64,000 nt of DNA from Roseinatronobacter thiooxidans (lineage in GTDB: Bacteria > Pseudomonadota > Alphaproteobacteria > Rhodobacterales > Rhodobacteraceae): NCBI RefSeq assembly GCF_001870675.1, contig NZ_MEHT01000045.1:248001-312000 (forward strand). The letters are read 5' to 3'. A model generated the notes under the pieces. That model was not told the DNA's origin, made no database searches, and saw only the letters and a list, made by a program, of their open reading frames with translations. The position numbers were made by a program, and so were the translations under genes. Shown here in pieces: positions 1-64,000 of this stretch. Within the stretch, counting starts at the first letter, position 1. Each line of letters starts with the position of its first letter.

Positions 1-203
1 GCGGGGGGCAGGAAATTTGCAAGCCCTTGGGCCTTTATCGCGCCCAACAGGCGTTGCGCCTGCGCCAGTTCATCCTCGGCATATTGGTAATCGCCGTCCT
101 GATACGCCTCGATCGCGGTTTCCAGCGCCTCGACGAACGGGTCGGCATGGGCGGGCAAAGTGGTCAGGCAGGCGATGGTCGCAGCATAAATTGCGTGTTT
201 CAT
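1..203 (-). CDS. Exported protein, C-terminus cut by window edge
   Basis: Only the first 67 codons are present; the gene continues beyond base 1. The ATG is at 203. Residues 1-18 form a typical signal peptide (Lys-2, hydrophobic core, AHA at the cleavage site), so the product is probably periplasmic. What follows is a helical acidic segment (about 21-55) with the look of a TPR-like hairpin. It is last in a minus-strand run behind the PfkB kinase, 61 bases downstream of it. Function unknown. Confidence 0.65.
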   Translation of the reverse strand, partial: MKHAIYAATIACLTTLPAHADPFVEALETAIEAYQDGDYQYAEDELAQAQRLLGAIKAQGLANFLPP

Positions 204-264
204 AGCTATCCCTCTGGCAAATATGGTGCCAGCCTGCCGCAGAGCCTGCATTCGCACAAGGAAT

Positions 265-1260
265 TTATGCGCCAATCAACCCTGCCCGCCGAAAGGCCGC
301 GCGCAAATCGGTTTTGGGGCGCGCACCGATATGGCTGATGACTTCTGACGCGGCAATCACGCCCATGCGCCCTGCCGTTTCCAGATCGCGCCCTGTGGCC
401 AGCCCATACAGGAACCCAGCGGCGAACTGGTCGCCCGCCCCTGTTGCATCGACCGGCACTGCGCGCGTGACGGGGATTTCCAGCTTGCGCCCTTGCGCGC
501 ATATCCACACCGGATCGCCCGAGCGGGTACAAACCACAAGCGGGCAATCCTGCACCGCTTGGGCCAGCGCATCATCCAGATCATTCGCCTGATACAGCGA
601 CACCCATTCCTGTTCATTCCCGATCACATAATCCATGTGATTGGCCACCAGATCGCGGAAATCGGCGCGGTGACGGTCCACACAGAACGGGTCAGACAGC
701 GCAATCCCCGCCTTGCCCCCTGCCCCGCGACAGGCGCGCGCGGCCTTCAGGAAGGCGTCCTTTCCCTTGTCCTTGTCGAACAGATAGCCTTCCAGAAAGA
801 CAATCTCGCTATCGGCCATCACGGATTCGTCCACATCCTCGGGGCCAAGTTCGGCAGAGATGCCAAGATAGGTGTTCATCGAGCGCTCGCCATCAGGCGT
901 GACGAAAATCATGCTGCGCGAACTGGGCAATTCGCCCCCCGCAACGGGTGCATTGACAAAGCGCGTGCCCGCCGCCTCGGTGTCTTGGGCATAGAACCGC
1001 CCAAGATCGTCGTCATTCACACGCCCGACAAAGGCCGCTTTCAGCCCCAGCTTGCCCGCCCCCGCCAAAGTATTGGCAACCGACCCACCAGAGGCCTGCG
1101 CGCGGTCCGTCATGGCGTCATACAGCGTTTCGGCGCGCGCGCGCTCGATCAGTTGCATGATCCCTTTGTGAATGTCCATGCGGTCCAGAAACCTGTCATC
1201 CACAGTGGTGATGACATCGACAACCGCATTGCCGATTCCAGCGATATTATAAGTTTTCAT
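265..1260 (-). CDS. PfkB-family carbohydrate/adenosine kinase
   Basis: A 331-residue ribokinase-fold kinase that would phosphorylate a sugar or nucleoside with ATP in the cytoplasm. The substrate-side glycine motif GGSVANT is at about 58-64. The PfkB signature 2, DATGAGDQFAAGFL, is at 271-284, with the catalytic base as the Asp of GAGD (D277). The N-terminal GIGNAVVDV and overall length fit the adenosine-kinase-like branch common in alphaproteobacteria, but the substrate cannot be read from sequence. The ATG overlaps the nth stop by four bases (ATGA), so the two genes are translationally coupled. Confidence 0.9.
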   Translation of the reverse strand: MKTYNIAGIGNAVVDVITTVDDRFLDRMDIHKGIMQLIERARAETLYDAMTDRAQASGGSVANTLAGAGKLGLKAAFVGRVNDDDLGRFYAQDTEAAGTRFVNAPVAGGELPSSRSMIFVTPDGERSMNTYLGISAELGPEDVDESVMADSEIVFLEGYLFDKDKGKDAFLKAARACRGAGGKAGIALSDPFCVDRHRADFRDLVANHMDYVIGNEQEWVSLYQANDLDDALAQAVQDCPLVVCTRSGDPVWICAQGRKLEIPVTRAVPVDATGAGDQFAAGFLYGLATGRDLETAGRMGVIAASEVISHIGARPKTDLRAAFRRAGLIGA

Positions 1261-1901
1261 AGGGTTTTATCCTCGTATTGGCATAAATCGCGGATCAGGC
1301 AGGCGCCACAGGCGGGCTTGCGCGCCTTGCAGACATAGCGCCCATGCAAGATCAGCCAGTGATGGGCATGAAGCTGGTATTCGGCGGGAATGTGGTCTTC
1401 AATCGCGCGTTCAACCGCTGTGACATCGCGCCCGGGGCAGATGCCGGTGCGGTTGCCGATGCGGAAAATATGGGTGTCCACGGCCTGCGCGGGCATGCCC
1501 CACCACATGTTCAGCACGACATTCGCAGTCTTGCGCCCCACACCGGGCAGTGATTGCAGCGCCGCGCGGCTGGACGGCACCTCGCCGCCATATTGATCTA
1601 CCAGAATTTGGCTGAGTTTGATGACATTCTTGGCCTTGTTGCGAAACAGGCCGATGGTCTTGATATGCGCGATCAGCCCTTCTTCGCCCAAATCCAGCAT
1701 TTTTTGGGGCGTGTCGGCAATCTGGAACAGCGCGCGGGTGGCCTTGTTCACGCCCACATCGGTGGCCTGTGCCGACAATGCGACCGCTACGACCAGCGTA
1801 TAGACATTGACATGCTCCAGCTCGCCCTTCGGCTCTGGGTCGGCCGCGTGAAAGCGGCGAAATATCTCTCGGATTGTGGAATAATCGAGTTGCTGGGCCA
1901 T
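1257..1901 (-). CDS. nth: Endonuclease III (DNA glycosylase/AP lyase)
   Basis: A base-excision-repair enzyme that removes oxidised pyrimidines and cleaves the resulting AP site. The 214 residues contain the helix-hairpin-helix LPGVGRKTA (118-126) with catalytic Lys-124, the catalytic Asp-142 in VDTHIFR, and a C-terminal 4Fe-4S cluster motif Cys-X6-Cys-X2-Cys-X5-Cys (C191, C198, C201, C207). All key residues are present. I chose the ATG at 1901 over the in-frame TTG at 1916 because AGGAAG lies just upstream of the ATG. The gene is followed by the overlapping PfkB kinase. Confidence 0.95.
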   Translation of the reverse strand: MAQQLDYSTIREIFRRFHAADPEPKGELEHVNVYTLVVAVALSAQATDVGVNKATRALFQIADTPQKMLDLGEEGLIAHIKTIGLFRNKAKNVIKLSQILVDQYGGEVPSSRAALQSLPGVGRKTANVVLNMWWGMPAQAVDTHIFRIGNRTGICPGRDVTAVERAIEDHIPAEYQLHAHHWLILHGRYVCKARKPACGACLIRDLCQYEDKTL

Positions 1902-1940
1902 GCGCTTCCTATGCAATGCAGATCGGTCAGGGGCAAGAGC

Positions 1941-2705
1941 CTATGCCTGCGCCATTTCGCCCAAGCCCAGCGCGGCGCAATCGCGCAGCAGGGCGCGCGC
2001 CGTGTCGGTGAAGTCGTCGCCATCGCCCAGATGCGCCGCGCCTTGATGTATGACCAAGGGCGGCAGCAGCACGAAGGGCGCCCGCCCGCCCTTGCGGGCC
2101 TGCACAATGACGCGGCGCGCAGGGCGCTGCGCGCGTGCCGCCAGCGGCAGGACATGACACGACGCACGGCCCGCGAAACCCGCCAGCAGATCGGGCAACC
2201 GTTCTGCCAGATGGATCAGGGTGATATAGCCGCCATCGCGCGCGCGCCGCAGCGCGGTGTCGATCCAGACCGCAAGCGGCGTGTCTTCGCGCAACGCCTT
2301 GTCGCGGCCCGCATTTTGCGCCGCAGGGCCTTGGGGGGCGTAATAGGGCGGGTTGGCAATCACATGGTCGAACCGGCGCGCGCGCAGGTCAGTGGGCAGG
2401 GCTTCCAAATCAGCCTCCACCACCTGCAAGGCCGCGCCATTCTCGGCGGCGTTGCGGCGTGCAAGGGCGGCATATTCGGCCTGAACCTCAACGCCTGTCA
2501 TCTCCAGCCCCGGCACCCGCGCGGCCAGACAGAGGGACGCAACCCCCACCCCGCAGCCCAGCTCCAGCACGGTTTGCCCTGCCCGCACGGGCACCGCTGC
2601 CGCCAGCAACACCGGATCGGTTGCCGCCCTGTAGCCCGCGCGCGGCTGCCACGCCTGCACCCTGCCATCAAGAAACGCGTCGCGCGTCAGGTCTGGGTCA
2701 GTCAT
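1941..2705 (-). CDS. N6-adenine methyltransferase, TrmN6 (tRNA1Val) type
   Basis: A 254-residue class I SAM-dependent methyltransferase. Motif I is LELGCGVG (47-54). The NPPY tetrapeptide at 118-121 marks transfer to an exocyclic amino group of adenine. Size, the N-terminal segment before motif I, and the lack of a DNA-recognition domain match the YfiC/TrmN6 family, which modifies A37 of tRNA-Val; other targets such as PrmC-like glutamine are less likely. Its ATG overlaps the stop of the upstream DUF2007 gene (ATGA), and nth follows after 39 bases. Confidence 0.8.
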   Translation of the reverse strand: MTDPDLTRDAFLDGRVQAWQPRAGYRAATDPVLLAAAVPVRAGQTVLELGCGVGVASLCLAARVPGLEMTGVEVQAEYAALARRNAAENGAALQVVEADLEALPTDLRARRFDHVIANPPYYAPQGPAAQNAGRDKALREDTPLAVWIDTALRRARDGGYITLIHLAERLPDLLAGFAGRASCHVLPLAARAQRPARRVIVQARKGGRAPFVLLPPLVIHQGAAHLGDGDDFTDTARALLRDCAALGLGEMAQA

Positions 2706-2913
2706 GCAGGGGAATGCCGTTTTCGCGCAGGATCGAGACGGCCATGAAGTGATCCTCTCGCCGGACCAGCAAGCGGCGCGGCATCATGCCCAAGGTTGAT
2801 TCCAGCGTGTGCATATGGACGTCTATATCAAACACCTCTATACCCTCGCCCTGAAGAATGGCCGTGGCGAAGGGAATGATCGTCGGGTTTGTTGTGCGCA
2901 GTAGTTCTTTCAT
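2698..2913 (-). CDS. DUF2007 small protein
   Basis: A 71-residue soluble protein with the DUF2007 pattern: an N-terminal MKELLRT strand, a segment moving from helix to strand (EGIEVFDIDVHM), then RRLLVRREDHFMAVSIL near the C-terminus. The fold is ferredoxin-like and is often annotated as putative signal transducing protein, but no activity is established. I use the ATG at 2913 rather than the GTG two codons upstream. It heads the minus-strand operon and is divergent from the polyprenyl synthase, with only 54 bases between them. Confidence 0.8.
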   Translation of the reverse strand: MKELLRTTNPTIIPFATAILQGEGIEVFDIDVHMHTLESTLGMMPRRLLVRREDHFMAVSILRENGIPLHD

Positions 2914-2967
2914 GCGCACACCCTATGTCTTCATGGAAGAGTTTGTCGAGACAGGACTGAATACAAT

Positions 2968-3969
2968 ATGGACACGCAGCAGCTGGCCCAAGCCCCCCAT
3001 GACCGCCTTGCCGCATATCTTGGCAAGGATCTGGAGCAGGTGAATGCCCTGATCCGCGCGCGTATGGCGTCCGAGCATGCGCCGCGCATCCCCGAGGTCA
3101 CGGCGCATCTGATCGAGGCAGGCGGCAAGCGTATTCGCCCCATGCTGGTTCTGGCAGCAACGCATCTGTGCAACTATCAGGGCGCACGCCATCACCATTT
3201 GGCCGCCACGGTAGAGTTTATTCACACCGCCACCCTGCTGCATGATGATGTGGTCGATGAAAGCCAGCAGCGGCGCGGGCGCGCCACCGCCAATCTGTTA
3301 TGGGACAATAAATCTTCGGTGCTGGTGGGCGATTATCTGTTTGCGCGCGCGTTCCAGTTGATGGTGGAATGCGGCTCGCTGCGGGTGCTGGATATCTTGT
3401 CCAACGCCTCGGCCACCATTGCCGAGGGCGAGGTGCTGCAACTGAGCACGGCGCAGAATATCGACACGACAGAAGACCAGTATTTGCGGGTAATCCGTGG
3501 CAAAACTGCGGCGCTGTTCTCTGCCGCGACCGAAGCGGGCGCCGTTCTGGCGGGGGCACCTGAAGACCATGTTCAGGCACTTTTCAGCTATGGCGACGCG
3601 CTTGGCGTCAGTTTCCAGATTGTCGATGATTATCTGGATTACGGTGGCGCGGGCGATGCGATTGGCAAGAATATAGGCGATGATTTCCGCGAACGCAAAG
3701 TGACCCTGCCTGTAATCCGCGCCATTGCGCAGGCCGACAGTGAAGAGCGTGCTTTTTGGGCGCGCGTCATTGGCAAGGGCGTGCAGAATGACGGGGATTT
3801 CGCCCATGCCCGCGCCTTGATGACCCGCCACGGCACGCTTGAGAGCACGCGGCGCGAAGCGCTGGCATGGTCAGACCGTGCGAAAGCGGCGATTGCCCTG
3901 ATGCCGGATCACGACATACGCGACATGCTGTCTGACTTGGCCGATTATGTCGTGGCCCGGCTTTACTGA
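2968..3969 (+). CDS. Long-chain polyprenyl diphosphate synthase (ubiquinone side chain)
   Basis: A 333-residue all-trans prenyltransferase that extends IPP to the octa- to decaprenyl tail of ubiquinone. GGKRIRP is at 52-58. The first aspartate-rich motif DDVVD is at 93-97 and the second, DDYLD, at 220-224, so both Mg-diphosphate sites are intact. Bulky residues immediately before DDVVD are absent, which fits a long-chain product, but chain length is not decidable here (Q10 is usual in this order). AGGAC lies upstream of the ATG. The 3' end overlaps ispE on the other strand by 7 bases. Confidence 0.93.
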
Positions 3970-4805
3970 CCGGCCAGAAGGCCTGTTGGCACCACCCACC
4001 ATTCGGGGTGCGCGGCCTGCAAGACTTGCGCGGCGTGCTCTGCCTCGGCGCGTGCGGCAAACATACCGAAACAGGTTGCACCAGACCCTGACATGCGCGC
4101 CAGCGCGCAGCCCTGCGCCGCGTCAAGCGCATCCAGAACCAGACCAATCTGTGGGGCAATCCGGCAGGCGGGGGGTTGCAGGTCGTTGCGCTGCTCTGCC
4201 AGAAACGCGAACAAAGCACCTGTATCATGCCAGTCGGGCAGTGCGGATGGCATCGGGGCGTTGTCGCGCTGCGCCAAGGCGCGGAACACTTGCGGGGTGG
4301 GGACTTCGACGCGCGGATTGACCAACACCATCCAGAAAGGCGGCAGGTTTGGCACGGGCGTGAGTGTTTCGCCTATTCCCTGCATCCGGCAGGGGCGCGG
4401 GGCCAGACAGACAGGCACATCCGCCCCCAACCCCAGCACCGCGCGCATGGCAGGCAAGGGTGCCCCCGTCACGCGCGCAACAAGGCGCAGGCAGGCAGCC
4501 GCGTCAGATGACCCGCCGCCAATGCCAGACGATAGCGGCAAGTTCTTCTCCAGCGTCAAGGCAAGGTCACTGGCCCCCATCAGGCGCGCGGCGCGCAGCA
4601 CCAGATTATCGGCACCTGTGCCAAGCCCCGCCCCCTCGCGCCCTGTGATCGACAATGACAGCCCCTGCAACTTGCGCGCGCTGACATGGTCCCCAGCTTC
4701 GGTGAACACCACCAGCGAATCCAGCAGATGGTAGCCATCAGCGCGCTGCCCCGTCACATGCAGCGTCAGGTTAATTTTGGCCGGGGCAAGTTCCGCGCCG
4801 ATCAT
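3963..4805 (-). CDS. ispE: 4-diphosphocytidyl-2-C-methyl-D-erythritol kinase
   Basis: A GHMP kinase of the MEP isoprenoid pathway, phosphorylating CDP-ME at the 2-hydroxyl. The 280 residues include Lys-10 in APAKINL, the glycine/serine ATP loop [15 protein letters not shown] (89-103), and Asp-129 in LGADVPV, the expected catalytic pair being Lys-10 and Asp-129. The ATG overlaps the stop of the TPR gene upstream (ATGA). Together with the neighbouring polyprenyl synthase it supplies and consumes isoprenoid units, though the two are convergent, not co-transcribed. Confidence 0.95.
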
Positions 4806-6514
4806 TGCGGGGTGTCAAACTCTTCTAGTGCTGGCTCTTTGCCGATTTCCAGCTTGCGGCGCACCAGATCGACATCAAGATCGGGATGGGGCGCAAATGA
4901 AAGCGCGCGGCGCCACTGAAAGCGCGCCTCGCGCTGACGCCCGACAGCCCAATACACATCGCCCAGATGGTCATTCAGGATCGGATCACGCGGCAGCAAT
5001 TCTACCGCGCGTTCCATCACCGGCACGGCCTCTTCATAGCGGCCCAACCTGTAATAGGCCCAACCCAGCGAGTCGGTGATATAACCGCTTTCGGGGTCGC
5101 CTGCGACCGCGCGTTCAATCATATCAAGCGCTTCATCAAGGTTGCGGCGCTTCTCGATCAGGGAATAGCCCAGATAATTCAGCACCTGCGGTTCATCTGG
5201 GACAAATTCCAGCACGCGGCGGAATTCCGGTTCGGCCAAATCCCATTCGCCGGTGCGTTCATAGGCAATGGCGCGGGTATATAGCAGCACCCAATGGCGG
5301 GCCTCGACCTCGTCAATCAAGTCGATGGCACGAGTATAGGCCTCTGCCGCCTCGGCAAAGCGTTCCTCGCGGCGCAGCATGTCACCAAGAGAGCTGTGCA
5401 CAAGGATCGAATCGGCGCGCGCCGCACTTAAGGACACAAGCCGTTCCACAGCCTCGTCTACCTGACCGGACTGGTAGAGCGCATTTGCGCGGCCCAGTTC
5501 GGCCCCCAGATATTGCGGGTTGTCAGCGGGCATCAACCCATAGGTCTGGTCCGCAAGGTCATATTGCCCGACCCGCTCCAACAGCTGCCCTGTCAGCAAG
5601 ATGGCATCGCCATGGTCCGGGCGCAGCGCAAGTGCAAGTTGCCCGTATATGATGGGCAGCCAATCACCGCGATCACCTGCAAGCGCGCTGCCCAGCGCGA
5701 AATACACCTCGGCCATTCCGTCGCTGGCAGAGGTCACAGTTGCAAAAGGAATGGACATTTCCTGCTGCAAGGCGTCGATCAGAACCGCCACATCGTCATC
5801 AGGGGTGCCCCCGAATATGGCATCGGCCAGCGCCTGTCCCTGCTCGAACCGGCCCAATTGCGACAGGATGGTCAGATGGGCCAGCACACCACGGCGGGAC
5901 AGGCTAACTTCTGCGCCATCCTCGCCCGACAGGATTTGCGCCGCGCGTTCCATATCGCCCACAAAAGCATGCGCCAGCGCTTTTTGGTACAGCGCGAAAG
6001 GGGCAAGTTCCACCCGCTCGGAAATTGCGGCTTCAAACGCTTCCACCGCGTCTGACATGCTGCCTTTGCCCAATTCAGCCCAAGCCACGCCCATCGCATC
6101 TGTAAGCGGGCCAGAGCGCCGCCCGTCTTGCAACGCCGCGATCACAGCCGAATAGTCGCCGCGCTTGAATTCATCCGCCTGAAGGATAACAGCCGCGACC
6201 TGCGTCATCTCGCCCGATGCGGCGGCCTGCGCAGCCAGTTCGGCTGCGCGCGCGAAATCGCCACTCAGAAGCCAGCCTTGCATGGCCAGTTCACGAAACG
6301 TCTCGTTTTCCGGATCAGCTTGCAGCGCGGTGTCATAGCTTTGCGCCATGCGCGCAAAATCCTCAGAGGCGACAGCAACCCGCCCCGTCAGAAAGGCCGA
6401 TGCAAGCCCCGGCGGAAGCGTCGCGCCGTCCTGTGCTGCGACAGGCTGCAAAAAGGTCGGTATACACAGCGCAGCAATGGCAATGATGCGCGTAAAGGAA
6501 CTTGAGGGTGTCAC
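4802..6514 (-). CDS. Exported TPR-repeat protein
   Basis: A 570-residue protein made almost wholly of tetratricopeptide-type helix pairs. The clearest repeats are in the last third, for example [21 protein letters not shown] and the consecutive [19 protein letters not shown] unit. I start at GTG 6514: this places a signal peptide at the N-terminus ([14 protein letters not shown], ending VAAQ) and has GGAG about ten bases upstream, whereas the ATG at 6577 adds a non-secretory leader. It is translationally coupled to ispE. A periplasmic scaffolding role is likely by fold; partners are unknown. Confidence 0.85.
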
Positions 6515-6640
6515 GAGGCGGCAGCTCCGTTCGTTTGAGTTATGTGCAACACTAGGCCGCACACCCCCCCGAGGCAATCATAATGGCCGCGAAACATCGC
6601 GCCTACCCGCAATCTCACCCGATTGTCACGCAAAAGCGCG

Positions 6641-8287
6641 TCACATATTGGGGTAATTCGGCCCATCGCCCCCTTGCGGCGTGACCCAGTGAATATTCTG
6701 GCTGGGGTCTTTGATGTCACAGGTTTTGCAATGCACGCAATTCTGGAAGTTGATGACAAAGCGCGGGTCTTTCCCCTCTTCCGCAACCACCTCATAGACA
6801 CCGGCAGGGCAATAGCGCTGCGCAGGTTCGGCATATTTGGGCAGGTTCACAGCAATCGGGATGGAGGGGTCTTTCAAGGTCAGATGTGCGGGCTGGCTTT
6901 CTTCGTGGTTGGTAAAGGAATAGGCCACATTCGTCAGCCGGTCGAAGCTGATCTTGCCATCGGGCTTGGGGTAGTCGATGGGGCTGTGATCTTTGGCCAG
7001 TCCGGTGGCAGCGGCGTCGGTTTTGCCATGCGCCATGGTGCCGAACAGCGAAAAGCCCAATGTGTTCGTCCACATATCCAGACCGCCCAGACCCAGCGAA
7101 GGCATCAGGCCCCATTTCGACCACATCGGTTTCACATTGCGCACTTTTTTCAGATCGCGGCCAATCGGACCATTGCGCAGATCATCCTCGTAATCGCTCA
7201 ACTCGTCCCCGGCACGCCCCGCCGTGATCGCCTTATGCGCGGCTTCGGCTGCGGCCTTGCCCGAGAGCATGGCGTTATGGTTGCCCTTGATGCGCGGCAC
7301 ATTCACCAGCCCCGCCGAACAGCCCAGCAAAACGCCGCCCGGAAAGGTCACCTTGGGGATGGACTGATAGCCGCCCTCGGAAATCGCGCGTGCGCCATAT
7401 GCCACACGTTTGCCGCCCTTCAGCAGCTCGGCCACCATAGGATGGTGCTTGAAGCGCTGGAATTCCTGATAGGGCGACAGATAGGGGTTGGCATAGTTCA
7501 GATGCACCACAAACCCCAGATAGACCTGATTATTGTCGATATGGTAAATGAAGCTGCCGCCACCTGCATTCTTGCCCAGTGGCCAGCCCATTGTATGGGT
7601 GACCGTGCCCTCGGCGTGTTTCTCTGGGTCAATCTCCCAGATTTCTTTCATGCCAAGGCCGTATTTCTGCGGCTCAGCGTCCTTGGACAAGTCGTATTTG
7701 GCAATCACTTCCTTGGACAGCGACCCGCGCACCCCTTCGGACAGGAAAACATATTTGCCATGCAACTCCATGCCCGGCTCATACCCCTCGCCTTGGGTGC
7801 CATCAGGATTTTTGCCAAACTCGCCCGCAACCACGCCCTTGACGCGCGCGCCGTCATAAACCAGTTCTGAACAGGCCATGCCGGGGAAAATCTCGACCCC
7901 CAGTTCCTCGGCCTGTTCGGCCATCCAGCGGCAGACATTGGCCATGGATACGATGTAATTGCCGTGGTTGTTCATCAAGGGCGGCATCGGCCAGTTGGGC
8001 ACGCGAATTTGCCCCGCCTGCCCCAGCATATAGAAATTGTCTTTTTTCACCGGCACCTTTATGGGCGCGCCGCGCTCTTTCCAGTCGGGGATCAGCGCAT
8101 CCAGCCCGCACGGGTCCAGCACTGCGCCCGACAGGATATGCGCGCCAACCTCTGACCCTTTTTCCAGCACCACCACCGAGAGATCGGCATCAAGCTGTTT
8201 CAGCCGGATCGCCGCCGACAGGCCCGCAGGCCCCGCGCCAACGATTACAACATCATATTCCATGGCTTCGCGTTCAGTGCCGGACAT
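6641..8287 (-). CDS. Electron transfer flavoprotein-ubiquinone oxidoreductase
   Basis: A 548-residue membrane-associated flavoprotein passing electrons from ETF (fatty-acid and amino-acid oxidation) to ubiquinone. The FAD dinucleotide fold GAGPAGLSA is at 17-25. The C-terminal ferredoxin-like part carries the single 4Fe-4S cluster: CPAGVYEV, then [13 protein letters not shown], ending [10 protein letters not shown], all hallmark ETF-QO sequences. The start is ATG 8287 ([10 protein letters not shown]); upstream codons are not ETF-QO-like. The ETF subunits are not in the window. It is divergent from greA. Confidence 0.96.
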
Positions 8288-8548
8288 GGGGACTCCTGTT
8301 CTTGCGCGTGGCGGGCTGCGTTTGACATAATCTTTCGTCACACCCCTAACGCACAGGTACAACCATGGTCAATGCAAACGCGGCGTCGCAGCATTCGCGC
8401 GCGACATCGCGCCGCAATCCAGCCCCGATGCTGCCGCGCGCGCATTCCTCTTGCAATCTGTCAGCGGGTGCGGTCAGATATGCTGACAAGAGAGGACAGC
8501 CCCAGCCATGCTGCGGGCGGTCTTTTTTATAATGCGAGGGGACACAAA
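8288..8548. other. Divergent intergenic region, ETF-QO / greA
   Basis: This gap must hold both promoters. For greA a weak candidate is TTGCAA (8451-8456) with a poor -10 at 8474-8479. The recognisable element is the leader terminator listed separately. No coding sequence in it is supported. Confidence 0.4.
8493..8528 (+). terminator. Intrinsic terminator / attenuator in greA leader
   Basis: GAC-A-GCCC (8495-8502) pairs with GGGC-G-GTC (8515-8522) with one A/G mismatch. The inner AGC/GCT extends the stem and six Ts follow (8523-8528). It ends 20 bases before the greA ATG, so a transcript entering from upstream would meet a rho-independent terminator before greA. Confidence 0.6.
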
Positions 8549-9019
8549 ATGGAAAAACTGCCCCTGACCCGTACAGGTCAGCAATTGCTGGATGCAGAGC
8601 TGCGCAAGCTCAAGTCCGAAGACCGGCCCGCAATTATCCGCGCCATCGCAGAGGCGCGCGAGCATGGCGATCTGTCGGAGAATGCCGAATACCATGCCGC
8701 ACGCGAAAAGCAGAGCTTCACCGAAGGGCGGATAAAAGAGTTGGAATCCATCCTCTCGCGTGCCGAAGTCATTGATCCTGCCAAGTTGTCAGGCACCGTG
8801 AAATTCGGGGCAACCGTGACCTTCGTGGATGAAGACACAGATGAGGAACGCACCTATCAGATCGTGGGCGAGGCAGAGGCCGATCTGGAAAAAGGTCTGC
8901 TGAACATCAAATCCCCGCTTGCACGGGCATTCATCGGCAAGGATGTCGGCGATAGCGTCGAAGTGCGCAGCCCCGGTGGCTCGCGCAATTACGAGATTCT
9001 GTCCATCATTTACAAATAA
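8549..9019 (+). CDS. greA: Transcription elongation factor GreA
   Basis: A 156-residue factor that enters the RNA polymerase secondary channel and stimulates cleavage of backtracked RNA. The N-terminal coiled coil (about 1-75) carries the acidic tip in [11 protein letters not shown]; the C-terminal FKBP-like domain follows, with [14 protein letters not shown] near the end. The start is ATG 8549, preceded by GAGGGG. The longer in-frame reading from 8372 is excluded because it would translate through the leader terminator. The next gene starts two bases after the stop. Confidence 0.96.
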
Positions 9020-9020
9020 C

Positions 9021-10004
9021 ATGACCGACAACCGGCCAGCCCCCGCCCCAAAACCACCCGGCAAAGCCAAGCCGCAAGGGCTGGACCCGCGCCTTGCCCG
9101 CATAGGGGCGCTTGCGGTCTGGCTGGTGTCGGGGCTGGGGTTTTTACTGGTCGCAGATCTCACGGCCATGGACCGGCTGACATTGGGCGCAATCGCCCTT
9201 GCAGCATTTACGCCCGCGATCATCGTATCGCTTGGGCTTCTTGTGGCGGCGGCAACCTGGTCCCTCAGCCGCGAGACGCATCACTTACAAGGCGCAGTCG
9301 ATGAACTGCGCCGCGTCGTGGTGCAACGAGAGGCGGAAACAGCCGCCCTGTCACCTGTTGCGCAAAGCCGGTTGGAAGACCTGAAATCCGCACAGGAAGA
9401 AACCGACACGCGCCTGACCATGTTTTTCTCGCAGCGCACGCGGCCCCCATCCATGCCCTCGGATGCGCCTGCGCCTCCCGACCAGCAGGCCACCTTTCCA
9501 CTGGACAGCGACGCTCAGACCACAGATGCCCCCCTTCCCCCCGCCGATCTGATCCGCGCGCTGAACTTTCCCGAAAACGAAGACGATGCCGAAGGCTTCC
9601 ACTCGCTGCGCCGCGCGCTCTCGGACCCGCGCATTGCCCCCCTGATCCGCGCAGCACAGGATGTGCTGACACGGCTGGCACAAGAAGGCATCTATATGGA
9701 TGACCTGCGCCCCGACCGCGCGCGCCCCGAATTCTGGCGCGCTTTCGCACAAGGCACGCGCGGGCCGATGATCGCGCCTTTGGGGGGTATCCGCGACCGC
9801 TCCTGCCTTGCGATCACCTCTGGCCGGATGCGCTCTGACCCCGAATTTCGCGCCAGCGCCCATCTGTTCCTGCGCGAATTCGACCGCGTCTTCTCGGCCT
9901 TTACCCCACAGGCCGATGACAGCCAGATCACCGCCATCGCCGATACGCGCTCGGCCCGTGCTTTCATGCTGGTCGGGCGCGTCTCGGGCGTGTTCTCGCG
10001 CTGA
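9021..10004 (+). CDS. Unknown inner-membrane protein with coiled coil
   Basis: 327 residues that I do not recognise. A Pro/Lys-rich cytoplasmic N-terminus (1-24) is followed by two hydrophobic helices (about 26-46 and 54-78), then a heptad-like charged region (80-135: LSRETHHLQGAVDELRRVV). A Pro-rich linker leads to a compact C-terminal domain (about 190-327) containing FPENEDDAEGFHSLRRAL and FLREFDRVFSAF. The start is ATG 9021, two bases after the greA stop, so it is almost certainly co-transcribed with greA. I assign no function. Confidence 0.8.
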   Translation: MTDNRPAPAPKPPGKAKPQGLDPRLARIGALAVWLVSGLGFLLVADLTAMDRLTLGAIALAAFTPAIIVSLGLLVAAATWSLSRETHHLQGAVDELRRVVVQREAETAALSPVAQSRLEDLKSAQEETDTRLTMFFSQRTRPPSMPSDAPAPPDQQATFPLDSDAQTTDAPLPPADLIRALNFPENEDDAEGFHSLRRALSDPRIAPLIRAAQDVLTRLAQEGIYMDDLRPDRARPEFWRAFAQGTRGPMIAPLGGIRDRSCLAITSGRMRSDPEFRASAHLFLREFDRVFSAFTPQADDSQITAIADTRSARAFMLVGRVSGVFSR

Positions 10005-10070
10005 AACACCGGCTTGCACCTGCCCTGCCCCGGCAGTAAACATCCTGAACATATGAACTAAATTTTGGGG

Positions 10071-10092
10071 CATTTTCTTGCTCCAAATACTC
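10071..10092 (-). repeat. 22-nt dispersed intergenic repeat, copy 1
   Basis: On the minus strand this reads GAGTATTTGGAGC followed by AAGAAAATG. It matches 61312-61333 on the plus strand at 21 of 22 positions (A/C difference at the 11th). Both copies lie in gaps between genes. Confidence 0.6.
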
Positions 10093-10156
10093 AAAAACTC
10101 CTGCCACACGCGCGCCGGTGACAGGCGGGCGCAAGACCCAACACATGGAGGGACGC

Positions 10157-10861
10157 ATGGCACTGTCCAAGGATTTCCGTCAAGGCATGCGCGATGGCAC
10201 CCCGTTCATTCTGGTGATCCTGCCTTTCGGCGCGGTGTTTGGTGTTGTTGCCACCGAAGCGGGGCTGAACCTTGCCCAGGTCATGGGGTTTTCCGTGCTG
10301 GTCATTGCAGGGGCCGCGCAATTCGTGGCTGTGCAGATGATGGTCGATAACGCCCCGGTGCTGATCGTACTGGCCGCCTCGCTGGCCGTGAACCTGCGCA
10401 TGGCGATGTATTCCGCCTCGCTCGCGCCGCATCTGGGGCGGATTTCGTGGTGGAAACGCGGTGTGGTGTCATACTTCATGGTCGATCAGGCCTATGCCGC
10501 CTCGATCCTGAAATATGAAAACACCCCGTCCATGACGCCCGAAAGCAAATTGTCCTATTACCTTGGCGTCGTCACCCCGATCTGTCCGCTCTGGTATCTG
10601 GCCACATGGGGCGGGGCCACATTGGGCACCGCTGTGCCTGCGGACCTGCCGATAGATTTCGCAGTGCCGATCACCTTTCTGGCGCTGATTGTGCCGATGC
10701 TGCGCAGCATGGCGCATGTCGCCGCCGCGCTGGTGTCGATCATCGGGGTTCTGGTCTTTGCCGCGCTGCCCTTCAATCTGGGCCTGCTGCTTGCCGCCCT
10801 GCTGGCCATGATGGCGGGCGCCGAGGTGGAACGCCGCATCAGCCTGCGGGGGCAAGCATGA
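10157..10861 (+). CDS. azlC: AzlC-family branched-chain amino acid exporter, large subunit
   Basis: A 234-residue polytopic inner-membrane protein of the AzlC family, which with AzlD exports branched-chain amino acids or analogues. The N-terminal family pattern GMRDGTPFILVILPFGAVFG, then AGAAQFVAVQMM and LAVNLRMAMYSASLAP, are characteristic. The start is ATG 10157 with GGAGGG upstream; the in-frame ATG at 10118 lacks a ribosome site. The last four bases overlap the azlD start (ATGA). Confidence 0.92.
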   Translation: MALSKDFRQGMRDGTPFILVILPFGAVFGVVATEAGLNLAQVMGFSVLVIAGAAQFVAVQMMVDNAPVLIVLAASLAVNLRMAMYSASLAPHLGRISWWKRGVVSYFMVDQAYAASILKYENTPSMTPESKLSYYLGVVTPICPLWYLATWGGATLGTAVPADLPIDFAVPITFLALIVPMLRSMAHVAAALVSIIGVLVFAALPFNLGLLLAALLAMMAGAEVERRISLRGQA

Positions 10862-11187
10862 GTTTCACCACCGCGCATATCTGGACGATCATCATCGGGC
10901 TGGGGCTGGGGTCATACCTGCTGCGGCTGTCTTTTCTTGGCATCATCGGCAATCGTGACCTGCCCGAATGGGTGCTGCGGCATCTGCGCTATACGGCCGT
11001 CGCGGTCATGCCCGGCATGATCACACCGCTGATCCTGTTTCCACAGGCGACAGAAGGCACGCTTGACCCTGTGCGGATGGGGGCTGCTATTGCCACCATC
11101 GCCATCAGCTTTCTGACGCGCAATGCCACGCTCACAATTTTTGGCGGGGCTGCTGTGTTATTCGCCCTGCATTTCATCATGCATTAA
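10858..11187 (+). CDS. azlD: AzlD-family small subunit of amino acid exporter
   Basis: A 109-residue protein with three to four hydrophobic helices and the AzlD pattern: GLGSYLLRLSFLGI, PEWVLRHLRYTAVAVMPGM, then a C-terminal hydrophobic stretch. It is the partner of AzlC and starts inside that gene's stop codon. Its 3' end overlaps the convergent FAD-linked oxidase gene by 30 bases, so no dedicated terminator lies between them. Confidence 0.9.
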   Translation: MSFTTAHIWTIIIGLGLGSYLLRLSFLGIIGNRDLPEWVLRHLRYTAVAVMPGMITPLILFPQATEGTLDPVRMGAAIATIAISFLTRNATLTIFGGAAVLFALHFIMH

Positions 11188-12588
11188 CACAGCCCCCGGG
11201 TTCAATATTCCATGCGGGTCCAGCGCGGTTTTGATCGCGCGCATCATAGCCAGCTTGACCGGATCGCCATAGGTCACCAGATCCGCCGCCTTGATCCGCC
11301 CGATCCCATGCTCTGCACTGACAGAGCCGCCCATCTGGTGGACCAGATCATGCACGCAAGTGGTGATCTGCGCGCGCTCCCCATCATACGCGGCGCGGCT
11401 GTGCCCTGTGGCGGGAAAGACGTTATAATGCAGGTTGCCATCGCCCAGATGGCCAAAACAGTTGATCCGGCAGGCCTTGATCCGCGCCAACGCCTGCCCC
11501 GCCTTGGCGATGAAGGGCGCGATCTCGGACAAGGGCAGCGAAATGTCATGGCTGGCGATGGCACCTATATGGCGGTTCGCCTCTGGAATGGATTCGCGTA
11601 GGCTCCAGAACGCCTTGCGCTGCGCAAGGTTCGCCGCGATCACACCATCACGCACCAAGCCCTGTTCCAGCGCATCGGCAAATACCCGCTCCAGCGCGTC
11701 AGAGGCATCCGCCCCCGCAGGCAGGCCCAGATCAATCAGCACCATCCAGTCTGGTGGCACAGCAAAGGGCTGGCGGACCTGCGTCATTGTTTCGGCCAGA
11801 AAGGCAAGGCCCGTCCCGCTGATCAACTCGAAGGCTGAAATCCCGTCCCCAAGCCGCGCTTGCGCCAGCGCCAGCAGCGACAAGGCGGCCTTTGGTCCAT
11901 CCACCACCATCAGGGCAGCCCCCTGCACCGCAGGGCGCGGCGACAATCGCAGGCTGGCGGCAGTGATCACGCCAAGCGTACCTTCCGAGCCAATCATCAG
12001 ATGGCGCAGATCATAGCCGGTATTGTCTTTGCGCAGCCGCTTCAACCCGTGCCAGATGCGCCCATCCGCAAGGACGACTTCCAGCCCCAATGTCAGATCG
12101 CGCGCATTGCCATAGCGCAGCACATTCACCCCGCCCGCATTGCAGGCCAGCAACCCGCCAATGCGCGCCGACCCTTCCGAGGCAAGCGACAAAGGGAACA
12201 ATCGCCCCGCCATCTCTGCGGCGCGCTGCACATCGGCCAAAATCGCCCCCGCCTCTGCGACAAGGACATTCTCTGTCGGGTAGACCTGCCGGATCGCCTG
12301 CATCCGTTCCAGCGACAGGATCAGCGGCAGCGCATTGCCCAAGCCCACCTGCCCGCCGACCAGCCCCGTGCCCCCCCCATAGGGAATGACAGGCACATGC
12401 GCCGCATGACAGGCGCGCAAGATCACAGACACCTCCTCGACATTGCGCGGCAGCGCCACAGCACCGCCCTGCCCTGTCAGCCGCCCGCGCGGCTCTTCCA
12501 GATAGCGCGGTTCTGGTGCGGCCAGCGCATCGGGGGGCAAAAGCCCCGATAACTTGGCCAGAAAATCTGTATCACATGCAGTTAACAT
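11158..12588 (-). CDS. FAD-linked 2-hydroxyacid dehydrogenase (GlcD/D-lactate type)
   Basis: 476 residues with a PCMH-type FAD-binding domain in the first half (VPVIPYGGGTGLVGGQ, then GSARIGGLLACNAGGVNVLRYG and GSEGTLGVITAA) and the FAD-oxidase C-terminal domain (NCFGHLGDGNLHYN, SAEHGIGRIKA, DPHGILNPG). It would oxidise a D-2-hydroxyacid such as glycolate or D-lactate. No GlcE or GlcF partner is adjacent, so a single-subunit D-lactate or 2-hydroxyglutarate-type enzyme is as likely as GlcD. The start is ATG 12588 (MLTACDT). Confidence 0.88.
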   Translation of the reverse strand: MLTACDTDFLAKLSGLLPPDALAAPEPRYLEEPRGRLTGQGGAVALPRNVEEVSVILRACHAAHVPVIPYGGGTGLVGGQVGLGNALPLILSLERMQAIRQVYPTENVLVAEAGAILADVQRAAEMAGRLFPLSLASEGSARIGGLLACNAGGVNVLRYGNARDLTLGLEVVLADGRIWHGLKRLRKDNTGYDLRHLMIGSEGTLGVITAASLRLSPRPAVQGAALMVVDGPKAALSLLALAQARLGDGISAFELISGTGLAFLAETMTQVRQPFAVPPDWMVLIDLGLPAGADASDALERVFADALEQGLVRDGVIAANLAQRKAFWSLRESIPEANRHIGAIASHDISLPLSEIAPFIAKAGQALARIKACRINCFGHLGDGNLHYNVFPATGHSRAAYDGERAQITTCVHDLVHQMGGSVSAEHGIGRIKAADLVTYGDPVKLAMMRAIKTALDPHGILNPGAVLMHDEMQGE

Positions 12589-12604
12589 GGCACCTCCCTT
12601 GGCA

Positions 12605-12710
12605 GCGGGGCTGTGGCAGGCGCAGTCGGGGCGCAAGGTGCTGTGGCTGCCAAGCCACAGCGCCGGGGGTGGGTGGGCGGGCGCCCTGACTGCGCCTGTC
12701 ACAGCCCCGC
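12605..12710. repeat. Long inverted repeat with G4-motif loop, element 1
   Basis: A 30-base left arm (12605-12634) is complementary to the right arm (12681-12710) except for two mismatches. The 46-base loop holds a second hairpin (GCTGTGGC 12640-12647 / GCCACAGC 12654-12661) and then GGGGGTGGGTGGGCGGG (12665-12681), four G-runs with one-base loops. The right arm contains the stop codon of the GNAT gene (12699-12701). It could act as a terminator for the GNAT transcript or as a cruciform. Confidence 0.75.
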
Positions 12711-13286
12711 ATCTGTGCGCCCGCGCCGGTCATTGCGCAGATTGGCATAAAGGACATGATTGCGCCAACGCCCGTTAATCTGCAAATAGCTTTGTGCGAC
12801 GCCCTCATATTTGAACCCCGCGCGCTCCAACACACCGCGCGAGGCCACATTCTCGGGCAGGCAGGCCGCCTCGATCCGCGACAGGTCCATCACGCTGAAG
12901 GCATGATGCACGACAGCCCCGATCGCCTCGCGCATATAGCCTTGCCGCAGATATGGCGCGCCTACCCAATAGCCCAGCGTGCCCGCCTGCGCGGGCCCGC
13001 GCCGGATATTGTCGAGCGTGATCGCGCCCAACAAACTCTCATCATCGCGGCGCAGCAGAAACAGCGGCAGCGCCGTGTCGGTCTTATAGCAGCGCGTGGC
13101 CCAACTCACGCGGTTGGTGAAAGCCCGCCGCGTCAGGTGGTCATCCGACCATGTCGGCTCCCACGGGGTCAGAAAACCCGAGGATTGGCGGCGCAATTCC
13201 GACCATTGCCGGAAATCGCTATGCACAGGCAGACGCAAGGCCAGCCGCTCTGTCTCGATCCGCAGCTTGCCCCGCAGGCCCAGCAT
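12699..13286 (-). CDS. RimJ/RimL-type GNAT N-acetyltransferase
   Basis: A 195-residue GNAT protein. Residues 7-30 (LRIETERLALRLPVHSDF) and the acetyl-CoA site region GYMREAIGAVVHHAF, then NVASRGVLERAGFKYEGV, are the RimJ/RimL arrangement used to acetylate protein N-termini, often of ribosomal proteins. The substrate is not deducible. The ATG shares one base with the stop of the M16 peptidase gene. Its stop codon lies within the long inverted repeat. Confidence 0.88.
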   Translation of the reverse strand: MLGLRGKLRIETERLALRLPVHSDFRQWSELRRQSSGFLTPWEPTWSDDHLTRRAFTNRVSWATRCYKTDTALPLFLLRRDDESLLGAITLDNIRRGPAQAGTLGYWVGAPYLRQGYMREAIGAVVHHAFSVMDLSRIEAACLPENVASRGVLERAGFKYEGVAQSYLQINGRWRNHVLYANLRNDRRGRTDAGL

Positions 13287-14548
13287 CAGGCGGCCAGCCT
13301 TTCGCTAATCTGCAACAGGCGCGGGGCGCGTTCGATCGGACCATAAAGCGCCAAGGCCATGCGGCTATTGCCGAGCAAATCCTGCGCATGCTCGCGGGTG
13401 CCCTGCATGGTCACGGCATCAATGCGGGCAATCGCTTCGGAAATATCGGGCACGCGCCCCCAGATCGACAGCAGCTTTGCCAGCCGTTCAGCGCGCGCAG
13501 ACGGGCTTTCCAGCCCCATCAGCAAACCTGCCTTCATCTGCGCGCGGGCGCGGGCCACTTCCGCCTCGGTCATATCCTGTGCGGCGCGTTTGATCTCGTC
13601 TATGGTCAGCTCTGCCAGCTCGCCAATCTCTGACGCGCCGGTGCCGGCATAGATCGTGACCATGCCTGTGTCGAAATACGCCCCCGATTGCGCGAATACC
13701 GTATAGCACAGCCCCCGATCTTCGCGCAGGCGTTGGAACAGCCGCGAGGACATGCCGCCCCCCAAGGCACCCGTGAAGACCTGCGAGGTATAGAACGCAT
13801 CCGAGCGGTAATCCGGCGCTTCAATCGCCAGCGCAAAATGCGCCTGCTCCAGCCCGCGCGTTTCGCGCCGCTCGCCATTATGGAAGCGCGCAGGTTCGGC
13901 CTGAAACAGGGGCTTTTCGGCCATATGCCCGAAAAGCGGCTCTGCCAGACGGACAAGCGCATCGTGATCGACCGCACCTGCGGCAGACAGGATCATCTGC
14001 CCCGGCCCGTAATGATCGGCCACGAAGCGGCGCAAATCCCCTTCGGAGAAGCCAGACACCTGCGCGCTTGGCCCAAGGATCGAGCGGCCAATGGGCTGGC
14101 TGGGATAGGCCGTTTCCTGCAACCAGTCAAAAATGATGTCATCGGGCGTGTCCAGCGCCTGCCCGATTTCTTGCAAGATCACGCCGCGCTCCACCTCGAT
14201 CTCGCGGGCTTCAAAAGCGGGATTCAGCACGATATCGGCCAGCACATCGACCGCCAGCGCCACATCGGCTTTAAGCACGCGGGCATAATAGGCCGTCATC
14301 TCGCGCGAGGTGTAGGCATTGATATAGCCGCCCACATCCTCGATCTCTTCGGCGATCTGTAGCGCGCTGCGCCGCGCTGTGCCCTTGAACGCCATGTGTT
14401 CCAGAAAATGCGCAACCCCGTTCTGATGGGCCGCTTCATGGCGCGCGCCAGCCTCGATCCACAGGCCGACGGCCGCAGATTCCAGCCCCGGCATGAATTC
14501 GGTCACAATGCGAAAGCCGTTGGGCAATGTTGTGATCTGAACACTCAT
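13286..14548 (-). CDS. M16-family zinc metallopeptidase (processing-peptidase type)
   Basis: A 420-residue inverzincin. The HXXEH zinc site is HFLEH at 47-51 with the third ligand Glu-127 exactly 76 residues on, so this is the catalytic rather than inactive subunit. The remainder has the paired M16 domains and the glycine-rich region ALGGGMSSRLFQRLRE. It resembles bacterial homologues of mitochondrial processing peptidase beta; the physiological substrate is unknown. The ATG overlaps the thrC stop by four bases. Confidence 0.92.
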   Translation of the reverse strand: MSVQITTLPNGFRIVTEFMPGLESAAVGLWIEAGARHEAAHQNGVAHFLEHMAFKGTARRSALQIAEEIEDVGGYINAYTSREMTAYYARVLKADVALAVDVLADIVLNPAFEAREIEVERGVILQEIGQALDTPDDIIFDWLQETAYPSQPIGRSILGPSAQVSGFSEGDLRRFVADHYGPGQMILSAAGAVDHDALVRLAEPLFGHMAEKPLFQAEPARFHNGERRETRGLEQAHFALAIEAPDYRSDAFYTSQVFTGALGGGMSSRLFQRLREDRGLCYTVFAQSGAYFDTGMVTIYAGTGASEIGELAELTIDEIKRAAQDMTEAEVARARAQMKAGLLMGLESPSARAERLAKLLSIWGRVPDISEAIARIDAVTMQGTREHAQDLLGNSRMALALYGPIERAPRLLQISERLAA

Positions 14549-15933
14549 GCGCTGATCCGATCGCGGATAAGCGCTTGGACCGCGCCCAGATCATTGGGCA
14601 GGCGCGTCACACGCTCTGGCCGTTGGAACAGGTCCGCCATGCGCGCGGGCAGCGCGGGGCGCTGGCCGGTCGCAGCCTCGACCGCATCGGGGAATTTCGC
14701 GGGGTGGGCCGTGGCCAGCGTGACCATGGGGGTTGCCGACAGGTTCTGTTCGGCCACATGCACGCCCACGGCAGAATGCGGGCAAAGCACCTCGCCGGTT
14801 TCCTGTGCGATGCGGGTGATGGTGGCGGTGGTTTCTTCTTCCGATGCGCGGCCAGAGGCGAAAGCCTCGCGCAAGAATTCCAACGCGCCCTGGCTGATAT
14901 GAAAGCCGCCTTTGGCTTTCAATTCATCCATCAGTTGCGCCACGGCTGCGCCGTCGCGGCCATAGGCATCGAACAAAGCGCGCTCGAAATTGGAGCTGAC
15001 CTGAATATCCATCGACGGGCTGATCGAAGGTTTGACCCCATCAGTCACATACCCGCCCGAACTCAGCGCGCGGTGCAGGATGTCGTTGTGGTTGGTGGCG
15101 ACAATCAGCTTTTCGATCGGCAGCCCCATGGCGCGGGCAATATAGCCTGCGAAAATATCGCCGAAATTCCCCGTCGGCACTGTGAAGCTGACAGGGCGAT
15201 GCGGCGCGCCCAAAGACACCGCCGCCGAGAAGTAATAAACCACCTGCGCCAGAACCCGCGCCCAGTTGATGGAATTGACCCCTGCCAGCCGCACCCCGTC
15301 GCGGAAGGCAAAATCGTTGAACATATCCTTGACCAGCGCCTGACAGGTGTCGAAATCGCCATCAATCGCCAGCGCGTGGACATTGGCATCTTCTGGCGTG
15401 GTCATCTGGCGGCGCTGCACTTCGGACACGCGCCCATGCGGGAACAGGATGAACACATCCACATTCGCCAACCCGCGAAACGCCTCTATCGCGGCAGAGC
15501 CTGTGTCGCCCGATGTAGCGCCCACAATCGTCACCCGCTGCCCCGAGCGTGTAAGTGCGGCCTGAAACAACTGGCCGATCAACTGCATGGCGAAATCTTT
15601 GAACGCCAGCGTGGGGCCGTGAAACAACTCCAACAAGAAGTGATTGGACCCAAGCTGCTTGAGGGGCGCGCGTGCGGGCTGCTCGAACCCGGCATAGGCT
15701 TTGGCAATCAGACTGCGAAACTCGTCATCGCTGAATGTGTCGCCAACGAAGGGGCGCATAACCAGATAGGCTTGCTCTTCATAGCTTAACCCCGCAAGCG
15801 CCGCGATTTCGGCCTGCGTCATGGGGGGCACATGCTCTGGCAAGTACAGCCCCCCATCACGGGCAAGACCTGTCAGCATTGTGGCTTCAAATTCCAGAAC
15901 AGGGGCCGCGCCCCGCGTCGATATATAGTGCAT
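14545..15933 (-). CDS. thrC: Threonine synthase
   Basis: A PLP enzyme converting O-phosphohomoserine to threonine. The 462 residues start with the family hallmark MHYISTRG; the PLP lysine is Lys-112 in LAFKDFAMQ. GATSGDTGSAA provides the phosphate-binding loop. The start is ATG 15933, since the upstream in-frame codons are not conserved-looking. It follows surf1 after 14 bases and is coupled to the M16 gene, so respiratory biogenesis and threonine synthesis genes share one minus-strand run. Confidence 0.96.
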   Translation of the reverse strand: MHYISTRGAAPVLEFEATMLTGLARDGGLYLPEHVPPMTQAEIAALAGLSYEEQAYLVMRPFVGDTFSDDEFRSLIAKAYAGFEQPARAPLKQLGSNHFLLELFHGPTLAFKDFAMQLIGQLFQAALTRSGQRVTIVGATSGDTGSAAIEAFRGLANVDVFILFPHGRVSEVQRRQMTTPEDANVHALAIDGDFDTCQALVKDMFNDFAFRDGVRLAGVNSINWARVLAQVVYYFSAAVSLGAPHRPVSFTVPTGNFGDIFAGYIARAMGLPIEKLIVATNHNDILHRALSSGGYVTDGVKPSISPSMDIQVSSNFERALFDAYGRDGAAVAQLMDELKAKGGFHISQGALEFLREAFASGRASEEETTATITRIAQETGEVLCPHSAVGVHVAEQNLSATPMVTLATAHPAKFPDAVEAATGQRPALPARMADLFQRPERVTRLPNDLGAVQALIRDRISA

Positions 15934-15947
15934 GTTTCGCCTGATCC

Positions 15948-16631
15948 TCAGTCGCGTTGCGCCCTGATACGCCACAGAAAGAAAACTGTCATCCCCACCC
16001 ATGCAATTGCCATCAAAAACCACTGCACCGCATAGCCCAGATGCGGATCGGGGATGGTAACGTCATAAACAGGGACAGGGGTGATCTCGGGGTGTGCGGG
16101 TTGGGCCGCGCGCAAGACAAGATGCAATTCTTCCGTGTTCAGCAGGCCCGCCATTTCGGCCACATCGCGCCCGAACAACAAATTGCGCCCTGCATCATAA
16201 TCGGGCGTGTGTTGGTTAATGTCGCGCGGCCAATGCAGATTGCCTGCAAGGCGCATAGCCTCGTCGGTTTCGATGGTCAGGCCCGCGCGTGCTGCCTCGG
16301 GCAGAAAGCCACGCTCCACCAGAATGCGCCGCCCCTCCTGCGTCTCGAAGGCTTGCACAAGATGGAACCCCGGGCCGGATGCCTTTTGCGCAGACAGCAC
16401 GAAGACATGCTCTGGCAGGAAACGGCCCTCTACCTCTACCGGCAGGTAGCGGTGTTGGTCGGGGTCGGGCTGTGCGGGCAAGGCCACGGGCGCATCAAAG
16501 ATGCGCGCCTCCAACTCGGCAATCAGGGCGGCTTTTTGGCCTGCGCGGTCCAGTTGCCACAGGCCCAGCGACACCAGAATGCCGGTGCCAAGCAATCCGA
16601 ACAACACTGGGGCAATCATCTGGCGCAGCAT
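15948..16631 (-). CDS. SURF1-family cytochrome oxidase assembly protein
   Basis: A 227-residue membrane protein that helps insert heme a into subunit I of aa3-type oxidase. One transmembrane helix is near the N-terminus (PVLFGLLGTGILVSLGLWQL, about 5-25) and one at the C-terminus (YAVQWFLMAIAWVGMTVFFLW), with the periplasmic domain between them, as in the SURF1 fold. I start at ATG 16631, which has AGAGG upstream, rather than the ATG seven codons earlier. It sits at the end of the cta cluster behind ctaE. Confidence 0.9.
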   Translation of the reverse strand: MLRQMIAPVLFGLLGTGILVSLGLWQLDRAGQKAALIAELEARIFDAPVALPAQPDPDQHRYLPVEVEGRFLPEHVFVLSAQKASGPGFHLVQAFETQEGRRILVERGFLPEAARAGLTIETDEAMRLAGNLHWPRDINQHTPDYDAGRNLLFGRDVAEMAGLLNTEELHLVLRAAQPAHPEITPVPVYDVTIPDPHLGYAVQWFLMAIAWVGMTVFFLWRIRAQRD

Positions 16632-16657
16632 CTTGTTCCTCTCATGGCTCATATAGA

Positions 16658-16685
16658 AAGGCGCGCACCCTGCGGTGCGCGCCTT
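16658..16685 (-). terminator. Perfect 12-bp hairpin between ctaE and surf1
   Basis: AAGGCGCGCACC pairs without mismatch with GGTGCGCGCCTT around a four-base loop. On the minus strand it is followed by a short TTTC run, 24 bases after the ctaE stop. It is likely a partial terminator or mRNA 3'-end stabiliser rather than a strong stop, because surf1 lies directly behind. Confidence 0.5.
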
Positions 16686-16708
16686 GCAATCTCAAGCGGC
16701 GGTGTGGG

Positions 16709-17512
16709 TTACATGCCCCAGATATAGACCGCAAAGAACAGGAACAACCAAACCACATCGACAAAGTGCCAATACCATGCAGCAGCTTCAAACCCGACAT
16801 GCCGTTCGGCCGTGAAATGGCCCGCGCGCACACGGAAATAGCACACCGCCAGAAAGATCGTGCCGATGATGACATGCACCCCGTGAAAGCCTGTGGCCAT
16901 AAAGAAGTTTGCGTAGAATACATCGCCTGCAAAGCTGTAGCCGCGTTCTGTCACCAGATAGATATACTCATACCCTTGCAAAAAGGTGAAGGCTACGCCC
17001 AGCAGCACGCCCAGCAACAGCCCGTATTCCACATTCTTGCGGCTGCCATTATGCACCATTTCATGGTGCGCCCATGTCACCGCACAGCCAGACAGCAGCA
17101 GCACCAGTGTATTGATGATGGGCAGTTCAAACGCATTCACTGCATAGATCGCTGGCTGCACATATTCGGTGCCCACATAGGTATACATGGGGTACATGGC
17201 GTGTTTGAAGAAACTCCAGAACCATGCCGCGAAGAACATGACTTCGGACATGATGAACAGAATGAACCCGTAGCGCAGCCCGATCACCACAACAGGGGTA
17301 TGGTCGCCCGCATGCGATTCAACGATCACATCCTTCCACCATTCGAACATCACATATAGCACACCTGCAAGCCCGATCAGGAACAGCCACGGGCCGCTGC
17401 CATGCATCCACAGCACGGCACCAAACAGCATTACAAAGGCCGATACAGATGCCACAAAAGGCCAGATCGACGGGGGTAGGACGTGGTAGTCGTGGTTCTT
17501 TGCGTGCGCCAT
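16709..17512 (-). CDS. ctaE: Cytochrome c oxidase subunit III
   Basis: A 267-residue integral membrane subunit of the aa3 heme-copper oxidase with seven predicted helices. Family landmarks are [14 protein letters not shown] at the N-terminus, [12 protein letters not shown] in the first loop, [14 protein letters not shown], and [14 protein letters not shown], with [19 protein letters not shown] near the C-terminus. It is in the order ctaC-ctaB-orf-ctaG-ctaE-surf1. The subunit I gene (ctaD) is not in the window. Confidence 0.97.
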
Positions 17513-17552
17513 GAAAGGTGTTCCCTCGGTTTGCTCGGATCTTGGCCCGAGT

Positions 17553-18134
17553 TCAGTTTGTCATTGCGGGTTCCGGCGCGACATAATCGGCTGGAATATC
17601 TGTGGGGTGAAACGTGTAGGACAGCGTGATTGTATGCGTTCCGCCTGCATCGCGGTCGCGCAGAATATCTGGGTCCACGAAATAGGTCACTGGCATCAGC
17701 ACCGATTCGCCGGGTTGCAGAACCTGCAACTCGAAGCAGAAGCAGTCGATCTTGGTGAAATAGCGACCCGCCTCATAGGGAGAGACATTGTAGCTTGCGG
17801 TTCCCGCAATCGGTTCATCGGTCGGGTTATACGCCTCATAAAACGCAAGCCCGACTTCGCCGATCTGAATTTCTGTCACGCGGTCCACGGGTTTGAAGGT
17901 CCATGGGAAATCCCGTGCAACCGAGGCGTCAAACCGCACGCGCATGGTCTGGTCCAGCACCACGCCAGAAGATGCGCTGGCGGTGTTTGTTGTCCCGCCA
18001 TAGCCCGTCACGCGGCAAAACAGATCATATAGCGGCACTGCCGCCCAGCCCATTGCCCCCATGAACAGCACGACACTGACAGTCTGCACTGTTGTTTTCT
18101 GAATGCCGGTCAGTTTGGTCCAGGTTGCGATCAT
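17553..18134 (-). CDS. ctaG: Cytochrome c oxidase assembly protein (CuB insertion)
   Basis: A 193-residue Cox11-type copper chaperone. One N-terminal transmembrane helix (about 13-35) anchors a periplasmic beta domain containing the copper motif CFCF (in [10 protein letters not shown]), needed to deliver CuB to subunit I. The [10 protein letters not shown] stretch and the terminal [12 protein letters not shown] segment are family hallmarks. It overlaps the small upstream ORF by four bases and precedes ctaE by 40. Confidence 0.95.
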
Positions 18135-18331
18135 CTTTGCTGAAACCTCACATTGTCAGGATCAAGAACAGGGCGATAGGAATGGTCAAACGCCTGTAGC
18201 GCATTGCCGCCAGAAACTTTGGCAATGGTCAGCCCAAAAACCAGCGCAATGAAGGCCAGCAGCACAACCGCCAGCCCGATATTGCGCCCGGAGCGGCGTT
18301 TGTGCAGGTCGTGTTCGCGGGTAATCGCCAT
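18131..18331 (-). CDS. Small single-helix protein of the cta cluster (CoxF-like)
   Basis: 66 residues: a basic N-terminus ([11 protein letters not shown]), one hydrophobic helix (about 18-40), and a short C-terminal tail outside. Small one-helix proteins occupy this position between ctaB and ctaG in many alphaproteobacteria and are called CoxF or cytochrome oxidase assembly ORF. The ATG shares one base with the ctaB stop and the 3' end overlaps ctaG, so it is tightly coupled and surely expressed. Its biochemical role is not established. Confidence 0.75.
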
Positions 18332-19305
18332 CAGAACACCTCCAGAATTTTGAATTTTGTGGCAAATTCGGCGTATACTGGCAGATGGGCCAACGCCCCC
18401 TCTGCCAGAATGGCGACGAAATGCACGAACAGATAGTACAGCGAGAAGCGGAACACGCGTTTTTCAACGCGGTAATTGTCAGCTTCGGCCACTGCTTCGT
18501 CCCGCCACCAGATCGCCCATGCGCCGTGCAGGAAGATCAGGTTCAGAACCAAGGCCAGCGCCAGATAAACCGGCCCGCCCATAGAGGTGAAACCCGCCGC
18601 CAGCGCAAAGGGCAACAAGGCCGCCGTATAGACAAGTATATGCGTGCGTGTCGCCTTGCGCCCGTGTGTGACGGTCAGCATTGGCACTTTGGCCTTGTGA
18701 TAATCGCCCTTCATAAACAGCGCCAAGGCCCAGAAATGCGGCGGTGTCCACATGAAGATCAGCATGAACATCAGGCAGGCTTCAAGGCTGATGCTGCCTG
18801 TGACCGCGACCCAGCCGATCATGGGCGGGAAGGCACCCGCAGCGCCCCCGATGACGATATTCTGCGGCGTGGCCCTCTTGAGCCACATGGAATAGATCAC
18901 CGCATAGAAGAAGATCGTGAAGGCCAGCAGGAACGCGGCCAGCGCATTTGTCGCCAGCCACAGCATGATGACCGACAAGCCCGACAGCGCCACACCCAGC
19001 GACATGGCTTCTTGCGGGGTGACCTTGCCTGCGGGGATGGGGCGCTTGGCAGTGCGCTTCATCACCGCGTCAATATCGGCATCCCACCACATATTCAGCG
19101 CACCCGAGGCCCCTGCCCCAAGCGCGATGAAGATTATGGCGGCCAATCCTTCGATCGGGTGCAGGCTGCCGGGGGCCACCAAAAGCCCGACCAGCGCCGT
19201 GAAAACGACCAGTGACATGACGCGCGGTTTGAGCAGCGCGACATAGTCGCGGAACTCTGCGTCGCCGGTCTGGACGAAATCTATATTGGTTCTGATATCG
19301 GACAT
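18331..19305 (-). CDS. ctaB: Protoheme IX farnesyltransferase (heme O synthase)
   Basis: A 324-residue UbiA-family membrane prenyltransferase that adds a farnesyl group to heme b, the first step toward heme a. The prenyl diphosphate-Mg site is [19 protein letters not shown], and about eight to nine hydrophobic helices follow. The second conserved loop is around [18 protein letters not shown]. It is followed by the one-helix ORF and ctaG. Its farnesyl substrate derives from the isoprenoid pathway that includes ispE. Confidence 0.96.
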
Positions 19306-19325
19306 CTGGCGATCCAGTCAGGGTT

Positions 19326-19342
19326 AGCTTGGCAGGCAAGCT
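19326..19342 (-). other. Short hairpin between ctaC and ctaB
   Basis: AGCTTG (19326-19331) and CAAGCT (19337-19342) form a 6-bp stem with a five-base loop in the 51-base ctaC-ctaB gap. There is no T-run, so it is more likely an mRNA processing or stability feature than a terminator; it may be chance. Confidence 0.3.
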
Positions 19343-19356
19343 GTGTGTATTGCCGC

Positions 19357-20229
19357 TTAGTTCGACGCGGCGAGCTGGATACGCTCCATCCACGATGGTG
19401 CGCCTGCGAATTCGGCACCCTGACGTTCCAGCCACGCGATATAGTCTTCCTCGCTCACAACCTTGACCGTGATGGGCATATACGCGTGGTTAATCCCGCA
19501 CAGTTCCGAACACTGGCCAAAATAGATGCCTTCTTCTTCGGCATTGAACCACAATTCGGCCAGACGTCCGGGAACACCATCCTGTTTCACCCCGAAGGCA
19601 GGCATCGCCCAAGAATGGATCACGTCACCCGCTGTAACTTGCAGCACAACGTTTTTGCCGACAGGCACCACCATCGCAGTGTCAGTGGCCAGCAAATACA
19701 GATCATCTGTGTAGCCGTAATCCGCCAGTTCCTCACGCTCCAGCATGAATTGCGAGAACTGAACACCATGATCGACATATTCATAATCCCAATACCACTG
19801 AAGACCCGTCACTTTGATGGTGACATCGGCTTCAGGCATGATCTGCTGGTGGCGCAGCGCGGGAAAGGTGAACAGCGCGATAAACAGCAAGATCAGCGCA
19901 GGCACGACCGTCCACGCCACTTCGATCGTGGTGTTGTGCGTGAAGCGCGCAGGCTCTGGGTTGGCGCGGCGGTTGTGGAACACGATGACCCAGATCAGCA
20001 GACCCGTCACAAAAATCGTGACCGGCACGATGATCCACATCAGCAGGTTGTCCAGAAACAACACTTCGCGCGCAAGGGCTGTATATGGCGTCTGCAACGC
20101 GATGCCATCCGGCACGGGTGCTCCAAGCACAGGCAGTTGCGGCAGCAGGTCATCCGCAGCAGCCTGAAACGCAGTCAGACCAGCCATAGCGGCAGCGGCC
20201 ATTGACGAAAGGGCTTTTGAAAGTCGCAT
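19357..20229 (-). CDS. ctaC: Cytochrome c oxidase subunit II
   Basis: A 290-residue CuA-bearing subunit that accepts electrons from cytochrome c. There is a cleavable signal peptide (about 1-25, ending FQAAA), two transmembrane hairpin helices (about 60-80 and 100-120), and a periplasmic cupredoxin domain. The CuA ligands are visible in CSELCGINHAYMP: both Cys, the Glu, His and Met. The aromatic electron-entry patch is in GLQWYWDYEY. It is first in the minus-strand cta operon. Confidence 0.97.
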   Translation of the reverse strand: MRLSKALSSMAAAAMAGLTAFQAAADDLLPQLPVLGAPVPDGIALQTPYTALAREVLFLDNLLMWIIVPVTIFVTGLLIWVIVFHNRRANPEPARFTHNTTIEVAWTVVPALILLFIALFTFPALRHQQIMPEADVTIKVTGLQWYWDYEYVDHGVQFSQFMLEREELADYGYTDDLYLLATDTAMVVPVGKNVVLQVTAGDVIHSWAMPAFGVKQDGVPGRLAELWFNAEEEGIYFGQCSELCGINHAYMPITVKVVSEEDYIAWLERQGAEFAGAPSWMERIQLAASN

Positions 20230-20457
20230 CTTCGGTTCCCGTTCTTATTACTGCGGCACAAGGCCGCAAATTGCAGCGCAATTCCACCTTTGCCACGGCA
20301 TGCAATGGAATCCCGTTGAGCTTTGTATTCGTAAAACCATATTAGACGTGACAGAACAAGCAAAACCGATGCGACACATCGCCATTTGTTGATATGGATC
20401 AACGACAGGCAAAACGACAGGTGCCGCAGCGCAGCAAACCCAGAGAAGGCCACAGCC
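20230..20457. other. Divergent intergenic region, ctaC / tldD
   Basis: This must contain the promoters of both the cta operon and tldD; I could not pick convincing -35/-10 pairs. The ctaC leader contains a 6-bp hairpin (TGCGGC 20252-20257 / GCCGCA 20263-20268). No further gene is supported. Confidence 0.4.
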
Positions 20458-21879
20458 ATGAGCGACAGTGATTTCCGCCCTTTTGAGACAGCATTCGACA
20501 AGGAAGATGCGCTTGAAGTGCTGCGCGCCGCCACGGCAGGTGCGGATGATGGCGAGATTTTTGCCGAAAAACGCGTGTCCGAATCGATCTTGCTGGATGA
20601 CCAGCGCATCAAATCCGCCAGCTACAACGCGTCAGAAGGGTTTGGCCTGCGTGCCGTGCGCGGCGAGGTGACGGGCTATGCGCATTCTACACATATGAAT
20701 ATCAATGCCTTGCGCCGTGCCGCCGAAACCGCGCGGCTGGCCGTTACCGATGGCGGCGGCAGTCTGGCCGATGCGCCGCAGCGCACAAACCAGCGCCTTT
20801 ATACAGATGCCGATCCGATTGCGGGCGCGGCCTTCGCCGTCAAGCTGGAGTTGATGCGCGAGGTTGATGAGTTCCTGCGCAGCCTTGACCGGCGCGTTGT
20901 GCAAGTGTCCGTCTCGATGGCCGCCGCGATGCAGCATATCGAGATATTGCGCCCCGATGGCCTGCACCTGCGCGACACCCGCCCGATGAGCCGGCTGAAC
21001 ATCTCGGTCATTGCCGAAGACAACGGGCGGCGCGAATCAGGCTCTGCCGGTGGGGGCGGGCGCACAGGGCTGGATGGTGTGATGCAGCGCGACACATGGC
21101 AGGGCATGGCCCGCGAGGCGCTGCGAATCGCCTTGGTCAATCTGGAAGCAGAACCGGCACCCGCGGGCGTGATGGATGTGGTGCTTGGCCCCGGTTGGCC
21201 CGGCATATTGCTGCACGAGGCTGTGGGCCACGGGCTGGAAGGGGATTTCAACCGCAAGGGCAGTTCTGCCTTTGCGGGGCTTCTGGGCAAGCAGGTCGCG
21301 TCAAAAGGCGTGAACGTGCTGGATGATGGCACAATCCCCGACCGGCGCGGGTCAATCAGCATCGATGACGAAGGCACGCCCTCGGCGCGCAATGTGCTGA
21401 TAGAAGATGGTGTATTGGTGGGCTATATGCAGGACCGTCAGAATGCGCGCCTGATGGGGGTTGCGCCCACAGGCAACGGGCGGCGCGAATCCTACGCGCA
21501 TGCCCCGATGCCGCGCATGACCAACACCTATATGCTGGGCGGCGAGTCTGCGCCCGAAGATATTGTGGCCGATCTGAAAGACGGAATTTACGCTGTGGGC
21601 TTTGGTGGCGGGCAGGTCGATATCACCAATGGCAAGTTCGTATTCTCCTGCACCGAAGCCTACCGCGTGAAGGATGGCAAGGTCCTGGCGCCGGTCAAAG
21701 GGGCCACGCTGATAGGGGACGGCGCGACCGCGCTGACAAAAATTCGCGCGCTTGGCAATGACATGGCGCTTGATCCGGGCATGGGCACCTGCGGCAAGGC
21801 GGGGCAATGGGTGCCAGTGGGCGTGGGCCAGCCCACCTTGATGATTGGCGGGCTGACAGTGGGCGGCAGCGCGGCCTGA
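20458..21879 (+). CDS. tldD: Metalloprotease TldD
   Basis: A 473-residue subunit of the TldD/TldE zinc protease, known for microcin maturation and general peptide degradation. The catalytic motif HEAVGHGLEGD begins at His-253, with Glu-254 and His-258. The N-terminal domain and the C-terminal region ending MIGGLTVGGSA match the active TldD subunit, not the inactive TldE/PmbA. Its partner is not in the window. The start is ATG 20458 with GAGAAGG upstream. Confidence 0.95.
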   Translation: MSDSDFRPFETAFDKEDALEVLRAATAGADDGEIFAEKRVSESILLDDQRIKSASYNASEGFGLRAVRGEVTGYAHSTHMNINALRRAAETARLAVTDGGGSLADAPQRTNQRLYTDADPIAGAAFAVKLELMREVDEFLRSLDRRVVQVSVSMAAAMQHIEILRPDGLHLRDTRPMSRLNISVIAEDNGRRESGSAGGGGRTGLDGVMQRDTWQGMAREALRIALVNLEAEPAPAGVMDVVLGPGWPGILLHEAVGHGLEGDFNRKGSSAFAGLLGKQVASKGVNVLDDGTIPDRRGSISIDDEGTPSARNVLIEDGVLVGYMQDRQNARLMGVAPTGNGRRESYAHAPMPRMTNTYMLGGESAPEDIVADLKDGIYAVGFGGGQVDITNGKFVFSCTEAYRVKDGKVLAPVKGATLIGDGATALTKIRALGNDMALDPGMGTCGKAGQWVPVGVGQPTLMIGGLTVGGSAA

Positions 21880-21975
21880 GCGGGCACTGCAAAAACTTTG
21901 CGAGCGGTCGGAAAATTTACTTCGTCTTAACTATCATAGGGCAATGTGGGGAAAGAATGAGGCGAGGTTGTTGGA

Positions 21976-23115
21976 ATGGCGAAAGATTTGTTTTCTTCTC
22001 ACCCACCCTTCACCCCACCCACGACGGAGGAAGACAGGCTATCCTGGCTTCGCCTCATTCGCTCGCCCCGCGTGGGGCCTGCAACCTTTCACCGGCTGAT
22101 GTCGGAACATGGCTGTGCCACCACCGCGCTTGACGTGCTGCCTTCGCTGGCCAAGGCCGCTGGCGTCGATGGCTACAGCCCGTGCGCGCGCGAAGTGGCG
22201 CAAGCCGAGATCGAGCTTGCACGCGCCAAGGGCGCGCGCATGCTATGTCTTGGAACAGACGCCTATCCGCATACACTGGCCAGCATTTCTGACGCGCCGC
22301 CGCTATTGTGGTGCATCGGCAAACGCGCGCCCATCCTGCGCCCGATGGTGGCCCTTGTGGGCGCGCGCAATGCCTCCAGCCTTGGCACGCGCATGGCGCG
22401 CGCGCTCGCCGAAGGGCTGGGGCATGAAGGGTATACGATTGTTTCGGGCCTTGCGCGCGGGGTCGATGCCGCCGCCCATCATGCCAGCCTGAAGACAGGC
22501 ACAATCGCTGTCATGGGCGGCGGGGTAGACGTGATCTACCCCACAGAAAACACCGTGCTTGCCGCAGCCATCGCCGATCAGGGCCTGCGCCTGTCCGAAC
22601 AACCCATGAGCCTGCACCCCCAAGCCCGCCATTTCCCGCCGCGCAACCGAATCATCTCTGGGCTGGCGCTGGCCGTGGTGGTGGTTGAAGCCGCCGAGAA
22701 ATCGGGCACCCTGATTACCGTGCGCGATGCGCTGGATCAGGGTCGCGAGATTATGGCCGTTCCGGGCCACCCCGTTGACGGGCGCGCAGGCGGCTGCAAC
22801 CGCCTGATCCGCGAAGGGGCAACCCTTGTGCGCCATGTCGAAGATGTGTTGGAAGTGTTGCGCCGGTTGCAGGCCAAGCAGGGCCAACCACCAGCCCCTG
22901 AACCCGACACCACGCCCCCTGCCCCGCAACCCGCCCCCGCGTCGCAAGAGTTGCACCAGCGCATTCTGGACCTGCTAGGCCCCAGCCCTGTTGCCGAAGA
23001 CCAGCTTATCCGCGACCTCTCGCTATCTGCCGCCACAATTTCCCCCGCGCTTGTGATGATGGAAATGCAAGGGGTGGTGCGCCGTCATCCCGGCGGGCTG
23101 GTCAGCCGAAACTAG
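21976..23115 (+). CDS. dprA: DNA processing protein DprA
   Basis: A 379-residue protein that protects incoming single strands during natural transformation and loads RecA. The order is an N-terminal helical/SAM-like domain (about 15-90), then the Rossmann-type DprA domain with LVGARNASSLGTRMA, SGLARGVDAAAHHASL, GGGVDVIYPTEN and FPPRNRIISGLA. A Pro-rich linker (about 300-325) leads to a winged-helix domain (about 325-379). All signature motifs are intact. A C-rich tract at 22002-22020 falls in its first codons. Confidence 0.95.
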   Translation: MAKDLFSSHPPFTPPTTEEDRLSWLRLIRSPRVGPATFHRLMSEHGCATTALDVLPSLAKAAGVDGYSPCAREVAQAEIELARAKGARMLCLGTDAYPHTLASISDAPPLLWCIGKRAPILRPMVALVGARNASSLGTRMARALAEGLGHEGYTIVSGLARGVDAAAHHASLKTGTIAVMGGGVDVIYPTENTVLAAAIADQGLRLSEQPMSLHPQARHFPPRNRIISGLALAVVVVEAAEKSGTLITVRDALDQGREIMAVPGHPVDGRAGGCNRLIREGATLVRHVEDVLEVLRRLQAKQGQPPAPEPDTTPPAPQPAPASQELHQRILDLLGPSPVAEDQLIRDLSLSAATISPALVMMEMQGVVRRHPGGLVSRN

Positions 23116-23281
23116 CCCCGCGCCACCCGAAATACCCCCCGCCTACCCGCGCCAGACCCGCTATGCGCGACGCAGCAATCTGACACCACAGCACTGCCGC
23201 GCATTGACATTGGCCCCCACCCTCACACATGTAAGGCCAGTTGAACGGGCTGGGATGGCCCGCATTTACCAGAGGAATTTC

Positions 23282-25855
23282 ATGGCCGTTGTCGTCGTCG
23301 AGTCGCCCGCCAAGGCGAAAACCATCAACAAATACCTTGGCCCTGGCTACACTGTTCTGGCCTCTTACGGGCATGTGCGCGACCTGCCGCCCAAGGATGG
23401 CTCGGTCGATACAGAACATGATTTCGAGATGTCTTGGGAAGTGGCCAGCGACTCGCGCAAGCACCTCAAGGCGATTTCCGACGCGCTTAAACTTGACAAT
23501 GAACTGATCCTTGCGACCGACCCCGACCGCGAGGGCGAGGCGATATCGTGGCACCTGACCGAAGCGCTGGCAAAATCGCGCGCGCTGAAAAAGGACACGC
23601 CCGTGCGGCGCGTGGTGTTCAACGCGATCACAAAATCCGCTGTCACCGAAGCCATGAAAAACCCGCGCGATGTGGATATGCCGCTGGTGCATGCCTATCT
23701 GGCGCGCCGCGCGCTGGATTATCTGGTGGGCTTCAACCTTAGCCCTGTGCTGTGGCGCAAATTGCCCGGCTCGAAATCGGCGGGGCGGGTGCAATCGGTC
23801 TGCCTGCGCCTGATTGTCGAGCGCGAGATGGAAATCGAGGCGTTTCGCGCGCAGGAATACTGGACTGTGTCTGCCGCGCTGGGAACCCCGCGTGGGCAGG
23901 ATTTCACCGCCAAGCTGGTCAGCCTTGCGGGCAAGAAGCTGGATAAATTCGACATCGCCACGTCAGAGGCGGCGGAACTGGCCGTGCAGGCCGTGCGCTC
24001 GCGCGATCTGGCGGTTACTTCGGTCGAGGCGAAACCGGCCAGCCGCAACCCCTCTGCCCCGTTCATGACATCGACCTTGCAGCAAGAGGCAAGCCGCAAA
24101 TTCGGCATGGGTGCCAAGCATTGCATGTCCACCGCGCAGCGCCTGTATGAAGCGGGCCATATCACCTATATGCGGACAGACGGCATCGACATGGCCCCCG
24201 AGGCCGTGATGGCCGCGCGCGATGTGATCAAGGACCGCTACGGCGCGGAATATGTGCCAAAATCGCCGCGCATGTATAAAAACAAGGCCAAGAACGCGCA
24301 GGAAGCGCATGAATGTATCCGGCCCACAGATATGGCGGTCAGCCCTGACAAGCTGAAGATTTCCGACACCGACCAGCGCAAGCTGTATGACCTGATCTGG
24401 AAGCGCACCATTGCAGGCCAGATGGAAGCGGCGCGTCTGGAGCGCACAACCGTCGAGATCGGGTCGAAAGACGGGCAAGTTGGCTTGCGCGCCACAGGTC
24501 AGGTTGTGTTGTTTGACGGCTTTCTGAAGGTCTATGAAGAAGGGCGCGATGATGTCATCGATGATGACGACAAGCGCTTGCCGCAAATGGCCGCGGGCGA
24601 TGCGATGGTCAAACACAACGTCACGCCAGAGCAGCATTTCACCCAGCCACCCCCCCGCTATACCGAGGCCACGCTGGTCAAGCGCATGGAAGAACTCGGC
24701 ATTGGCCGCCCATCCACCTATGCCAGCATCGTCACCACGATTCAGGATCGCGGCTATGTCACCAAAGACAAGAACCGCCTGATCGCGCAGGACAAGGGGC
24801 GCTTGGTCACCATCTTTCTGGTCAATTACTTTGGCCGGTATCTGGAATATGATTTCACAGCAGAGCTGGAAGGCCAGCTTGATGACGTCTCGTCAGGGGA
24901 TCGGGACTATAAGGATGTGCTGGCCCGCTTCTGGCGCGATTTTTCGGCTGCGATTGCGGAAACATCCGAATTGCGCATCACCGAAGTGCTGGAAAAAATT
25001 GACGAGGTGCTGGCCCCGCATCTGTACCCGCCGCGCGAAGATGGCACCGACCCGCGCGCTTGCCCCAAATGCGGCGCAGGGCGGCTGAACCTGAAAACCG
25101 CGCGCTCTGGCGGGGCGTTTATCGGCTGCAACAACTACCCCGATTGCCGCTATACCCGCCCGCTTGCCGGCGAAGACGAAGGCAATGCCGAATTGTCGGG
25201 CGATGGCAAGTTGCTGGGCCATGACAATGGCGACCCCATCAGCCTGCGCACAGGCCGCTTCGGCCCTTATGTGCAGCGCGGCGAGGCCACCAAGGAAGAC
25301 CCGAAACCCCCGCGCGCTTCGCTGCCCAAAGGGTGGGAGGTTGACAGCATCGATCTGGACCGCGCGCTTATGCTGTTATCCCTGCCCCGCCCCATCGGCC
25401 CCCACCCCGAAGATGGCGAGTTGATCGAGGCAGGCATAGGCCGCTACGGCCCCTTCGTGAAACACGGCAAGAAATACGCCAACCTGCCCGAGGTGGATGA
25501 GGTGTTCACAATCGGCATGAATCGCGCGGTCGAAGTGCTGGCTTCCAAGCCCATACGGGGGGGCGCTGCGGCGGCGGAACCGTTGAAAGAGCTGGGCGCG
25601 CACCCCGATGGCGGCGATTTGGCGGTTATGAAGGGGCGCTACGGGCCTTATGTGAAATGGGACAAGGTGAATGCGACCCTGCCCAAGGACATGGCACCAG
25701 AAGATATAACGCTGGAACAGGCGATTGAGTTGGTGAATGCCAAGGCGGCCACCAAAGGCAAGAAAAAACCGGCAGCGAAGAAACCCGCAGCCAAGAAACC
25801 TGCCGCGAAAAAGCCCGCCGCAAAGAAGAAGCCGGCCGCAAAGCCAGCAAAATAA
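23282..25855 (+). CDS. topA: DNA topoisomerase I
   Basis: An 857-residue type IA topoisomerase relaxing negative supercoils. The TOPRIM domain starts at ESPAKAKTINKYL (7-19) and contains DPDREGEAI; the catalytic tyrosine is Tyr-296 in ITYMRTDG. A single four-cysteine zinc finger (CPKCG ... GCNNYPDC) lies near 594-622, followed by the alphaproteobacterial C-terminal repeats (GRYGPFVKHGKKYANLP type). The tail is a lysine/alanine/proline array. The start is ATG 23282 with AGAGGA upstream; the in-frame ATG at 23204 is not preceded by a ribosome site. Confidence 0.97.
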   Translation: MAVVVVESPAKAKTINKYLGPGYTVLASYGHVRDLPPKDGSVDTEHDFEMSWEVASDSRKHLKAISDALKLDNELILATDPDREGEAISWHLTEALAKSRALKKDTPVRRVVFNAITKSAVTEAMKNPRDVDMPLVHAYLARRALDYLVGFNLSPVLWRKLPGSKSAGRVQSVCLRLIVEREMEIEAFRAQEYWTVSAALGTPRGQDFTAKLVSLAGKKLDKFDIATSEAAELAVQAVRSRDLAVTSVEAKPASRNPSAPFMTSTLQQEASRKFGMGAKHCMSTAQRLYEAGHITYMRTDGIDMAPEAVMAARDVIKDRYGAEYVPKSPRMYKNKAKNAQEAHECIRPTDMAVSPDKLKISDTDQRKLYDLIWKRTIAGQMEAARLERTTVEIGSKDGQVGLRATGQVVLFDGFLKVYEEGRDDVIDDDDKRLPQMAAGDAMVKHNVTPEQHFTQPPPRYTEATLVKRMEELGIGRPSTYASIVTTIQDRGYVTKDKNRLIAQDKGRLVTIFLVNYFGRYLEYDFTAELEGQLDDVSSGDRDYKDVLARFWRDFSAAIAETSELRITEVLEKIDEVLAPHLYPPREDGTDPRACPKCGAGRLNLKTARSGGAFIGCNNYPDCRYTRPLAGEDEGNAELSGDGKLLGHDNGDPISLRTGRFGPYVQRGEATKEDPKPPRASLPKGWEVDSIDLDRALMLLSLPRPIGPHPEDGELIEAGIGRYGPFVKHGKKYANLPEVDEVFTIGMNRAVEVLASKPIRGGAAAAEPLKELGAHPDGGDLAVMKGRYGPYVKWDKVNATLPKDMAPEDITLEQAIELVNAKAATKGKKKPAAKKPAAKKPAAKKPAAKKKPAAKPAK
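25755..25850 (+). repeat. Lys-Pro-Ala repeat array at the topA 3' end
   Basis: The last roughly 30 codons repeat a KKPAA unit four to five times before a final KPAK. This basic tail probably adds non-specific DNA affinity, as in other actinobacterial and alphaproteobacterial TopA tails. The codons vary between AAG and AAA and GCC, GCG and GCA, so the repeat is kept at protein rather than DNA level. Confidence 0.8.
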
Positions 25856-25895
25856 CCGCAAGACCGGCCAGAGGTTGACTTCGCTGCAACGCCGC

Positions 25896-25920
25896 GTCAC
25901 TTATTTTGCAACCAAGTGAC
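25896..25920. promoter_or_regulatory. Perfect inverted repeat upstream of scoA
   Basis: GTCACTT (25896-25902) and AAGTGAC (25914-25920) are exact inverted copies with 11 bases between. It ends two bases before the scoA ribosome-binding site (GAGGGAG, 25923-25929). It could be an operator for a dimeric regulator of ketone-body or CoA-transferase genes, or an mRNA hairpin masking the ribosome site. Confidence 0.4.
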
Positions 25921-25937
25921 ATGAGGGAGTTTTGGCG

Positions 25938-26633
25938 ATGAAAAAGGTCTACGGCTCTGCGACAGAGGCCCTTGACGGGCTTTTGTTCGACGGGATGACG
26001 ATTGCCGCAGGCGGGTTTGGCCTGTGCGGCATTCCCGAACTGTTGATCGATGCCATCCGCGCGGCAGGCACGAAGGACATTACCATCGCGTCCAACAATT
26101 GCGGGGTGGATGATTTTGGCTTGGGCGTGCTGCTGAAGACCCGCCAGATCAAGAAGATGATGTCGTCTTATGTGGGCGAGAATGCCGAATTCATGCGCCA
26201 ATACCTGTCGGGCGAGTTGGAGCTGGAATTCAACCCCCAAGGCACGCTGGCCGAACGTATGCGCGCAGGCGGCGCGGGCATTGCCGGGTTTTACACCAAA
26301 ACCGGCGTCGGCACTGTCATTGCCGAAGGCAAGGAATACAAGGAATTCGGCGGCGAGACCTATATTCTGGAACGCGGCATCTTTGCGGATCTGTCCATCG
26401 TCAAGGCTTGGAAGGCCGACACCACCGGCAACGCGATTTTTCGCAAGACCGCGCGCAACTTCAACCCGCCTGCGGCGAAATGCGGGAAAATCTGCGTGCT
26501 GGAGGTGGAAGAGATCGTGGAACCCGGCACGCTGGACCCGGACAATATCCACCTGCCCGGCATCTATGTGAACCGGCTGATCCAGGGGCAGCACGAGAAA
26601 CGCATCGAACAGCGCACAGTGCGCACGGCTTGA
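25938..26633 (+). CDS. scoA: 3-oxoacid CoA-transferase subunit A
   Basis: A 231-residue alpha subunit of succinyl-CoA:3-ketoacid CoA transferase, which activates acetoacetate with CoA from succinyl-CoA. The glycine-rich motif [10 protein letters not shown] is at 25-34, and the conserved [12 protein letters not shown] and [15 protein letters not shown] stretches follow. I start at ATG 25938 because the GAGGGAG site is eight bases upstream; the in-frame TTG at 25932 would be too close. scoB follows after 13 bases. Confidence 0.93.
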
Positions 26634-26646
26634 GGGGGAAAGACAT

Positions 26647-27276
26647 ATGGCATGGGACCGCAACCAGATGGCCGCGCGTGCGGCGCAGGAATTGCAAGAC
26701 GGGATGTATGTGAACCTTGGCATCGGGATTCCGACGCTGGTGGCCAATTACATTCCCGAAGGCGTGCAGGTCACGCTGCAATCGGAAAACGGGATGCTGG
26801 GCATTGGCCCTTTCCCGACTGAAAACGAAGTCGACGCAGACCTGATCAACGCAGGCAAACAGACGGTCACGGCCCTGCCGCATACCGCCTATTTCGACAG
26901 CGCGGAATCATTCGCAATGATTCGCGGCGGCAAGATCAACATGGCGATCCTTGGCGCGATGGAAGTGGCGGGAAATGGCGACATTGCCAACTGGATGATC
27001 CCGGGCAAGCTGGTCAAGGGCATGGGCGGCGCGATGGACCTTGTCGCAGGCGTGGCGCGCGTGATCGTGGTGATGGACCACACCAACAAGGCGGGCGACT
27101 CCAAGGTGCTGCAAGCCTGCACCCTGCCCCTGACAGCCCAAGGCGTGGTCAAGCGCATCATCACCAATCTGGGCGTGCTGGATGTGGTCGAGGGCGGCCT
27201 GAAGATCGTGGAATGCGCCGAAGGTGTCACCGAAGACGAAATTCGCGCCGCGACTGAGGCAACACTCGTGAACTGA
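26647..27276 (+). CDS. scoB: 3-oxoacid CoA-transferase subunit B
   Basis: A 209-residue beta subunit. The catalytic glutamate is Glu-47 in the SENG signature (LQSENGMLG), which forms the glutamyl-CoA thioester. [13 protein letters not shown] and the later [19 protein letters not shown] are family hallmarks. It pairs with scoA directly upstream. It ends 18 bases before the convergent lytic transglycosylase, with a hairpin between them. Confidence 0.94.
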
Positions 27277-27285
27277 ACAGGTCAG

Positions 27286-27304
27286 GGCGGGCGTTCAGCC
27301 CGCC
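27286..27304. terminator. Hairpin between scoB and the transglycosylase gene
   Basis: GGCGGGC and GCCCGCC form a perfect 7-bp stem around a five-base loop that contains the stop codon of the minus-strand gene. There is no T-run on either strand, so it is at best a weak bidirectional terminator. Confidence 0.4.
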
Positions 27305-28167
27305 TGCCCGATCTTGAACACGCAGCCATCTGTCGGCAGTTCGGGCACAGTTGCGCATAACCCGCGCGCGACCAGCCACGCGGCCAGCACCTTAGGCACA
27401 TAATCGCGGGTTTCAGCGAAGGGCGGCACGCCGTTATTGCGCCGCACGGCCCCCTCGCCCGCATTATACCCGGCAAGGGCCAGCACAACGTCATTGTCAA
27501 AATGCTTCAGCAGCCAGTCAAGATACTGAATGCCGCCACGAATATTCTGTGCAGTGTCAAAGGCATTTGTTACGCCAAAGCGTTCTGCCGTGGCGGGGAT
27601 CAACTGCATCAGGCCCTGCGCACCCGCCGAACTGACAGCTTCCGCGCGGCCTGCTGATTCGACCGAAATCACAGCCAATGCCAAAGCGGGCGAAACGCTT
27701 GTCCCAACCGAGGCGCGCAAGATATGCGCGCCATGCGCGCTGGCAATGTCTTGCAGGGATTGCATGCGCGGAGCACGCACCGACCGCCCCGCGACAGGAG
27801 AGTTCAGCGCGGCCACCGCAGACAGGAAGCGGCCGGATTTATCTTCCAGCTTGGGCGAGACAGATTCCCAGAACCACGCATAGCCCGATGCAGGCGCCTG
27901 CCCCTGTGGGGCGCGCGGCACAATGACCGGCGCGACCTTCGGGGCAACGGCCAGCATGCGGGCTTGCTCTTCCGGATCGATCTGCACTGTGATTCGGGGG
28001 CCGGACTGGACGGGCGCAACCTGCACCCGCCGGAACGAGAAATCGCCCCGAATCGGGGCGGCGGCAGGGGCCGCGTCTTGGGCCTGCGCTGATTCGGGCA
28101 CAGCGGCACAGATGCTGAAAATGGCATAACAAAAGATAAATCGGCGCGTGAGCCAGAAAAATGACAT
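27295..28167 (-). CDS. Lytic murein transglycosylase (SLT domain)
   Basis: A 290-residue exported enzyme cleaving peptidoglycan glycan strands. A signal peptide covers about 1-30 (FIFCYAIFSICAAVPESAQAQ region). A low-complexity linker precedes a C-terminal SLT domain in which catalytic Glu-170 sits in ISVESAG, followed by GAQGLMQLIPATAERFGV and the ALAGYNAGEGAV motif. I chose ATG 28167 because the longer reading has no signal sequence at its N-terminus. It is divergent from the flp pilin and may open the wall for pilus passage; that link is inference. Confidence 0.9.
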   Translation of the reverse strand: MSFFWLTRRFIFCYAIFSICAAVPESAQAQDAAPAAAPIRGDFSFRRVQVAPVQSGPRITVQIDPEEQARMLAVAPKVAPVIVPRAPQGQAPASGYAWFWESVSPKLEDKSGRFLSAVAALNSPVAGRSVRAPRMQSLQDIASAHGAHILRASVGTSVSPALALAVISVESAGRAEAVSSAGAQGLMQLIPATAERFGVTNAFDTAQNIRGGIQYLDWLLKHFDNDVVLALAGYNAGEGAVRRNNGVPPFAETRDYVPKVLAAWLVARGLCATVPELPTDGCVFKIGQAG

Positions 28168-28511
28168 CGGATTTACAGCTCTTTTATACTTTTGCGCCAG
28201 TATGCAGGGTCGAAACCGCCCTGACCATATGTTTCTGGGCAGCAGGCTTTCACACAGAACTGGTGTTGCAGACCTGCCGTTTCGGAAGATTGGCGCCAGA
28301 TTGAAAACAATGAAACAGGAATTAATCCAGCTTTGCAAAGAAACGAAACAATGCCCGAAATCACGCAAGAACATACCCTAAATTGGTCCGAAACATGCCC
28401 CATTCTGGACATTGTTCAGGGGCTATATGGGTCTCAGCCAAGCGGTGAACAACACTGGTAACCGAGTGACCCGAGGCTGAGTAGAAACGTTCAAACCTGG
28501 AGAAATATAAA
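28168..28511. other. Gene-free stretch upstream of flp
   Basis: A 344-base divergent region between the transglycosylase and flp. It is less GC-rich than its surroundings. I see a perfect 10-bp palindrome CTTTGCAAAG (28331-28340) and the flp ribosome site (GGAG, about 28499). No convincing sigma-70 pair and no supported coding sequence were found. Confidence 0.4.
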
Positions 28512-28727
28512 ATGACTTTTTTTGCAAACATCAAAAACTTCGCCGCAGATGAATCTGGTGCCGTAACTGTTGACTGGGTTGTTCTGACCGCTGCGATTGT
28601 GGGCCTGGGCATTGCTGTTGTCACTTCGGTGCGCACCGGGGTCTCCACTTTGGGAAACAATATTAGCACGTCGCTCACAACCGGCACAGTGACAGGCATT
28701 GGCAACGTCAACCCAGCTCCACAGTGA
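28512..28727 (+). CDS. flp: Flp/Fap-type IVb pilin
   Basis: A 71-residue pilin precursor, the structural subunit of the Tad pilus. A short leader (1-16) ends in Gly-16; the predicted mature chain begins A-V-T-V-D-W and continues into a hydrophobic helix (VVLTAAIVGLGIAVV). The C-terminal half is Gly/Thr/Ser-rich. The usual Glu+5 and Tyr+6 of Flp pilins are Asp and Trp here. The gene is preceded by GGAG and followed by a strong terminator, so it can be expressed as a separate abundant message. Confidence 0.88.
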   Translation: MTFFANIKNFAADESGAVTVDWVVLTAAIVGLGIAVVTSVRTGVSTLGNNISTSLTTGTVTGIGNVNPAPQ

Positions 28728-28759
28728 CACTACACTGAAGCCAACGCTTCAAAGATCTT

Positions 28760-28797
28760 GCAAGGCCGCGAGCAACGCTTGCGGCCATTGCTTTTTT
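28760..28797 (+). terminator. Rho-independent terminator after flp
   Basis: GCAAGGCCGCGAGC pairs with GCTTGCGGCC and an outer TTGC through a 10-bp core stem with one G-T pair, and six Ts follow (28792-28797). It lies 33 bases after the flp stop and separates the pilin from the assembly genes. Confidence 0.85.
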
Positions 28798-28929
28798 ACT
28801 GGCAGATAAAGCGCATCCGCCACAATCGCGCCACAATGACAGCCTCTTGTTGCCAAGATGTGCTGCTATGACTGCGAAACATCATAATTGTTTCTGCGTC
28901 TGTCGCGCAGCACGAAAAAGGATACCGCC

Positions 28930-29763
28930 ATGCGTAGCGTCTTTGCCCTTGTCCTGCTTGTCGGTCTTGGCCTTGCCGGCTTCGCGGCGATGCAGACCCA
29001 CCAGTATATCAGTGCAATGCAAAATGAACTGGCCCATGCCCGCAGCAAAGCCAATAATGTGGAAATGGTCAATGTCTTTCTGACAAGCCGTTCACTGCGA
29101 TATGGCGAGCACCTTATGCGAGAGGATGTTCTGGTCGCGCCCTTCCCTGAATATGCGGTTCCCCAAGGCAGCTACACAGACCTTGATCAGCTTTTCCCCA
29201 ATAATGCGACACACCGCATCGTCCTGCGCGCGATGGACCCGAGAGAGCCGTTGCTTGTCTCCAAACTGACAGAGCCGGGCAAGGCGGCAGGCATCACTTC
29301 GCTTCTTAGCCCCGGCAAGCGCGCCTTTACCATAGCCGTGAACCAGACCAGCGGTGTTGCAGGCTTTTTGCGCCCGGGCGACCATGTCGATATTTTCTGG
29401 ACAGGGCGCACAGCAAATTCCGGCGAAATGACCCAATTGATCGAGACGCAGGTCCGTATCATCGCGGTCAATCAAAGCGCGGATATGGATCGAACCGCCT
29501 CTGTCACCGATGCGCGCACGGTTACTGTTGAAGCCACGGCCAATCAGGCCGCCGCCTTGGCGCAAGCACAAAATTCAGGCCGTTTGTCGCTGGCGCTGGT
29601 CGGGATCGGGGATAATGCGGCAACAGGCGCCATCGAGATGACGCAAGACCGTCTGCTGGGGATCGTGCGCGAGGAAAGCCGCGTGGAAGTTGCCGAGAAA
29701 TGCCATATCCGCACGCGCCGCGGCAATGAAATGGTCCTGATCGAAATCCCTTGCACAAACTGA
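28930..29763 (+). CDS. cpaB: Flp pilus assembly protein CpaB/RcpC
   Basis: A 277-residue protein with one N-terminal membrane helix (MRSVFALVLLVGLGLAGF) facing the periplasm. The SAF-type beta-clip region (about 50-75, HLMREDVLVAPFPEYAVPQG) is followed by GFLRPGDHVDIFWTG, both typical of CpaB, which stabilises the secretin. The start is ATG 28930 with AAGGA upstream. It is followed by a 317-base gap before cpaC, unlike most tad loci where the two are contiguous. Confidence 0.92.
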   Translation: MRSVFALVLLVGLGLAGFAAMQTHQYISAMQNELAHARSKANNVEMVNVFLTSRSLRYGEHLMREDVLVAPFPEYAVPQGSYTDLDQLFPNNATHRIVLRAMDPREPLLVSKLTEPGKAAGITSLLSPGKRAFTIAVNQTSGVAGFLRPGDHVDIFWTGRTANSGEMTQLIETQVRIIAVNQSADMDRTASVTDARTVTVEATANQAAALAQAQNSGRLSLALVGIGDNAATGAIEMTQDRLLGIVREESRVEVAEKCHIRTRRGNEMVLIEIPCTN

Positions 29764-30080
29764 ACAGGCGCGCCGCACCTGTTGGGGCATCTGTGATAAA
29801 TCAGACTTTGCACGCCAAACATGTGCGCCCTTGTTCATACAAAACGCCCAGATCGCGTAGTTTCGCAGTTTCAAAGCCCCAAATATAGCCTGCCAATGGC
29901 AGTTTGTTGCGAAAACCACATCAACATCGGCACCTAAGCACAAGATTATTGAAAATAAATCGTGTTTGGCGCATAGTCTGGGCAATAGTGAGGGAAATAC
30001 CTTACAGATCTGAATGTCCTTATTGCCCTTAACAGATGGCGGACAAAAAAGATGAAAAGAAGTTTCAGAAGGCAGGCACC
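29764..30080. other. Gene-free stretch between cpaB and cpaC
   Basis: 317 bases, AT-richer than the flanking genes. It holds a weak hairpin just after cpaB (AACAGG / CCTGTT) and a candidate sigma-70 promoter listed separately. The in-frame upstream ATG at 30036 has no ribosome site. I found no supported gene. Confidence 0.45.
29949..29977 (+). promoter_or_regulatory. Candidate sigma-70 promoter for cpaC
   Basis: TTGAAA (29949-29954) and CATAGT (29972-29977) are separated by 17 bases in an AT-rich gap, about 100 bases before the cpaC start. The match is reasonable (four to five of six at each box) but unproven. Confidence 0.35.
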
Positions 30081-31442
30081 ATGAAAATCATTCAAATAGC
30101 AGCAGCGGTGCTGTTGGCGGCTACCTTGGGTGCCACTGTCGCGCCGCAGGTTCACGCCGACACATTCCGCGTGGCCAATGGCGCTGCCGGGGCAACCCTG
30201 CGTGTGTCGATGAACCGCGCAGTGGTGGTCGAAACCGACAATCCCTTTGCAGAGTTATCCATTGCCAATCCCGGCATTGCCGATATTTCCACGTTATCCG
30301 ACCGCTCGATCTACGTTCTGGGCAAAACGCCGGGACGCACGACCTTGACGATTCTGGGGCCGGATGGTGCCTTGGTGTCGAATATCGAAGTGCAGGTCAC
30401 ACCCGACATTACGGAATTCCGCGAAAGACTGCGTCAGATTTTGCCGAACGAGAAAATCGAGGTGCGCACCGCCAATGACGGCATTGTTCTGTCTGGTATT
30501 GTGTCCACCGCTGCACGTCTGGATGCCGCGGTAGAGCTGGCGCAGCGTTACGCGCCAGATCGCATCTCGAACCTCATGAGTGTCGGCGGCACGCAGCAGG
30601 TGATGCTGAAGGTCAGATTCGCGGAAATGCAACGCGGTATCGGCAAAAGCCTTGGGTCCACCTTGCAGATAAACGGGCCAACCGGCAATTTCGGCACGGG
30701 TGACGCCAGTTTTGCCCTAAGCAATGTCGAAAATACCGGCACTTTGGGGTTCAGGGTTGGCGGCGGTCGCCTGACTGCGCAAGTGCTGCTGGAAGCTTTG
30801 GAAACCCAAGGGCTTTCGCGCACGCTGGCTGAACCAAACCTGACCGCGCTATCGGGGCAGGCCGCGTCGTTTCTGGCGGGGGGCGAGTATCCGGTACCCG
30901 TGCAGAACGAGAATGGCGCGATCAGCATTGATTACCGTCCCTTTGGTGTAGAACTGTCCTTCACCCCGCGGGTTCTGGATGACAATGTCATCAACCTGCG
31001 ACTGGACGCTGCAGTAAGTTCGATTGACAGCAATGTGGTTGGTGTGGGCCTGCCCGAAGGCTCTGTCTCGTTCCGCCGGCGCGAGACGCAGACCACTGTT
31101 GAATTGCGCGACGGGGAAAGCTTTGCAATTGCGGGACTGCTGGAAGACGATTTCCGCACCAGCTCTCGCAGTGTGCCGTGGTTGTCTGAACTGCCCATTC
31201 TGGGGGCCTTGTTCCGCAGTGCCCAATATCAGCGCGACCAGACCGAACTGGTGATCGTCATTACCGCGCATCTTGTCTCTCCGACGCGGGGCGAGGCGCT
31301 TATGCTGCCGACAGACCGCATCCGTCCCCCAAGCGAACGTGACCTTTTCCTTAACGGACGTCTGGCGGCACCTGGATCGGGCGCAATGGGCGAAATCGCA
31401 CGTCAGGATTTTGGCGGCTCTTACGGCTATGTTCTGGACTGA
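30081..31442 (+). CDS. cpaC: Tad/Flp outer-membrane secretin CpaC/RcpA
   Basis: A 453-residue protein that forms the pilus exit pore. A signal peptide (about 1-24, ending QVHA) precedes an N-terminal N0/BON-like region (about 28-150). The secretin core contains VMLKVRFAEMQRGIGKSLG, the AEPNLTALSGQAASFLAGGEYPVPV stretch and VELSFTPRVLDDNVINLRL, ending near LPILGALFRSAQYQRDQTELVIVITAHLV. I start at ATG 30081, where a signal peptide begins at once. The OmpA-like lipoprotein gene follows after 36 bases. Confidence 0.95.
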   Translation: MKIIQIAAAVLLAATLGATVAPQVHADTFRVANGAAGATLRVSMNRAVVVETDNPFAELSIANPGIADISTLSDRSIYVLGKTPGRTTLTILGPDGALVSNIEVQVTPDITEFRERLRQILPNEKIEVRTANDGIVLSGIVSTAARLDAAVELAQRYAPDRISNLMSVGGTQQVMLKVRFAEMQRGIGKSLGSTLQINGPTGNFGTGDASFALSNVENTGTLGFRVGGGRLTAQVLLEALETQGLSRTLAEPNLTALSGQAASFLAGGEYPVPVQNENGAISIDYRPFGVELSFTPRVLDDNVINLRLDAAVSSIDSNVVGVGLPEGSVSFRRRETQTTVELRDGESFAIAGLLEDDFRTSSRSVPWLSELPILGALFRSAQYQRDQTELVIVITAHLVSPTRGEALMLPTDRIRPPSERDLFLNGRLAAPGSGAMGEIARQDFGGSYGYVLD

Positions 31443-31478
31443 CCCCATCAGCCCAGACACTTTACAAAGGAGCCGGTT

Positions 31479-32102
31479 ATGGCAATTGACAGACGTTTTT
31501 TCCTGATGGGTGCTGCCAGCCTTGGCTTGGCCGCATGCAGCGACCCGTCGCACCAGTTTAACCGCGAAGCGGGCATCAGCATTGATGAAGGTGGTTTTGG
31601 CAACGCCACGATGCACAACACCATGTTGCAATCAGGGCAGATCAGCCTGGCCGAGGTGATGACGCGCCGCTTCCATGCCGAGGTGCCGTCAATGGTGAAC
31701 TTCGCTTTCGACAGCGCCGTTCTTGACGAAGACGCAAAAGCAATTTTGCGCATGCAGGCCCAGTGGATGCGGCAATTCCCTGAATTGCGCTACAAGATTT
31801 ACGGGCATACCGATGCAGTGGGCACTGCGGCCTATAACATTCGGCTTGGGCAGCGCCGTGCAAATGCAGTGATGCATTATCTGGTATCACGAAATATCCC
31901 ACGCAACAGCATTATTGCGGTCGTCTCTCGCGGAGAGTCGCAGCCCTTGATCGCAAGCGAAGGCTACGAGCCAGCAAACCGCCGGACCGTGACCGAGATT
32001 TCAGGTCTGGTGCGGCGTGCCACAGTCATGGACGGGCAATACGCCCGAATCATACACCGTGAATATGTGGCCAGCGCGACAGAACAGCACGTTTCGCAAT
32101 AA
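31479..32102 (+). CDS. OmpA-like peptidoglycan-binding lipoprotein of the tad locus
   Basis: 207 residues. An N-terminal lipoprotein signal ends at Cys-20 (LGLAAC). The OmpA C-terminal domain spans about 70-175: NFAFDSAVLDEDAK, YGHTDAVGTAAYNIRLGQRRA and EPANRRTV, the residues that bind diaminopimelate peptidoglycan. It sits where cpaD is found in other tad loci and no separate CpaD is present, so it may anchor the secretin to the wall (inference). AAGGAG precedes the ATG. A strong terminator follows. Confidence 0.88.
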   Translation: MAIDRRFFLMGAASLGLAACSDPSHQFNREAGISIDEGGFGNATMHNTMLQSGQISLAEVMTRRFHAEVPSMVNFAFDSAVLDEDAKAILRMQAQWMRQFPELRYKIYGHTDAVGTAAYNIRLGQRRANAVMHYLVSRNIPRNSIIAVVSRGESQPLIASEGYEPANRRTVTEISGLVRRATVMDGQYARIIHREYVASATEQHVSQ

Positions 32103-32140
32103 GGCTGGTCTCTGGAAAATCCAAGTTCCACTCTTGAAAG

Positions 32141-32169
32141 CCCTGCGCCAGCCATGCGCAGGGTTTTTT
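32141..32169 (+). terminator. Rho-independent terminator after the OmpA-like gene
   Basis: CCCTGCGC (32141-32148) and GCGCAGGG (32156-32163) form a perfect 8-bp stem with a seven-base loop, followed by six Ts. It splits the tad locus into cpaC-ompA and the cpaE-tadB-tadC part. Confidence 0.85.
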
Positions 32170-32382
32170 GCTTCTATCACGCAGCAATGCAGCACAAATC
32201 GGTACGCGGGGCAAAACTGCAATCATGGCAATCTACCGAATAAATGAAGTAATTTAGCCCAAATCTTGCCAGATTCATGAACAATGTTGGGGCAACACTC
32301 TGGTGCACCCCTGCGGAAAACCCGTTTCCAAAATTCAAAGGGGGGGCCATCCATCGTTTAAGTATTTGTTGAGGAATGCGAC

Positions 32383-33609
32383 ATGTCCAGCACCGATGAA
32401 GATCAGCTACAGAAAGTCTGTGCCTGCACGATCGCCCGAGATATCCATGATTTCGATCTTCTGATCGAAGACATGGATGCCATCTTCCATGAAGACTGGG
32501 GCAACCTGACATTCCCAGAGGCGCATGCCTTTCTCGACACGCAAGAAGCGCGGGATCTGGAATTCCTGGCCATCGCGCTTGATGACAAAGACCAGAGAAA
32601 CGTCTCACTCATCAGCTCGGTGATCGAGAAGGCAAGCGCACTCAATATCCGTATGGTTCTGATCGCAGAGGCGCTATCGCCGATTCTGCTGCATCAGCTT
32701 CTGCGCGCAGGGGCGAATGACTTTGTCCCCTACCCGCTTCCGGAAAGCGCGCTGCAAGATGCGGTCAACAAACTTCAGAAATCCGACGCGGCGCCATTAG
32801 TCCCGGCTCCCACACAAACGCCCAGTGGCAAACAGGGCACCATCTTTGCTGTGCACGCCCTGGCGGGCGGGGTTGGCGGAACGAATTTTGCGGTGAATCT
32901 GGCATGGGAACTGTGCCGCATGGCCGAAGGGGCCAAGAAAACCGTGTGCATTCTGGATTTCGATTTTCAGTCTGGCGCCGTTTCGACCTATCTGGACCTT
33001 GCGCGCACAGAAAAGGTGTATGAATTGCTGTCGCAGACCAGCAATATGGATGAAGACGCGTTTTTTGCAGCCATGCAGAAATTTCAGGACAAATTGCATG
33101 TCTTGACCGCGCCATCTGACATGTTGCCGCTGGACCTGCTGACCCCGGACGAGATTGAGCGCGTCATCACCATGGCCCGCGACCAGTTCGATTTTGTCAT
33201 TATCGACATGCCTCGAACGGTTGTTCACTGGACTGAAACAGTCCTGAATATGGCTGATCTGTATTTCGCTGTTCTGGAACTGGATTTGCGGTCTGCGCAA
33301 AATGCCTTGCGCATGATCCGCGCAATGAAGGCAGATGGCATATCGCTGGACAAATACCGCTTCATCCTAAGCCGCGCGCCCAAATTCACCGACCTTTCGG
33401 GCAAGGCCCGCGCAAAACGCATGGCCGAGAGCCTTGACATCAGCTTTGCCGTGAACCTGCCCGATGGGGGCACACAGGTCCGCGATGCCAATGATCACGG
33501 CCTGCCCTTGGCCGAATATGCCGTCAAGAACCCCTTGTATAAAGAGATTAACAAATTCGCACGCGCGCTGTTCGATGCATCTGAAACCACCGCAATTGCA
33601 GCCGAATAG
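32383..33609 (+). CDS. cpaE: Pilus assembly ATPase-like protein CpaE/TadZ
   Basis: 408 residues: an N-terminal receiver-like domain (about 10-130, ending ANDFVPYPL) and a MinD/ParA-like domain from about 152. TadZ localises the pilus machinery at a pole. The deviant Walker A is AGGVGGTNFAVNLA (161-174): the two lysines of the KGGxGKT loop are absent. The later FDFVIIDMPRTVVHWTE supplies the Walker B region. It begins a new transcription unit after a terminator and is 14 bases from cpaF. Confidence 0.9.
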   Translation: MSSTDEDQLQKVCACTIARDIHDFDLLIEDMDAIFHEDWGNLTFPEAHAFLDTQEARDLEFLAIALDDKDQRNVSLISSVIEKASALNIRMVLIAEALSPILLHQLLRAGANDFVPYPLPESALQDAVNKLQKSDAAPLVPAPTQTPSGKQGTIFAVHALAGGVGGTNFAVNLAWELCRMAEGAKKTVCILDFDFQSGAVSTYLDLARTEKVYELLSQTSNMDEDAFFAAMQKFQDKLHVLTAPSDMLPLDLLTPDEIERVITMARDQFDFVIIDMPRTVVHWTETVLNMADLYFAVLELDLRSAQNALRMIRAMKADGISLDKYRFILSRAPKFTDLSGKARAKRMAESLDISFAVNLPDGGTQVRDANDHGLPLAEYAVKNPLYKEINKFARALFDASETTAIAAE

Positions 33610-33623
33610 TCAGGTAGGGTAAA

Positions 33624-35084
<1,461 letters not shown>

Positions 35085-35087
35085 CCC

Positions 35088-36056
35088 ATGGATCTATCCC
35101 TTAGCCCCCTGATCTATATGTCGGTATTCGGCGCGGTGCTGATGCTGATCCAAGGCATCTACCTGCTGGTTTTCGGCAAAAGCATCGAGCACAGCTCAAA
35201 ACTCAACCGGCGCCTTGACCTGATCGAAAAAGGTCGGGGGAAAAAAGACGTTATGGAGCAGCTGCGCAAAGAGCGTTCGGCCCATACCAAGAAATATTCC
35301 ATCCCGATTTATGGCCTGATCGAAGAACGCGCGCGCAAGGGCAATATCGCATTTTCAGCCAAAGCCCTGATCGGGTTGATGATCGGACTAAGCGTATTCA
35401 GCTTTGTTATGCTGACCTTCGTATCCGAGACCGAATTATCCGTCAGGGCCGGTATGGCCATCGCCATCGGGTTTGGCGGGGTATTTTTCTGGGTATCCGG
35501 CAAAGCCAAGAAACGCGTGAATGCCATTGAGGAACAACTGCCAGAAGCGATTGATCTGATGGTGCGCAGCCTGCGTGTGGGCCATCCGTTCGGGGCCGCG
35601 CTGTCCATCGCAGCCGATGAAGTATCAGACCCGCTGGGAAGCGAGTTGGGCCTGATTTCAGATGAGGTGTCATATGGGCGCGATGCAGGCGAAGCGATTG
35701 CAGAATTCGGTGAACGCGTCGATTTGCAGGATATCCGCTTTCTTGCGGTAGCCGTGTCGATCCAGCAGAAATCCGGGGGTAATCTGGCGGAAATTCTGGA
35801 CGGGTTGTCCAAGGTTGTGCGCGCCCGCTTCAAACTGTTCCGCCGTGTGCGCGCCATCACCGCCGAGGCAAAATGGTCGGGCATGTTCCTGTCAGGCTTT
35901 CCCATCGCGGCCATGATCATGATTCAGGCCATCAAGCCCGACTATTATGACGATGTGAAAGAGACACCGCTTTATCTGCCCTTGGCCGTTGTGGTGTGCC
36001 TGTTTCTGATCGTGAATGTGCTGTACATGCGCAAAATGACCGATATCAAGGTCTGA
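35088..36056 (+). CDS. tadB: Tad pilus inner-membrane platform protein TadB
   Basis: A 322-residue T2SF-domain protein. A hydrophobic helix at the N-terminus (about 8-28) and a second pair (about 95-140) precede the cytoplasmic T2SF domain (EEQLPEAIDLMVRSLRVGHPF ... QQKSGGNLAEILDGLSKVV). Two C-terminal helices (about 270-318) complete the fold. With TadC it forms the platform coupled to CpaF. It lies between cpaF and tadC in one operon. Confidence 0.94.
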   Translation: MDLSLSPLIYMSVFGAVLMLIQGIYLLVFGKSIEHSSKLNRRLDLIEKGRGKKDVMEQLRKERSAHTKKYSIPIYGLIEERARKGNIAFSAKALIGLMIGLSVFSFVMLTFVSETELSVRAGMAIAIGFGGVFFWVSGKAKKRVNAIEEQLPEAIDLMVRSLRVGHPFGAALSIAADEVSDPLGSELGLISDEVSYGRDAGEAIAEFGERVDLQDIRFLAVAVSIQQKSGGNLAEILDGLSKVVRARFKLFRRVRAITAEAKWSGMFLSGFPIAAMIMIQAIKPDYYDDVKETPLYLPLAVVVCLFLIVNVLYMRKMTDIKV

Positions 36057-36098
36057 GGCCGGTGCAGGGTATGAATTTCCAAGAAAGGCCCATCGACA

Positions 36099-37079
36099 AT
36101 GCTTGAGTTGTTCAACTCCCCTCTGGGACCGATTGTTCTGACAGCCACGGGCGCTGTCTTGTTGCTTGTCATGGCGCTGATCGCGATCCTCACCAGTGGC
36201 CGCACCGACCCCATGCAAAAATTCTTCGAGCAAGCAAAGCTGGACAAAACAGGCGTGGTTGCGGACATAACGCAATTGCGCCGCAAGGGCGGGCGCGAAT
36301 TCAAATCGCTGGAAAAATACGCGCGCTTTCTGGAACCCGAAAACGCAAAAGAGCTGTCTGACGCCCAGCAGAAGATGATCCGCGCAGGCTATCTGAGCAA
36401 GACTGCCGTGCGCGATTTCGCAGCCCTGCAATTCATTCTGGCAGTTACAGGAATGGTCGGGTCGGTTTTGCTGGTATTCGTCATCGCACCTGACAGCTTT
36501 GAAAGCCCGATCTTGAAGGGCATCACGCTGGTGGCCCCTATGGTTGTCGGGTATTTTGGCCCCAGACGCTGGCTTGAACAGCGCATCGAGGCGCGCAAGG
36601 CCGAGATCATTTCAGGCTTTCCCGATGCGCTTGACATGATGCTGATCTGTGTCGAGGCGGGCCAGTCGCTTGACCAGTCCATTCGGCGCGTCTCGAAGGA
36701 AATCAACTTCGCCTACCCTGCCCTGAGCGAGGAACTGACCGCTGTGGGCGAACAGGTCAAGGCCGGGCGCGAACGCAGTGAAGTTTTGCGCGATATGGCC
36801 AAGCGCTGCGATGTCACCGATATAACATCCTTTGTGACTGTCATGATTCAGGCAGCAACCTACGGGACATCGATTACCGATGCGCTGCGCGTCTTCGCCG
36901 CAGAAATGCGCGACAAGCGGATCATGCGCGCCGAAGAAAAAGCAAATATCTTGCCCACGAAGATGACTTTGGGCACAATGATGTTCACAGTTCCGCCGCT
37001 TTTGATCATCCTCATTGGCCCTTCGGTGGTCGGGATCATGAGTGACTTGAATGGCGGCATTCCGATGCCTGGAAATTGA
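36099..37079 (+). CDS. tadC: Tad pilus inner-membrane platform protein TadC
   Basis: A 326-residue second T2SF protein. An N-terminal helix (about 10-32), a pair near 108-145, the T2SF domain (DALDMMLICVEAGQSLDQSIRRVS ... ITDALRVFAAEMRDKR) and a C-terminal helix (about 290-312) match TadC. The stop codon overlaps the start of the next gene (TTGA), giving translational coupling. Confidence 0.94.
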   Translation: MLELFNSPLGPIVLTATGAVLLLVMALIAILTSGRTDPMQKFFEQAKLDKTGVVADITQLRRKGGREFKSLEKYARFLEPENAKELSDAQQKMIRAGYLSKTAVRDFAALQFILAVTGMVGSVLLVFVIAPDSFESPILKGITLVAPMVVGYFGPRRWLEQRIEARKAEIISGFPDALDMMLICVEAGQSLDQSIRRVSKEINFAYPALSEELTAVGEQVKAGRERSEVLRDMAKRCDVTDITSFVTVMIQAATYGTSITDALRVFAAEMRDKRIMRAEEKANILPTKMTLGTMMFTVPPLLIILIGPSVVGIMSDLNGGIPMPGN

Positions 37080-37666
37080 ATTTGCGTCTGGTTGGTCTCT
37101 TTCTCGGGGTGTGGCTTGTGGCCGGCTGCTCGGACCTGTCGCAAGACAGGTCCGCCGCAGCCGTCATGGGGCTTGGCCCCGATCAAATGGCCCCGGTATC
37201 GGGGCGTCTGGATGTGCCCGACGCCGTGGATGGCCTGATTGTCGGACACAGGGCCATGGCCGCCGGAGAGTATGAAATTGCACTGCGGGCCTATCATCGC
37301 GCGGCCGCCTCGGATGGGGCCACGGTCGATGTGCTTTCTGCAATCGGGTCCGCCAATCTGCGGCTTGGGCGATTGCAACAAGCCGAACAAGACCTGCGCC
37401 GCGCGCTGGAAATGGATGAAACCTTTGTTCCTGCGCATAATAACCTTGGTGTGACATTGGCAGAGCAAGGCAAATGGGGCGAAGCCAGCCTGCAATTTCG
37501 TATCGCCTTCGCATTCGATTCAGGCCGGTCCAGTGAAATTCGGGACAACCTGCGTTTAGCCATCGAAAAATCGCAGCAAACAGGGTATGATGATTTTGAG
37601 GCATTTCAGCTTTTGCTGATGCGGCGGGGCAGTGGCAGGTATTTGCTTCTGTCAACGCCACTATAA
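37076..37666 (+). CDS. TadD-like TPR lipoprotein, first copy
   Basis: 196 residues with a lipoprotein signal ending at Cys-18 (WLVAGC) and two to three TPR units (AAGEYEIALRAYHRAAASDG, LGRLQQAEQDLRRALEMD, VPAHNNLGVTLAEQGKWGEA). TadD-type pilotins help the secretin into the outer membrane. The start is TTG at 37076, overlapping the tadC stop; no ATG in this frame lies near a plausible signal peptide, so the TTG start is the natural choice. Confidence 0.83.
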   Translation: MNLRLVGLFLGVWLVAGCSDLSQDRSAAAVMGLGPDQMAPVSGRLDVPDAVDGLIVGHRAMAAGEYEIALRAYHRAAASDGATVDVLSAIGSANLRLGRLQQAEQDLRRALEMDETFVPAHNNLGVTLAEQGKWGEASLQFRIAFAFDSGRSSEIRDNLRLAIEKSQQTGYDDFEAFQLLLMRRGSGRYLLLSTPL

Positions 37667-37686
37667 CGAGCAGTGAGGACGCAAAA

Positions 37687-38544
37687 ATGCGCCACCCTAT
37701 GATATTCGCACTGCTTGCAAGCAGTGTCTTGGGGCTTGCCGGGTGTGAAGACAGCAAGCAAGCCAGCGTTGCGCGGGCGATTGATAGCGTCAAGGCTATC
37801 GATCAGCAGAATATGGCGGACCTTATGCTTGCCGCTGGTGACCCCGACGAAGCCGTGGCTTATTTCGCCGCTCAGGTTGAGAATGACCCCGAAAATATCC
37901 GTAATTTGCGCGGGCTTGCGCGCTCACTGGTGCGCGCGGGCCGCACATCAGAGGCGGTGCCAGCATGGCAAAACGTCATCAACCACCCAGAGGCCACGAA
38001 TGACGACCGCGTCATGCTGGCGGATACGTTCATTCGAAACAACAACTGGGACCGCGCCGAACAGGCCCTGAATGCTGTTCCCCCCACGCATGAAACCTTT
38101 GACAGGTATCGGCTGGAAGCCATGGTCGCTGATGCCAACAAACAATGGGCGCGCGCTGACCATTTTTACGAAACCGCTGCGGGCCTGACCACGCGCCCCT
38201 CTGGTGTGTATAACAATTGGGGCTTTTCCAAGCTGACTCGCGGCAACCCGCGTGACGCAGAGAGGCTGTTTACACAAGCCCTGCAACATGACCCCGATCT
38301 GTTCACGGCAAAAAACAATCTGGCGCTGGCGCGGGCCGGGCAGGGAAATTACAATCTGCCCATTGTGCGCATGACCCAGCAAGAACGCGCGATAATGTTA
38401 TATACAATGTCAATCGCTGCCATCCGCAGGGGCGATGCGACCATTGGCAGGACATTGCTACAAGAAGCCATAGACACGCATCCCCAACATTATGAAGAGG
38501 CCGTGCGCGCGATGCGCGCGCTTGAAGGCGGAGGGCGCGGGTAA
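37687..38544 (+). CDS. TadD-like TPR lipoprotein, second copy
   Basis: A 285-residue lipoprotein (lipobox LAGC, Cys-20) with consecutive TPR units: MLAAGDPDEAVAYFAAQVEN, NIRNLRGLARSLVRAGRT, WARADHFYETAAGL and GVYNNWGFSKLTRGNPRDA. It is longer than the preceding TadD-like protein and probably a paralogue with a distinct role. The last base overlaps the prepilin peptidase ATG, so translation is coupled. Confidence 0.85.
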   Translation: MRHPMIFALLASSVLGLAGCEDSKQASVARAIDSVKAIDQQNMADLMLAAGDPDEAVAYFAAQVENDPENIRNLRGLARSLVRAGRTSEAVPAWQNVINHPEATNDDRVMLADTFIRNNNWDRAEQALNAVPPTHETFDRYRLEAMVADANKQWARADHFYETAAGLTTRPSGVYNNWGFSKLTRGNPRDAERLFTQALQHDPDLFTAKNNLALARAGQGNYNLPIVRMTQQERAIMLYTMSIAAIRRGDATIGRTLLQEAIDTHPQHYEEAVRAMRALEGGGRG

Positions 38545-39047
38545 TGCTGCTGAATGCACAAACTGCACTCTGGTTCTTGCCATTTGTGACGCCCATCGCA
38601 CTTTGGGTCGCATGGAGCGATATGAAATGGATGAAAATTCATAATTACGCCGTTCTAGCCCTGATCGCAGTTTATCTTGTGGTGGGTCTTATCGCGCTGC
38701 CGTTTCAATCCTGGGCATGGGGCTGGGCAAGCCTTGCTGTGGTGCTGGTTGTGGGCTTCGTGCTCAGCTCGGTCGGATTGCTGGGCGCAGGGGATGCCAA
38801 ATTCGCCGCAGCCATGGCCCCTTTCATCGCGCTTGGCGATCTGAGCCTGTTTGTGATGCTGCTGGCCTGTGTGACGCTGGTCAGCTTCATTGCCCACCGC
38901 CTTGCCAGACGCACCAGCCTTGTGCAGGGTCTTGTGCCCGAATGGGAAAGCCTGCATCGCCGCGAATTCCCGATGGGGCTGGCCCTTGGGCCAAGCCTGT
39001 TGTTCTACCTGTGTCTGGCCACGATTTTCGGCACGGTTTCACCCTGA
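38544..39047 (+). CDS. cpaA: Prepilin peptidase CpaA/TadV
   Basis: A 167-residue aspartic membrane protease of the A24 family that cleaves Flp. It has about five hydrophobic helices. The first catalytic aspartate is Asp-26 (WSDMKWMKIHN) and the second is Asp-84 in GAGD (LLGAGDAKFAAA), the GxGD motif. The short form, without the N-terminal methylase domain, is usual for TadV. It closes the tad operon and precedes the AAA+ ATPase. Confidence 0.92.
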   Translation: MLLNAQTALWFLPFVTPIALWVAWSDMKWMKIHNYAVLALIAVYLVVGLIALPFQSWAWGWASLAVVLVVGFVLSSVGLLGAGDAKFAAAMAPFIALGDLSLFVMLLACVTLVSFIAHRLARRTSLVQGLVPEWESLHRREFPMGLALGPSLLFYLCLATIFGTVSP

Positions 39048-39104
39048 TCCGCGGCCAGATACCCCTGATATTTTTCAAATATTCATCTTGGTAAAAACTA
39101 GATT

Positions 39105-40415
39105 ATGAACATGCATCAAGCCCAGATTACCGCACCACCCGCCATTCGCAGCCTGGAAGCGACAGGTCTTGACCCTGTCTTGATGCGTGACATCCTGCTG
39201 AAGACAATTTTCAGAATGTCCCTGTCAAACGTCACCAAAATCTCGCAAACCCTATGTCTGCCAATTCCCCAGACGATCGAGTTGATCGATATTGCGCGCG
39301 GCGAGAAACTGATCGAGGCTGTCGCCTCTGCCACGGCCAGCACCACATCGGAAGCGCGCTTCCAGCTGACCGAAGCAGGCAAGGCGCGCGCAATGGACGC
39401 GCTGTCGCAATCAGAATATTATGGCGCCATGCCTGTCCCGCTTGGGCAATATGAACACCAGATCAAGCGGCAATCCATCCGCGACATACAAATCACGCGC
39501 AGGCAGATTCAGATTGCCATGGGCGATCTGATCTTGCCACCCAGCTTGATCGACGATCTAGGCCCCGCTGTCAGCTCTGGCCGGTCCATCCTGATGTATG
39601 GTCCCCCCGGCAACGGCAAATCCTCTATCTCGAACGGTATCCGCGCGGCGATGGGCGACCGGATTTATGTGCCCCGCGCGGTTGTCCATGCGGGGCAGGT
39701 TATCAATGTTTATGACCCGATTGTTCATACATTGGTCGAAAGCTCTGACGACAACCCGTCCCTGCTGCGCCAGACCGGCAACAGGTTTGACAACCGCTAT
39801 GTCTGTTGCGAACGCCCCACTGTCATTACCGGCGGCGAATTGACCTTGGAAATGCTGGACCTGAAATTCAACCCTGTGTCACGCACCTACCAAGCCCCCT
39901 TGCAGTTCAAGGCGACCGGCGGGGTTTTCATCATTGACGACCTTGGGCGCCAAGAAGAACCTCCGCAATCCATCGTGAACCGCTGGATCGTGCCCATGGA
40001 AATGAATTACGACATTCTGGCGCTTCAATCGGGCGAAAAATTCATCGTGCCCTTTGACACGCTGGTCATTTTCTCAACCAATTTCCACCCCAATGATATT
40101 TTTGACCAAGCCGCCTTGCGGCGCATTTTCTACAAGATCAAAATCGACGGCCCCAGCCAGTCGGATTTCCTGAAGATCTTTGCCATGGTCGCAAAGAAGC
40201 GCAAAATGCAACTGGATGAAGACACGCTGATCTACATGATCCAGACGAAATATCCGACCATCGACAATGTGTATGCCAATTATCAGCCGGTGTTTCTGAT
40301 CGACCAGATGATTGCCATTTGCGATTTTGAAGGCCAGCCAAGGCATATGTCCCCCACCCTGATCGACAGGGCGTGGAAAAACATGTTCGTGCAATCGGAA
40401 ACCATCGTGCGCTAG
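39105..40415 (+). CDS. Uncharacterised AAA+ ATPase next to the tad locus
   Basis: A 436-residue protein. Residues about 20-100 look like a winged-helix domain (LLKTIFRMSLSNVTKIS ... FQLTEAGKARAMDALSQ). A linker (about 110-155) leads to an AAA+ core with Walker A GPPGNGKS at 166-173, Walker B GGVFIIDDLGRQEE, a sensor-1 segment TLVIFSTNFHP and an arginine pair in QAALRRIFYKI. The lid is C-terminal (about 340-436). I know of no assigned function. It starts 57 bases after cpaA, in the same direction, so co-expression with the pilus genes is plausible. Confidence 0.82.
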   Translation: MNMHQAQITAPPAIRSLEATGLDPVLMRDILLKTIFRMSLSNVTKISQTLCLPIPQTIELIDIARGEKLIEAVASATASTTSEARFQLTEAGKARAMDALSQSEYYGAMPVPLGQYEHQIKRQSIRDIQITRRQIQIAMGDLILPPSLIDDLGPAVSSGRSILMYGPPGNGKSSISNGIRAAMGDRIYVPRAVVHAGQVINVYDPIVHTLVESSDDNPSLLRQTGNRFDNRYVCCERPTVITGGELTLEMLDLKFNPVSRTYQAPLQFKATGGVFIIDDLGRQEEPPQSIVNRWIVPMEMNYDILALQSGEKFIVPFDTLVIFSTNFHPNDIFDQAALRRIFYKIKIDGPSQSDFLKIFAMVAKKRKMQLDEDTLIYMIQTKYPTIDNVYANYQPVFLIDQMIAICDFEGQPRHMSPTLIDRAWKNMFVQSETIVR

Positions 40416-40418
40416 GCA

Positions 40419-40919
40419 CTATTCAATATCGGCGGCGCGCGCTTCCAGCACATCGAACGGAACACCCGGTTCCACCTTGGCGCAGCGGATCACCAGCGAT
40501 GTCTTGACAGTGATCACATTGTCGGCGGCCAACAGGTCTTCTGTCAGAAAGTTCTGAAAGCTGGACAGGTCAGGCGTGACACATTTCAGGATGAAATCAA
40601 TCTCGCCATTCAGCATGTGGCACTCGCGCACGAAAGGCCATTCGCGGCAGCGCTGCTCGAAACGGGCAAGGTCGGCTTCGGCCTGCGAATTCAGGCCCAC
40701 CATGGCGAAAACCTGCACCTCGAACCCCAGATCGCGCGCATTGACCTGCGCATGATACCCGCGAATGAAACCCTGTTCTTCCAGCGCACGCACACGGCGC
40801 AGACAGGGCGGGGCCGAGATGCCCACACGTTTGGCCAATTCCACATTGGTCATCCGTCCATCTGCCTGCAACTCTGCCAGAATTTTCCGATCAATCGGAT
40901 CAAGCTTACCGCCTGACAT
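40419..40919 (-). CDS. Lrp/AsnC-family transcriptional regulator
   Basis: A 166-residue feast/famine regulator. A winged helix-turn-helix at about 8-65 (DRKILAELQADGRMTNVELAKRVGIS) is followed by the RAM ligand-binding domain (about 75-155, EVQVFAMVGLNSQAE ... GEIDFILKCVTPDL). The stop is four bases past the convergent AAA+ gene. It is divergent from trxB, with a 168-base gap containing a phased direct repeat that may be its own operator. Confidence 0.92.
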   Translation of the reverse strand: MSGGKLDPIDRKILAELQADGRMTNVELAKRVGISAPPCLRRVRALEEQGFIRGYHAQVNARDLGFEVQVFAMVGLNSQAEADLARFEQRCREWPFVRECHMLNGEIDFILKCVTPDLSSFQNFLTEDLLAADNVITVKTSLVIRCAKVEPGVPFDVLEARAADIE

Positions 40920-40966
40920 GCGCTCACTCCTGTATTTTGCGCTTCTTTACGCATCAGGTATGGATT

Positions 40967-40996
40967 GCGCAATAATATTTCAATCATGCGCAATAA
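40967..40996. promoter_or_regulatory. Direct repeat upstream of the Lrp/AsnC gene, candidate operator
   Basis: GCGCAATAA occurs at 40967-40975 and 40988-40996, exactly 21 bases apart (two helical turns). The first copy sits in a palindrome ATTGCGCAAT. The pair starts 48 bases before the regulator's ATG, a position suited to autoregulation by an Lrp-type protein that binds phased sites. Confidence 0.5.
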
Positions 40997-41027
40997 ATTT
41001 AGTCTGGCCTGCGACACTGCCGCCCCC

Positions 41028-41055
41028 TTGTGCTGCGCGCCACAGGGCTTAGATT
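41028..41055 (+). promoter_or_regulatory. Candidate sigma-70 promoter of trxB
   Basis: TTGTGC (41028-41033) and TAGATT (41050-41055), 16 bases apart, 32 bases before the trxB ATG. Four of six positions match in each box. No experimental support. Confidence 0.35.
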
Positions 41056-41084
41056 GCGCCTCGGAATCTGGATTGGGGATATGA

Positions 41085-42490
<1,406 letters not shown>

Positions 42491-42533
42491 TGTCCCACTG
42501 GTGATCTGTGTATCTGCACCCTATATCTACTCC

Positions 42534-43256
42534 ATGAAAGTTTGGTTGACAGCCCTGTTTCTGGCCCCCGCCCCCGCAATCGCAGATTGTGTGGTCCTGC
42601 TGCATGGGCTGGCGCGTTCGGAACATTCCATGCGGGTCATGGAGGAAGCCCTGGACCTGCATGGCTATCAGGTGGTCAATCATGGCTACCCGTCACGTGC
42701 GGCCCCGATTGCAGAGCTGATGGACTATGTAGGCATCGCCGTCAGCAATTGCGGCGAGGGAACCGTGCATTTCGTCACCCATTCCATGGGTGGCATTCTG
42801 GCGCGCGGATGGCTGGCGCGCAACCGCCCCGACAGCATGGGGCGCGTGGTGATGATGGCCCCGCCCAATCACGGGTCGGAAGTGGTTGATTTCTTCTCGG
42901 ATATCGAGGCGTTTTCATGGATCAACGGCCCCGCGGGGCTGGAGCTGGGCACCAGACAGGATGCGACGCCAAATATCCTGCCCGAATTCCCTGACTACCA
43001 GCTTGGGATCATCGCGGGCGATGTGTCGCTGAACCCGCTGACCTCGGCGTTGATTGATGGCGATGACGATGGCAAAGTCTCGGTTGAAAGCACCAAACTG
43101 GCAGGAATGGCAGATCACATCGTCTTGCCGGTGACGCATACATTCATGATGAATAACCCCATGGTCATTGCCGAAACGCTGGAATTCCTGCGCAACGGCG
43201 CGTTTGACCATGGCATGAGCTTCGGCAACGCGCTGCGCAAGCTGGCCAATCCCTGA
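42534..43256 (+). CDS. Secreted alpha/beta hydrolase (lipase/PGAP1-like)
   Basis: A 240-residue protein with a short signal peptide (about 1-16, [16 protein letters not shown]). The oxyanion region is [14 protein letters not shown] and the nucleophile is in [16 protein letters not shown], with Ser in [18 protein letters not shown] follows. Later Asp and His (DDDGKVS and PVTHTFMM) are candidates for the rest of the triad. An ester substrate is likely, but its identity is not evident. The start is ATG 42534, where the signal sequence begins. Confidence 0.85.
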
Positions 43257-43271
43257 CGCTCGGGCGGGCGG

Positions 43272-44309
43272 TCACTCTTCAAACAAGCGCCCTTGCGCTA
43301 CGTGTGCGGGCGCTGCCAGCCCCAGATGCGCCCATGCTTTCGCCGCCAGCATCCGGCCGCGCGGTGTGCGCGCGATCAGACCCTGTTGCAGCAGGAATGG
43401 TTCAATCACTTCTTCAATCGCATCGCGCGATTCTGACAGGGCGGCGGCAATCGTCTCGACCCCTACAGGACCACCGCCATAATTTTCGGCCAGCAGGGCC
43501 AGATAGCGCCGGTCCGCCCCGTCAAGCCCCAGATGGTCAACGCCCAGCCGCGTCAGCGCACTGTCGGCCAGCACTTGGGTCAGATGTCCATCGCCTTCGA
43601 CCAATGCGAAATCCACCACCCGCCGCAACAAGCGGCCCGCAATGCGCGGTGTGCCGCGTGCGCGCCGCGCGATTTCCAGCACGCCCGCCTCCTCTGCCGG
43701 AACGCCCAAAAGCCGCGCACCGCGCGCGACGATCTGGCACAATTCGGCTTCGGTATAGAATTGCAACCGCGTGGGAATGCCGAAACGGTCGCGCAAAGGT
43801 GTGGTCAGCAGGCCCAGCCGCGTTGTGGCCCCCACCAATGTGAAGGGCTGCAATTCTATGCGCACTGTGCGCGCGGCAGGCCCTTCGCCAATGACCAGAT
43901 CAAGCTGGAAATCTTCCAGCGCGGGGTAGAGCACTTCTTCGACCGCAGGGTTGAGGCGGTGGATTTCGTCAATGAACAGGACATCGCGCTTTTCCAGATT
44001 GGTCAGGATGGCGGCCAGATCGCCTGCCTTGGCCAGCACAGGGCCGGATGTCATGCGAAACCCCACCCCCAATTCGCGCGCCATGATCTGCGCCAGCGTG
44101 GTCTTGCCCAGTCCGGGCGGGCCATAGAACAAGGTGTGGTCCATCGCCTCGCCCCGCATGCGGGCGGATTGGATAAAGACTTTCAGATTGGCGCGCGCCT
44201 CGCGCTGGCCGATGAATTCATCCAGCGATTGCGGGCGCAGCGCCTTGTCCAGTTCGGGGGCATCTTCGGGCAGATCCGCACCGCGCAGGCTGGGGTCGGG
44301 GGTGGTCAT
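43272..44309 (-). CDS. ruvB: Holliday junction branch-migration ATPase RuvB
   Basis: A 345-residue AAA+ motor for Holliday junction branch migration. The Walker [12 protein letters not shown], Walker [10 protein letters not shown] and the winged-helix C-terminal region ([13 protein letters not shown] ... [12 protein letters not shown]) are all intact. It lies last in ruvC-ruvA-ruvB, three bases after ruvA. Confidence 0.97.
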
Positions 44310-44312
44310 GGA

Positions 44313-44984
44313 TCAGCCTTTCGGGGCAAGCAGGCGCAGGGCGGCGCGGATCAGCGTTGGGGTATCTGCATCTGGCGTGTTGGCCTGCCCCTCGGCCACG
44401 GCGCGGGCAGCATCGGCGGGGGCGTAGCCCAGATTTGCCAGCGCCGACATGGCTTCGGACACAGCATTGTTGCGCGGCGCGGCTGCCGCCTGTGCGGGGG
44501 GCTTGGGCAGAGGTGCCGGATCGGGGTCCGGCACAGCGCTGTGCATCGGGGCTGCCGCTGCACTCTCGACCACGGCCATCAGGGCGGGGGCTTTGTCTTT
44601 CAGCTCATTGGCGATGCGCAGCGCCAGTTTCGGCCCCACGCCGGGGGCTTTGCGCAGCGCGGCACTGTCGCCCAATGCTATGGCCCGCGACACCCCTTCT
44701 GGCCCCAAAGCGCCCAGAATGGCCAGCGACGCCTTTGCCCCCACCCCCTGAACCGAGGTCAGCACGCGGTGCCATTCCTTTTCCAGCATGGTGGGAAAGC
44801 CGAAAAGCTGCATCAGGTCTTCGCGCACGACCATGTCGATATACAGCGCCGCCACCTCGCCACGGCCCGGCAAACCCATCAGCGTGCGATCAGAGACATA
44901 AACAATATAGCCCACCCCGCGCACATCCAGCAGCACATGGTCAGTGCCGCGCTGGTCGATCACACCTGTCAGCTTGCCGATCAT
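44313..44984 (-). CDS. ruvA: Holliday junction DNA-binding protein RuvA
   Basis: A 223-residue tetramer subunit that binds four-way junctions. Domain I is about 1-63 ([13 protein letters not shown]). Domain II with two helix-hairpin-helix motifs ([14 protein letters not shown] and [13 protein letters not shown]) covers 64-140. An Ala/Pro-rich linker (about 145-175) connects to the RuvB-contacting domain III ([20 protein letters not shown]). The linker is longer than in E. coli. The ATG overlaps the ruvC stop by four bases. Confidence 0.96.
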
Positions 44985-45484
44985 TGCACCCGCTCCGCAA
45001 TGGCCATAGCGCGCGCCGATTGGGCATGGAACGCATGGCAGATGGCAATCGCCAGCGCATCCGCCGCATCCGGCCCGTCAATCTGGACGCCGGGCAGTTG
45101 CATGCGCACCATATGCGCCACCTGCTCCTTGGCGGCCTTGCCCACGCCAACCACGGCCTTTTTGACGGCATTGGGGGCATATTCCCCCACCTCCAGCCCC
45201 GCTTGCGCAGGCACCAGCAAGGCGATCCCGCGCGCGCTGCCCAGTTTCAGCGTGGCGACCGCGTCCTTGTTGACAAAGGTCTGCTCGACCGCCGCTGCCG
45301 CAGGCGCATAGCGCACCATCACCCGCGTCAATTGCTGGTGCAAATCCAGCAGACGCGCGGCCAACGTGCCTGTCGGGTCTGACCGGCACACGCCATTGGC
45401 GACATGGCGCAAATGGACGCCATCGGCATCGATCACCCCCCAGCCAAGGTTGCGCAACCCTGGGTCGATACCGATCACGCGCAT
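44981..45484 (-). CDS. ruvC: Crossover junction endodeoxyribonuclease RuvC
   Basis: A 167-residue resolvase. The first catalytic Asp is in [16 protein letters not shown] (Asp-7); the second acidic residue is Glu in [12 protein letters not shown], and the C-terminal acidic pair is in [12 protein letters not shown]. The start is ATG 45484, as the in-frame codons upstream do not fit the RuvC N-terminus. It heads the ruvCAB operon. Confidence 0.96.
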
Positions 45485-45718
45485 CGCGGCCTCTTTTGTG
45501 TTTTGGTCTGTTCTGCTCTGGGCAAGCGATAGCACGAAAGGCGAACATCTGCCAAGAGTTTCATCACAGGCCGGTTCCTGTAGCGGGTCAAGCCATGCTG
45601 CACCCGCATAATAGCCTTGCGATTTTGCATTCTAGTCGCGCCCACAGTTTACGCTTATCTGCGTGGAAGCCGCATAAGGACTATGCGGTTTGTAAACTTT
45701 TACCCTATGGAGACTATA
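45485..45718. other. Divergent intergenic region, ruvC / DUF1127
   Basis: This contains the ruvC and DUF1127 promoters, neither of which I could fix. A TATAAT at 45715-45720 overlaps the DUF1127 start and cannot be its promoter. The main visible element is the leader hairpin annotated next. Confidence 0.4.
45668..45691 (+). promoter_or_regulatory. Hairpin in the DUF1127 leader
   Basis: CCGCATA (45670-45676) and TATGCGG (45682-45688) form a perfect 7-bp stem, extended by G-T and two A-T pairs to 10 bp. The loop is AGGAC. It lies about 30 bases before the ATG, followed by a short T-rich run, and could influence mRNA stability or translation. Confidence 0.45.
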
Positions 45719-45928
45719 ATGGCCTATTACGCACAAAGCCGTATTCATACGGAACAAGTGCTTGCCGGTTTCCAGGGCCTGTCGCTTGGCACTTTCTTCG
45801 CCACCCTCAAGACCTGGAACGACGCACGCATTACGCGGCGCGAACTTAACGCGCTTTCAGACCGTGAACTTGCCGATATTGGCCTGTGCCGCGCAGAGAT
45901 TGACAGCGTCGCCAACAGACTGCTGTAA
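45719..45928 (+). CDS. DUF1127 (YjiS-like) small protein
   Basis: A 69-residue arginine-containing protein. The DUF1127 core is at the C-terminus: WNDARITRRELNALSDRELADIGLCRAEI. DUF1127 proteins of alphaproteobacteria are small RNA-binding or phosphate/stress-responsive factors. The start is ATG 45719 with GGAG upstream; an ATG four codons earlier is in frame but badly spaced. It has its own leader hairpin and terminator, so it is monocistronic. Confidence 0.9.
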   Translation: MAYYAQSRIHTEQVLAGFQGLSLGTFFATLKTWNDARITRRELNALSDRELADIGLCRAEIDSVANRLL

Positions 45929-45958
45929 CGCGCTTGCCGCATAGCACTTGCATGATTC

Positions 45959-45984
45959 AAGCCGCCCCGTCTCGGGCGGCTTTT
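45959..45984 (+). terminator. Rho-independent terminator after the DUF1127 gene
   Basis: GCCGCCC (45961-45967) and GGGCGGC (45974-45980) with flanking A-T pairs, a six-base loop and four Ts. It lies 30 bases after the stop and ahead of the convergent membrane-protein gene. Confidence 0.8.
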
Positions 45985-46012
45985 GTCTGCCATATCGCTA
46001 TTCGGGGCAGAT

Positions 46013-46429
46013 TTATTGCAGCGCTTCAGGTTCGGGCGCGATGTCTGTTTGCGACACGCCGAGAGGGACAGGCGCCCGCCCTGCGGTTTGGGGGGATGAT
46101 CTGTCACGAAACAGCGGGCGCACCATTGCGGCAATCTGGGTCGAGGCAGGGTCCGGGCCAAGCGCGCGCGCCAAGATCGAGCCTTCGGCCTGCCCTTCCA
46201 GCATCGGAGCGACCATCCGCGCATAGGCCCCTTGACCTTCCAGTGCCAGAATGAAGCTTTTGATCAGCACCAACGCCACGCCCAGCGCGACGATACTTCC
46301 TAAAACCGAACGCGCCATTGCCAGCCGGCGCTTGCGCCGGAATTTCCGGTGCTTTGGGTCATTTCTGATATGGGCACGCATCACCGCAAGCCTGCGTTGC
46401 TCAAATTCGGTCTTTTGCTCTTCCGTCAT
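46013..46429 (-). CDS. Unknown single-helix membrane protein
   Basis: A 138-residue protein. The cytoplasmic N-terminus is strongly basic (RNDPKHRKFRRKRRLAMAR, about 23-41). One hydrophobic helix follows (about 42-64, SVLGSIVALGVALVLIKSFILAL), then a periplasmic segment with no recognised domain. I do not recognise the family. The start is ATG 46429 (MTEEQKTEF). It lies downstream of prmA, separated by hairpins, so independent expression is possible. Confidence 0.7.
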   Translation of the reverse strand: MTEEQKTEFEQRRLAVMRAHIRNDPKHRKFRRKRRLAMARSVLGSIVALGVALVLIKSFILALEGQGAYARMVAPMLEGQAEGSILARALGPDPASTQIAAMVRPLFRDRSSPQTAGRAPVPLGVSQTDIAPEPEALQ

Positions 46430-46458
46430 TGTCTTGCCCCAGCAAACCATCATATCGC

Positions 46459-46483
46459 GGATGAAGGCATGCGCCGTTCATCC
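46459..46483 (-). other. Hairpin upstream of the unknown membrane-protein gene
   Basis: GGATGAAGGC (46459-46468) pairs with GCC-G-TTCATCC (46473-46483) with one bulged base around a four-base loop. On the minus strand it lies about 30 bases before the ATG at 46429, so it is probably in that gene's leader. Confidence 0.4.
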
Positions 46484-46511
46484 AGCGCGGGTTTAGCAAG
46501 AAAATCCGGCA

Positions 46512-46537
46512 AAACTGCGGCATAACCTGCGCAGTTT
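46512..46537 (-). terminator. Hairpin after prmA
   Basis: On the minus strand AAACTGC pairs with GCAGTTT around a 12-base loop, ending in four Ts, 12 bases after the prmA stop. It is a short but plausible terminator. Confidence 0.45.
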
Positions 46538-46548
46538 CAGGCAAAATG

Positions 46549-47415
46549 TCAGCGCAGCAGGGTCAGCGTTGCCCAATCGCCAATATCTTCGCGGTGATGG
46601 AGCGTGAAACCGGCAGCAACATATGCCGCAAGCACCTGTTCGGCCTGTTCCACCAGCAGCCCAGACAGAATTGCATGCCCACCAGTGGCCGTGACACGGC
46701 CCATTTCGGGGGCAAGCTCGATCAGCGGACCCATCAGGATATTGGCAAAAACCAGATCGAAAGGGCAAGCGGCCTGCAAGTCGGGGTGGTCAAACCCTGT
46801 CGCTTCCAGACAGCGGACACGGTCTGTCAGCTCATTGGCTTCAATATTGACCTGCGCCACCTCGACTGCGATGGCATCAATATCGCTGGCAAGCACCGGC
46901 TGGGGCCAGATTTTTGCCGCAGCCATCGCCAGCACTGCCGTGCCGCAGCCGATATCTACCACATTGCGGCCCCGAAACCCTGCCAAATCCAGCCGGTCCA
47001 GCGCGCGTAGGCAGCCCAGCGTGGTGCCATGATGGCCGGTGCCAAAAGCCATCGACGCTTCGATCAACAAGCCCACACGCCCGTCGGGCAGTTTGTCGGC
47101 ATCGTGGCTGCCATAGACAAAGAACCGCCCCGCCTCGACCGGCGAGAGGTCGCGGCGCACTTTGGCAACCCAATCGATCTCGGGCAGTTCCGACACCAGA
47201 AACGGCGTTGCGTCAAAGGCTTGTGCCAGCAGTGCCAGTTCAATATCATCCGGGCAGTCAGTGAAATACCCGCCAACTTCCCACAGGTTAGACCCATCTT
47301 CCATCTCGAACACGCCCACACCCATAGGTTCTGGCGTCATGTTTTCCATCGCCTCGGACAGGGAATAGGCTTGCTCGGCAGAGGTCAGCTTGGTGATGGC
47401 AGTGAAGGTGGGCAT
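46549..47415 (-). CDS. prmA: Ribosomal protein L11 methyltransferase
   Basis: A 288-residue SAM methyltransferase that trimethylates L11. The substrate-recognition domain is at 1-110. Motif I is DIGCGTAVLAMAAAK, and LVFANILMGPLIELAPEM provides the N(I/V)L signature of PrmA. FGTGHHGTT precedes motif I, as in the family. The start is ATG 47415; the longer reading adds residues that do not resemble PrmA. Confidence 0.93.
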   Translation of the reverse strand: MPTFTAITKLTSAEQAYSLSEAMENMTPEPMGVGVFEMEDGSNLWEVGGYFTDCPDDIELALLAQAFDATPFLVSELPEIDWVAKVRRDLSPVEAGRFFVYGSHDADKLPDGRVGLLIEASMAFGTGHHGTTLGCLRALDRLDLAGFRGRNVVDIGCGTAVLAMAAAKIWPQPVLASDIDAIAVEVAQVNIEANELTDRVRCLEATGFDHPDLQAACPFDLVFANILMGPLIELAPEMGRVTATGGHAILSGLLVEQAEQVLAAYVAAGFTLHHREDIGDWATLTLLR

Positions 47416-47502
47416 GGGGCAGCCTTTGCTGGACAGAAAAGTTAGGGCCGCGATAGCGGGCCGCCCTGCCCCGGTCAAGCGAAACCCCCGCAGGCTGCAC
47501 CA

Positions 47503-47576
47503 AGGCGGCTGCGCCCTTGCTGCGGCGCGTGCGGGTGGGTGGGTGGGGCCGCGCCGGAGCGAGGGCGCAGCCGCCT
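47503..47576. repeat. Long inverted repeat with G4-motif loop, element 2
   Basis: A 27-base left arm (47503-47529) matches the complement of the right arm (47550-47576) with two mismatches. The loop contains GGGTGGGTGGGTGGGG (47533-47548), four G-runs with one-base spacers. The right arm ends on the first base of the msrA stop codon. The arms differ in sequence from element 1 at 12.6 kb, but the architecture is the same. Confidence 0.75.
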
Positions 47577-48226
47577 CAGGCCGTCAGGCCAATGGGACAG
47601 GTGACGCCCGTGCCCCCGATCCCGCAATATCCGGCGGGATTCTTATGCAGATATTGCTGGTGGTAATCTTCGGCAAAGTAGAATTCCGGCGCATCCACAA
47701 TCTCTGTCGTGACCGCGCCATGTCCTGCCTCCACAAGTCGCGCCTCATAGGCTTTGCGGCTGGCCTCGGCGGCGGATTTCTGCGCGTCTGAATAGGCATA
47801 GATGCCCGATCTGTATTGCGTGCCACGGTCATTGCCCTGCCGCATGCCTTGGGTCGGGTTGTGCCCCTCCCAAAACCGGCGCAGCAAGTCTTCATACGAA
47901 ATCTGGGCCGGGTCAAAGATCACGCGCACCACCTCGTTATGGCCGGTCTTGCCGGTGCAGACCTCGTCATATGTGGGGTTTGGCGTATAGCCGCCCGCAT
48001 AGCCCACCATTGTCAGCCACACACCGGGAAGTTGCCAGAAAATCCGCTCTACCCCCCAGAAACACCCCATGCCGAACATGGCCTCTTGCAGGCCCTCTGG
48101 CACAGGCGCTTTCAGCGGGCGACCATAGATTGCATGCGTGTCTGCTGTGGCAATGGCGCTGGCACGACCGGCAAGGGCGTCTTGCGGTGCGATCATGCGC
48201 GTTTTGTCCTGCCCAAATCCGAACAT
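47576..48226 (-). CDS. msrA: Peptide methionine-(S)-sulfoxide reductase
   Basis: A 216-residue enzyme repairing oxidised methionine. The catalytic Cys is in [41 protein letters not shown] and [23 protein letters not shown] are canonical MsrA. The resolving cysteine lies at the C-terminus ([13 protein letters not shown]). There is an N-terminal extension of about 45 residues. The start is ATG 48226. Its stop is in the right arm of the long inverted repeat. Confidence 0.96.
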
Positions 48227-48284
48227 CTGTGAACTCCTTGTTTTCTTCCCGATAGATAGCCTTTCACCGCCGGTTTGCAACGGC

Positions 48285-50489
48285 TCAGTAAAAGCTTTGC
48301 GGGTCGATATCGACACTCAGGCGCAGCCCGCGCGGCAGGTTATGCGGCTTCAGCCATGCTGCGATCGCGCCTTGCAAGGCCGCGCCCTTCGGGGCTTTCA
48401 CCAACAGACGGACCCTGTGCATCCCGCGAATGCGCGCAATCGGGGCGGGTGCAGGGCCGAAAACCTGCGCGCCAATCGCGCGCAAGGGCGCATCCGCCTG
48501 TGCCAGCCGCGTGCCCAGCTCGAACGCAGGCTCCATCGCAGGGGCCGACAGGATCACCCCTGCCAGCCGCCCGTGGGGGGGCATGCGCAACCCTTCGCGC
48601 TGTGCAGATTCGCTTTGCCAGAACGCCTCTTCCTCGCCCGACAGGATGGCGCGGATCACGGGGTGATCGGGCTGGCTGGTCTGGACCAGCGCGCGGCCGG
48701 GCTTGTCGGCGCGCCCTGCGCGGCCGGACACCTGCCGCACCAGTTGAAACACCCGCTCTGCCGCGCGCAGGTCGGACCCTGACAGCCCCAGATCGGCATC
48801 AATCACCCCCACCAGCGTCAGGTTGGGAAAGTTGTGGCCCTTGGCCACGATCTGCGTGCCGATGATGATATCAGCCTCGCCGCCCGCGATCACGGCAATC
48901 TGGTCTTTCAGCGCGCGCGCGGACCCGAACAGGTCGGACGACAGCACCGCCACGCGCGCATCGGGCCATAGCGCGCGGGCCTCTTCCTCCAGCCGCTCTA
49001 CCCCCGGCCCGACAGGGGCAAGCCGGTCTTCCGCCCCGCAGGCAGGGCAGGTCGCAGGCATCGGCGCGGTTGCCCCGCATTGGTGGCACACAAGCCGCTT
49101 GAGGAACCGATGCTCTACCATGCGCGCGTCGCAATCGCTGCATTCCACCTGATGCCCGCAGGCGCGGCAGATCGTCAGCGGCGCATAGCCGCGCCGGTTC
49201 AGGAATAACAACGCCTGCTCGCCCGCAGCCAGCCGCGCCGTGACGGCGCGTTGCAGCGTGGGCGACACCCAGCGGCCAGTGGGCAGGTCTTCCGCGCGCA
49301 GATCGATCGCACGCATTTCAGGCAAGGTGTTGGGGCCGAAACGCGCGGATAAATCCAGCCGCGCATATTTGCCAGCCCGCGCATTGGCCCATGTTTCCAG
49401 CGACGGGGTGGCCGAGGCCAGAATCACCTGCCCCCCCGCCATGGCCGCACGCAAAACGGCCATGTCGCGGGCATGATATAAAACGCCCTCTTCCTGCTTA
49501 TAGGAACTGTCATGTTCCTCATCCACCACGATCAGCCCCAGATCGCGGAATGGCAGGAACAGCGCCGATCGCGCGCCCACCACTAGCTGCGCGGCCCCCT
49601 GCCCCACCATATGCCAGCAGCGCCGCCGTTCGCTAAGCGTCACACCGGAATGCCATTCCGCAGGCCGCGCACCAAACCGCGCTTCAACCCGTGTCAGAAA
49701 TTCGGATGTCAGCGCGATTTCCGGCAGCAGGACCAGCGCCTGACGCCCCAGCGCCAGACAGGCGGCTATGGCTTCCAGATACACTTCGGTCTTGCCGGAC
49801 CCTGTCACCCCTTTCAACAGCGTTGTGCCATACTCCCCCGATTGCACACCCGCCGCCAATACCGCCGCCGCCTGCGCCTGATCGTCGGTCAGGTTTGCCC
49901 CCGCGCGCGCAGGGTCAAGGCGCGGATAGGGCTGGTCGCGCAGCGCTTCGCGTTCCAGTAGCGCACCCGCCTGCACCAGCCCGCGCACCACACCGGAACT
50001 GACCCCCGCCGCCTGTGCCAATTCGCCCGGCGTCAGGCCCGCACCGCCAAACCCGTCGAACACCGCCAGCACCTTTTCGCGCGCCTCGGTCATGCGGGGG
50101 GGCGCGCTGTCTGTGCGATACAAGAGCTTGCGCGTTGCAGGGCCGCTGCCAAGGTCAGGCACGCGCGTGGCCAGCCGCAGCATGGCAGGCAGGGGGGTCA
50201 GGGTGTAATCGGCCACCCGCGCCAGAAAGGCGCGCAATTCCGCGCGCATCGGCACGGCATCCAGCACGCGGATGACAGCGCGCAGTTTCGCGCGGGGAAA
50301 GCTGCCCTCTGCCGCGCCCCAGACCACACCGACCACGCGGCGCGGCCCCAGCGGCGCCTCGACAAAAGCGCCGATCCAAGCCCCGCCTTCGGGGGCCAGA
50401 TAATCCAGCACCCGGCCCAAAGGCTCTGCCGTCAGCACCCCGCAAGGCGTGCCTTCATCGAAAAATTCAAGGGCGTCGGACATTGGCAT
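48285..50489 (-). CDS. priA: Primosomal replication-restart helicase PriA
   Basis: A protein of about 734 residues (ATG 50489, or 732 from 50483) that reloads the replisome at stalled forks. The N-terminal DNA-binding domain is about 1-180. Walker A is [18 protein letters not shown], the DEXH-type box is [11 protein letters not shown], and zinc-binding cysteines are in [16 protein letters not shown] and [18 protein letters not shown]. The helicase C-terminal motifs include [20 protein letters not shown]. Neither start has a clear ribosome site. It is divergent from the aldolase gene. Confidence 0.95.
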
Positions 50490-50568
50490 GGGCAAAGGGG
50501 GGTTCCGGCTGGGCACTGCATCAGGTATGACGCGGGCGAACTCTGGCCGCAACCCGAAGGGGCATGAC

Positions 50569-51222
50569 ATGAAATTCTTTGTCGATACCGCAGATGTAGA
50601 CGCAATCCGCGACCTGAACGATCTGGGCATGGTGGATGGCGTCACCACCAACCCGTCGCTGATCCTGAAATCAGGCCGCGACATTATCGAGGTCACCCGC
50701 GAGATTTGCGGGATTGTCGAAGGGCCAGTCTCTGCCGAAGTGGTGGCACTGGACGCGGACGCCATGATCGCCGAGGGCCGCAAACTGGCCGAGATTGCAC
50801 CAAACATCACTGTCAAACTGCCGCTGACATGGGACGGGCTGAAAGCGTGCAAAGTGTTGTCGGGCGAAGGCAAGATGGTCAATGTGACGCTGTGCTTCAG
50901 CGCCAATCAGGCGCTTCTGGCGGCCAAAGCGGGGGCCACCTTTATTTCGCCCTTCATCGGGCGGCTGGATGACATCGCGCTGGATGGCTGCGAGTTGATC
51001 GCCGATATCCGCACGATCTATGACAATTACGGGTTCGAGACGCAAATTCTTGCCGCATCCATCCGGTCGGTGAACCATGTTCTGGACGTGGCGCGCATTG
51101 GTGCAGACGTCATGACAGCCCCGCCCGAAGTGATCCGCAAGCTGGCCTCGCACCCGCTGACCGATGCCGGACTGGCACAATTCATGAAGGATTGGGAAAA
51201 AACAGGTCAAAAAATCCTGTAA
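50569..51222 (+). CDS. Transaldolase / fructose-6-phosphate aldolase-like protein
   Basis: A 217-residue small-type transaldolase (subfamily 3B). VTTNPSLIL is at 25-33 and the Schiff-base lysine is Lys-83 in [25 protein letters not shown] and [11 protein letters not shown] follow. Proteins of this size and sequence in alphaproteobacteria are annotated as transaldolase; FSA activity is possible. It would interconvert C3, C4 and C7 sugar phosphates. The start is ATG 50569 with a purine-rich site (CCGAAGGGGC) upstream. Confidence 0.92.
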
Positions 51223-51226
51223 CCTT

Positions 51227-51235
51227 TGCTATAGT
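51227..51235 (+). promoter_or_regulatory. Candidate extended -10 promoter for the DUF484-xerC-pcs run
   Basis: TGC immediately before TATAGT (51230-51235) gives an extended -10. The -35 region (GTCAAA, 51206-51211) is weak, which an extended -10 tolerates. It lies 45 bases before the DUF484 ATG and just after the transaldolase stop. Confidence 0.4.
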
Positions 51236-51280
51236 CCGCCCAACAACACCAATAAAAGCAGTCAACGGACAGGCGAATAG

Positions 51281-51997
51281 ATGACAGGCACAGCACTCAG
51301 GCCCGAAGGGGTCGCGGAATTACGCGACAGGATCATCGCAGATCCTTCGCTGATTCTGGATGACAAAGACCTTATGCGCACGCTGGTTTCTGCCAGCGAG
51401 CGCGGCATGGGTGACAATATCGTTGATCTGCGCGGTCTGGCCATGGAACGGCTGGAAGCCCGCCTTGACCGGCTGGAAGAAACCCACCGCGCGGTCATTG
51501 CCGCAGCCTATGAGAACCTGTCAGGCACAAACCAGATTCACCGTGCGATTCTGCGCATGCTGGACCCTGACCAGTTCGAGGGGTTCTTGCGCAATCTGGG
51601 CACCGATGTGGCGCAAATCCTGAATGTCGATGCCATCAAGCTGGTATTGGAAAGCCCCGAGGCAGGACCAGACCCGGCGCTGGAGCGCATCTCGGATGTG
51701 CTGTGCGTTGTGCCGCTGAGCTTTATCGAGACATATATGAGTTCAGAGCGCGGCCCTACCACACGGCAGGTGTTGCTGCGCCAGTCGATCCCGCAAACCG
51801 ATACGCTCTATGGCGCGAAAGCGCCTGATCTGCGATCGGAGGCATGTATGCGGCTGGACCTGGGCGCGCATCGCATGGCGGGCATGCTGGTCATGGCCAC
51901 TGAGAACCCGCATATGTTCAAGCCCGGTCAGGGCACAGACCTGCTTGCCTTTTTTGCAGGGATTTTTGAAAGGTCGATGCGGCGCTGGCTGGCATGA
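51281..51997 (+). CDS. DUF484 family protein
   Basis: A 238-residue GAF-like protein of the DUF484 family, which in many bacteria precedes xerC. The N-terminal region (IIADPSLILDDKDLMRTLVSA) and the later LRQSIPQTDTLYGAKAPDL, plus FFAGIFERSMRRWLA at the C-terminus, match. No catalytic residues are known. It overlaps xerC by four bases (ATGA), so it is coupled to recombinase expression. Role unknown. Confidence 0.85.
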   Translation: MTGTALRPEGVAELRDRIIADPSLILDDKDLMRTLVSASERGMGDNIVDLRGLAMERLEARLDRLEETHRAVIAAAYENLSGTNQIHRAILRMLDPDQFEGFLRNLGTDVAQILNVDAIKLVLESPEAGPDPALERISDVLCVVPLSFIETYMSSERGPTTRQVLLRQSIPQTDTLYGAKAPDLRSEACMRLDLGAHRMAGMLVMATENPHMFKPGQGTDLLAFFAGIFERSMRRWLA

Positions 51998-52932
51998 GTG
52001 CCACCAGCTTGCAGCTAAGTGCAGGCATGCGCGATGCCTTGCAGCTTTGGCTGCAAGGGCTGCATGCGCTGGATGGCGCGTCAGAGCATACGATCACAGC
52101 CTATGGCCACGATGTCGGGCAATTCCTTGGCTTTCTGGCGGGTCACCATGGCGGCAGTGCGGGCCTGCGGCAATTGGCCGATGTCACCCAGTCCGACATG
52201 CGCGCATGGATGGCATGGGAACGCGCGGCGGGGCTTGGCAGTCGCAGCCTTGCGCGCAAATTGTCCAGCATCAAAAGCTTCGCACGTTGGCTGGCAGACC
52301 GCGAAGCGTTTGACATTTCTGCCATACTGGCAACGCGCGCGCCGCGCTTCAGCCGCAAGCTGCCACGCCCTCTTAGTACGGATGCGGCGCGCGATGTGCT
52401 GGAAATCGCGGCCCTGCAAACCCGCGAAGACTGGACGGGCCTACGCGACACTGCCGTTCTGACGCTGCTATATGGCTGCGGATTGCGCGTATCCGAGGCG
52501 CTGGGGCTTTGGGGCCGCGACGCGCCGCTGCGCGAGGCGTTGCGCATTCACGGCAAGGGCGGGAAAGAACGCGTCGTCCCTGTGCTGCCGGTCGCGCAGC
52601 AGGCGGTGGCGGCCTATCTGGCCGCCTGCCCTCACCCCAATGCCCCCGACGCGCCCCTGTTTCGCGGCACACGGGGCGGCGCGCTTAGCCGCCGCCATAT
52701 TGCCAAGGTGATGGAGCAGGCGCGCATGCAGCTTGGCCTGCCCGCCACTGCCACCCCGCACGCGCTGCGCCATTCTTTCGCAACCCATCTTTTGGGCGCG
52801 GGGGGCGATTTGCGCGCCATTCAGGAATTGCTGGGTCACGCCTCTTTGCAATCGACCCAAGTCTATACCGCAGTCGATGCCGGACGGTTGATGGAGATTT
52901 ATCACGCCTCCCACCCCCGCGCGCATGGGTGA
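51994..52932 (+). CDS. xerC: Site-specific tyrosine recombinase XerC
   Basis: A 312-residue recombinase resolving chromosome dimers at dif with XerD. The N-terminal SAM-like core-binding domain is about 10-115. The catalytic set is complete: Arg-165 (GLRVSEA), Lys-188 (GKGGKER), His-257 and Arg-260 (HALRHSFATHLL), His-282 (LGHASL) and Tyr-291 (QSTQVYT). The chromosome context next to DUF484 favours XerC over a mobile-element integrase. Its partner and dif are not in the window. Confidence 0.93.
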   Translation: MSATSLQLSAGMRDALQLWLQGLHALDGASEHTITAYGHDVGQFLGFLAGHHGGSAGLRQLADVTQSDMRAWMAWERAAGLGSRSLARKLSSIKSFARWLADREAFDISAILATRAPRFSRKLPRPLSTDAARDVLEIAALQTREDWTGLRDTAVLTLLYGCGLRVSEALGLWGRDAPLREALRIHGKGGKERVVPVLPVAQQAVAAYLAACPHPNAPDAPLFRGTRGGALSRRHIAKVMEQARMQLGLPATATPHALRHSFATHLLGAGGDLRAIQELLGHASLQSTQVYTAVDAGRLMEIYHASHPRAHG

Positions 52933-52971
52933 TTGAATCCTGCGTCCCGCTTTGCGAAAGAGGGCGCTGAA

Positions 52972-53685
52972 ATGACAGGAAGGAAAGCGCGCGTGTCGCC
53001 CAATCTGAAAGCCTATTCAGTCCATCTGTTCACGGCCACCGGCGCGGTTTTCGCCATGCTTGCGCTGCTGGAGGCTGTTCAGGGCGATTGGGCCATGATG
53101 TTCCTGTGGCTGGTTGTGGCCTTTATTGTGGATGGCATCGATGGCCCCCTTGCACGCCGGTATGATGTGAAAAAAAATGCCCCCACAATCGATGGCGTGC
53201 TGCTGGACCTGATTATTGATTATCTGACCTATGTGTTCATTCCCGCTTTTGCATTGTTCCAAAGCGGGCTTTTGCCCGGCTGGACAGGCTGGATCGCAAT
53301 TATCGTCATCACCTTCACCAGTGTGCTGTATTTTGCAGATACCCGCATGAAAAGCGCGGATAATTCGTTCCACGGCTTCCCTGCGTGCTGGAACATGGCG
53401 GCTGTGGTCATCTTTGCCACACGGCCCGAATTCTGGGTGATCCTTGCCATTGTGGCCTTTCTGGCCGTTGCCATGTTCACACCGCTGAAATTCATCCACC
53501 CCGTCAGAACAGAACGCTGGCGCCCCCTGTCCTTGCCGATTGCTTTTGTCTGGACAGGGCTTGCGGGCTGGGCAGCATGGCTGAATTTCGACCAGCCCCA
53601 ATTCGTGACACTGGGCCTGATTGTCACCAGCCTTTATCTGATCGCTGTGGGAATCGTGCAGCAAATGATCCCGCTGCGGCGCTAA
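52972..53685 (+). CDS. pcs: Phosphatidylcholine synthase
   Basis: A 237-residue membrane enzyme joining CDP-diacylglycerol and choline. The CDP-alcohol phosphotransferase motif is D-G-(2)-DG-(2)-AR with a long spacer before G-(3)-D-(3)-D (DGIDGPLARR ... IDGVLLDLIIDYLTY), the longer spacer being typical of Pcs. About six to seven hydrophobic helices span the chain. I start at ATG 52972 (GAGGG upstream) rather than the TTG at 52933. Phosphatidylcholine lipid is a common alphaproteobacterial trait. Confidence 0.92.
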   Translation: MTGRKARVSPNLKAYSVHLFTATGAVFAMLALLEAVQGDWAMMFLWLVVAFIVDGIDGPLARRYDVKKNAPTIDGVLLDLIIDYLTYVFIPAFALFQSGLLPGWTGWIAIIVITFTSVLYFADTRMKSADNSFHGFPACWNMAAVVIFATRPEFWVILAIVAFLAVAMFTPLKFIHPVRTERWRPLSLPIAFVWTGLAGWAAWLNFDQPQFVTLGLIVTSLYLIAVGIVQQMIPLRR

Positions 53686-53742
53686 TGCGCCACTCGCGCA
53701 CAACAACCACCGGAACTGTTCAAGACAAGACGCATAGCGTGG

Positions 53743-53763
53743 CCGCTGCAAAACCGCTGCAAA
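53743..53763 (+). repeat. Tandem direct repeat upstream of the hydroxyacyl-CoA dehydrogenase gene
   Basis: CCGCTGCAAAA followed directly by CCGCTGCAAA gives an 11-base unit, one helical turn, in the 203-base gap between pcs and the dehydrogenase. A related inverted sequence (GCTGCGGC) lies just downstream. It may be an operator; nothing proves it. Confidence 0.3.
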
Positions 53764-53888
53764 CACGCGCAAGCTGCGGCAAAAGCGGTAAGCCTGCGCC
53801 AGCGGGCACAGCCCAGCGGCTTTCGCGCTTGCACTCGGGCTGTGCAGGGTCATATGGTCACCCAATATCAGGACAGGAGAGCGGAAAC

Positions 53889-54764
53889 ATGGACATCAAG
53901 ACTGTCGGCATTGTGGGTGCAGGCCAGATGGGCACCGGCATTGCGCATGTTTTTGCGCTGGCGGGCTATGATGTTCTGCTCAATGACATCTCGGAAGACG
54001 CGCTTGGCAAGGGAATTGCCCTGATCGACCGCAATATCGAACGGCAGGTTTCAAAGGGTAAGGTCAGCGCCGAGGACAAGGCCGCCGCAATGGCGCGCAT
54101 CCGCACCACCACCAAATTGCCAGAGCTTGGCCCCACCGACCTGATCATCGAAGCCGCGACCGAGCGTGAAACGGTGAAACAGGCAATTTTCGAGGATTTG
54201 TTGCCACATATCCAGCCGCATACGATCCTGACCTCGAACACCTCGTCCATCTCGATCACGCGGCTTGCCAGCCGCACCGACCGGCCCGAGAAATTCATGG
54301 GGTTCCATTTCATGAACCCTGTGCCTGTCATGCAACTGGTCGAACTGATCCGCGGAATCGCCACAGACGAGCCGACCTATACCGCGCTGCATGATGTGGT
54401 GAAAAAACTGGGCAAGACTGCGGCCAGCGCCGAAGATTTCCCCGCCTTCATCGTCAACCGCATCCTGATGCCCATGATCAACGAGGCAGTGTATACGCTT
54501 TATGAAGGGGTCGGATCGGTCAAATCCATCGACGAATCGTTGAAACTGGGGGCCAATCACCCGATGGGGCCGCTGGAACTGGCCGATTTCATCGGGCTGG
54601 ACACCTGCCTTGCCATTATGAATGTGCTGCATGACGGGCTGGCCGACACAAAATACCGCCCCTGCCCGCTTTTGACAAAATATGTCGAGGCAGGCTGGCT
54701 GGGCCGCAAAACCGATCGCGGCTTCTACGATTATCGCGGCGACGTGCCTGTACCGACACGGTAA
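53889..54764 (+). CDS. 3-hydroxybutyryl-CoA dehydrogenase
   Basis: A 291-residue NAD(P)-dependent 3-hydroxyacyl-CoA dehydrogenase interconverting acetoacetyl-CoA and 3-hydroxybutyryl-CoA. The nucleotide-binding fold is GIVGAGQMGTG (7-17), and the catalytic His is in FMGFHFMNPVPVMQLVE. LVELIRG and the C-terminal helical domain (GPLELADFIGLDT) complete the family features. With scoAB it suggests short-chain acyl-CoA or ketone-body metabolism. The start is ATG 53889 after AGGAGA. Confidence 0.93.
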   Translation: MDIKTVGIVGAGQMGTGIAHVFALAGYDVLLNDISEDALGKGIALIDRNIERQVSKGKVSAEDKAAAMARIRTTTKLPELGPTDLIIEAATERETVKQAIFEDLLPHIQPHTILTSNTSSISITRLASRTDRPEKFMGFHFMNPVPVMQLVELIRGIATDEPTYTALHDVVKKLGKTAASAEDFPAFIVNRILMPMINEAVYTLYEGVGSVKSIDESLKLGANHPMGPLELADFIGLDTCLAIMNVLHDGLADTKYRPCPLLTKYVEAGWLGRKTDRGFYDYRGDVPVPTR

Positions 54765-54854
54765 GCCGCCACTTGGGCCAAGTTCCGCGCATTTGCATCT
54801 GCGAGTCAGATGTTCGGGTATAGACTCGAAAGCCTCAATCGCTATGAGCACGCC

Positions 54855-55607
54855 ATGAGCCGCCCTTCCACGAAGTCAAAACCAAAGAAAGCCCCGAAAT
54901 CCGCCCCCCGGCGGAACGTGCTGGACCGGGCCGCCGACGGGCTGCGCTGGGTGCGGCGCAAATTCTGGCGCAGTCTTGCGGTGGTTTTTCTGGTGCTGGT
55001 GGCTTGGGTCTTGCTCTATCGGTTTGTGGCCCCTCCCGGTGGCATATACATGTTTCAGGAGTACCGGCGCATTGGCGAAATCCAGCGCCAATGGGTCCCG
55101 ATGGACCAGATCGCCCCTGTGATGGCGCGCTCGGTCATTGCGGCAGAAGACGCGAATTTCTGCCTGCATTGGGGCTTTGACATGGCCGAGATCCGCAAGG
55201 TGATTGCGCAGGGCAGCACGCGCGGGGCATCCACGCTGAGCCAGCAGACCGTCAAGAATGTGTTTCTGTGGCATGGCCGCGACTGGGTCCGCAAAGCATT
55301 GGAATCAGGCTTCACCCTGATGGTCGAGGCCCTGTGGCCCAAGCGCCGGATCTTGGAAGTCTACCTCAACATCGCTGAATTTGATGAGGGCGTCTTTGGG
55401 GTCGAGGCGGCGGCGCAGCGCTATTTCCGTGTTTCTGCCCGTGATCTGACTGCAGTGCAGGCCGCGCGGCTTGCAGCTGTGCTGCCCTCGCCCAAGACGC
55501 GCGACGCGGCCAACCCCACCCAGTTTTTGCGCAACCGCTCCGCCTCTATCGTGGATGGGGCGGCAACCATTGCCCGCGACGGGCGGGCAGATTGTATCGG
55601 CGGTTGA
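54855..55607 (+). CDS. mtgA: Monofunctional peptidoglycan glycosyltransferase
   Basis: A 250-residue GT51 enzyme polymerising lipid II into glycan strands. A Lys/Pro-rich N-terminal tail and one membrane helix (about 38-58, SLAVVFLVLVAWVLLYRFV) precede the catalytic domain. The catalytic Glu is in VIAAEDANFCLHWGFD, followed by GASTLSQQTVKNVFLW, KALESGFTLMVEALWPKRRILEVYLN and EFDEGVFGVEAAAQRYF. No transpeptidase domain is fused. The start is ATG 54855. Confidence 0.95.
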   Translation: MSRPSTKSKPKKAPKSAPRRNVLDRAADGLRWVRRKFWRSLAVVFLVLVAWVLLYRFVAPPGGIYMFQEYRRIGEIQRQWVPMDQIAPVMARSVIAAEDANFCLHWGFDMAEIRKVIAQGSTRGASTLSQQTVKNVFLWHGRDWVRKALESGFTLMVEALWPKRRILEVYLNIAEFDEGVFGVEAAAQRYFRVSARDLTAVQAARLAAVLPSPKTRDAANPTQFLRNRSASIVDGAATIARDGRADCIGG

Positions 55608-55668
55608 ACTTCCGCGCGCTGCACGGCAAGAGGGGGCATCCGCCGCAACCGAAAGTTCTGTCGCAGTC

Positions 55669-56334
55669 ATGGCCCGTCTTTATCATGTTCCGCTCTCTCC
55701 CTTCTGCCGCAAGGTGCGTCTGACACTTGCCGAAAAGCGCATCGATGTGGAATTGCTGGAAGAACGGTATTGGGAACCCTCGCAAGATTTCATGCGCCGC
55801 AACCCTGCCGGAAAAGTGCCCGTGCTGCGCCATGAAGGCAAGATGCTGAGCGAGAGTCAGGCCATCTGCGAATATCTGGACGAAACCATCCCGAACCCGC
55901 CGCTAGTGCCCAAAACGGCCGAGGCCCGCTACGAGATGCGCCGCATCTGCACATGGTTTGACGACAAGTTCCATGTCGAGGTGACGTCGAACCTGCTCTA
56001 TGAGCGTGTGAACAAGAAAATCATGAATGCAGGCTACCCCGATTCGGGGCGGATCAAGATGGGGTCTGCGCGTATCAAGTTTCATTTGGATTACATGGAT
56101 TGGCTGCTGGGCCAGCGGCGCTGGCTGGCGGGCAATGACATGACGCTGGCCGATTTCACCGCTGCCGCGCATCTGTCCTGCCTTGATTATATCAATGATG
56201 TGGACTGGGCGCGCTCTGCGCTGGTGCATGAATGGTATTCCAAGATCAAATCGCGCCCCGCCTTTCGCACCTTGCTGGCCGATCAGCTGCCGGGCCTGCC
56301 ACCGCCCGCGCATTATGCCGATCTGGATTTCTAG
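55669..56334 (+). CDS. Glutathione S-transferase family protein
   Basis: A 221-residue protein. The N-terminal thioredoxin-like domain carries LYHVPLSPFCRKVRLTLAEK, with the conserved Ser/Cys region, and a cis-proline motif KVPVLRHEGKMLSESQAI. The C-terminal helical domain (about 95-221) contains LAGNDMTLADFTAAAHLSCLDY. This form without an Arg-binding signature cannot be assigned a substrate. The start is ATG 55669, though upstream in-frame codons exist. Confidence 0.88.
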   Translation: MARLYHVPLSPFCRKVRLTLAEKRIDVELLEERYWEPSQDFMRRNPAGKVPVLRHEGKMLSESQAICEYLDETIPNPPLVPKTAEARYEMRRICTWFDDKFHVEVTSNLLYERVNKKIMNAGYPDSGRIKMGSARIKFHLDYMDWLLGQRRWLAGNDMTLADFTAAAHLSCLDYINDVDWARSALVHEWYSKIKSRPAFRTLLADQLPGLPPPAHYADLDF

Positions 56335-56358
56335 GCCGGTTTGGCCCATGTGATGGGC

Positions 56359-57435
56359 ATGACAGATGACCTGAAATCAGAACTGGTGCATGAGGCCCGC
56401 GCGATGGGCTTTGACGCCTGCGCCCTCACCCGCCCCGATGCGATACCGTTCGCGCCCGAGAGGTTGCGCGCCTTTGTCGAGGGCGGGCGGCACGGGCAAA
56501 TGGGCTGGATGGCCGAGCGCATGACATGGCGCGCCAACCCCGCCGCCTTGTGGCCGCAGGCGCGCAGCGTCATCATGCTGGCCGAAAGCTACACGCCCGA
56601 GTACAACCCTCTTGATCTGCTGGACCAGCGCGAGAATGGCGTGATCTCAGCCTATGCGTTGGGACGCGATTATCATGATGTGGTCAAGAAACGCCTCAAA
56701 CGGCTGGGGCGCTGGCTGATCGACCGCGCGGGCGGCGAGATCAAGGTGTTTGTCGATACAGCGCCTGTCATGGAAAAGCCCTTGGCCGCAGCGGCGGGCC
56801 TGGGCTGGCAGGGCAAACACACCAATCTGCTATCGCGCGATCTGGGCAACTGGTTCTTTCTTGGCTCTATCTTCACCACGCTGGAACTGGCCCCCGATGC
56901 GCCCGCACAGGAAAATTGCGGCTCTTGCCGCGCCTGCCTCGATATCTGCCCGACAGATGCCTTTCCCGCGCCGTTCCAGCTGGATGCACGGCGCTGCATC
57001 TCTTACCTGACAATCGAGCATCACGGCCCTGTGCCGCTGGACTTGCGCGAGAAGATGGGCAATCGCATCTATGGCTGCGACGACTGCCTTGCGGTCTGTC
57101 CATGGAACAAATTCGCCCGCGACGCGTCCGAGGTGAAATATGCCGCGCGCGACGGCATGGTGGCACCCGATCTGGCAGAGCTGGCAGGGCTGGATGACGC
57201 GGCGTTCCGCGCGCGTTTTTCCGGCTCTCCGATCAAACGCATCGGGCGCAACCGCTTCGTGCGCAATGTGCTTTATGCGATTGGCAATTCAGGGGCGGCA
57301 CGGCTGCTGCCTGCGGCGCAGGCGCTGCTGGCCGATCCGGACGCACCCGTGGCCGATGCCGCGCAATGGGCCGCCCAAAGGCTTGTTGCGCCGCCCGCCA
57401 CAGGCGCGGGCGCGGCACCGCGCCCACGATCCTGA
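56359..57435 (+). CDS. queG: Epoxyqueuosine reductase
   Basis: A 358-residue cobalamin-dependent iron-sulfur enzyme, the last step in queuosine synthesis in tRNA. Two 4Fe-4S clusters are evident: [17 protein letters not shown] and [40 protein letters not shown] and the C-terminal HEAT-like repeats complete the family. Alternative starts are ATG 56353 and TTG 56341; none has a clear ribosome site, and I chose MTDDLKSE. Its stop codon is in a hairpin shared with the convergent zapE gene. Confidence 0.92.
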
Positions 57436-57461
57436 CCCCCTCGATGGGGGGAAGGATCGTG
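57425..57461. terminator. Hairpin spanning the queG stop codon
   Basis: CACGATCCT (57425-57433) pairs perfectly with AGGATCGTG (57453-57461). Inside, a GA/GA internal loop is followed by CCCCC / GGGGG around a five-base loop. The outer arm includes the queG stop TGA. It lies between convergent genes and could terminate both. There is no T-run. Confidence 0.5.
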
Positions 57462-57466
57462 CCCCT

Positions 57467-58561
57467 TCAGCCCCCTTGCGCTTGCCCCCACGCCGCGCCC
57501 TGCATCTCGCGCAAGCGGCTGGCGGTGCGTTCAAACTCGAACGCGCCCGCGCCTTCCATATATAACTGCTCCGGCACCGAGGCCGCCGAGGCGATCAGCC
57601 GCACCTTGCCTTCATACAGCGCATCAATCAGGGTGACGAAGCGCTTGGCCTCATTGTAATTCGTGGCCGACAGATAAGGGATGTCATCCAGCATCAGCAC
57701 CCGCAACGCCTGCGCAATCACCAGATAATCACCCGGCCCCAGCGGCTTGCCGCACAAGTCCCAGAACCCCGCGCGCCCCACGCCATTATGCGCCTTTGGC
57801 ACCACCACCTCGCGCCCCTTTACCTGCAACCGCAATGGTGCGCCACGGTCATGGCCTGTCAATTCGTCCCACATGCGCCCCATCTCGGCGCGCGCGGCCG
57901 CATCGGCGGGGCTGAAATAGACCTGCGCGCCTGAAAGCCTGTGCTGGCGGTAATCTGTCTCGGACACCAACTGATGCACCACCATCCGCGTCTTGATCAA
58001 TTCGATAAAGGGCAGAAATAGCGCGCGGTTCAGCCCGTCCTTGTACAGATCATCCGGCACCCTGTTTGACGTGGTGACAATCGCCACACCTGCCGCCATC
58101 AGCCGCTCGAACAGCCGCCCCACGATCATCGCATCAGTAATGTCGGTGATCTGCATCTCGTCAAAGGCCAGCAATCGCAACTCGCTTGCGACTTTATCGG
58201 CAACAGGGGCCAAAGCATCCTCGACACCGCGCTGGCGCGCGGCATGCAGGCCGGAATGCACCTCTTGCATGAAAGCGTGAAAATGCACGCGCCGTTTGGG
58301 AATCTCGCCTGCATGCTCATAAAACAGGTCCATCAGCATGGATTTGCCGCGCCCGACCCCGCCCCACAGATACAAGCCCGGTGCGGGCGCAGGTTTGCTG
58401 CGCCCCAACAGCGCGCGCAGCCCGCCCGTTTTCGGCGCTGGCTGCGCCACATGGGCAAGTATCGGCGCAAACAGGGGCATGGCCGCGCGCTGCGCTGCAT
58501 CGGGGCGGATCGTGCCCGCCTCAACCATCTGGTCGTATATCTGTGTCAAATGATCTGTCAT
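57467..58561 (-). CDS. zapE: ZapE/AFG1-family cell division ATPase
   Basis: A 364-residue P-loop ATPase, the bacterial homologue of mitochondrial Lace1/AFG1, linked to Z-ring behaviour and protein quality control. Walker A is GLYLWGGVGRGKSMLMDLFYEH; Walker B is LLAFDEMQITD. SNRVPDDLYKDGLNR and YFSPADAAARAEM follow. The start is ATG 58561 (MTDHLTQIYDQM); ATG 58570 in frame adds only three residues. It is convergent with queG. Confidence 0.92.
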   Translation of the reverse strand: MTDHLTQIYDQMVEAGTIRPDAAQRAAMPLFAPILAHVAQPAPKTGGLRALLGRSKPAPAPGLYLWGGVGRGKSMLMDLFYEHAGEIPKRRVHFHAFMQEVHSGLHAARQRGVEDALAPVADKVASELRLLAFDEMQITDITDAMIVGRLFERLMAAGVAIVTTSNRVPDDLYKDGLNRALFLPFIELIKTRMVVHQLVSETDYRQHRLSGAQVYFSPADAAARAEMGRMWDELTGHDRGAPLRLQVKGREVVVPKAHNGVGRAGFWDLCGKPLGPGDYLVIAQALRVLMLDDIPYLSATNYNEAKRFVTLIDALYEGKVRLIASAASVPEQLYMEGAGAFEFERTASRLREMQGAAWGQAQGG

Positions 58562-58682
58562 GGGCCGCATCGATACGCCAAAGCCGCGACAGGTGAAAGA
58601 GGGGCTGTGATCTTGCCAGCTTCGCCTTGCACCGTTAGGGATAAAGGGAATTGCCGAACGCAAAAGCAGATGGGAGTCGCTG

Positions 58683-59528
58683 ATGGATGATCCGAAAACA
58701 CTGGTGTCAACCGACTGGCTGGGCGCACATCTCAATGACCCTGACCTGCGCATCATCGATGCCAGCTGGTATCTGCCCCAAATGGGCCGCGATGCGCGGG
58801 CGGAATATGAAACCGCGCATATTCCCGGTGCGCGATTCTTTGACATTGACGAAATCAGCGACACCCGCTCCAGCCTGCCGCATATGGCCCCCCCGATCGA
58901 GAAATTCATGTCGCGCATGCGGGCGATGGGCGTGGGCGACGGGCATCAGATTGTTGTATATGACGGCATGGGCCTGTTTTCGGCCGCGCGCGTGTGGTGG
59001 CTGTTTCGCCTGATGGGCAAAACCGATGTTGCCGTGCTGGATGGCGGTTTGCCGAAATGGCAGGCCGAGGGGCGCGCGCTGGAAGACATGCCCCCCCTGC
59101 TGCGCGAGCGCCACATTACGGTGCAACGGCAGGCGCATATGGTCAAGGATGTCAGTCAGGTGGCCGCTGCGGTCAAGCTGCGCGACTGGCAGATCGTGGA
59201 TGCCCGCGCGCCCGAGCGTTTCAGGGGCGAGGTGCCAGAGCCGCGCGAGGGGCTGCGCGCAGGCCATATGCCCGGCGCGCTGAACCTGCCCTTCACTGCC
59301 CTGCTGAACGCCGATGGCACGATGAAACGCGGCGATGCGCTGCGCGCCGCGTTCGAGGGGGCAGGCGTCGATCTGGAGCGCCAGATCATCACCACCTGCG
59401 GATCGGGCGTGACTGCGGCGGTCCTCAGCCTTGGGCTGGAGATACTGGGGCACCGCGCCCATGCGCTTTATGACGGCTCATGGTCGGAATGGGGCCAGTT
59501 CCCCGATCTGAAGGTCGAAACCGGATGA
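58683..59528 (+). CDS. sseA: 3-mercaptopyruvate sulfurtransferase
   Basis: A 281-residue tandem-rhodanese enzyme transferring sulfur from 3-mercaptopyruvate to cyanide or thiols. The N-terminal rhodanese-like domain is about 5-130 (STDWLGAHLNDPDLRIIDASWYL). The active C-terminal domain has Cys-239 in TTCGSGVTAA, the CG(S/T)GVT loop that separates mercaptopyruvate from thiosulfate sulfurtransferases. It overlaps the following acetyltransferase by four bases. Confidence 0.93.
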   Translation: MDDPKTLVSTDWLGAHLNDPDLRIIDASWYLPQMGRDARAEYETAHIPGARFFDIDEISDTRSSLPHMAPPIEKFMSRMRAMGVGDGHQIVVYDGMGLFSAARVWWLFRLMGKTDVAVLDGGLPKWQAEGRALEDMPPLLRERHITVQRQAHMVKDVSQVAAAVKLRDWQIVDARAPERFRGEVPEPREGLRAGHMPGALNLPFTALLNADGTMKRGDALRAAFEGAGVDLERQIITTCGSGVTAAVLSLGLEILGHRAHALYDGSWSEWGQFPDLKVETG

Positions 59529-60085
59529 CAACACATCACGCAGGCGACAGCGTCACCTATACTGTGACCTTTCTGGAAATGACCGAGCGGCCCCGCTATG
59601 ACTGGCCGCATACCCCGAATGGCATGACTGGCGCTTTGCTGAAGGCGGAAACGCCGCCTGTGTGGTATTTCCGCGCCCTCTATGATGCGGTCGGGCGCGA
59701 TTATGCATGGACAGACCTGCATACCAGCGAAGACAGCGAGATTGCGGACTGGCTGAAGGACAAGGATGTAGCGCTATACTCGCTGATCGATCATGGCTGG
59801 CCGCAAGGGTTCTTCCTGCTTGACTGGCGCACGCCCCGCAGTTGCGAGCTGTGCTATTTCGGGCTGGTGCCGCCCTCGGTCGGGCGCGGGCTTGGAAGCT
59901 GGATGCTGCGCACCGCCATTCTGACCGCATGGGCGCGCGAGGGGGTCGAGGTGTTGCACGTGAACACCTGCACATTGGACCATCCCCGCGCGCTGATCCA
60001 GTATCAGAAACACGGCTTCACACCCGTCCGGCAGGAACAGCGCGCGCGCGTCCTGACCCGCGCATGGACCCCGCAACCCAACTGA
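59525..60085 (+). CDS. GNAT-family N-acetyltransferase
   Basis: A 186-residue acetyltransferase. The acetyl-CoA region is around FGLVPPSVGRGLGSWMLRTAI and the late motif is VEVLHVNTCTLDHPRALIQYQKHGFTP. The start ATG is inside the sseA stop (ATGA), so the two are coupled. Its substrate is unknown; the close coupling to a sulfurtransferase may be coincidental. Confidence 0.88.
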   Translation: MTTHHAGDSVTYTVTFLEMTERPRYDWPHTPNGMTGALLKAETPPVWYFRALYDAVGRDYAWTDLHTSEDSEIADWLKDKDVALYSLIDHGWPQGFFLLDWRTPRSCELCYFGLVPPSVGRGLGSWMLRTAILTAWAREGVEVLHVNTCTLDHPRALIQYQKHGFTPVRQEQRARVLTRAWTPQPN

Positions 60086-60097
60086 AAGCCCCAGCCG

Positions 60098-61279
60098 ATG
60101 TTCGAGTCCCTGCCAACGCCCAAGCCTGATGGAATCATCGCTCTGATGCAGGCTTTCGCGCAAGACCCGCGCATGGGCAAGATTGACCTGGGCGTGGGTG
60201 TCTACCGCGACGAGGCGGGCCGCACCCCTGTCATGCGGGCCGTCAAGGCCGCAGAGCTGCGATGTGTCGAGACACAGGAAAGCAAAAGCTACCTGTCACT
60301 TGCGGGCGATCAGGCGTTTCTGGACGCGATGGGCGCGCTGCTATTGGGCGGGGCTGTACCTGCTGCGCGCGTGGCCAGTGTCGGCACGCCCGGCGGCACG
60401 TCGGCAGTGCGCCAGATTTGCGAATTGATCCGCAGCGCGCGGCCAGAGGCGGTGGTCTGGGTCAGCGCGCAGACATGGCCCAACCACGCGCCGGTCATCG
60501 CGGCGGCGGGGCTGAAGGCGCAGCCTTATCGCTATATGGACCCTGCGCGCGGCGCGCTGGATCACATGGGCCTGTTTGCCGATCTGGAGCAGGTTTGCGC
60601 AGGCGATGTGGTGCTGCTGCATGGCTGCTGCCACAACCCCACCGGCATTGATTTCAGCGCGCAGGACTGGGCCGAGATTGCAGCATTGCTGGCGCGGCGC
60701 GGGGCGGTGCCCTTTGTCGATATGGCCTATCAGGGCTTTGGCGAGGGGCTGGATGCCGATGCAGGGGGCTTGCGACATCTGGCCGCGCGCCTGCCTGAAG
60801 TGCTGGTGGCGGCAAGCTGTTCCAAGAATTTTGGGCTGTACCGCGAACGTGTGGGGCTGGCGATGGCGATTGTGCCCGAGACCGCGCGCGCGACCTTGGC
60901 CGCAGCATTGGCGGGGCTAAGCCGACAGGTTTTCGCCTTTCCCCCCGATCATGGCGGGCGGGTGGTCAGCACGATTCTGGGCGACACGGCCCTGCGCGCC
61001 ATGTGGCAGGCCGAGTTGGAAGAGATGCGCCTGCGCGTCGAAGAGAACCGCCGCGCGCTTGCATCGGCACTTCACGCCAAGACAGGCAGCGACAGGTTCG
61101 ACATGATCGCACAGCAACGCGGGATGTTTTCGCTTTTGCCACTCTCGCCCGATCAGGTGGCGCAGCTGCACGCCGATCACGGCATTTACATGATGGGCGA
61201 CGGGCGCGCGAATATGGCAGGGTTGAATGCCTATAGCGTGCCGGTTTGCGCGCAAGCCATCGCAAGCGTGCTGCGCTAG
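60098..61279 (+). CDS. Aromatic/aspartate aminotransferase (class I)
   Basis: A 393-residue PLP aminotransferase of the TyrB/AspC type. The N-terminal FESLPTPKPDGIIALMQAF and DLGVGVYRDEAG match. The substrate-binding LHGCCHNPTGID contains the Asn/Pro pair, and the PLP lysine is Lys-243 in ASCSKNFGLYRERVG. Aromatic or aspartate amino donors are both possible. It follows the GNAT gene after 12 bases. Confidence 0.93.
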   Translation: MFESLPTPKPDGIIALMQAFAQDPRMGKIDLGVGVYRDEAGRTPVMRAVKAAELRCVETQESKSYLSLAGDQAFLDAMGALLLGGAVPAARVASVGTPGGTSAVRQICELIRSARPEAVVWVSAQTWPNHAPVIAAAGLKAQPYRYMDPARGALDHMGLFADLEQVCAGDVVLLHGCCHNPTGIDFSAQDWAEIAALLARRGAVPFVDMAYQGFGEGLDADAGGLRHLAARLPEVLVAASCSKNFGLYRERVGLAMAIVPETARATLAAALAGLSRQVFAFPPDHGGRVVSTILGDTALRAMWQAELEEMRLRVEENRRALASALHAKTGSDRFDMIAQQRGMFSLLPLSPDQVAQLHADHGIYMMGDGRANMAGLNAYSVPVCAQAIASVLR

Positions 61280-61288
61280 GGGAAAGAC

Positions 61289-61305
61289 GCGGGGCTCTGC
61301 CCCGC
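61289..61305. terminator. Hairpin between aminotransferase and xseA
   Basis: GCGGGGC (61289-61295) and GCCCCGC (61299-61305) form a perfect 7-bp stem with a TCT loop, directly followed by the dispersed repeat. It may terminate both convergent genes. There is no T-run. Confidence 0.5.
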
Positions 61306-61311
61306 ACCCCG

Positions 61312-61333
61312 GAGTATTTGGCGCAAGAAAATG
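61312..61333 (+). repeat. 22-nt dispersed intergenic repeat, copy 2
   Basis: It begins GAGTATTTGGCGC and ends AAGAAAATG, 21 of 22 identical to the complement of 10071-10092. It lies between a GC hairpin and the xseA stop codon. Confidence 0.6.
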
Positions 61334-61334
61334 A

Positions 61335-62747
61335 TCAGAACAAACTGCCCTGCTGGGGTGGCGGCGGGGTTTTGGGCTTTGGGGCTTTGGCGGATTTTTG
61401 TGGCAGGGCCACAAGGTGGCCATCGGCAAATTCAATCTCCAGCATGGGCGCTTTCGCAGCCGCCCCTGCCGAGGTGAGAAGCGCGCCATCCGCATCGCGC
61501 ACCACAGCATAGCCGCGCTGCAATGTGGCCGGATAGCCGAGCGACTGGCGCAGGCGTTCCAATGCGGCCAGACGGGTGGCGTGTTGATCGAGAGAGGCTG
61601 TGAGCGCGCGGGTGGCGCGGGTGGCGCGATCCTCCAGCCGGTCGCGGGATTTGTCGATCTGGAAGCGGATCGTATTGGCGCGCAGCCCCGCCACAGTGCT
61701 GCGCAAGTCCTGCGTTTTGGTGGCAATCAGCGCACGCAGGGAGCCGGGGAAGCGTTCGGCCCATTGGTCAAAGCGCTGGGTGGCGGGGGCAAGCAGCGCC
61801 TCGGCGCGGGGCAGCGCACGCGCCAGATCACTCAGCCGTTGGCGGCGCTGGCTGACCGCCTGCCCGCCCGCGCGGATCAGACGCGCATCCAGCCCAGCAA
61901 GGCTGGCGGCCAGATCGGAATGCACAGGCACGGCAATTTCCGCCGCCGCTGTCGGTGTGGGCGCGCGCTGGTCAGAGGCGAAGTCGATCAGCGTCGTATC
62001 CGTCTCATGGCCCACGGCGGAAATCAGCGGGATGGCACTGGCGGCGACGGCGCGAATGACGATTTCTTCATTGAAGCCCCAGAGGTCTTCGATCGAGCCG
62101 CCCCCGCGCGCCACGATGATGACATCGGGGCGCGGGAGCGCCCCGCCTTCGGGCAAGGCATTGAAGCCCGCAATCGCGCGCGCTACCTCGGATGCGCAAG
62201 CCTGACCCTGCACTGCCACCGGCCAGAGCAGCACATGCACCCCGAAGCGGTCATGCAGCCGGTGCAGGATATCGCGAATCACGGCCCCTTGCGGCGAGGT
62301 GACAACCCCCACCACGCGCGGCAGATAGGGCAGGCGTTTCTTGCGCTCTGGCGCGAAGAGCCCCTCAGCGGCAAGTTGCGCCTTGCGTTTCTCCAGCATC
62401 GCCATCAGCGCGCCTGCGCCTGCGGGTTCCACGCTTTCAACCTGGAGCTGGTATTTGGATTGCGGCGCGAAGCTGGTCAGGCGGCCCGTGGCGATCACCT
62501 CCATCCCCTCTTCGGGGCGCACCTCCATCCGCGCGACCTGGCCTTTCCAGCTGACGCTGGCAATGACCGCGCGATCATCCTTGAGGTCGAAATACATATG
62601 CCCTGTGCGCGCCACCACCACGCGCCCCACCTCGCCGCGCACGCGCACGCGCCCGAATTCCCCTTCCAGCACACGTTTGACCGCCCCCGATATCTCGGAG
62701 ACTGAAAACTCGGGGGTGTTGCTGGCGGGTTCGTCGATCAGGTCCAT
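61335..62747 (-). CDS. xseA: Exodeoxyribonuclease VII large subunit
   Basis: A 470-residue single-strand exonuclease subunit. The N-terminal OB fold is SVSEISGAVKRVLEGEFGRVRVRGEV; the family region includes PDVIIVARGGGSIEDLWGFNEE and AIPLISAVGHETDTTLIDFASD with the catalytic Asp. The later part is helical. It ends in a Pro/Lys/Gln tail (GSLF). The start is ATG 62747. The small subunit xseB is elsewhere. It is divergent from purD. Confidence 0.95.
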   Translation of the reverse strand: MDLIDEPASNTPEFSVSEISGAVKRVLEGEFGRVRVRGEVGRVVVARTGHMYFDLKDDRAVIASVSWKGQVARMEVRPEEGMEVIATGRLTSFAPQSKYQLQVESVEPAGAGALMAMLEKRKAQLAAEGLFAPERKKRLPYLPRVVGVVTSPQGAVIRDILHRLHDRFGVHVLLWPVAVQGQACASEVARAIAGFNALPEGGALPRPDVIIVARGGGSIEDLWGFNEEIVIRAVAASAIPLISAVGHETDTTLIDFASDQRAPTPTAAAEIAVPVHSDLAASLAGLDARLIRAGGQAVSQRRQRLSDLARALPRAEALLAPATQRFDQWAERFPGSLRALIATKTQDLRSTVAGLRANTIRFQIDKSRDRLEDRATRATRALTASLDQHATRLAALERLRQSLGYPATLQRGYAVVRDADGALLTSAGAAAKAPMLEIEFADGHLVALPQKSAKAPKPKTPPPPQQGSLF

Positions 62748-62821
62748 GCTGTGCCTTTGCTTGTCACGGGCGCAAACCCACCCTAGAACGCAAGCGCAAG
62801 GGTGCCAAGAGAGGGCGGGCA

Positions 62822-64000
62822 ATGAATATTCTGGTTCTGGGCAGTGGCGGGCGTGAACATGCGCTGGCTTGGGCAATTCTGCAAAACCCGAAATGCGACC
62901 GGCTGATCTGCGCGCCGGGCAATGCGGGCATGGGCTTGATTGCCGAATGCGCGGATCTGGATATTTGCGATGGCGGCGCGGTGGTGACGTTTTGCGAAGA
63001 AAATGCGATCGATTTTGTGGTGATCGGCCCCGAAGCCCCTTTGGCGACCGGTGTGGCGGACAGGTTGCGCGCGGTGGGCATCGCATGCTTTGGCCCGTCA
63101 GCCGCCGCGGCACGGCTGGAGGCCTCGAAGGCCTTCACCAAGGAAATCTGCGCCGCGGTCGATGCGCCCACTGCGGGCTATGCCCATTTCACCCAAGCAG
63201 CCCCAGCGCGCGCCCATATTCGGGCAACCGGCGCGCCGATCGTTGTCAAGGCCGATGGTCTGGCCGCTGGCAAGGGCGTGATCGTCGCCATGACCGAGGC
63301 CGAGGCGCTGGAGGCGGTTGATACCATGTTTGGCGGCGAATTCGGGGCCGCTGGCGCGGAAGTGGTCATCGAGGAATTCATGGAGGGGGAGGAGGCCAGT
63401 TTCTTCGTGCTGGTGGATGGCGAGGTCTGCCTGCCCATTGGCACCGCCCAGGACCACAAGCGCGTGGGCGACGGCGATACCGGCCCCAATACCGGCGGCA
63501 TGGGCGCCTATTCGCCCGCGCCGGTTCTGACCGATGCGATTGCGCAGACAGCGCTGGACCAGATCATCCGCCCCACCATGGCCGAAATGGCACGGCGCGG
63601 CATGCCGTATCAGGGGGTGCTGTATGCGGGGCTGATGATCAAGGACGGGCAGCCGCGATTGGTGGAATACAATGCCCGCTTCGGTGACCCTGAAGCGCAG
63701 GTGCTGATGATGCGGCTGGGCGCGCAGGCGCTGGACCTGATGCTGGCCTGCGCCGAGGGGCGGCTGGACGAGATGCATGTCAACTGGGCCGAGGATCATG
63801 CGCTGACAGTGGTGATGGCCGCACAGGGCTATCCGGGGGATTATGCCAAGGGCAGCGAGGTGCGCGGGCTGGAAGGCTGCGCTGCGGATAGCGCGCATAT
63901 GGTGTTCCATGCAGGCACGCGGGCCGAGGGCGGGCGGGTGCTGGCCAATGGCGGGCGGGTGCTGAATGTGACCGCGCGGGGGGCCAGCCTGGCCGAGGCG
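62822..64000 (+). CDS. purD: Phosphoribosylamine-glycine ligase, 3' end cut by window
   Basis: The first 393 codons of an ATP-grasp ligase in purine synthesis. MNILVLGSGGREHALAWAI is the N-terminal domain start; GPEAPLATGVADRLRAVGI leads to the ATP-grasp part with PIVVKADGLAAGKGVIVA and GDGDTGPNTGGMGAYSPAP. The N-terminal and ATP-grasp domains are present, while the very C-terminus lies beyond base 64000. No frameshift is seen. The start is ATG 62822. Confidence 0.95.
   Translation, partial: MNILVLGSGGREHALAWAILQNPKCDRLICAPGNAGMGLIAECADLDICDGGAVVTFCEENAIDFVVIGPEAPLATGVADRLRAVGIACFGPSAAAARLEASKAFTKEICAAVDAPTAGYAHFTQAAPARAHIRATGAPIVVKADGLAAGKGVIVAMTEAEALEAVDTMFGGEFGAAGAEVVIEEFMEGEEASFFVLVDGEVCLPIGTAQDHKRVGDGDTGPNTGGMGAYSPAPVLTDAIAQTALDQIIRPTMAEMARRGMPYQGVLYAGLMIKDGQPRLVEYNARFGDPEAQVLMMRLGAQALDLMLACAEGRLDEMHVNWAEDHALTVVMAAQGYPGDYAKGSEVRGLEGCAADSAHMVFHAGTRAEGGRVLANGGRVLNVTARGASLAEA

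Follow-up and report, generated by a model that had tools for sequence, protein, structure and literature searches.

A family of DNA hairpins with a G-quadruplex (G4) motif in the loop was found in Rhodobacteraceae and is apparently undescribed. Comparison of its members shows, at the level of sequence, that the ability of the G-rich strand to fold into a stem with a G4-forming loop at its tip has been maintained. The window, which is the whole stretch of 64 kb analyzed from Roseinatronobacter thiooxidans, was scanned for inverted repeats with arms of 18 nt or longer and for four-tract G4s with loops of 1-3 nt; each scan gave two hits, and the hits coincide at 12605-12710 (element 1) and 47503-47576 (element 2). 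The cores possess four runs of at least three G with short loops, the sequence criterion for a G4, and ViennaRNA with quadruplexes allowed predicted the stem together with the G4 for both elements. Screening of the whole window against Rfam gave no match above the gathering score. If our reading is true, members of a bacterial family maintain G-quadruplexes as structured, strand-specific and replication-oriented DNA elements at gene ends. Stem covariation and mismatch polarity would then be comparative evidence for selection on the G4-bearing hairpin, independent of in-vitro folding, and the open question whether bacterial G4s fold and act in cells would become directly testable.

Element 1 and its neighboring genes comprise the following features.

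12605..12634, plus strand: left outer arm (30 nt) of element 1, pairing with 12681-12710 at 93% complementarity
12635..12636, plus strand: AA linker at the loop entry, read from the sequence
12637..12664, plus strand: nested 12-bp hairpin, arms 12637-12648 and 12653-12664
12665..12681, plus strand: four-tract G4 core GGGGGTGGGTGGGCGGG, from the G4 scan of the window
12681..12710, plus strand: right outer arm, enclosing the GNAT stop codon (12699-12701, minus strand)
12699..13286, minus strand: GNAT acetyltransferase gene with the element at its 3' end (PF13302 Acetyltransf_3, E 1.5e-23)
11158..12588, minus strand: FAD-linked oxidase gene, downstream (PF02913 and PF01565)

A preliminary description of this site had reported two 30-base arms with two mismatches, a loop holding a nested hairpin followed by four G-runs, the GNAT stop codon within the right arm, and G-runs on the template strand of GNAT, all of which were borne out at these coordinates. 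Both arm mismatches are G.T on the plus strand. The loop of 46 nt is composed of AA, the nested hairpin and GGGGGTGGGTGGGCGG, and the final G of the G4 motif doubles as the first base of the right arm. AA or GA at the loop entry is frequent in the nested-type loops of the genus, according to our loop table. Folding z-scores of -6.24 (G-rich strand) and -4.63 (opposite strand) were obtained, and on neither strand did any of 200 shuffles score as well. The sequence directly after the hairpin, TGCCAAGGGAGGTGCC, is without a U-tract, and the FAD-linked oxidase start codon, preceded by GGGAGG, lies 16 nt past the hairpin.

A like layout with other outer and inner stems was found at the GNAT-FAD-oxidase site of G021, G013, G011, Roseibaca ekhonensis CECT 7235 (L071) and Rhabdonatronobacter sediminivivens IM2376 (L109), and versions with a short loop are present in G023 (L072) and L068. 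Among the 11 closest named loci (L063-L073), three have a G4 hairpin (L068, L071, L072), three are truncated by the contig end (L065, L067, L070) and five are without a G4 hairpin, including Natronohydrobacter thiooxidans (L063) with a 20-bp hairpin and no G4. Within the 70 loci L073-L142, one of them too short to score, a four-tract run inside a hairpin loop was seen in L109 only. Metagenome contigs often stop within a few dozen nucleotides of these elements, and in the three truncated GNAT contigs no more than 35 nt separate the stop codon from the contig end. The elements therefore probably break assemblies and are undercounted in metagenome-assembled genomes.

Element 2 is located between msrA and prmA.

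47503..47576, plus strand: element 2, arms 47503-47529 and 47550-47576, 27 nt with two mismatches
47533-47548, plus strand: G4 in the loop of element 2, GGGTGGGTGGGTGGGG, from the window scan
47576..48316, minus strand: msrA (peptide methionine sulfoxide reductase), upstream gene (PF01625, E 3.9e-63)
46549..47478, minus strand: prmA (ribosomal protein L11 methyltransferase), downstream gene (PF06325, E 2.5e-54; ORF as listed, start unrefined)

The msrA stop codon begins at the last base of the right arm. By script, the 30 genus loci at this site, our own included, divide into 14 with a hairpin whose loop holds at least three G-runs, three in which a loop of this kind is inverted, and 13 with a different hairpin or no hairpin, indicating frequent loss or gain of the element. 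In L392, which belongs to the 13, a G4 lies beside the best repeat, and the same locus was scored elsewhere (as L059) as enclosed by a weaker repeat. Closely similar arms hold a 7-nt loop without a G4 in L400 (G010) and the full G4 loop in L377 (G009), so the loop can be lost or gained while the stem stays.

The G4 sequence GGGNGGGNGGGNGGG occurs in 11 copies in the own genome (3.5 Mb). Ten of them are inside a hairpin with arms of 13-30 nt and the remaining one is within a gene. The arms of the ten look unrelated, with a best pairwise match of 18 of 28 loop-flanking nt. The pattern GGGTGGGTGGGYGGG is present in 28 of 37 genus genomes, the own genome included, and in 51 of 295 family genomes. 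In a class sample of 289 searched genomes, four of which belong to the family, it was found in one of the 285 outside the family, and in this single carrier (G402) none of three G4s is in a hairpin. The pattern undercounts the family because G040 lacks it yet has hairpins with other spacers. Of 127 elements, 118 have T,T,T or T,T,C as spacers, counting those in which an additional G precedes the first T. Stems range from 9 to 34 bp and loops from 14 to 83 nt, mostly 15-50 nt.

A total of 217 tight four-tract G4s were sampled from the own and related genomes by their G pattern regardless of hairpins, a sampling that favours contigs with long flanks. An enclosing inverted repeat was found around 200 of them (178 at a score of at least 12), and 17 are without a repeat; L203, L209, L220 and L224 have a different layout with no enclosing repeat and were counted as misses. 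In the first 138 loci, a flanking repeat with a score of at least 12 was found in 110. The corresponding numbers are zero among 690 controls with shuffled flanks and five among 224 other gene 3' ends. When the threshold is relaxed to 9, the counts become 127/138, 34/690 and 15/224, respectively. Pure chance and GC-richness as the source of the association are ruled out by the shuffles and the other gene 3' ends. G4s less than 60 nt from the locus end were excluded before counting (seven of 96 in one set, with the same rule for the sets of 138 and 217), and removal of near-duplicate arms reduced the 200 hairpins to 181 non-redundant elements.

With the G strand taken as plus, the gene contexts of the 200 hairpins are '--' in 88, '+-' in 74, '++' in 22, inside a gene in eight, '-+' (between divergent genes) in only five and unknown in three. 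In 71 of 84 non-redundant '--' cases and 9 of 21 '++' contexts, no more than 20 nt separate the upstream stop codon from the arm. Among 63 convergent pairs, the nearer stop belongs in 52 to the '-' gene, which is transcribed from the G strand, and in ten to the other gene, with one tie. Strong enrichment over shuffled sequence and a location at gene 3' ends, both of which the preliminary description had proposed to test, are seen in the counts above. All contexts come from a home-made gene caller trained on the window and genus loci, in near-full agreement with a retrained version; a codon model self-trained on the very GC-rich G122 and G290 was discarded for its implausible gene calls (many 'inside').

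As in Rho-independent terminators, a stable GC-rich hairpin stands just past the stop codon, and the arms had indeed been proposed to form a terminator. This part of the proposal is not supported. In 127 elements, of which 115 are in '--', '+-' or '++' contexts, the 14 nt following the hairpin were read in both directions and contain no T run, and 34 of the 84 non-redundant co-directional ('--') cases have the next in-frame start codon no more than 25 nt beyond the hairpin, a spacing at which full termination would leave a promoter no room. These two features make a complete terminator unlikely in those cases. Moreover, the mismatches of the stems, unlike those of intrinsic terminators, favour folding of the G strand and not of the mRNA. 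The accompanying suggestion of a template-strand roadblock is compatible with our results.

The arms differ between loci yet remain complementary, altering in compensating pairs. Pooled over 65 of 89 ortholog-like pairs (defined by a blastn match of at least 250 nt around the element, and not independent of each other), the stem pairs comprise 977 unchanged, 150 compensatory double, 54 one-sided G.T, 10 one-sided A.C, 127 other one-sided, 47 other double and 90 unaligned positions. The compensatory changes indicate that the hairpin is under selection, as judged from sequence comparison.

Mismatches of the G.T type are tolerated better in the order of mismatch stabilities, and their distribution points to the strand on which folding would be selected. 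In the 181 non-redundant elements, the mismatches written on the G strand are G.T 82, A.C 6, G.A 30, C.T 8, G.G 30, C.C 2, T.T 1 and A.A 1. G.A and G.G together amount to 60 versus 10 for C.T and C.C, and 95 individual elements lean to the G type versus 10 to the C type. The ratio of G.T to A.C is 41/0 in '--', 11/1 in '++' and 27/5 in '+-' contexts; since the lean is the same in '--' and '++', the polarity is independent of transcription direction. General mutation or hairpin bias was rejected as its cause because 112 control hairpins at 3' ends of the same clade, without G-runs or U-tract, show little polarity (G.T 69 / A.C 46, G.A 34 / C.T 39, G.G 35 / C.C 43). The G.T/A.C ratio is 15/18 in 54 control hairpins at convergent 3' ends. 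Local G-excess was rejected as well, for the distal part of the arms is also polar (29 G.T / 4 A.C). Selection acts mainly on the G-rich strand, probably as DNA, to judge from this pattern; the G strand is the template in the commonest context, which makes DNA the straightforward reading. An antisense RNA transcribed from the G strand would yield the same mismatch polarity and is a possible alternative.

The polarity also bears on an RNA-level function, in which the upstream mRNA would fold into a 3'-end hairpin, as in intercistronic stabilising hairpins, and its C-rich loop (CCCACCCACCCACCC) would bind Rho or another protein or block exonucleases. Several features fit such a role, namely that the stem adjoins the stop codon and is very stable as RNA too, that the downstream gene often begins immediately, an arrangement also seen in processed operons, and that '--' contexts exceed '++' ones. 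Yet the mismatches in '--' contexts harm exactly the mRNA strand, and the polarity is not reversed in '++' contexts, whereas 34 U-tract hairpins of the same clade have G.U 16 / A.C 3 on the transcript. Together with the missing U-tract and an orientation that tracks replication in three genomes, this leads us to consider the RNA-level hairpin unlikely.

We favour, tentatively and with less than even confidence, a cis-acting DNA-structure element that would act as a roadblock to RNA polymerase reading the G strand, and not primarily as RNA. Under negative supercoiling or transient melting, the G-rich strand would extrude as a G4-capped hairpin. Between co-directional genes, where the G strand is the template for RNA, this structure would form a polar roadblock at which RNA polymerase is slowed or partly stopped just past the stop codon, and the next gene might thereby be insulated or attenuated. 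A template roadblock cannot be the only role, as 22 of the 200 hairpins are in '++' contexts with the G4 on the coding strand. During replication, the lagging-strand template is the exposed strand and DnaB tracks on it. Keeping the G4 off this strand would make the element transparent to normal forks, and the A.C, C.C and C.T mismatches on the C-rich strand, which are commoner near the loop, would weaken the sole hairpin that can form in lagging-strand single-stranded DNA.

Orientation was examined in three genomes with an origin estimate (G020, G021, G290), where the leading-strand template bears the G4 in 42 of 44 elements (p 1.1e-10 against 0.5; 3.5e-6 against a leading-strand gene bias of 65%, the bias being about 64% in the G021 sample). 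All seven hairpins of G021 are polar, '-' at 0.84 Mb and '+' at 2.16-3.43 Mb, with dnaA at 3.75 Mb and a coarse cumulative skew peak near 1.8-1.9 Mb. All eight of G020 are polar as well, '+' at 0.19 and 0.27 Mb and '-' at 0.42-1.95 Mb, on an origin and terminus taken from a coarse skew sample (minimum near 0.35-0.5 Mb, maximum near 2.1 Mb) that place one element, at 417 kb, close to the estimated origin. For G290, 27 of 29 elements are polar (17/17 '-' before and 10/12 '+' after mid-contig), assuming the origin at dnaA (contig start) and the terminus at mid-contig; 27 of the 29 were fetched. These tallies leave out the poly-G or G7 matches of G021 and G290 and, in G020, two intragenic G4s that have no hairpin. 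Thirteen elements lie between two head-on genes; 11 of them ('++' contexts; seven in G290, three in G020 and one in G021) hold the replication orientation and two, both in G290, follow the genes, so the polarity is not merely gene orientation. G021 also has 11 places matching the DnaA model at about 43 bits, in frames of 299 or 813 aa, which are probably an insertion-sequence ATPase.

In G122, 46 distinct sites are uniform in orientation within each of the four contigs having more than one (18, 14, 3 and 10 sites). The 31 fetched loci contain 30 distinct G4s, the 31st repeating another, and 28 of the 30 are hairpins. GC skew, sampled on contigs C1, C7 and C9 with C8 and C10 outside the sample, matches the strand on C9 (9/10 samples negative) and C7 (4/4 positive); on C1 it is mixed (three positive and three negative samples) though its 18 elements share direction. 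As an origin marker, dnaA was rejected in G122 because no GC-skew switch occurs at dnaA (contig C9, 250 kb), and the origin is probably elsewhere. With this marker rejected, G104 was left out of the scoring. G070 is mostly uniform by eye and stands outside the polarity tally. The plus strand of the window, on which both G4s lie, shows the expected slight deficit of G (skew -0.019). In G015 and G089, orientations are mixed within single contigs, and the polarity does not hold in every carrier genome. The orientation-breaking sites of G015 look by eye like dispersed REP-like copies of about 50 bp.

The three inverted loops at msrA, in G017, G011 and G020 (L376, L386 and L388), extend these observations. 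The msrA gene of G020 is head-on to the fork, and the loop is flipped relative to the gene so that the G4 stays on the leading-strand template; G017 and G011 are draft genomes lacking an origin estimate. On the G strand of the flipped loops, the mismatches total three G.T, one G.A, one C.C and no A.C (G020, G.T 2 / A.C 0; G017, one G.A; G011, one G.T and one C.C). Recombination between the arms would be the simplest route to such inversion.

KOPS, Chi and Ter are replication-oriented motifs, and like them the elements have an orientation set by replication direction. They differ in being structured elements of variable sequence instead of fixed words, and in comparison with KOPS the direction is opposite, the G-rich strand being on the leading-strand template. 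The elements might accordingly be a replication or segregation signal, either a protein-read site of the KOPS or Ter kind or a protein-free polar barrier to wrong-way forks. The polarity of 42/44 and the inverted loop at the head-on msrA of G020 fit this proposal, as do loop details that are common within a genome across unrelated arms, such as AGC after 17 of 27 G4s in G290. Against it, the elements are few and uneven (7-46 per polar genome), show no obvious clustering near mid-contig in G290 and run opposite to KOPS; the polarity fails in G015 and G089, and the link to stop codons is left unexplained. We regard such a signal as quite unlikely. Highly doubtful, too, is a protein-free, DNA-encoded one-way fork valve, in which origin-to-terminus forks would pass since DnaB meets the C-rich strand only, and a wrong-way DnaB would hit the folded G strand. 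Valves of this kind, perhaps numbering up to tens and placed at gene 3' ends as the only tolerated spots, would police fork direction, with the loop flipping by recombination between its own arms after a rearrangement.

REP/BIME elements, mobilized with RAYT (TnpA-REP), offer another precedent. REPs are extragenic, transcribed and not between divergent promoters. Our elements are alike in being extragenic hairpins between co-directional or convergent genes, seldom at divergent promoters, and G015 holds a subfamily whose dispersed copies are nearly identical. The family could accordingly consist of selfish or tolerated hairpins spread by a replication-coupled single-stranded DNA process, with the placement reflecting only tolerance outside promoters. 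Such ssDNA transposition would leave strand-specific ssDNA hairpins and replication polarity. In G015, copies of about 50 bp are near-identical with unrelated flanks, 15 of 21 sampled matching another in 27-28 of 28 loop-flanking nt; a few arms are shared in G122, and presence or absence varies at msrA. However, no RAYT or Y1 transposase gene (PF01797) was found in 8/8 carrier genomes (control: found in 5/14), arms are mostly locus-specific, with no two shared in the own genome, and the repeat copies appear by eye to be those that break the polarity. Unlike in REPs, the G4 core fills or ends the loop, several genomes show replication polarity, and positions are kept across species and some genera while the stems covary. 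A REP-like origin of the family is therefore judged improbable.

The dispersed palindromes of G015 surround the G4 at L341, L343-L346, L348-L350, L191 and L194, six of these ten being between convergent genes, and arms similar to them were seen by eye in G013, G046, G089 and G001. In G122, L228, L309, L291, L295 and L308 have nearly the same arms (GCCCCCCGGC...) and form a small repeat group, the sites being otherwise uniform in orientation.

Integron attC sites, compared by description only, are also sequence-variable, structure-conserved hairpins on one DNA strand right after a stop codon; the elements differ in having a G4 core and in occupying corresponding positions in different members of the genus at ordinary genes, msrA among them. 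Regulatory G4s reported at the nas promoter of Paracoccus (PMC5123632) and at pilE of Neisseria (PMC10094033) suggest that bacterial G4s can matter. Tight G-tracts and short loops are common to these G4s, to quadruplex-duplex hybrids and to our elements. The pilE and nas G4s are on the promoter side, whereas ours is a many-copy 3'-end family with the G4 within a stem in 200 of 217 cases. A 2026 hairpin survey considered perfect arms with spacers of up to 8 bp (PMC13155455); all 200 outer-stem loops are 14-83 nt and would be missed on those terms, though not every nested inner hairpin. In literature titles and abstract openings, where subscription literature is largely uncovered, no element combining these features was found, in agreement with the earlier statement that no named element of this type was known.

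A second layout was observed at gene 3' ends of other Rhodobacteraceae genera, in the four loci without an enclosing repeat (L203, L209, L220, L224). It consists of a GGGGGCAGCGCCCCC-like hairpin, a few bases and then GGGTGGGTGGGCGGG, which leads, close to the stop codon, into a C-rich complement (GGGCCCACCC or a similar sequence).
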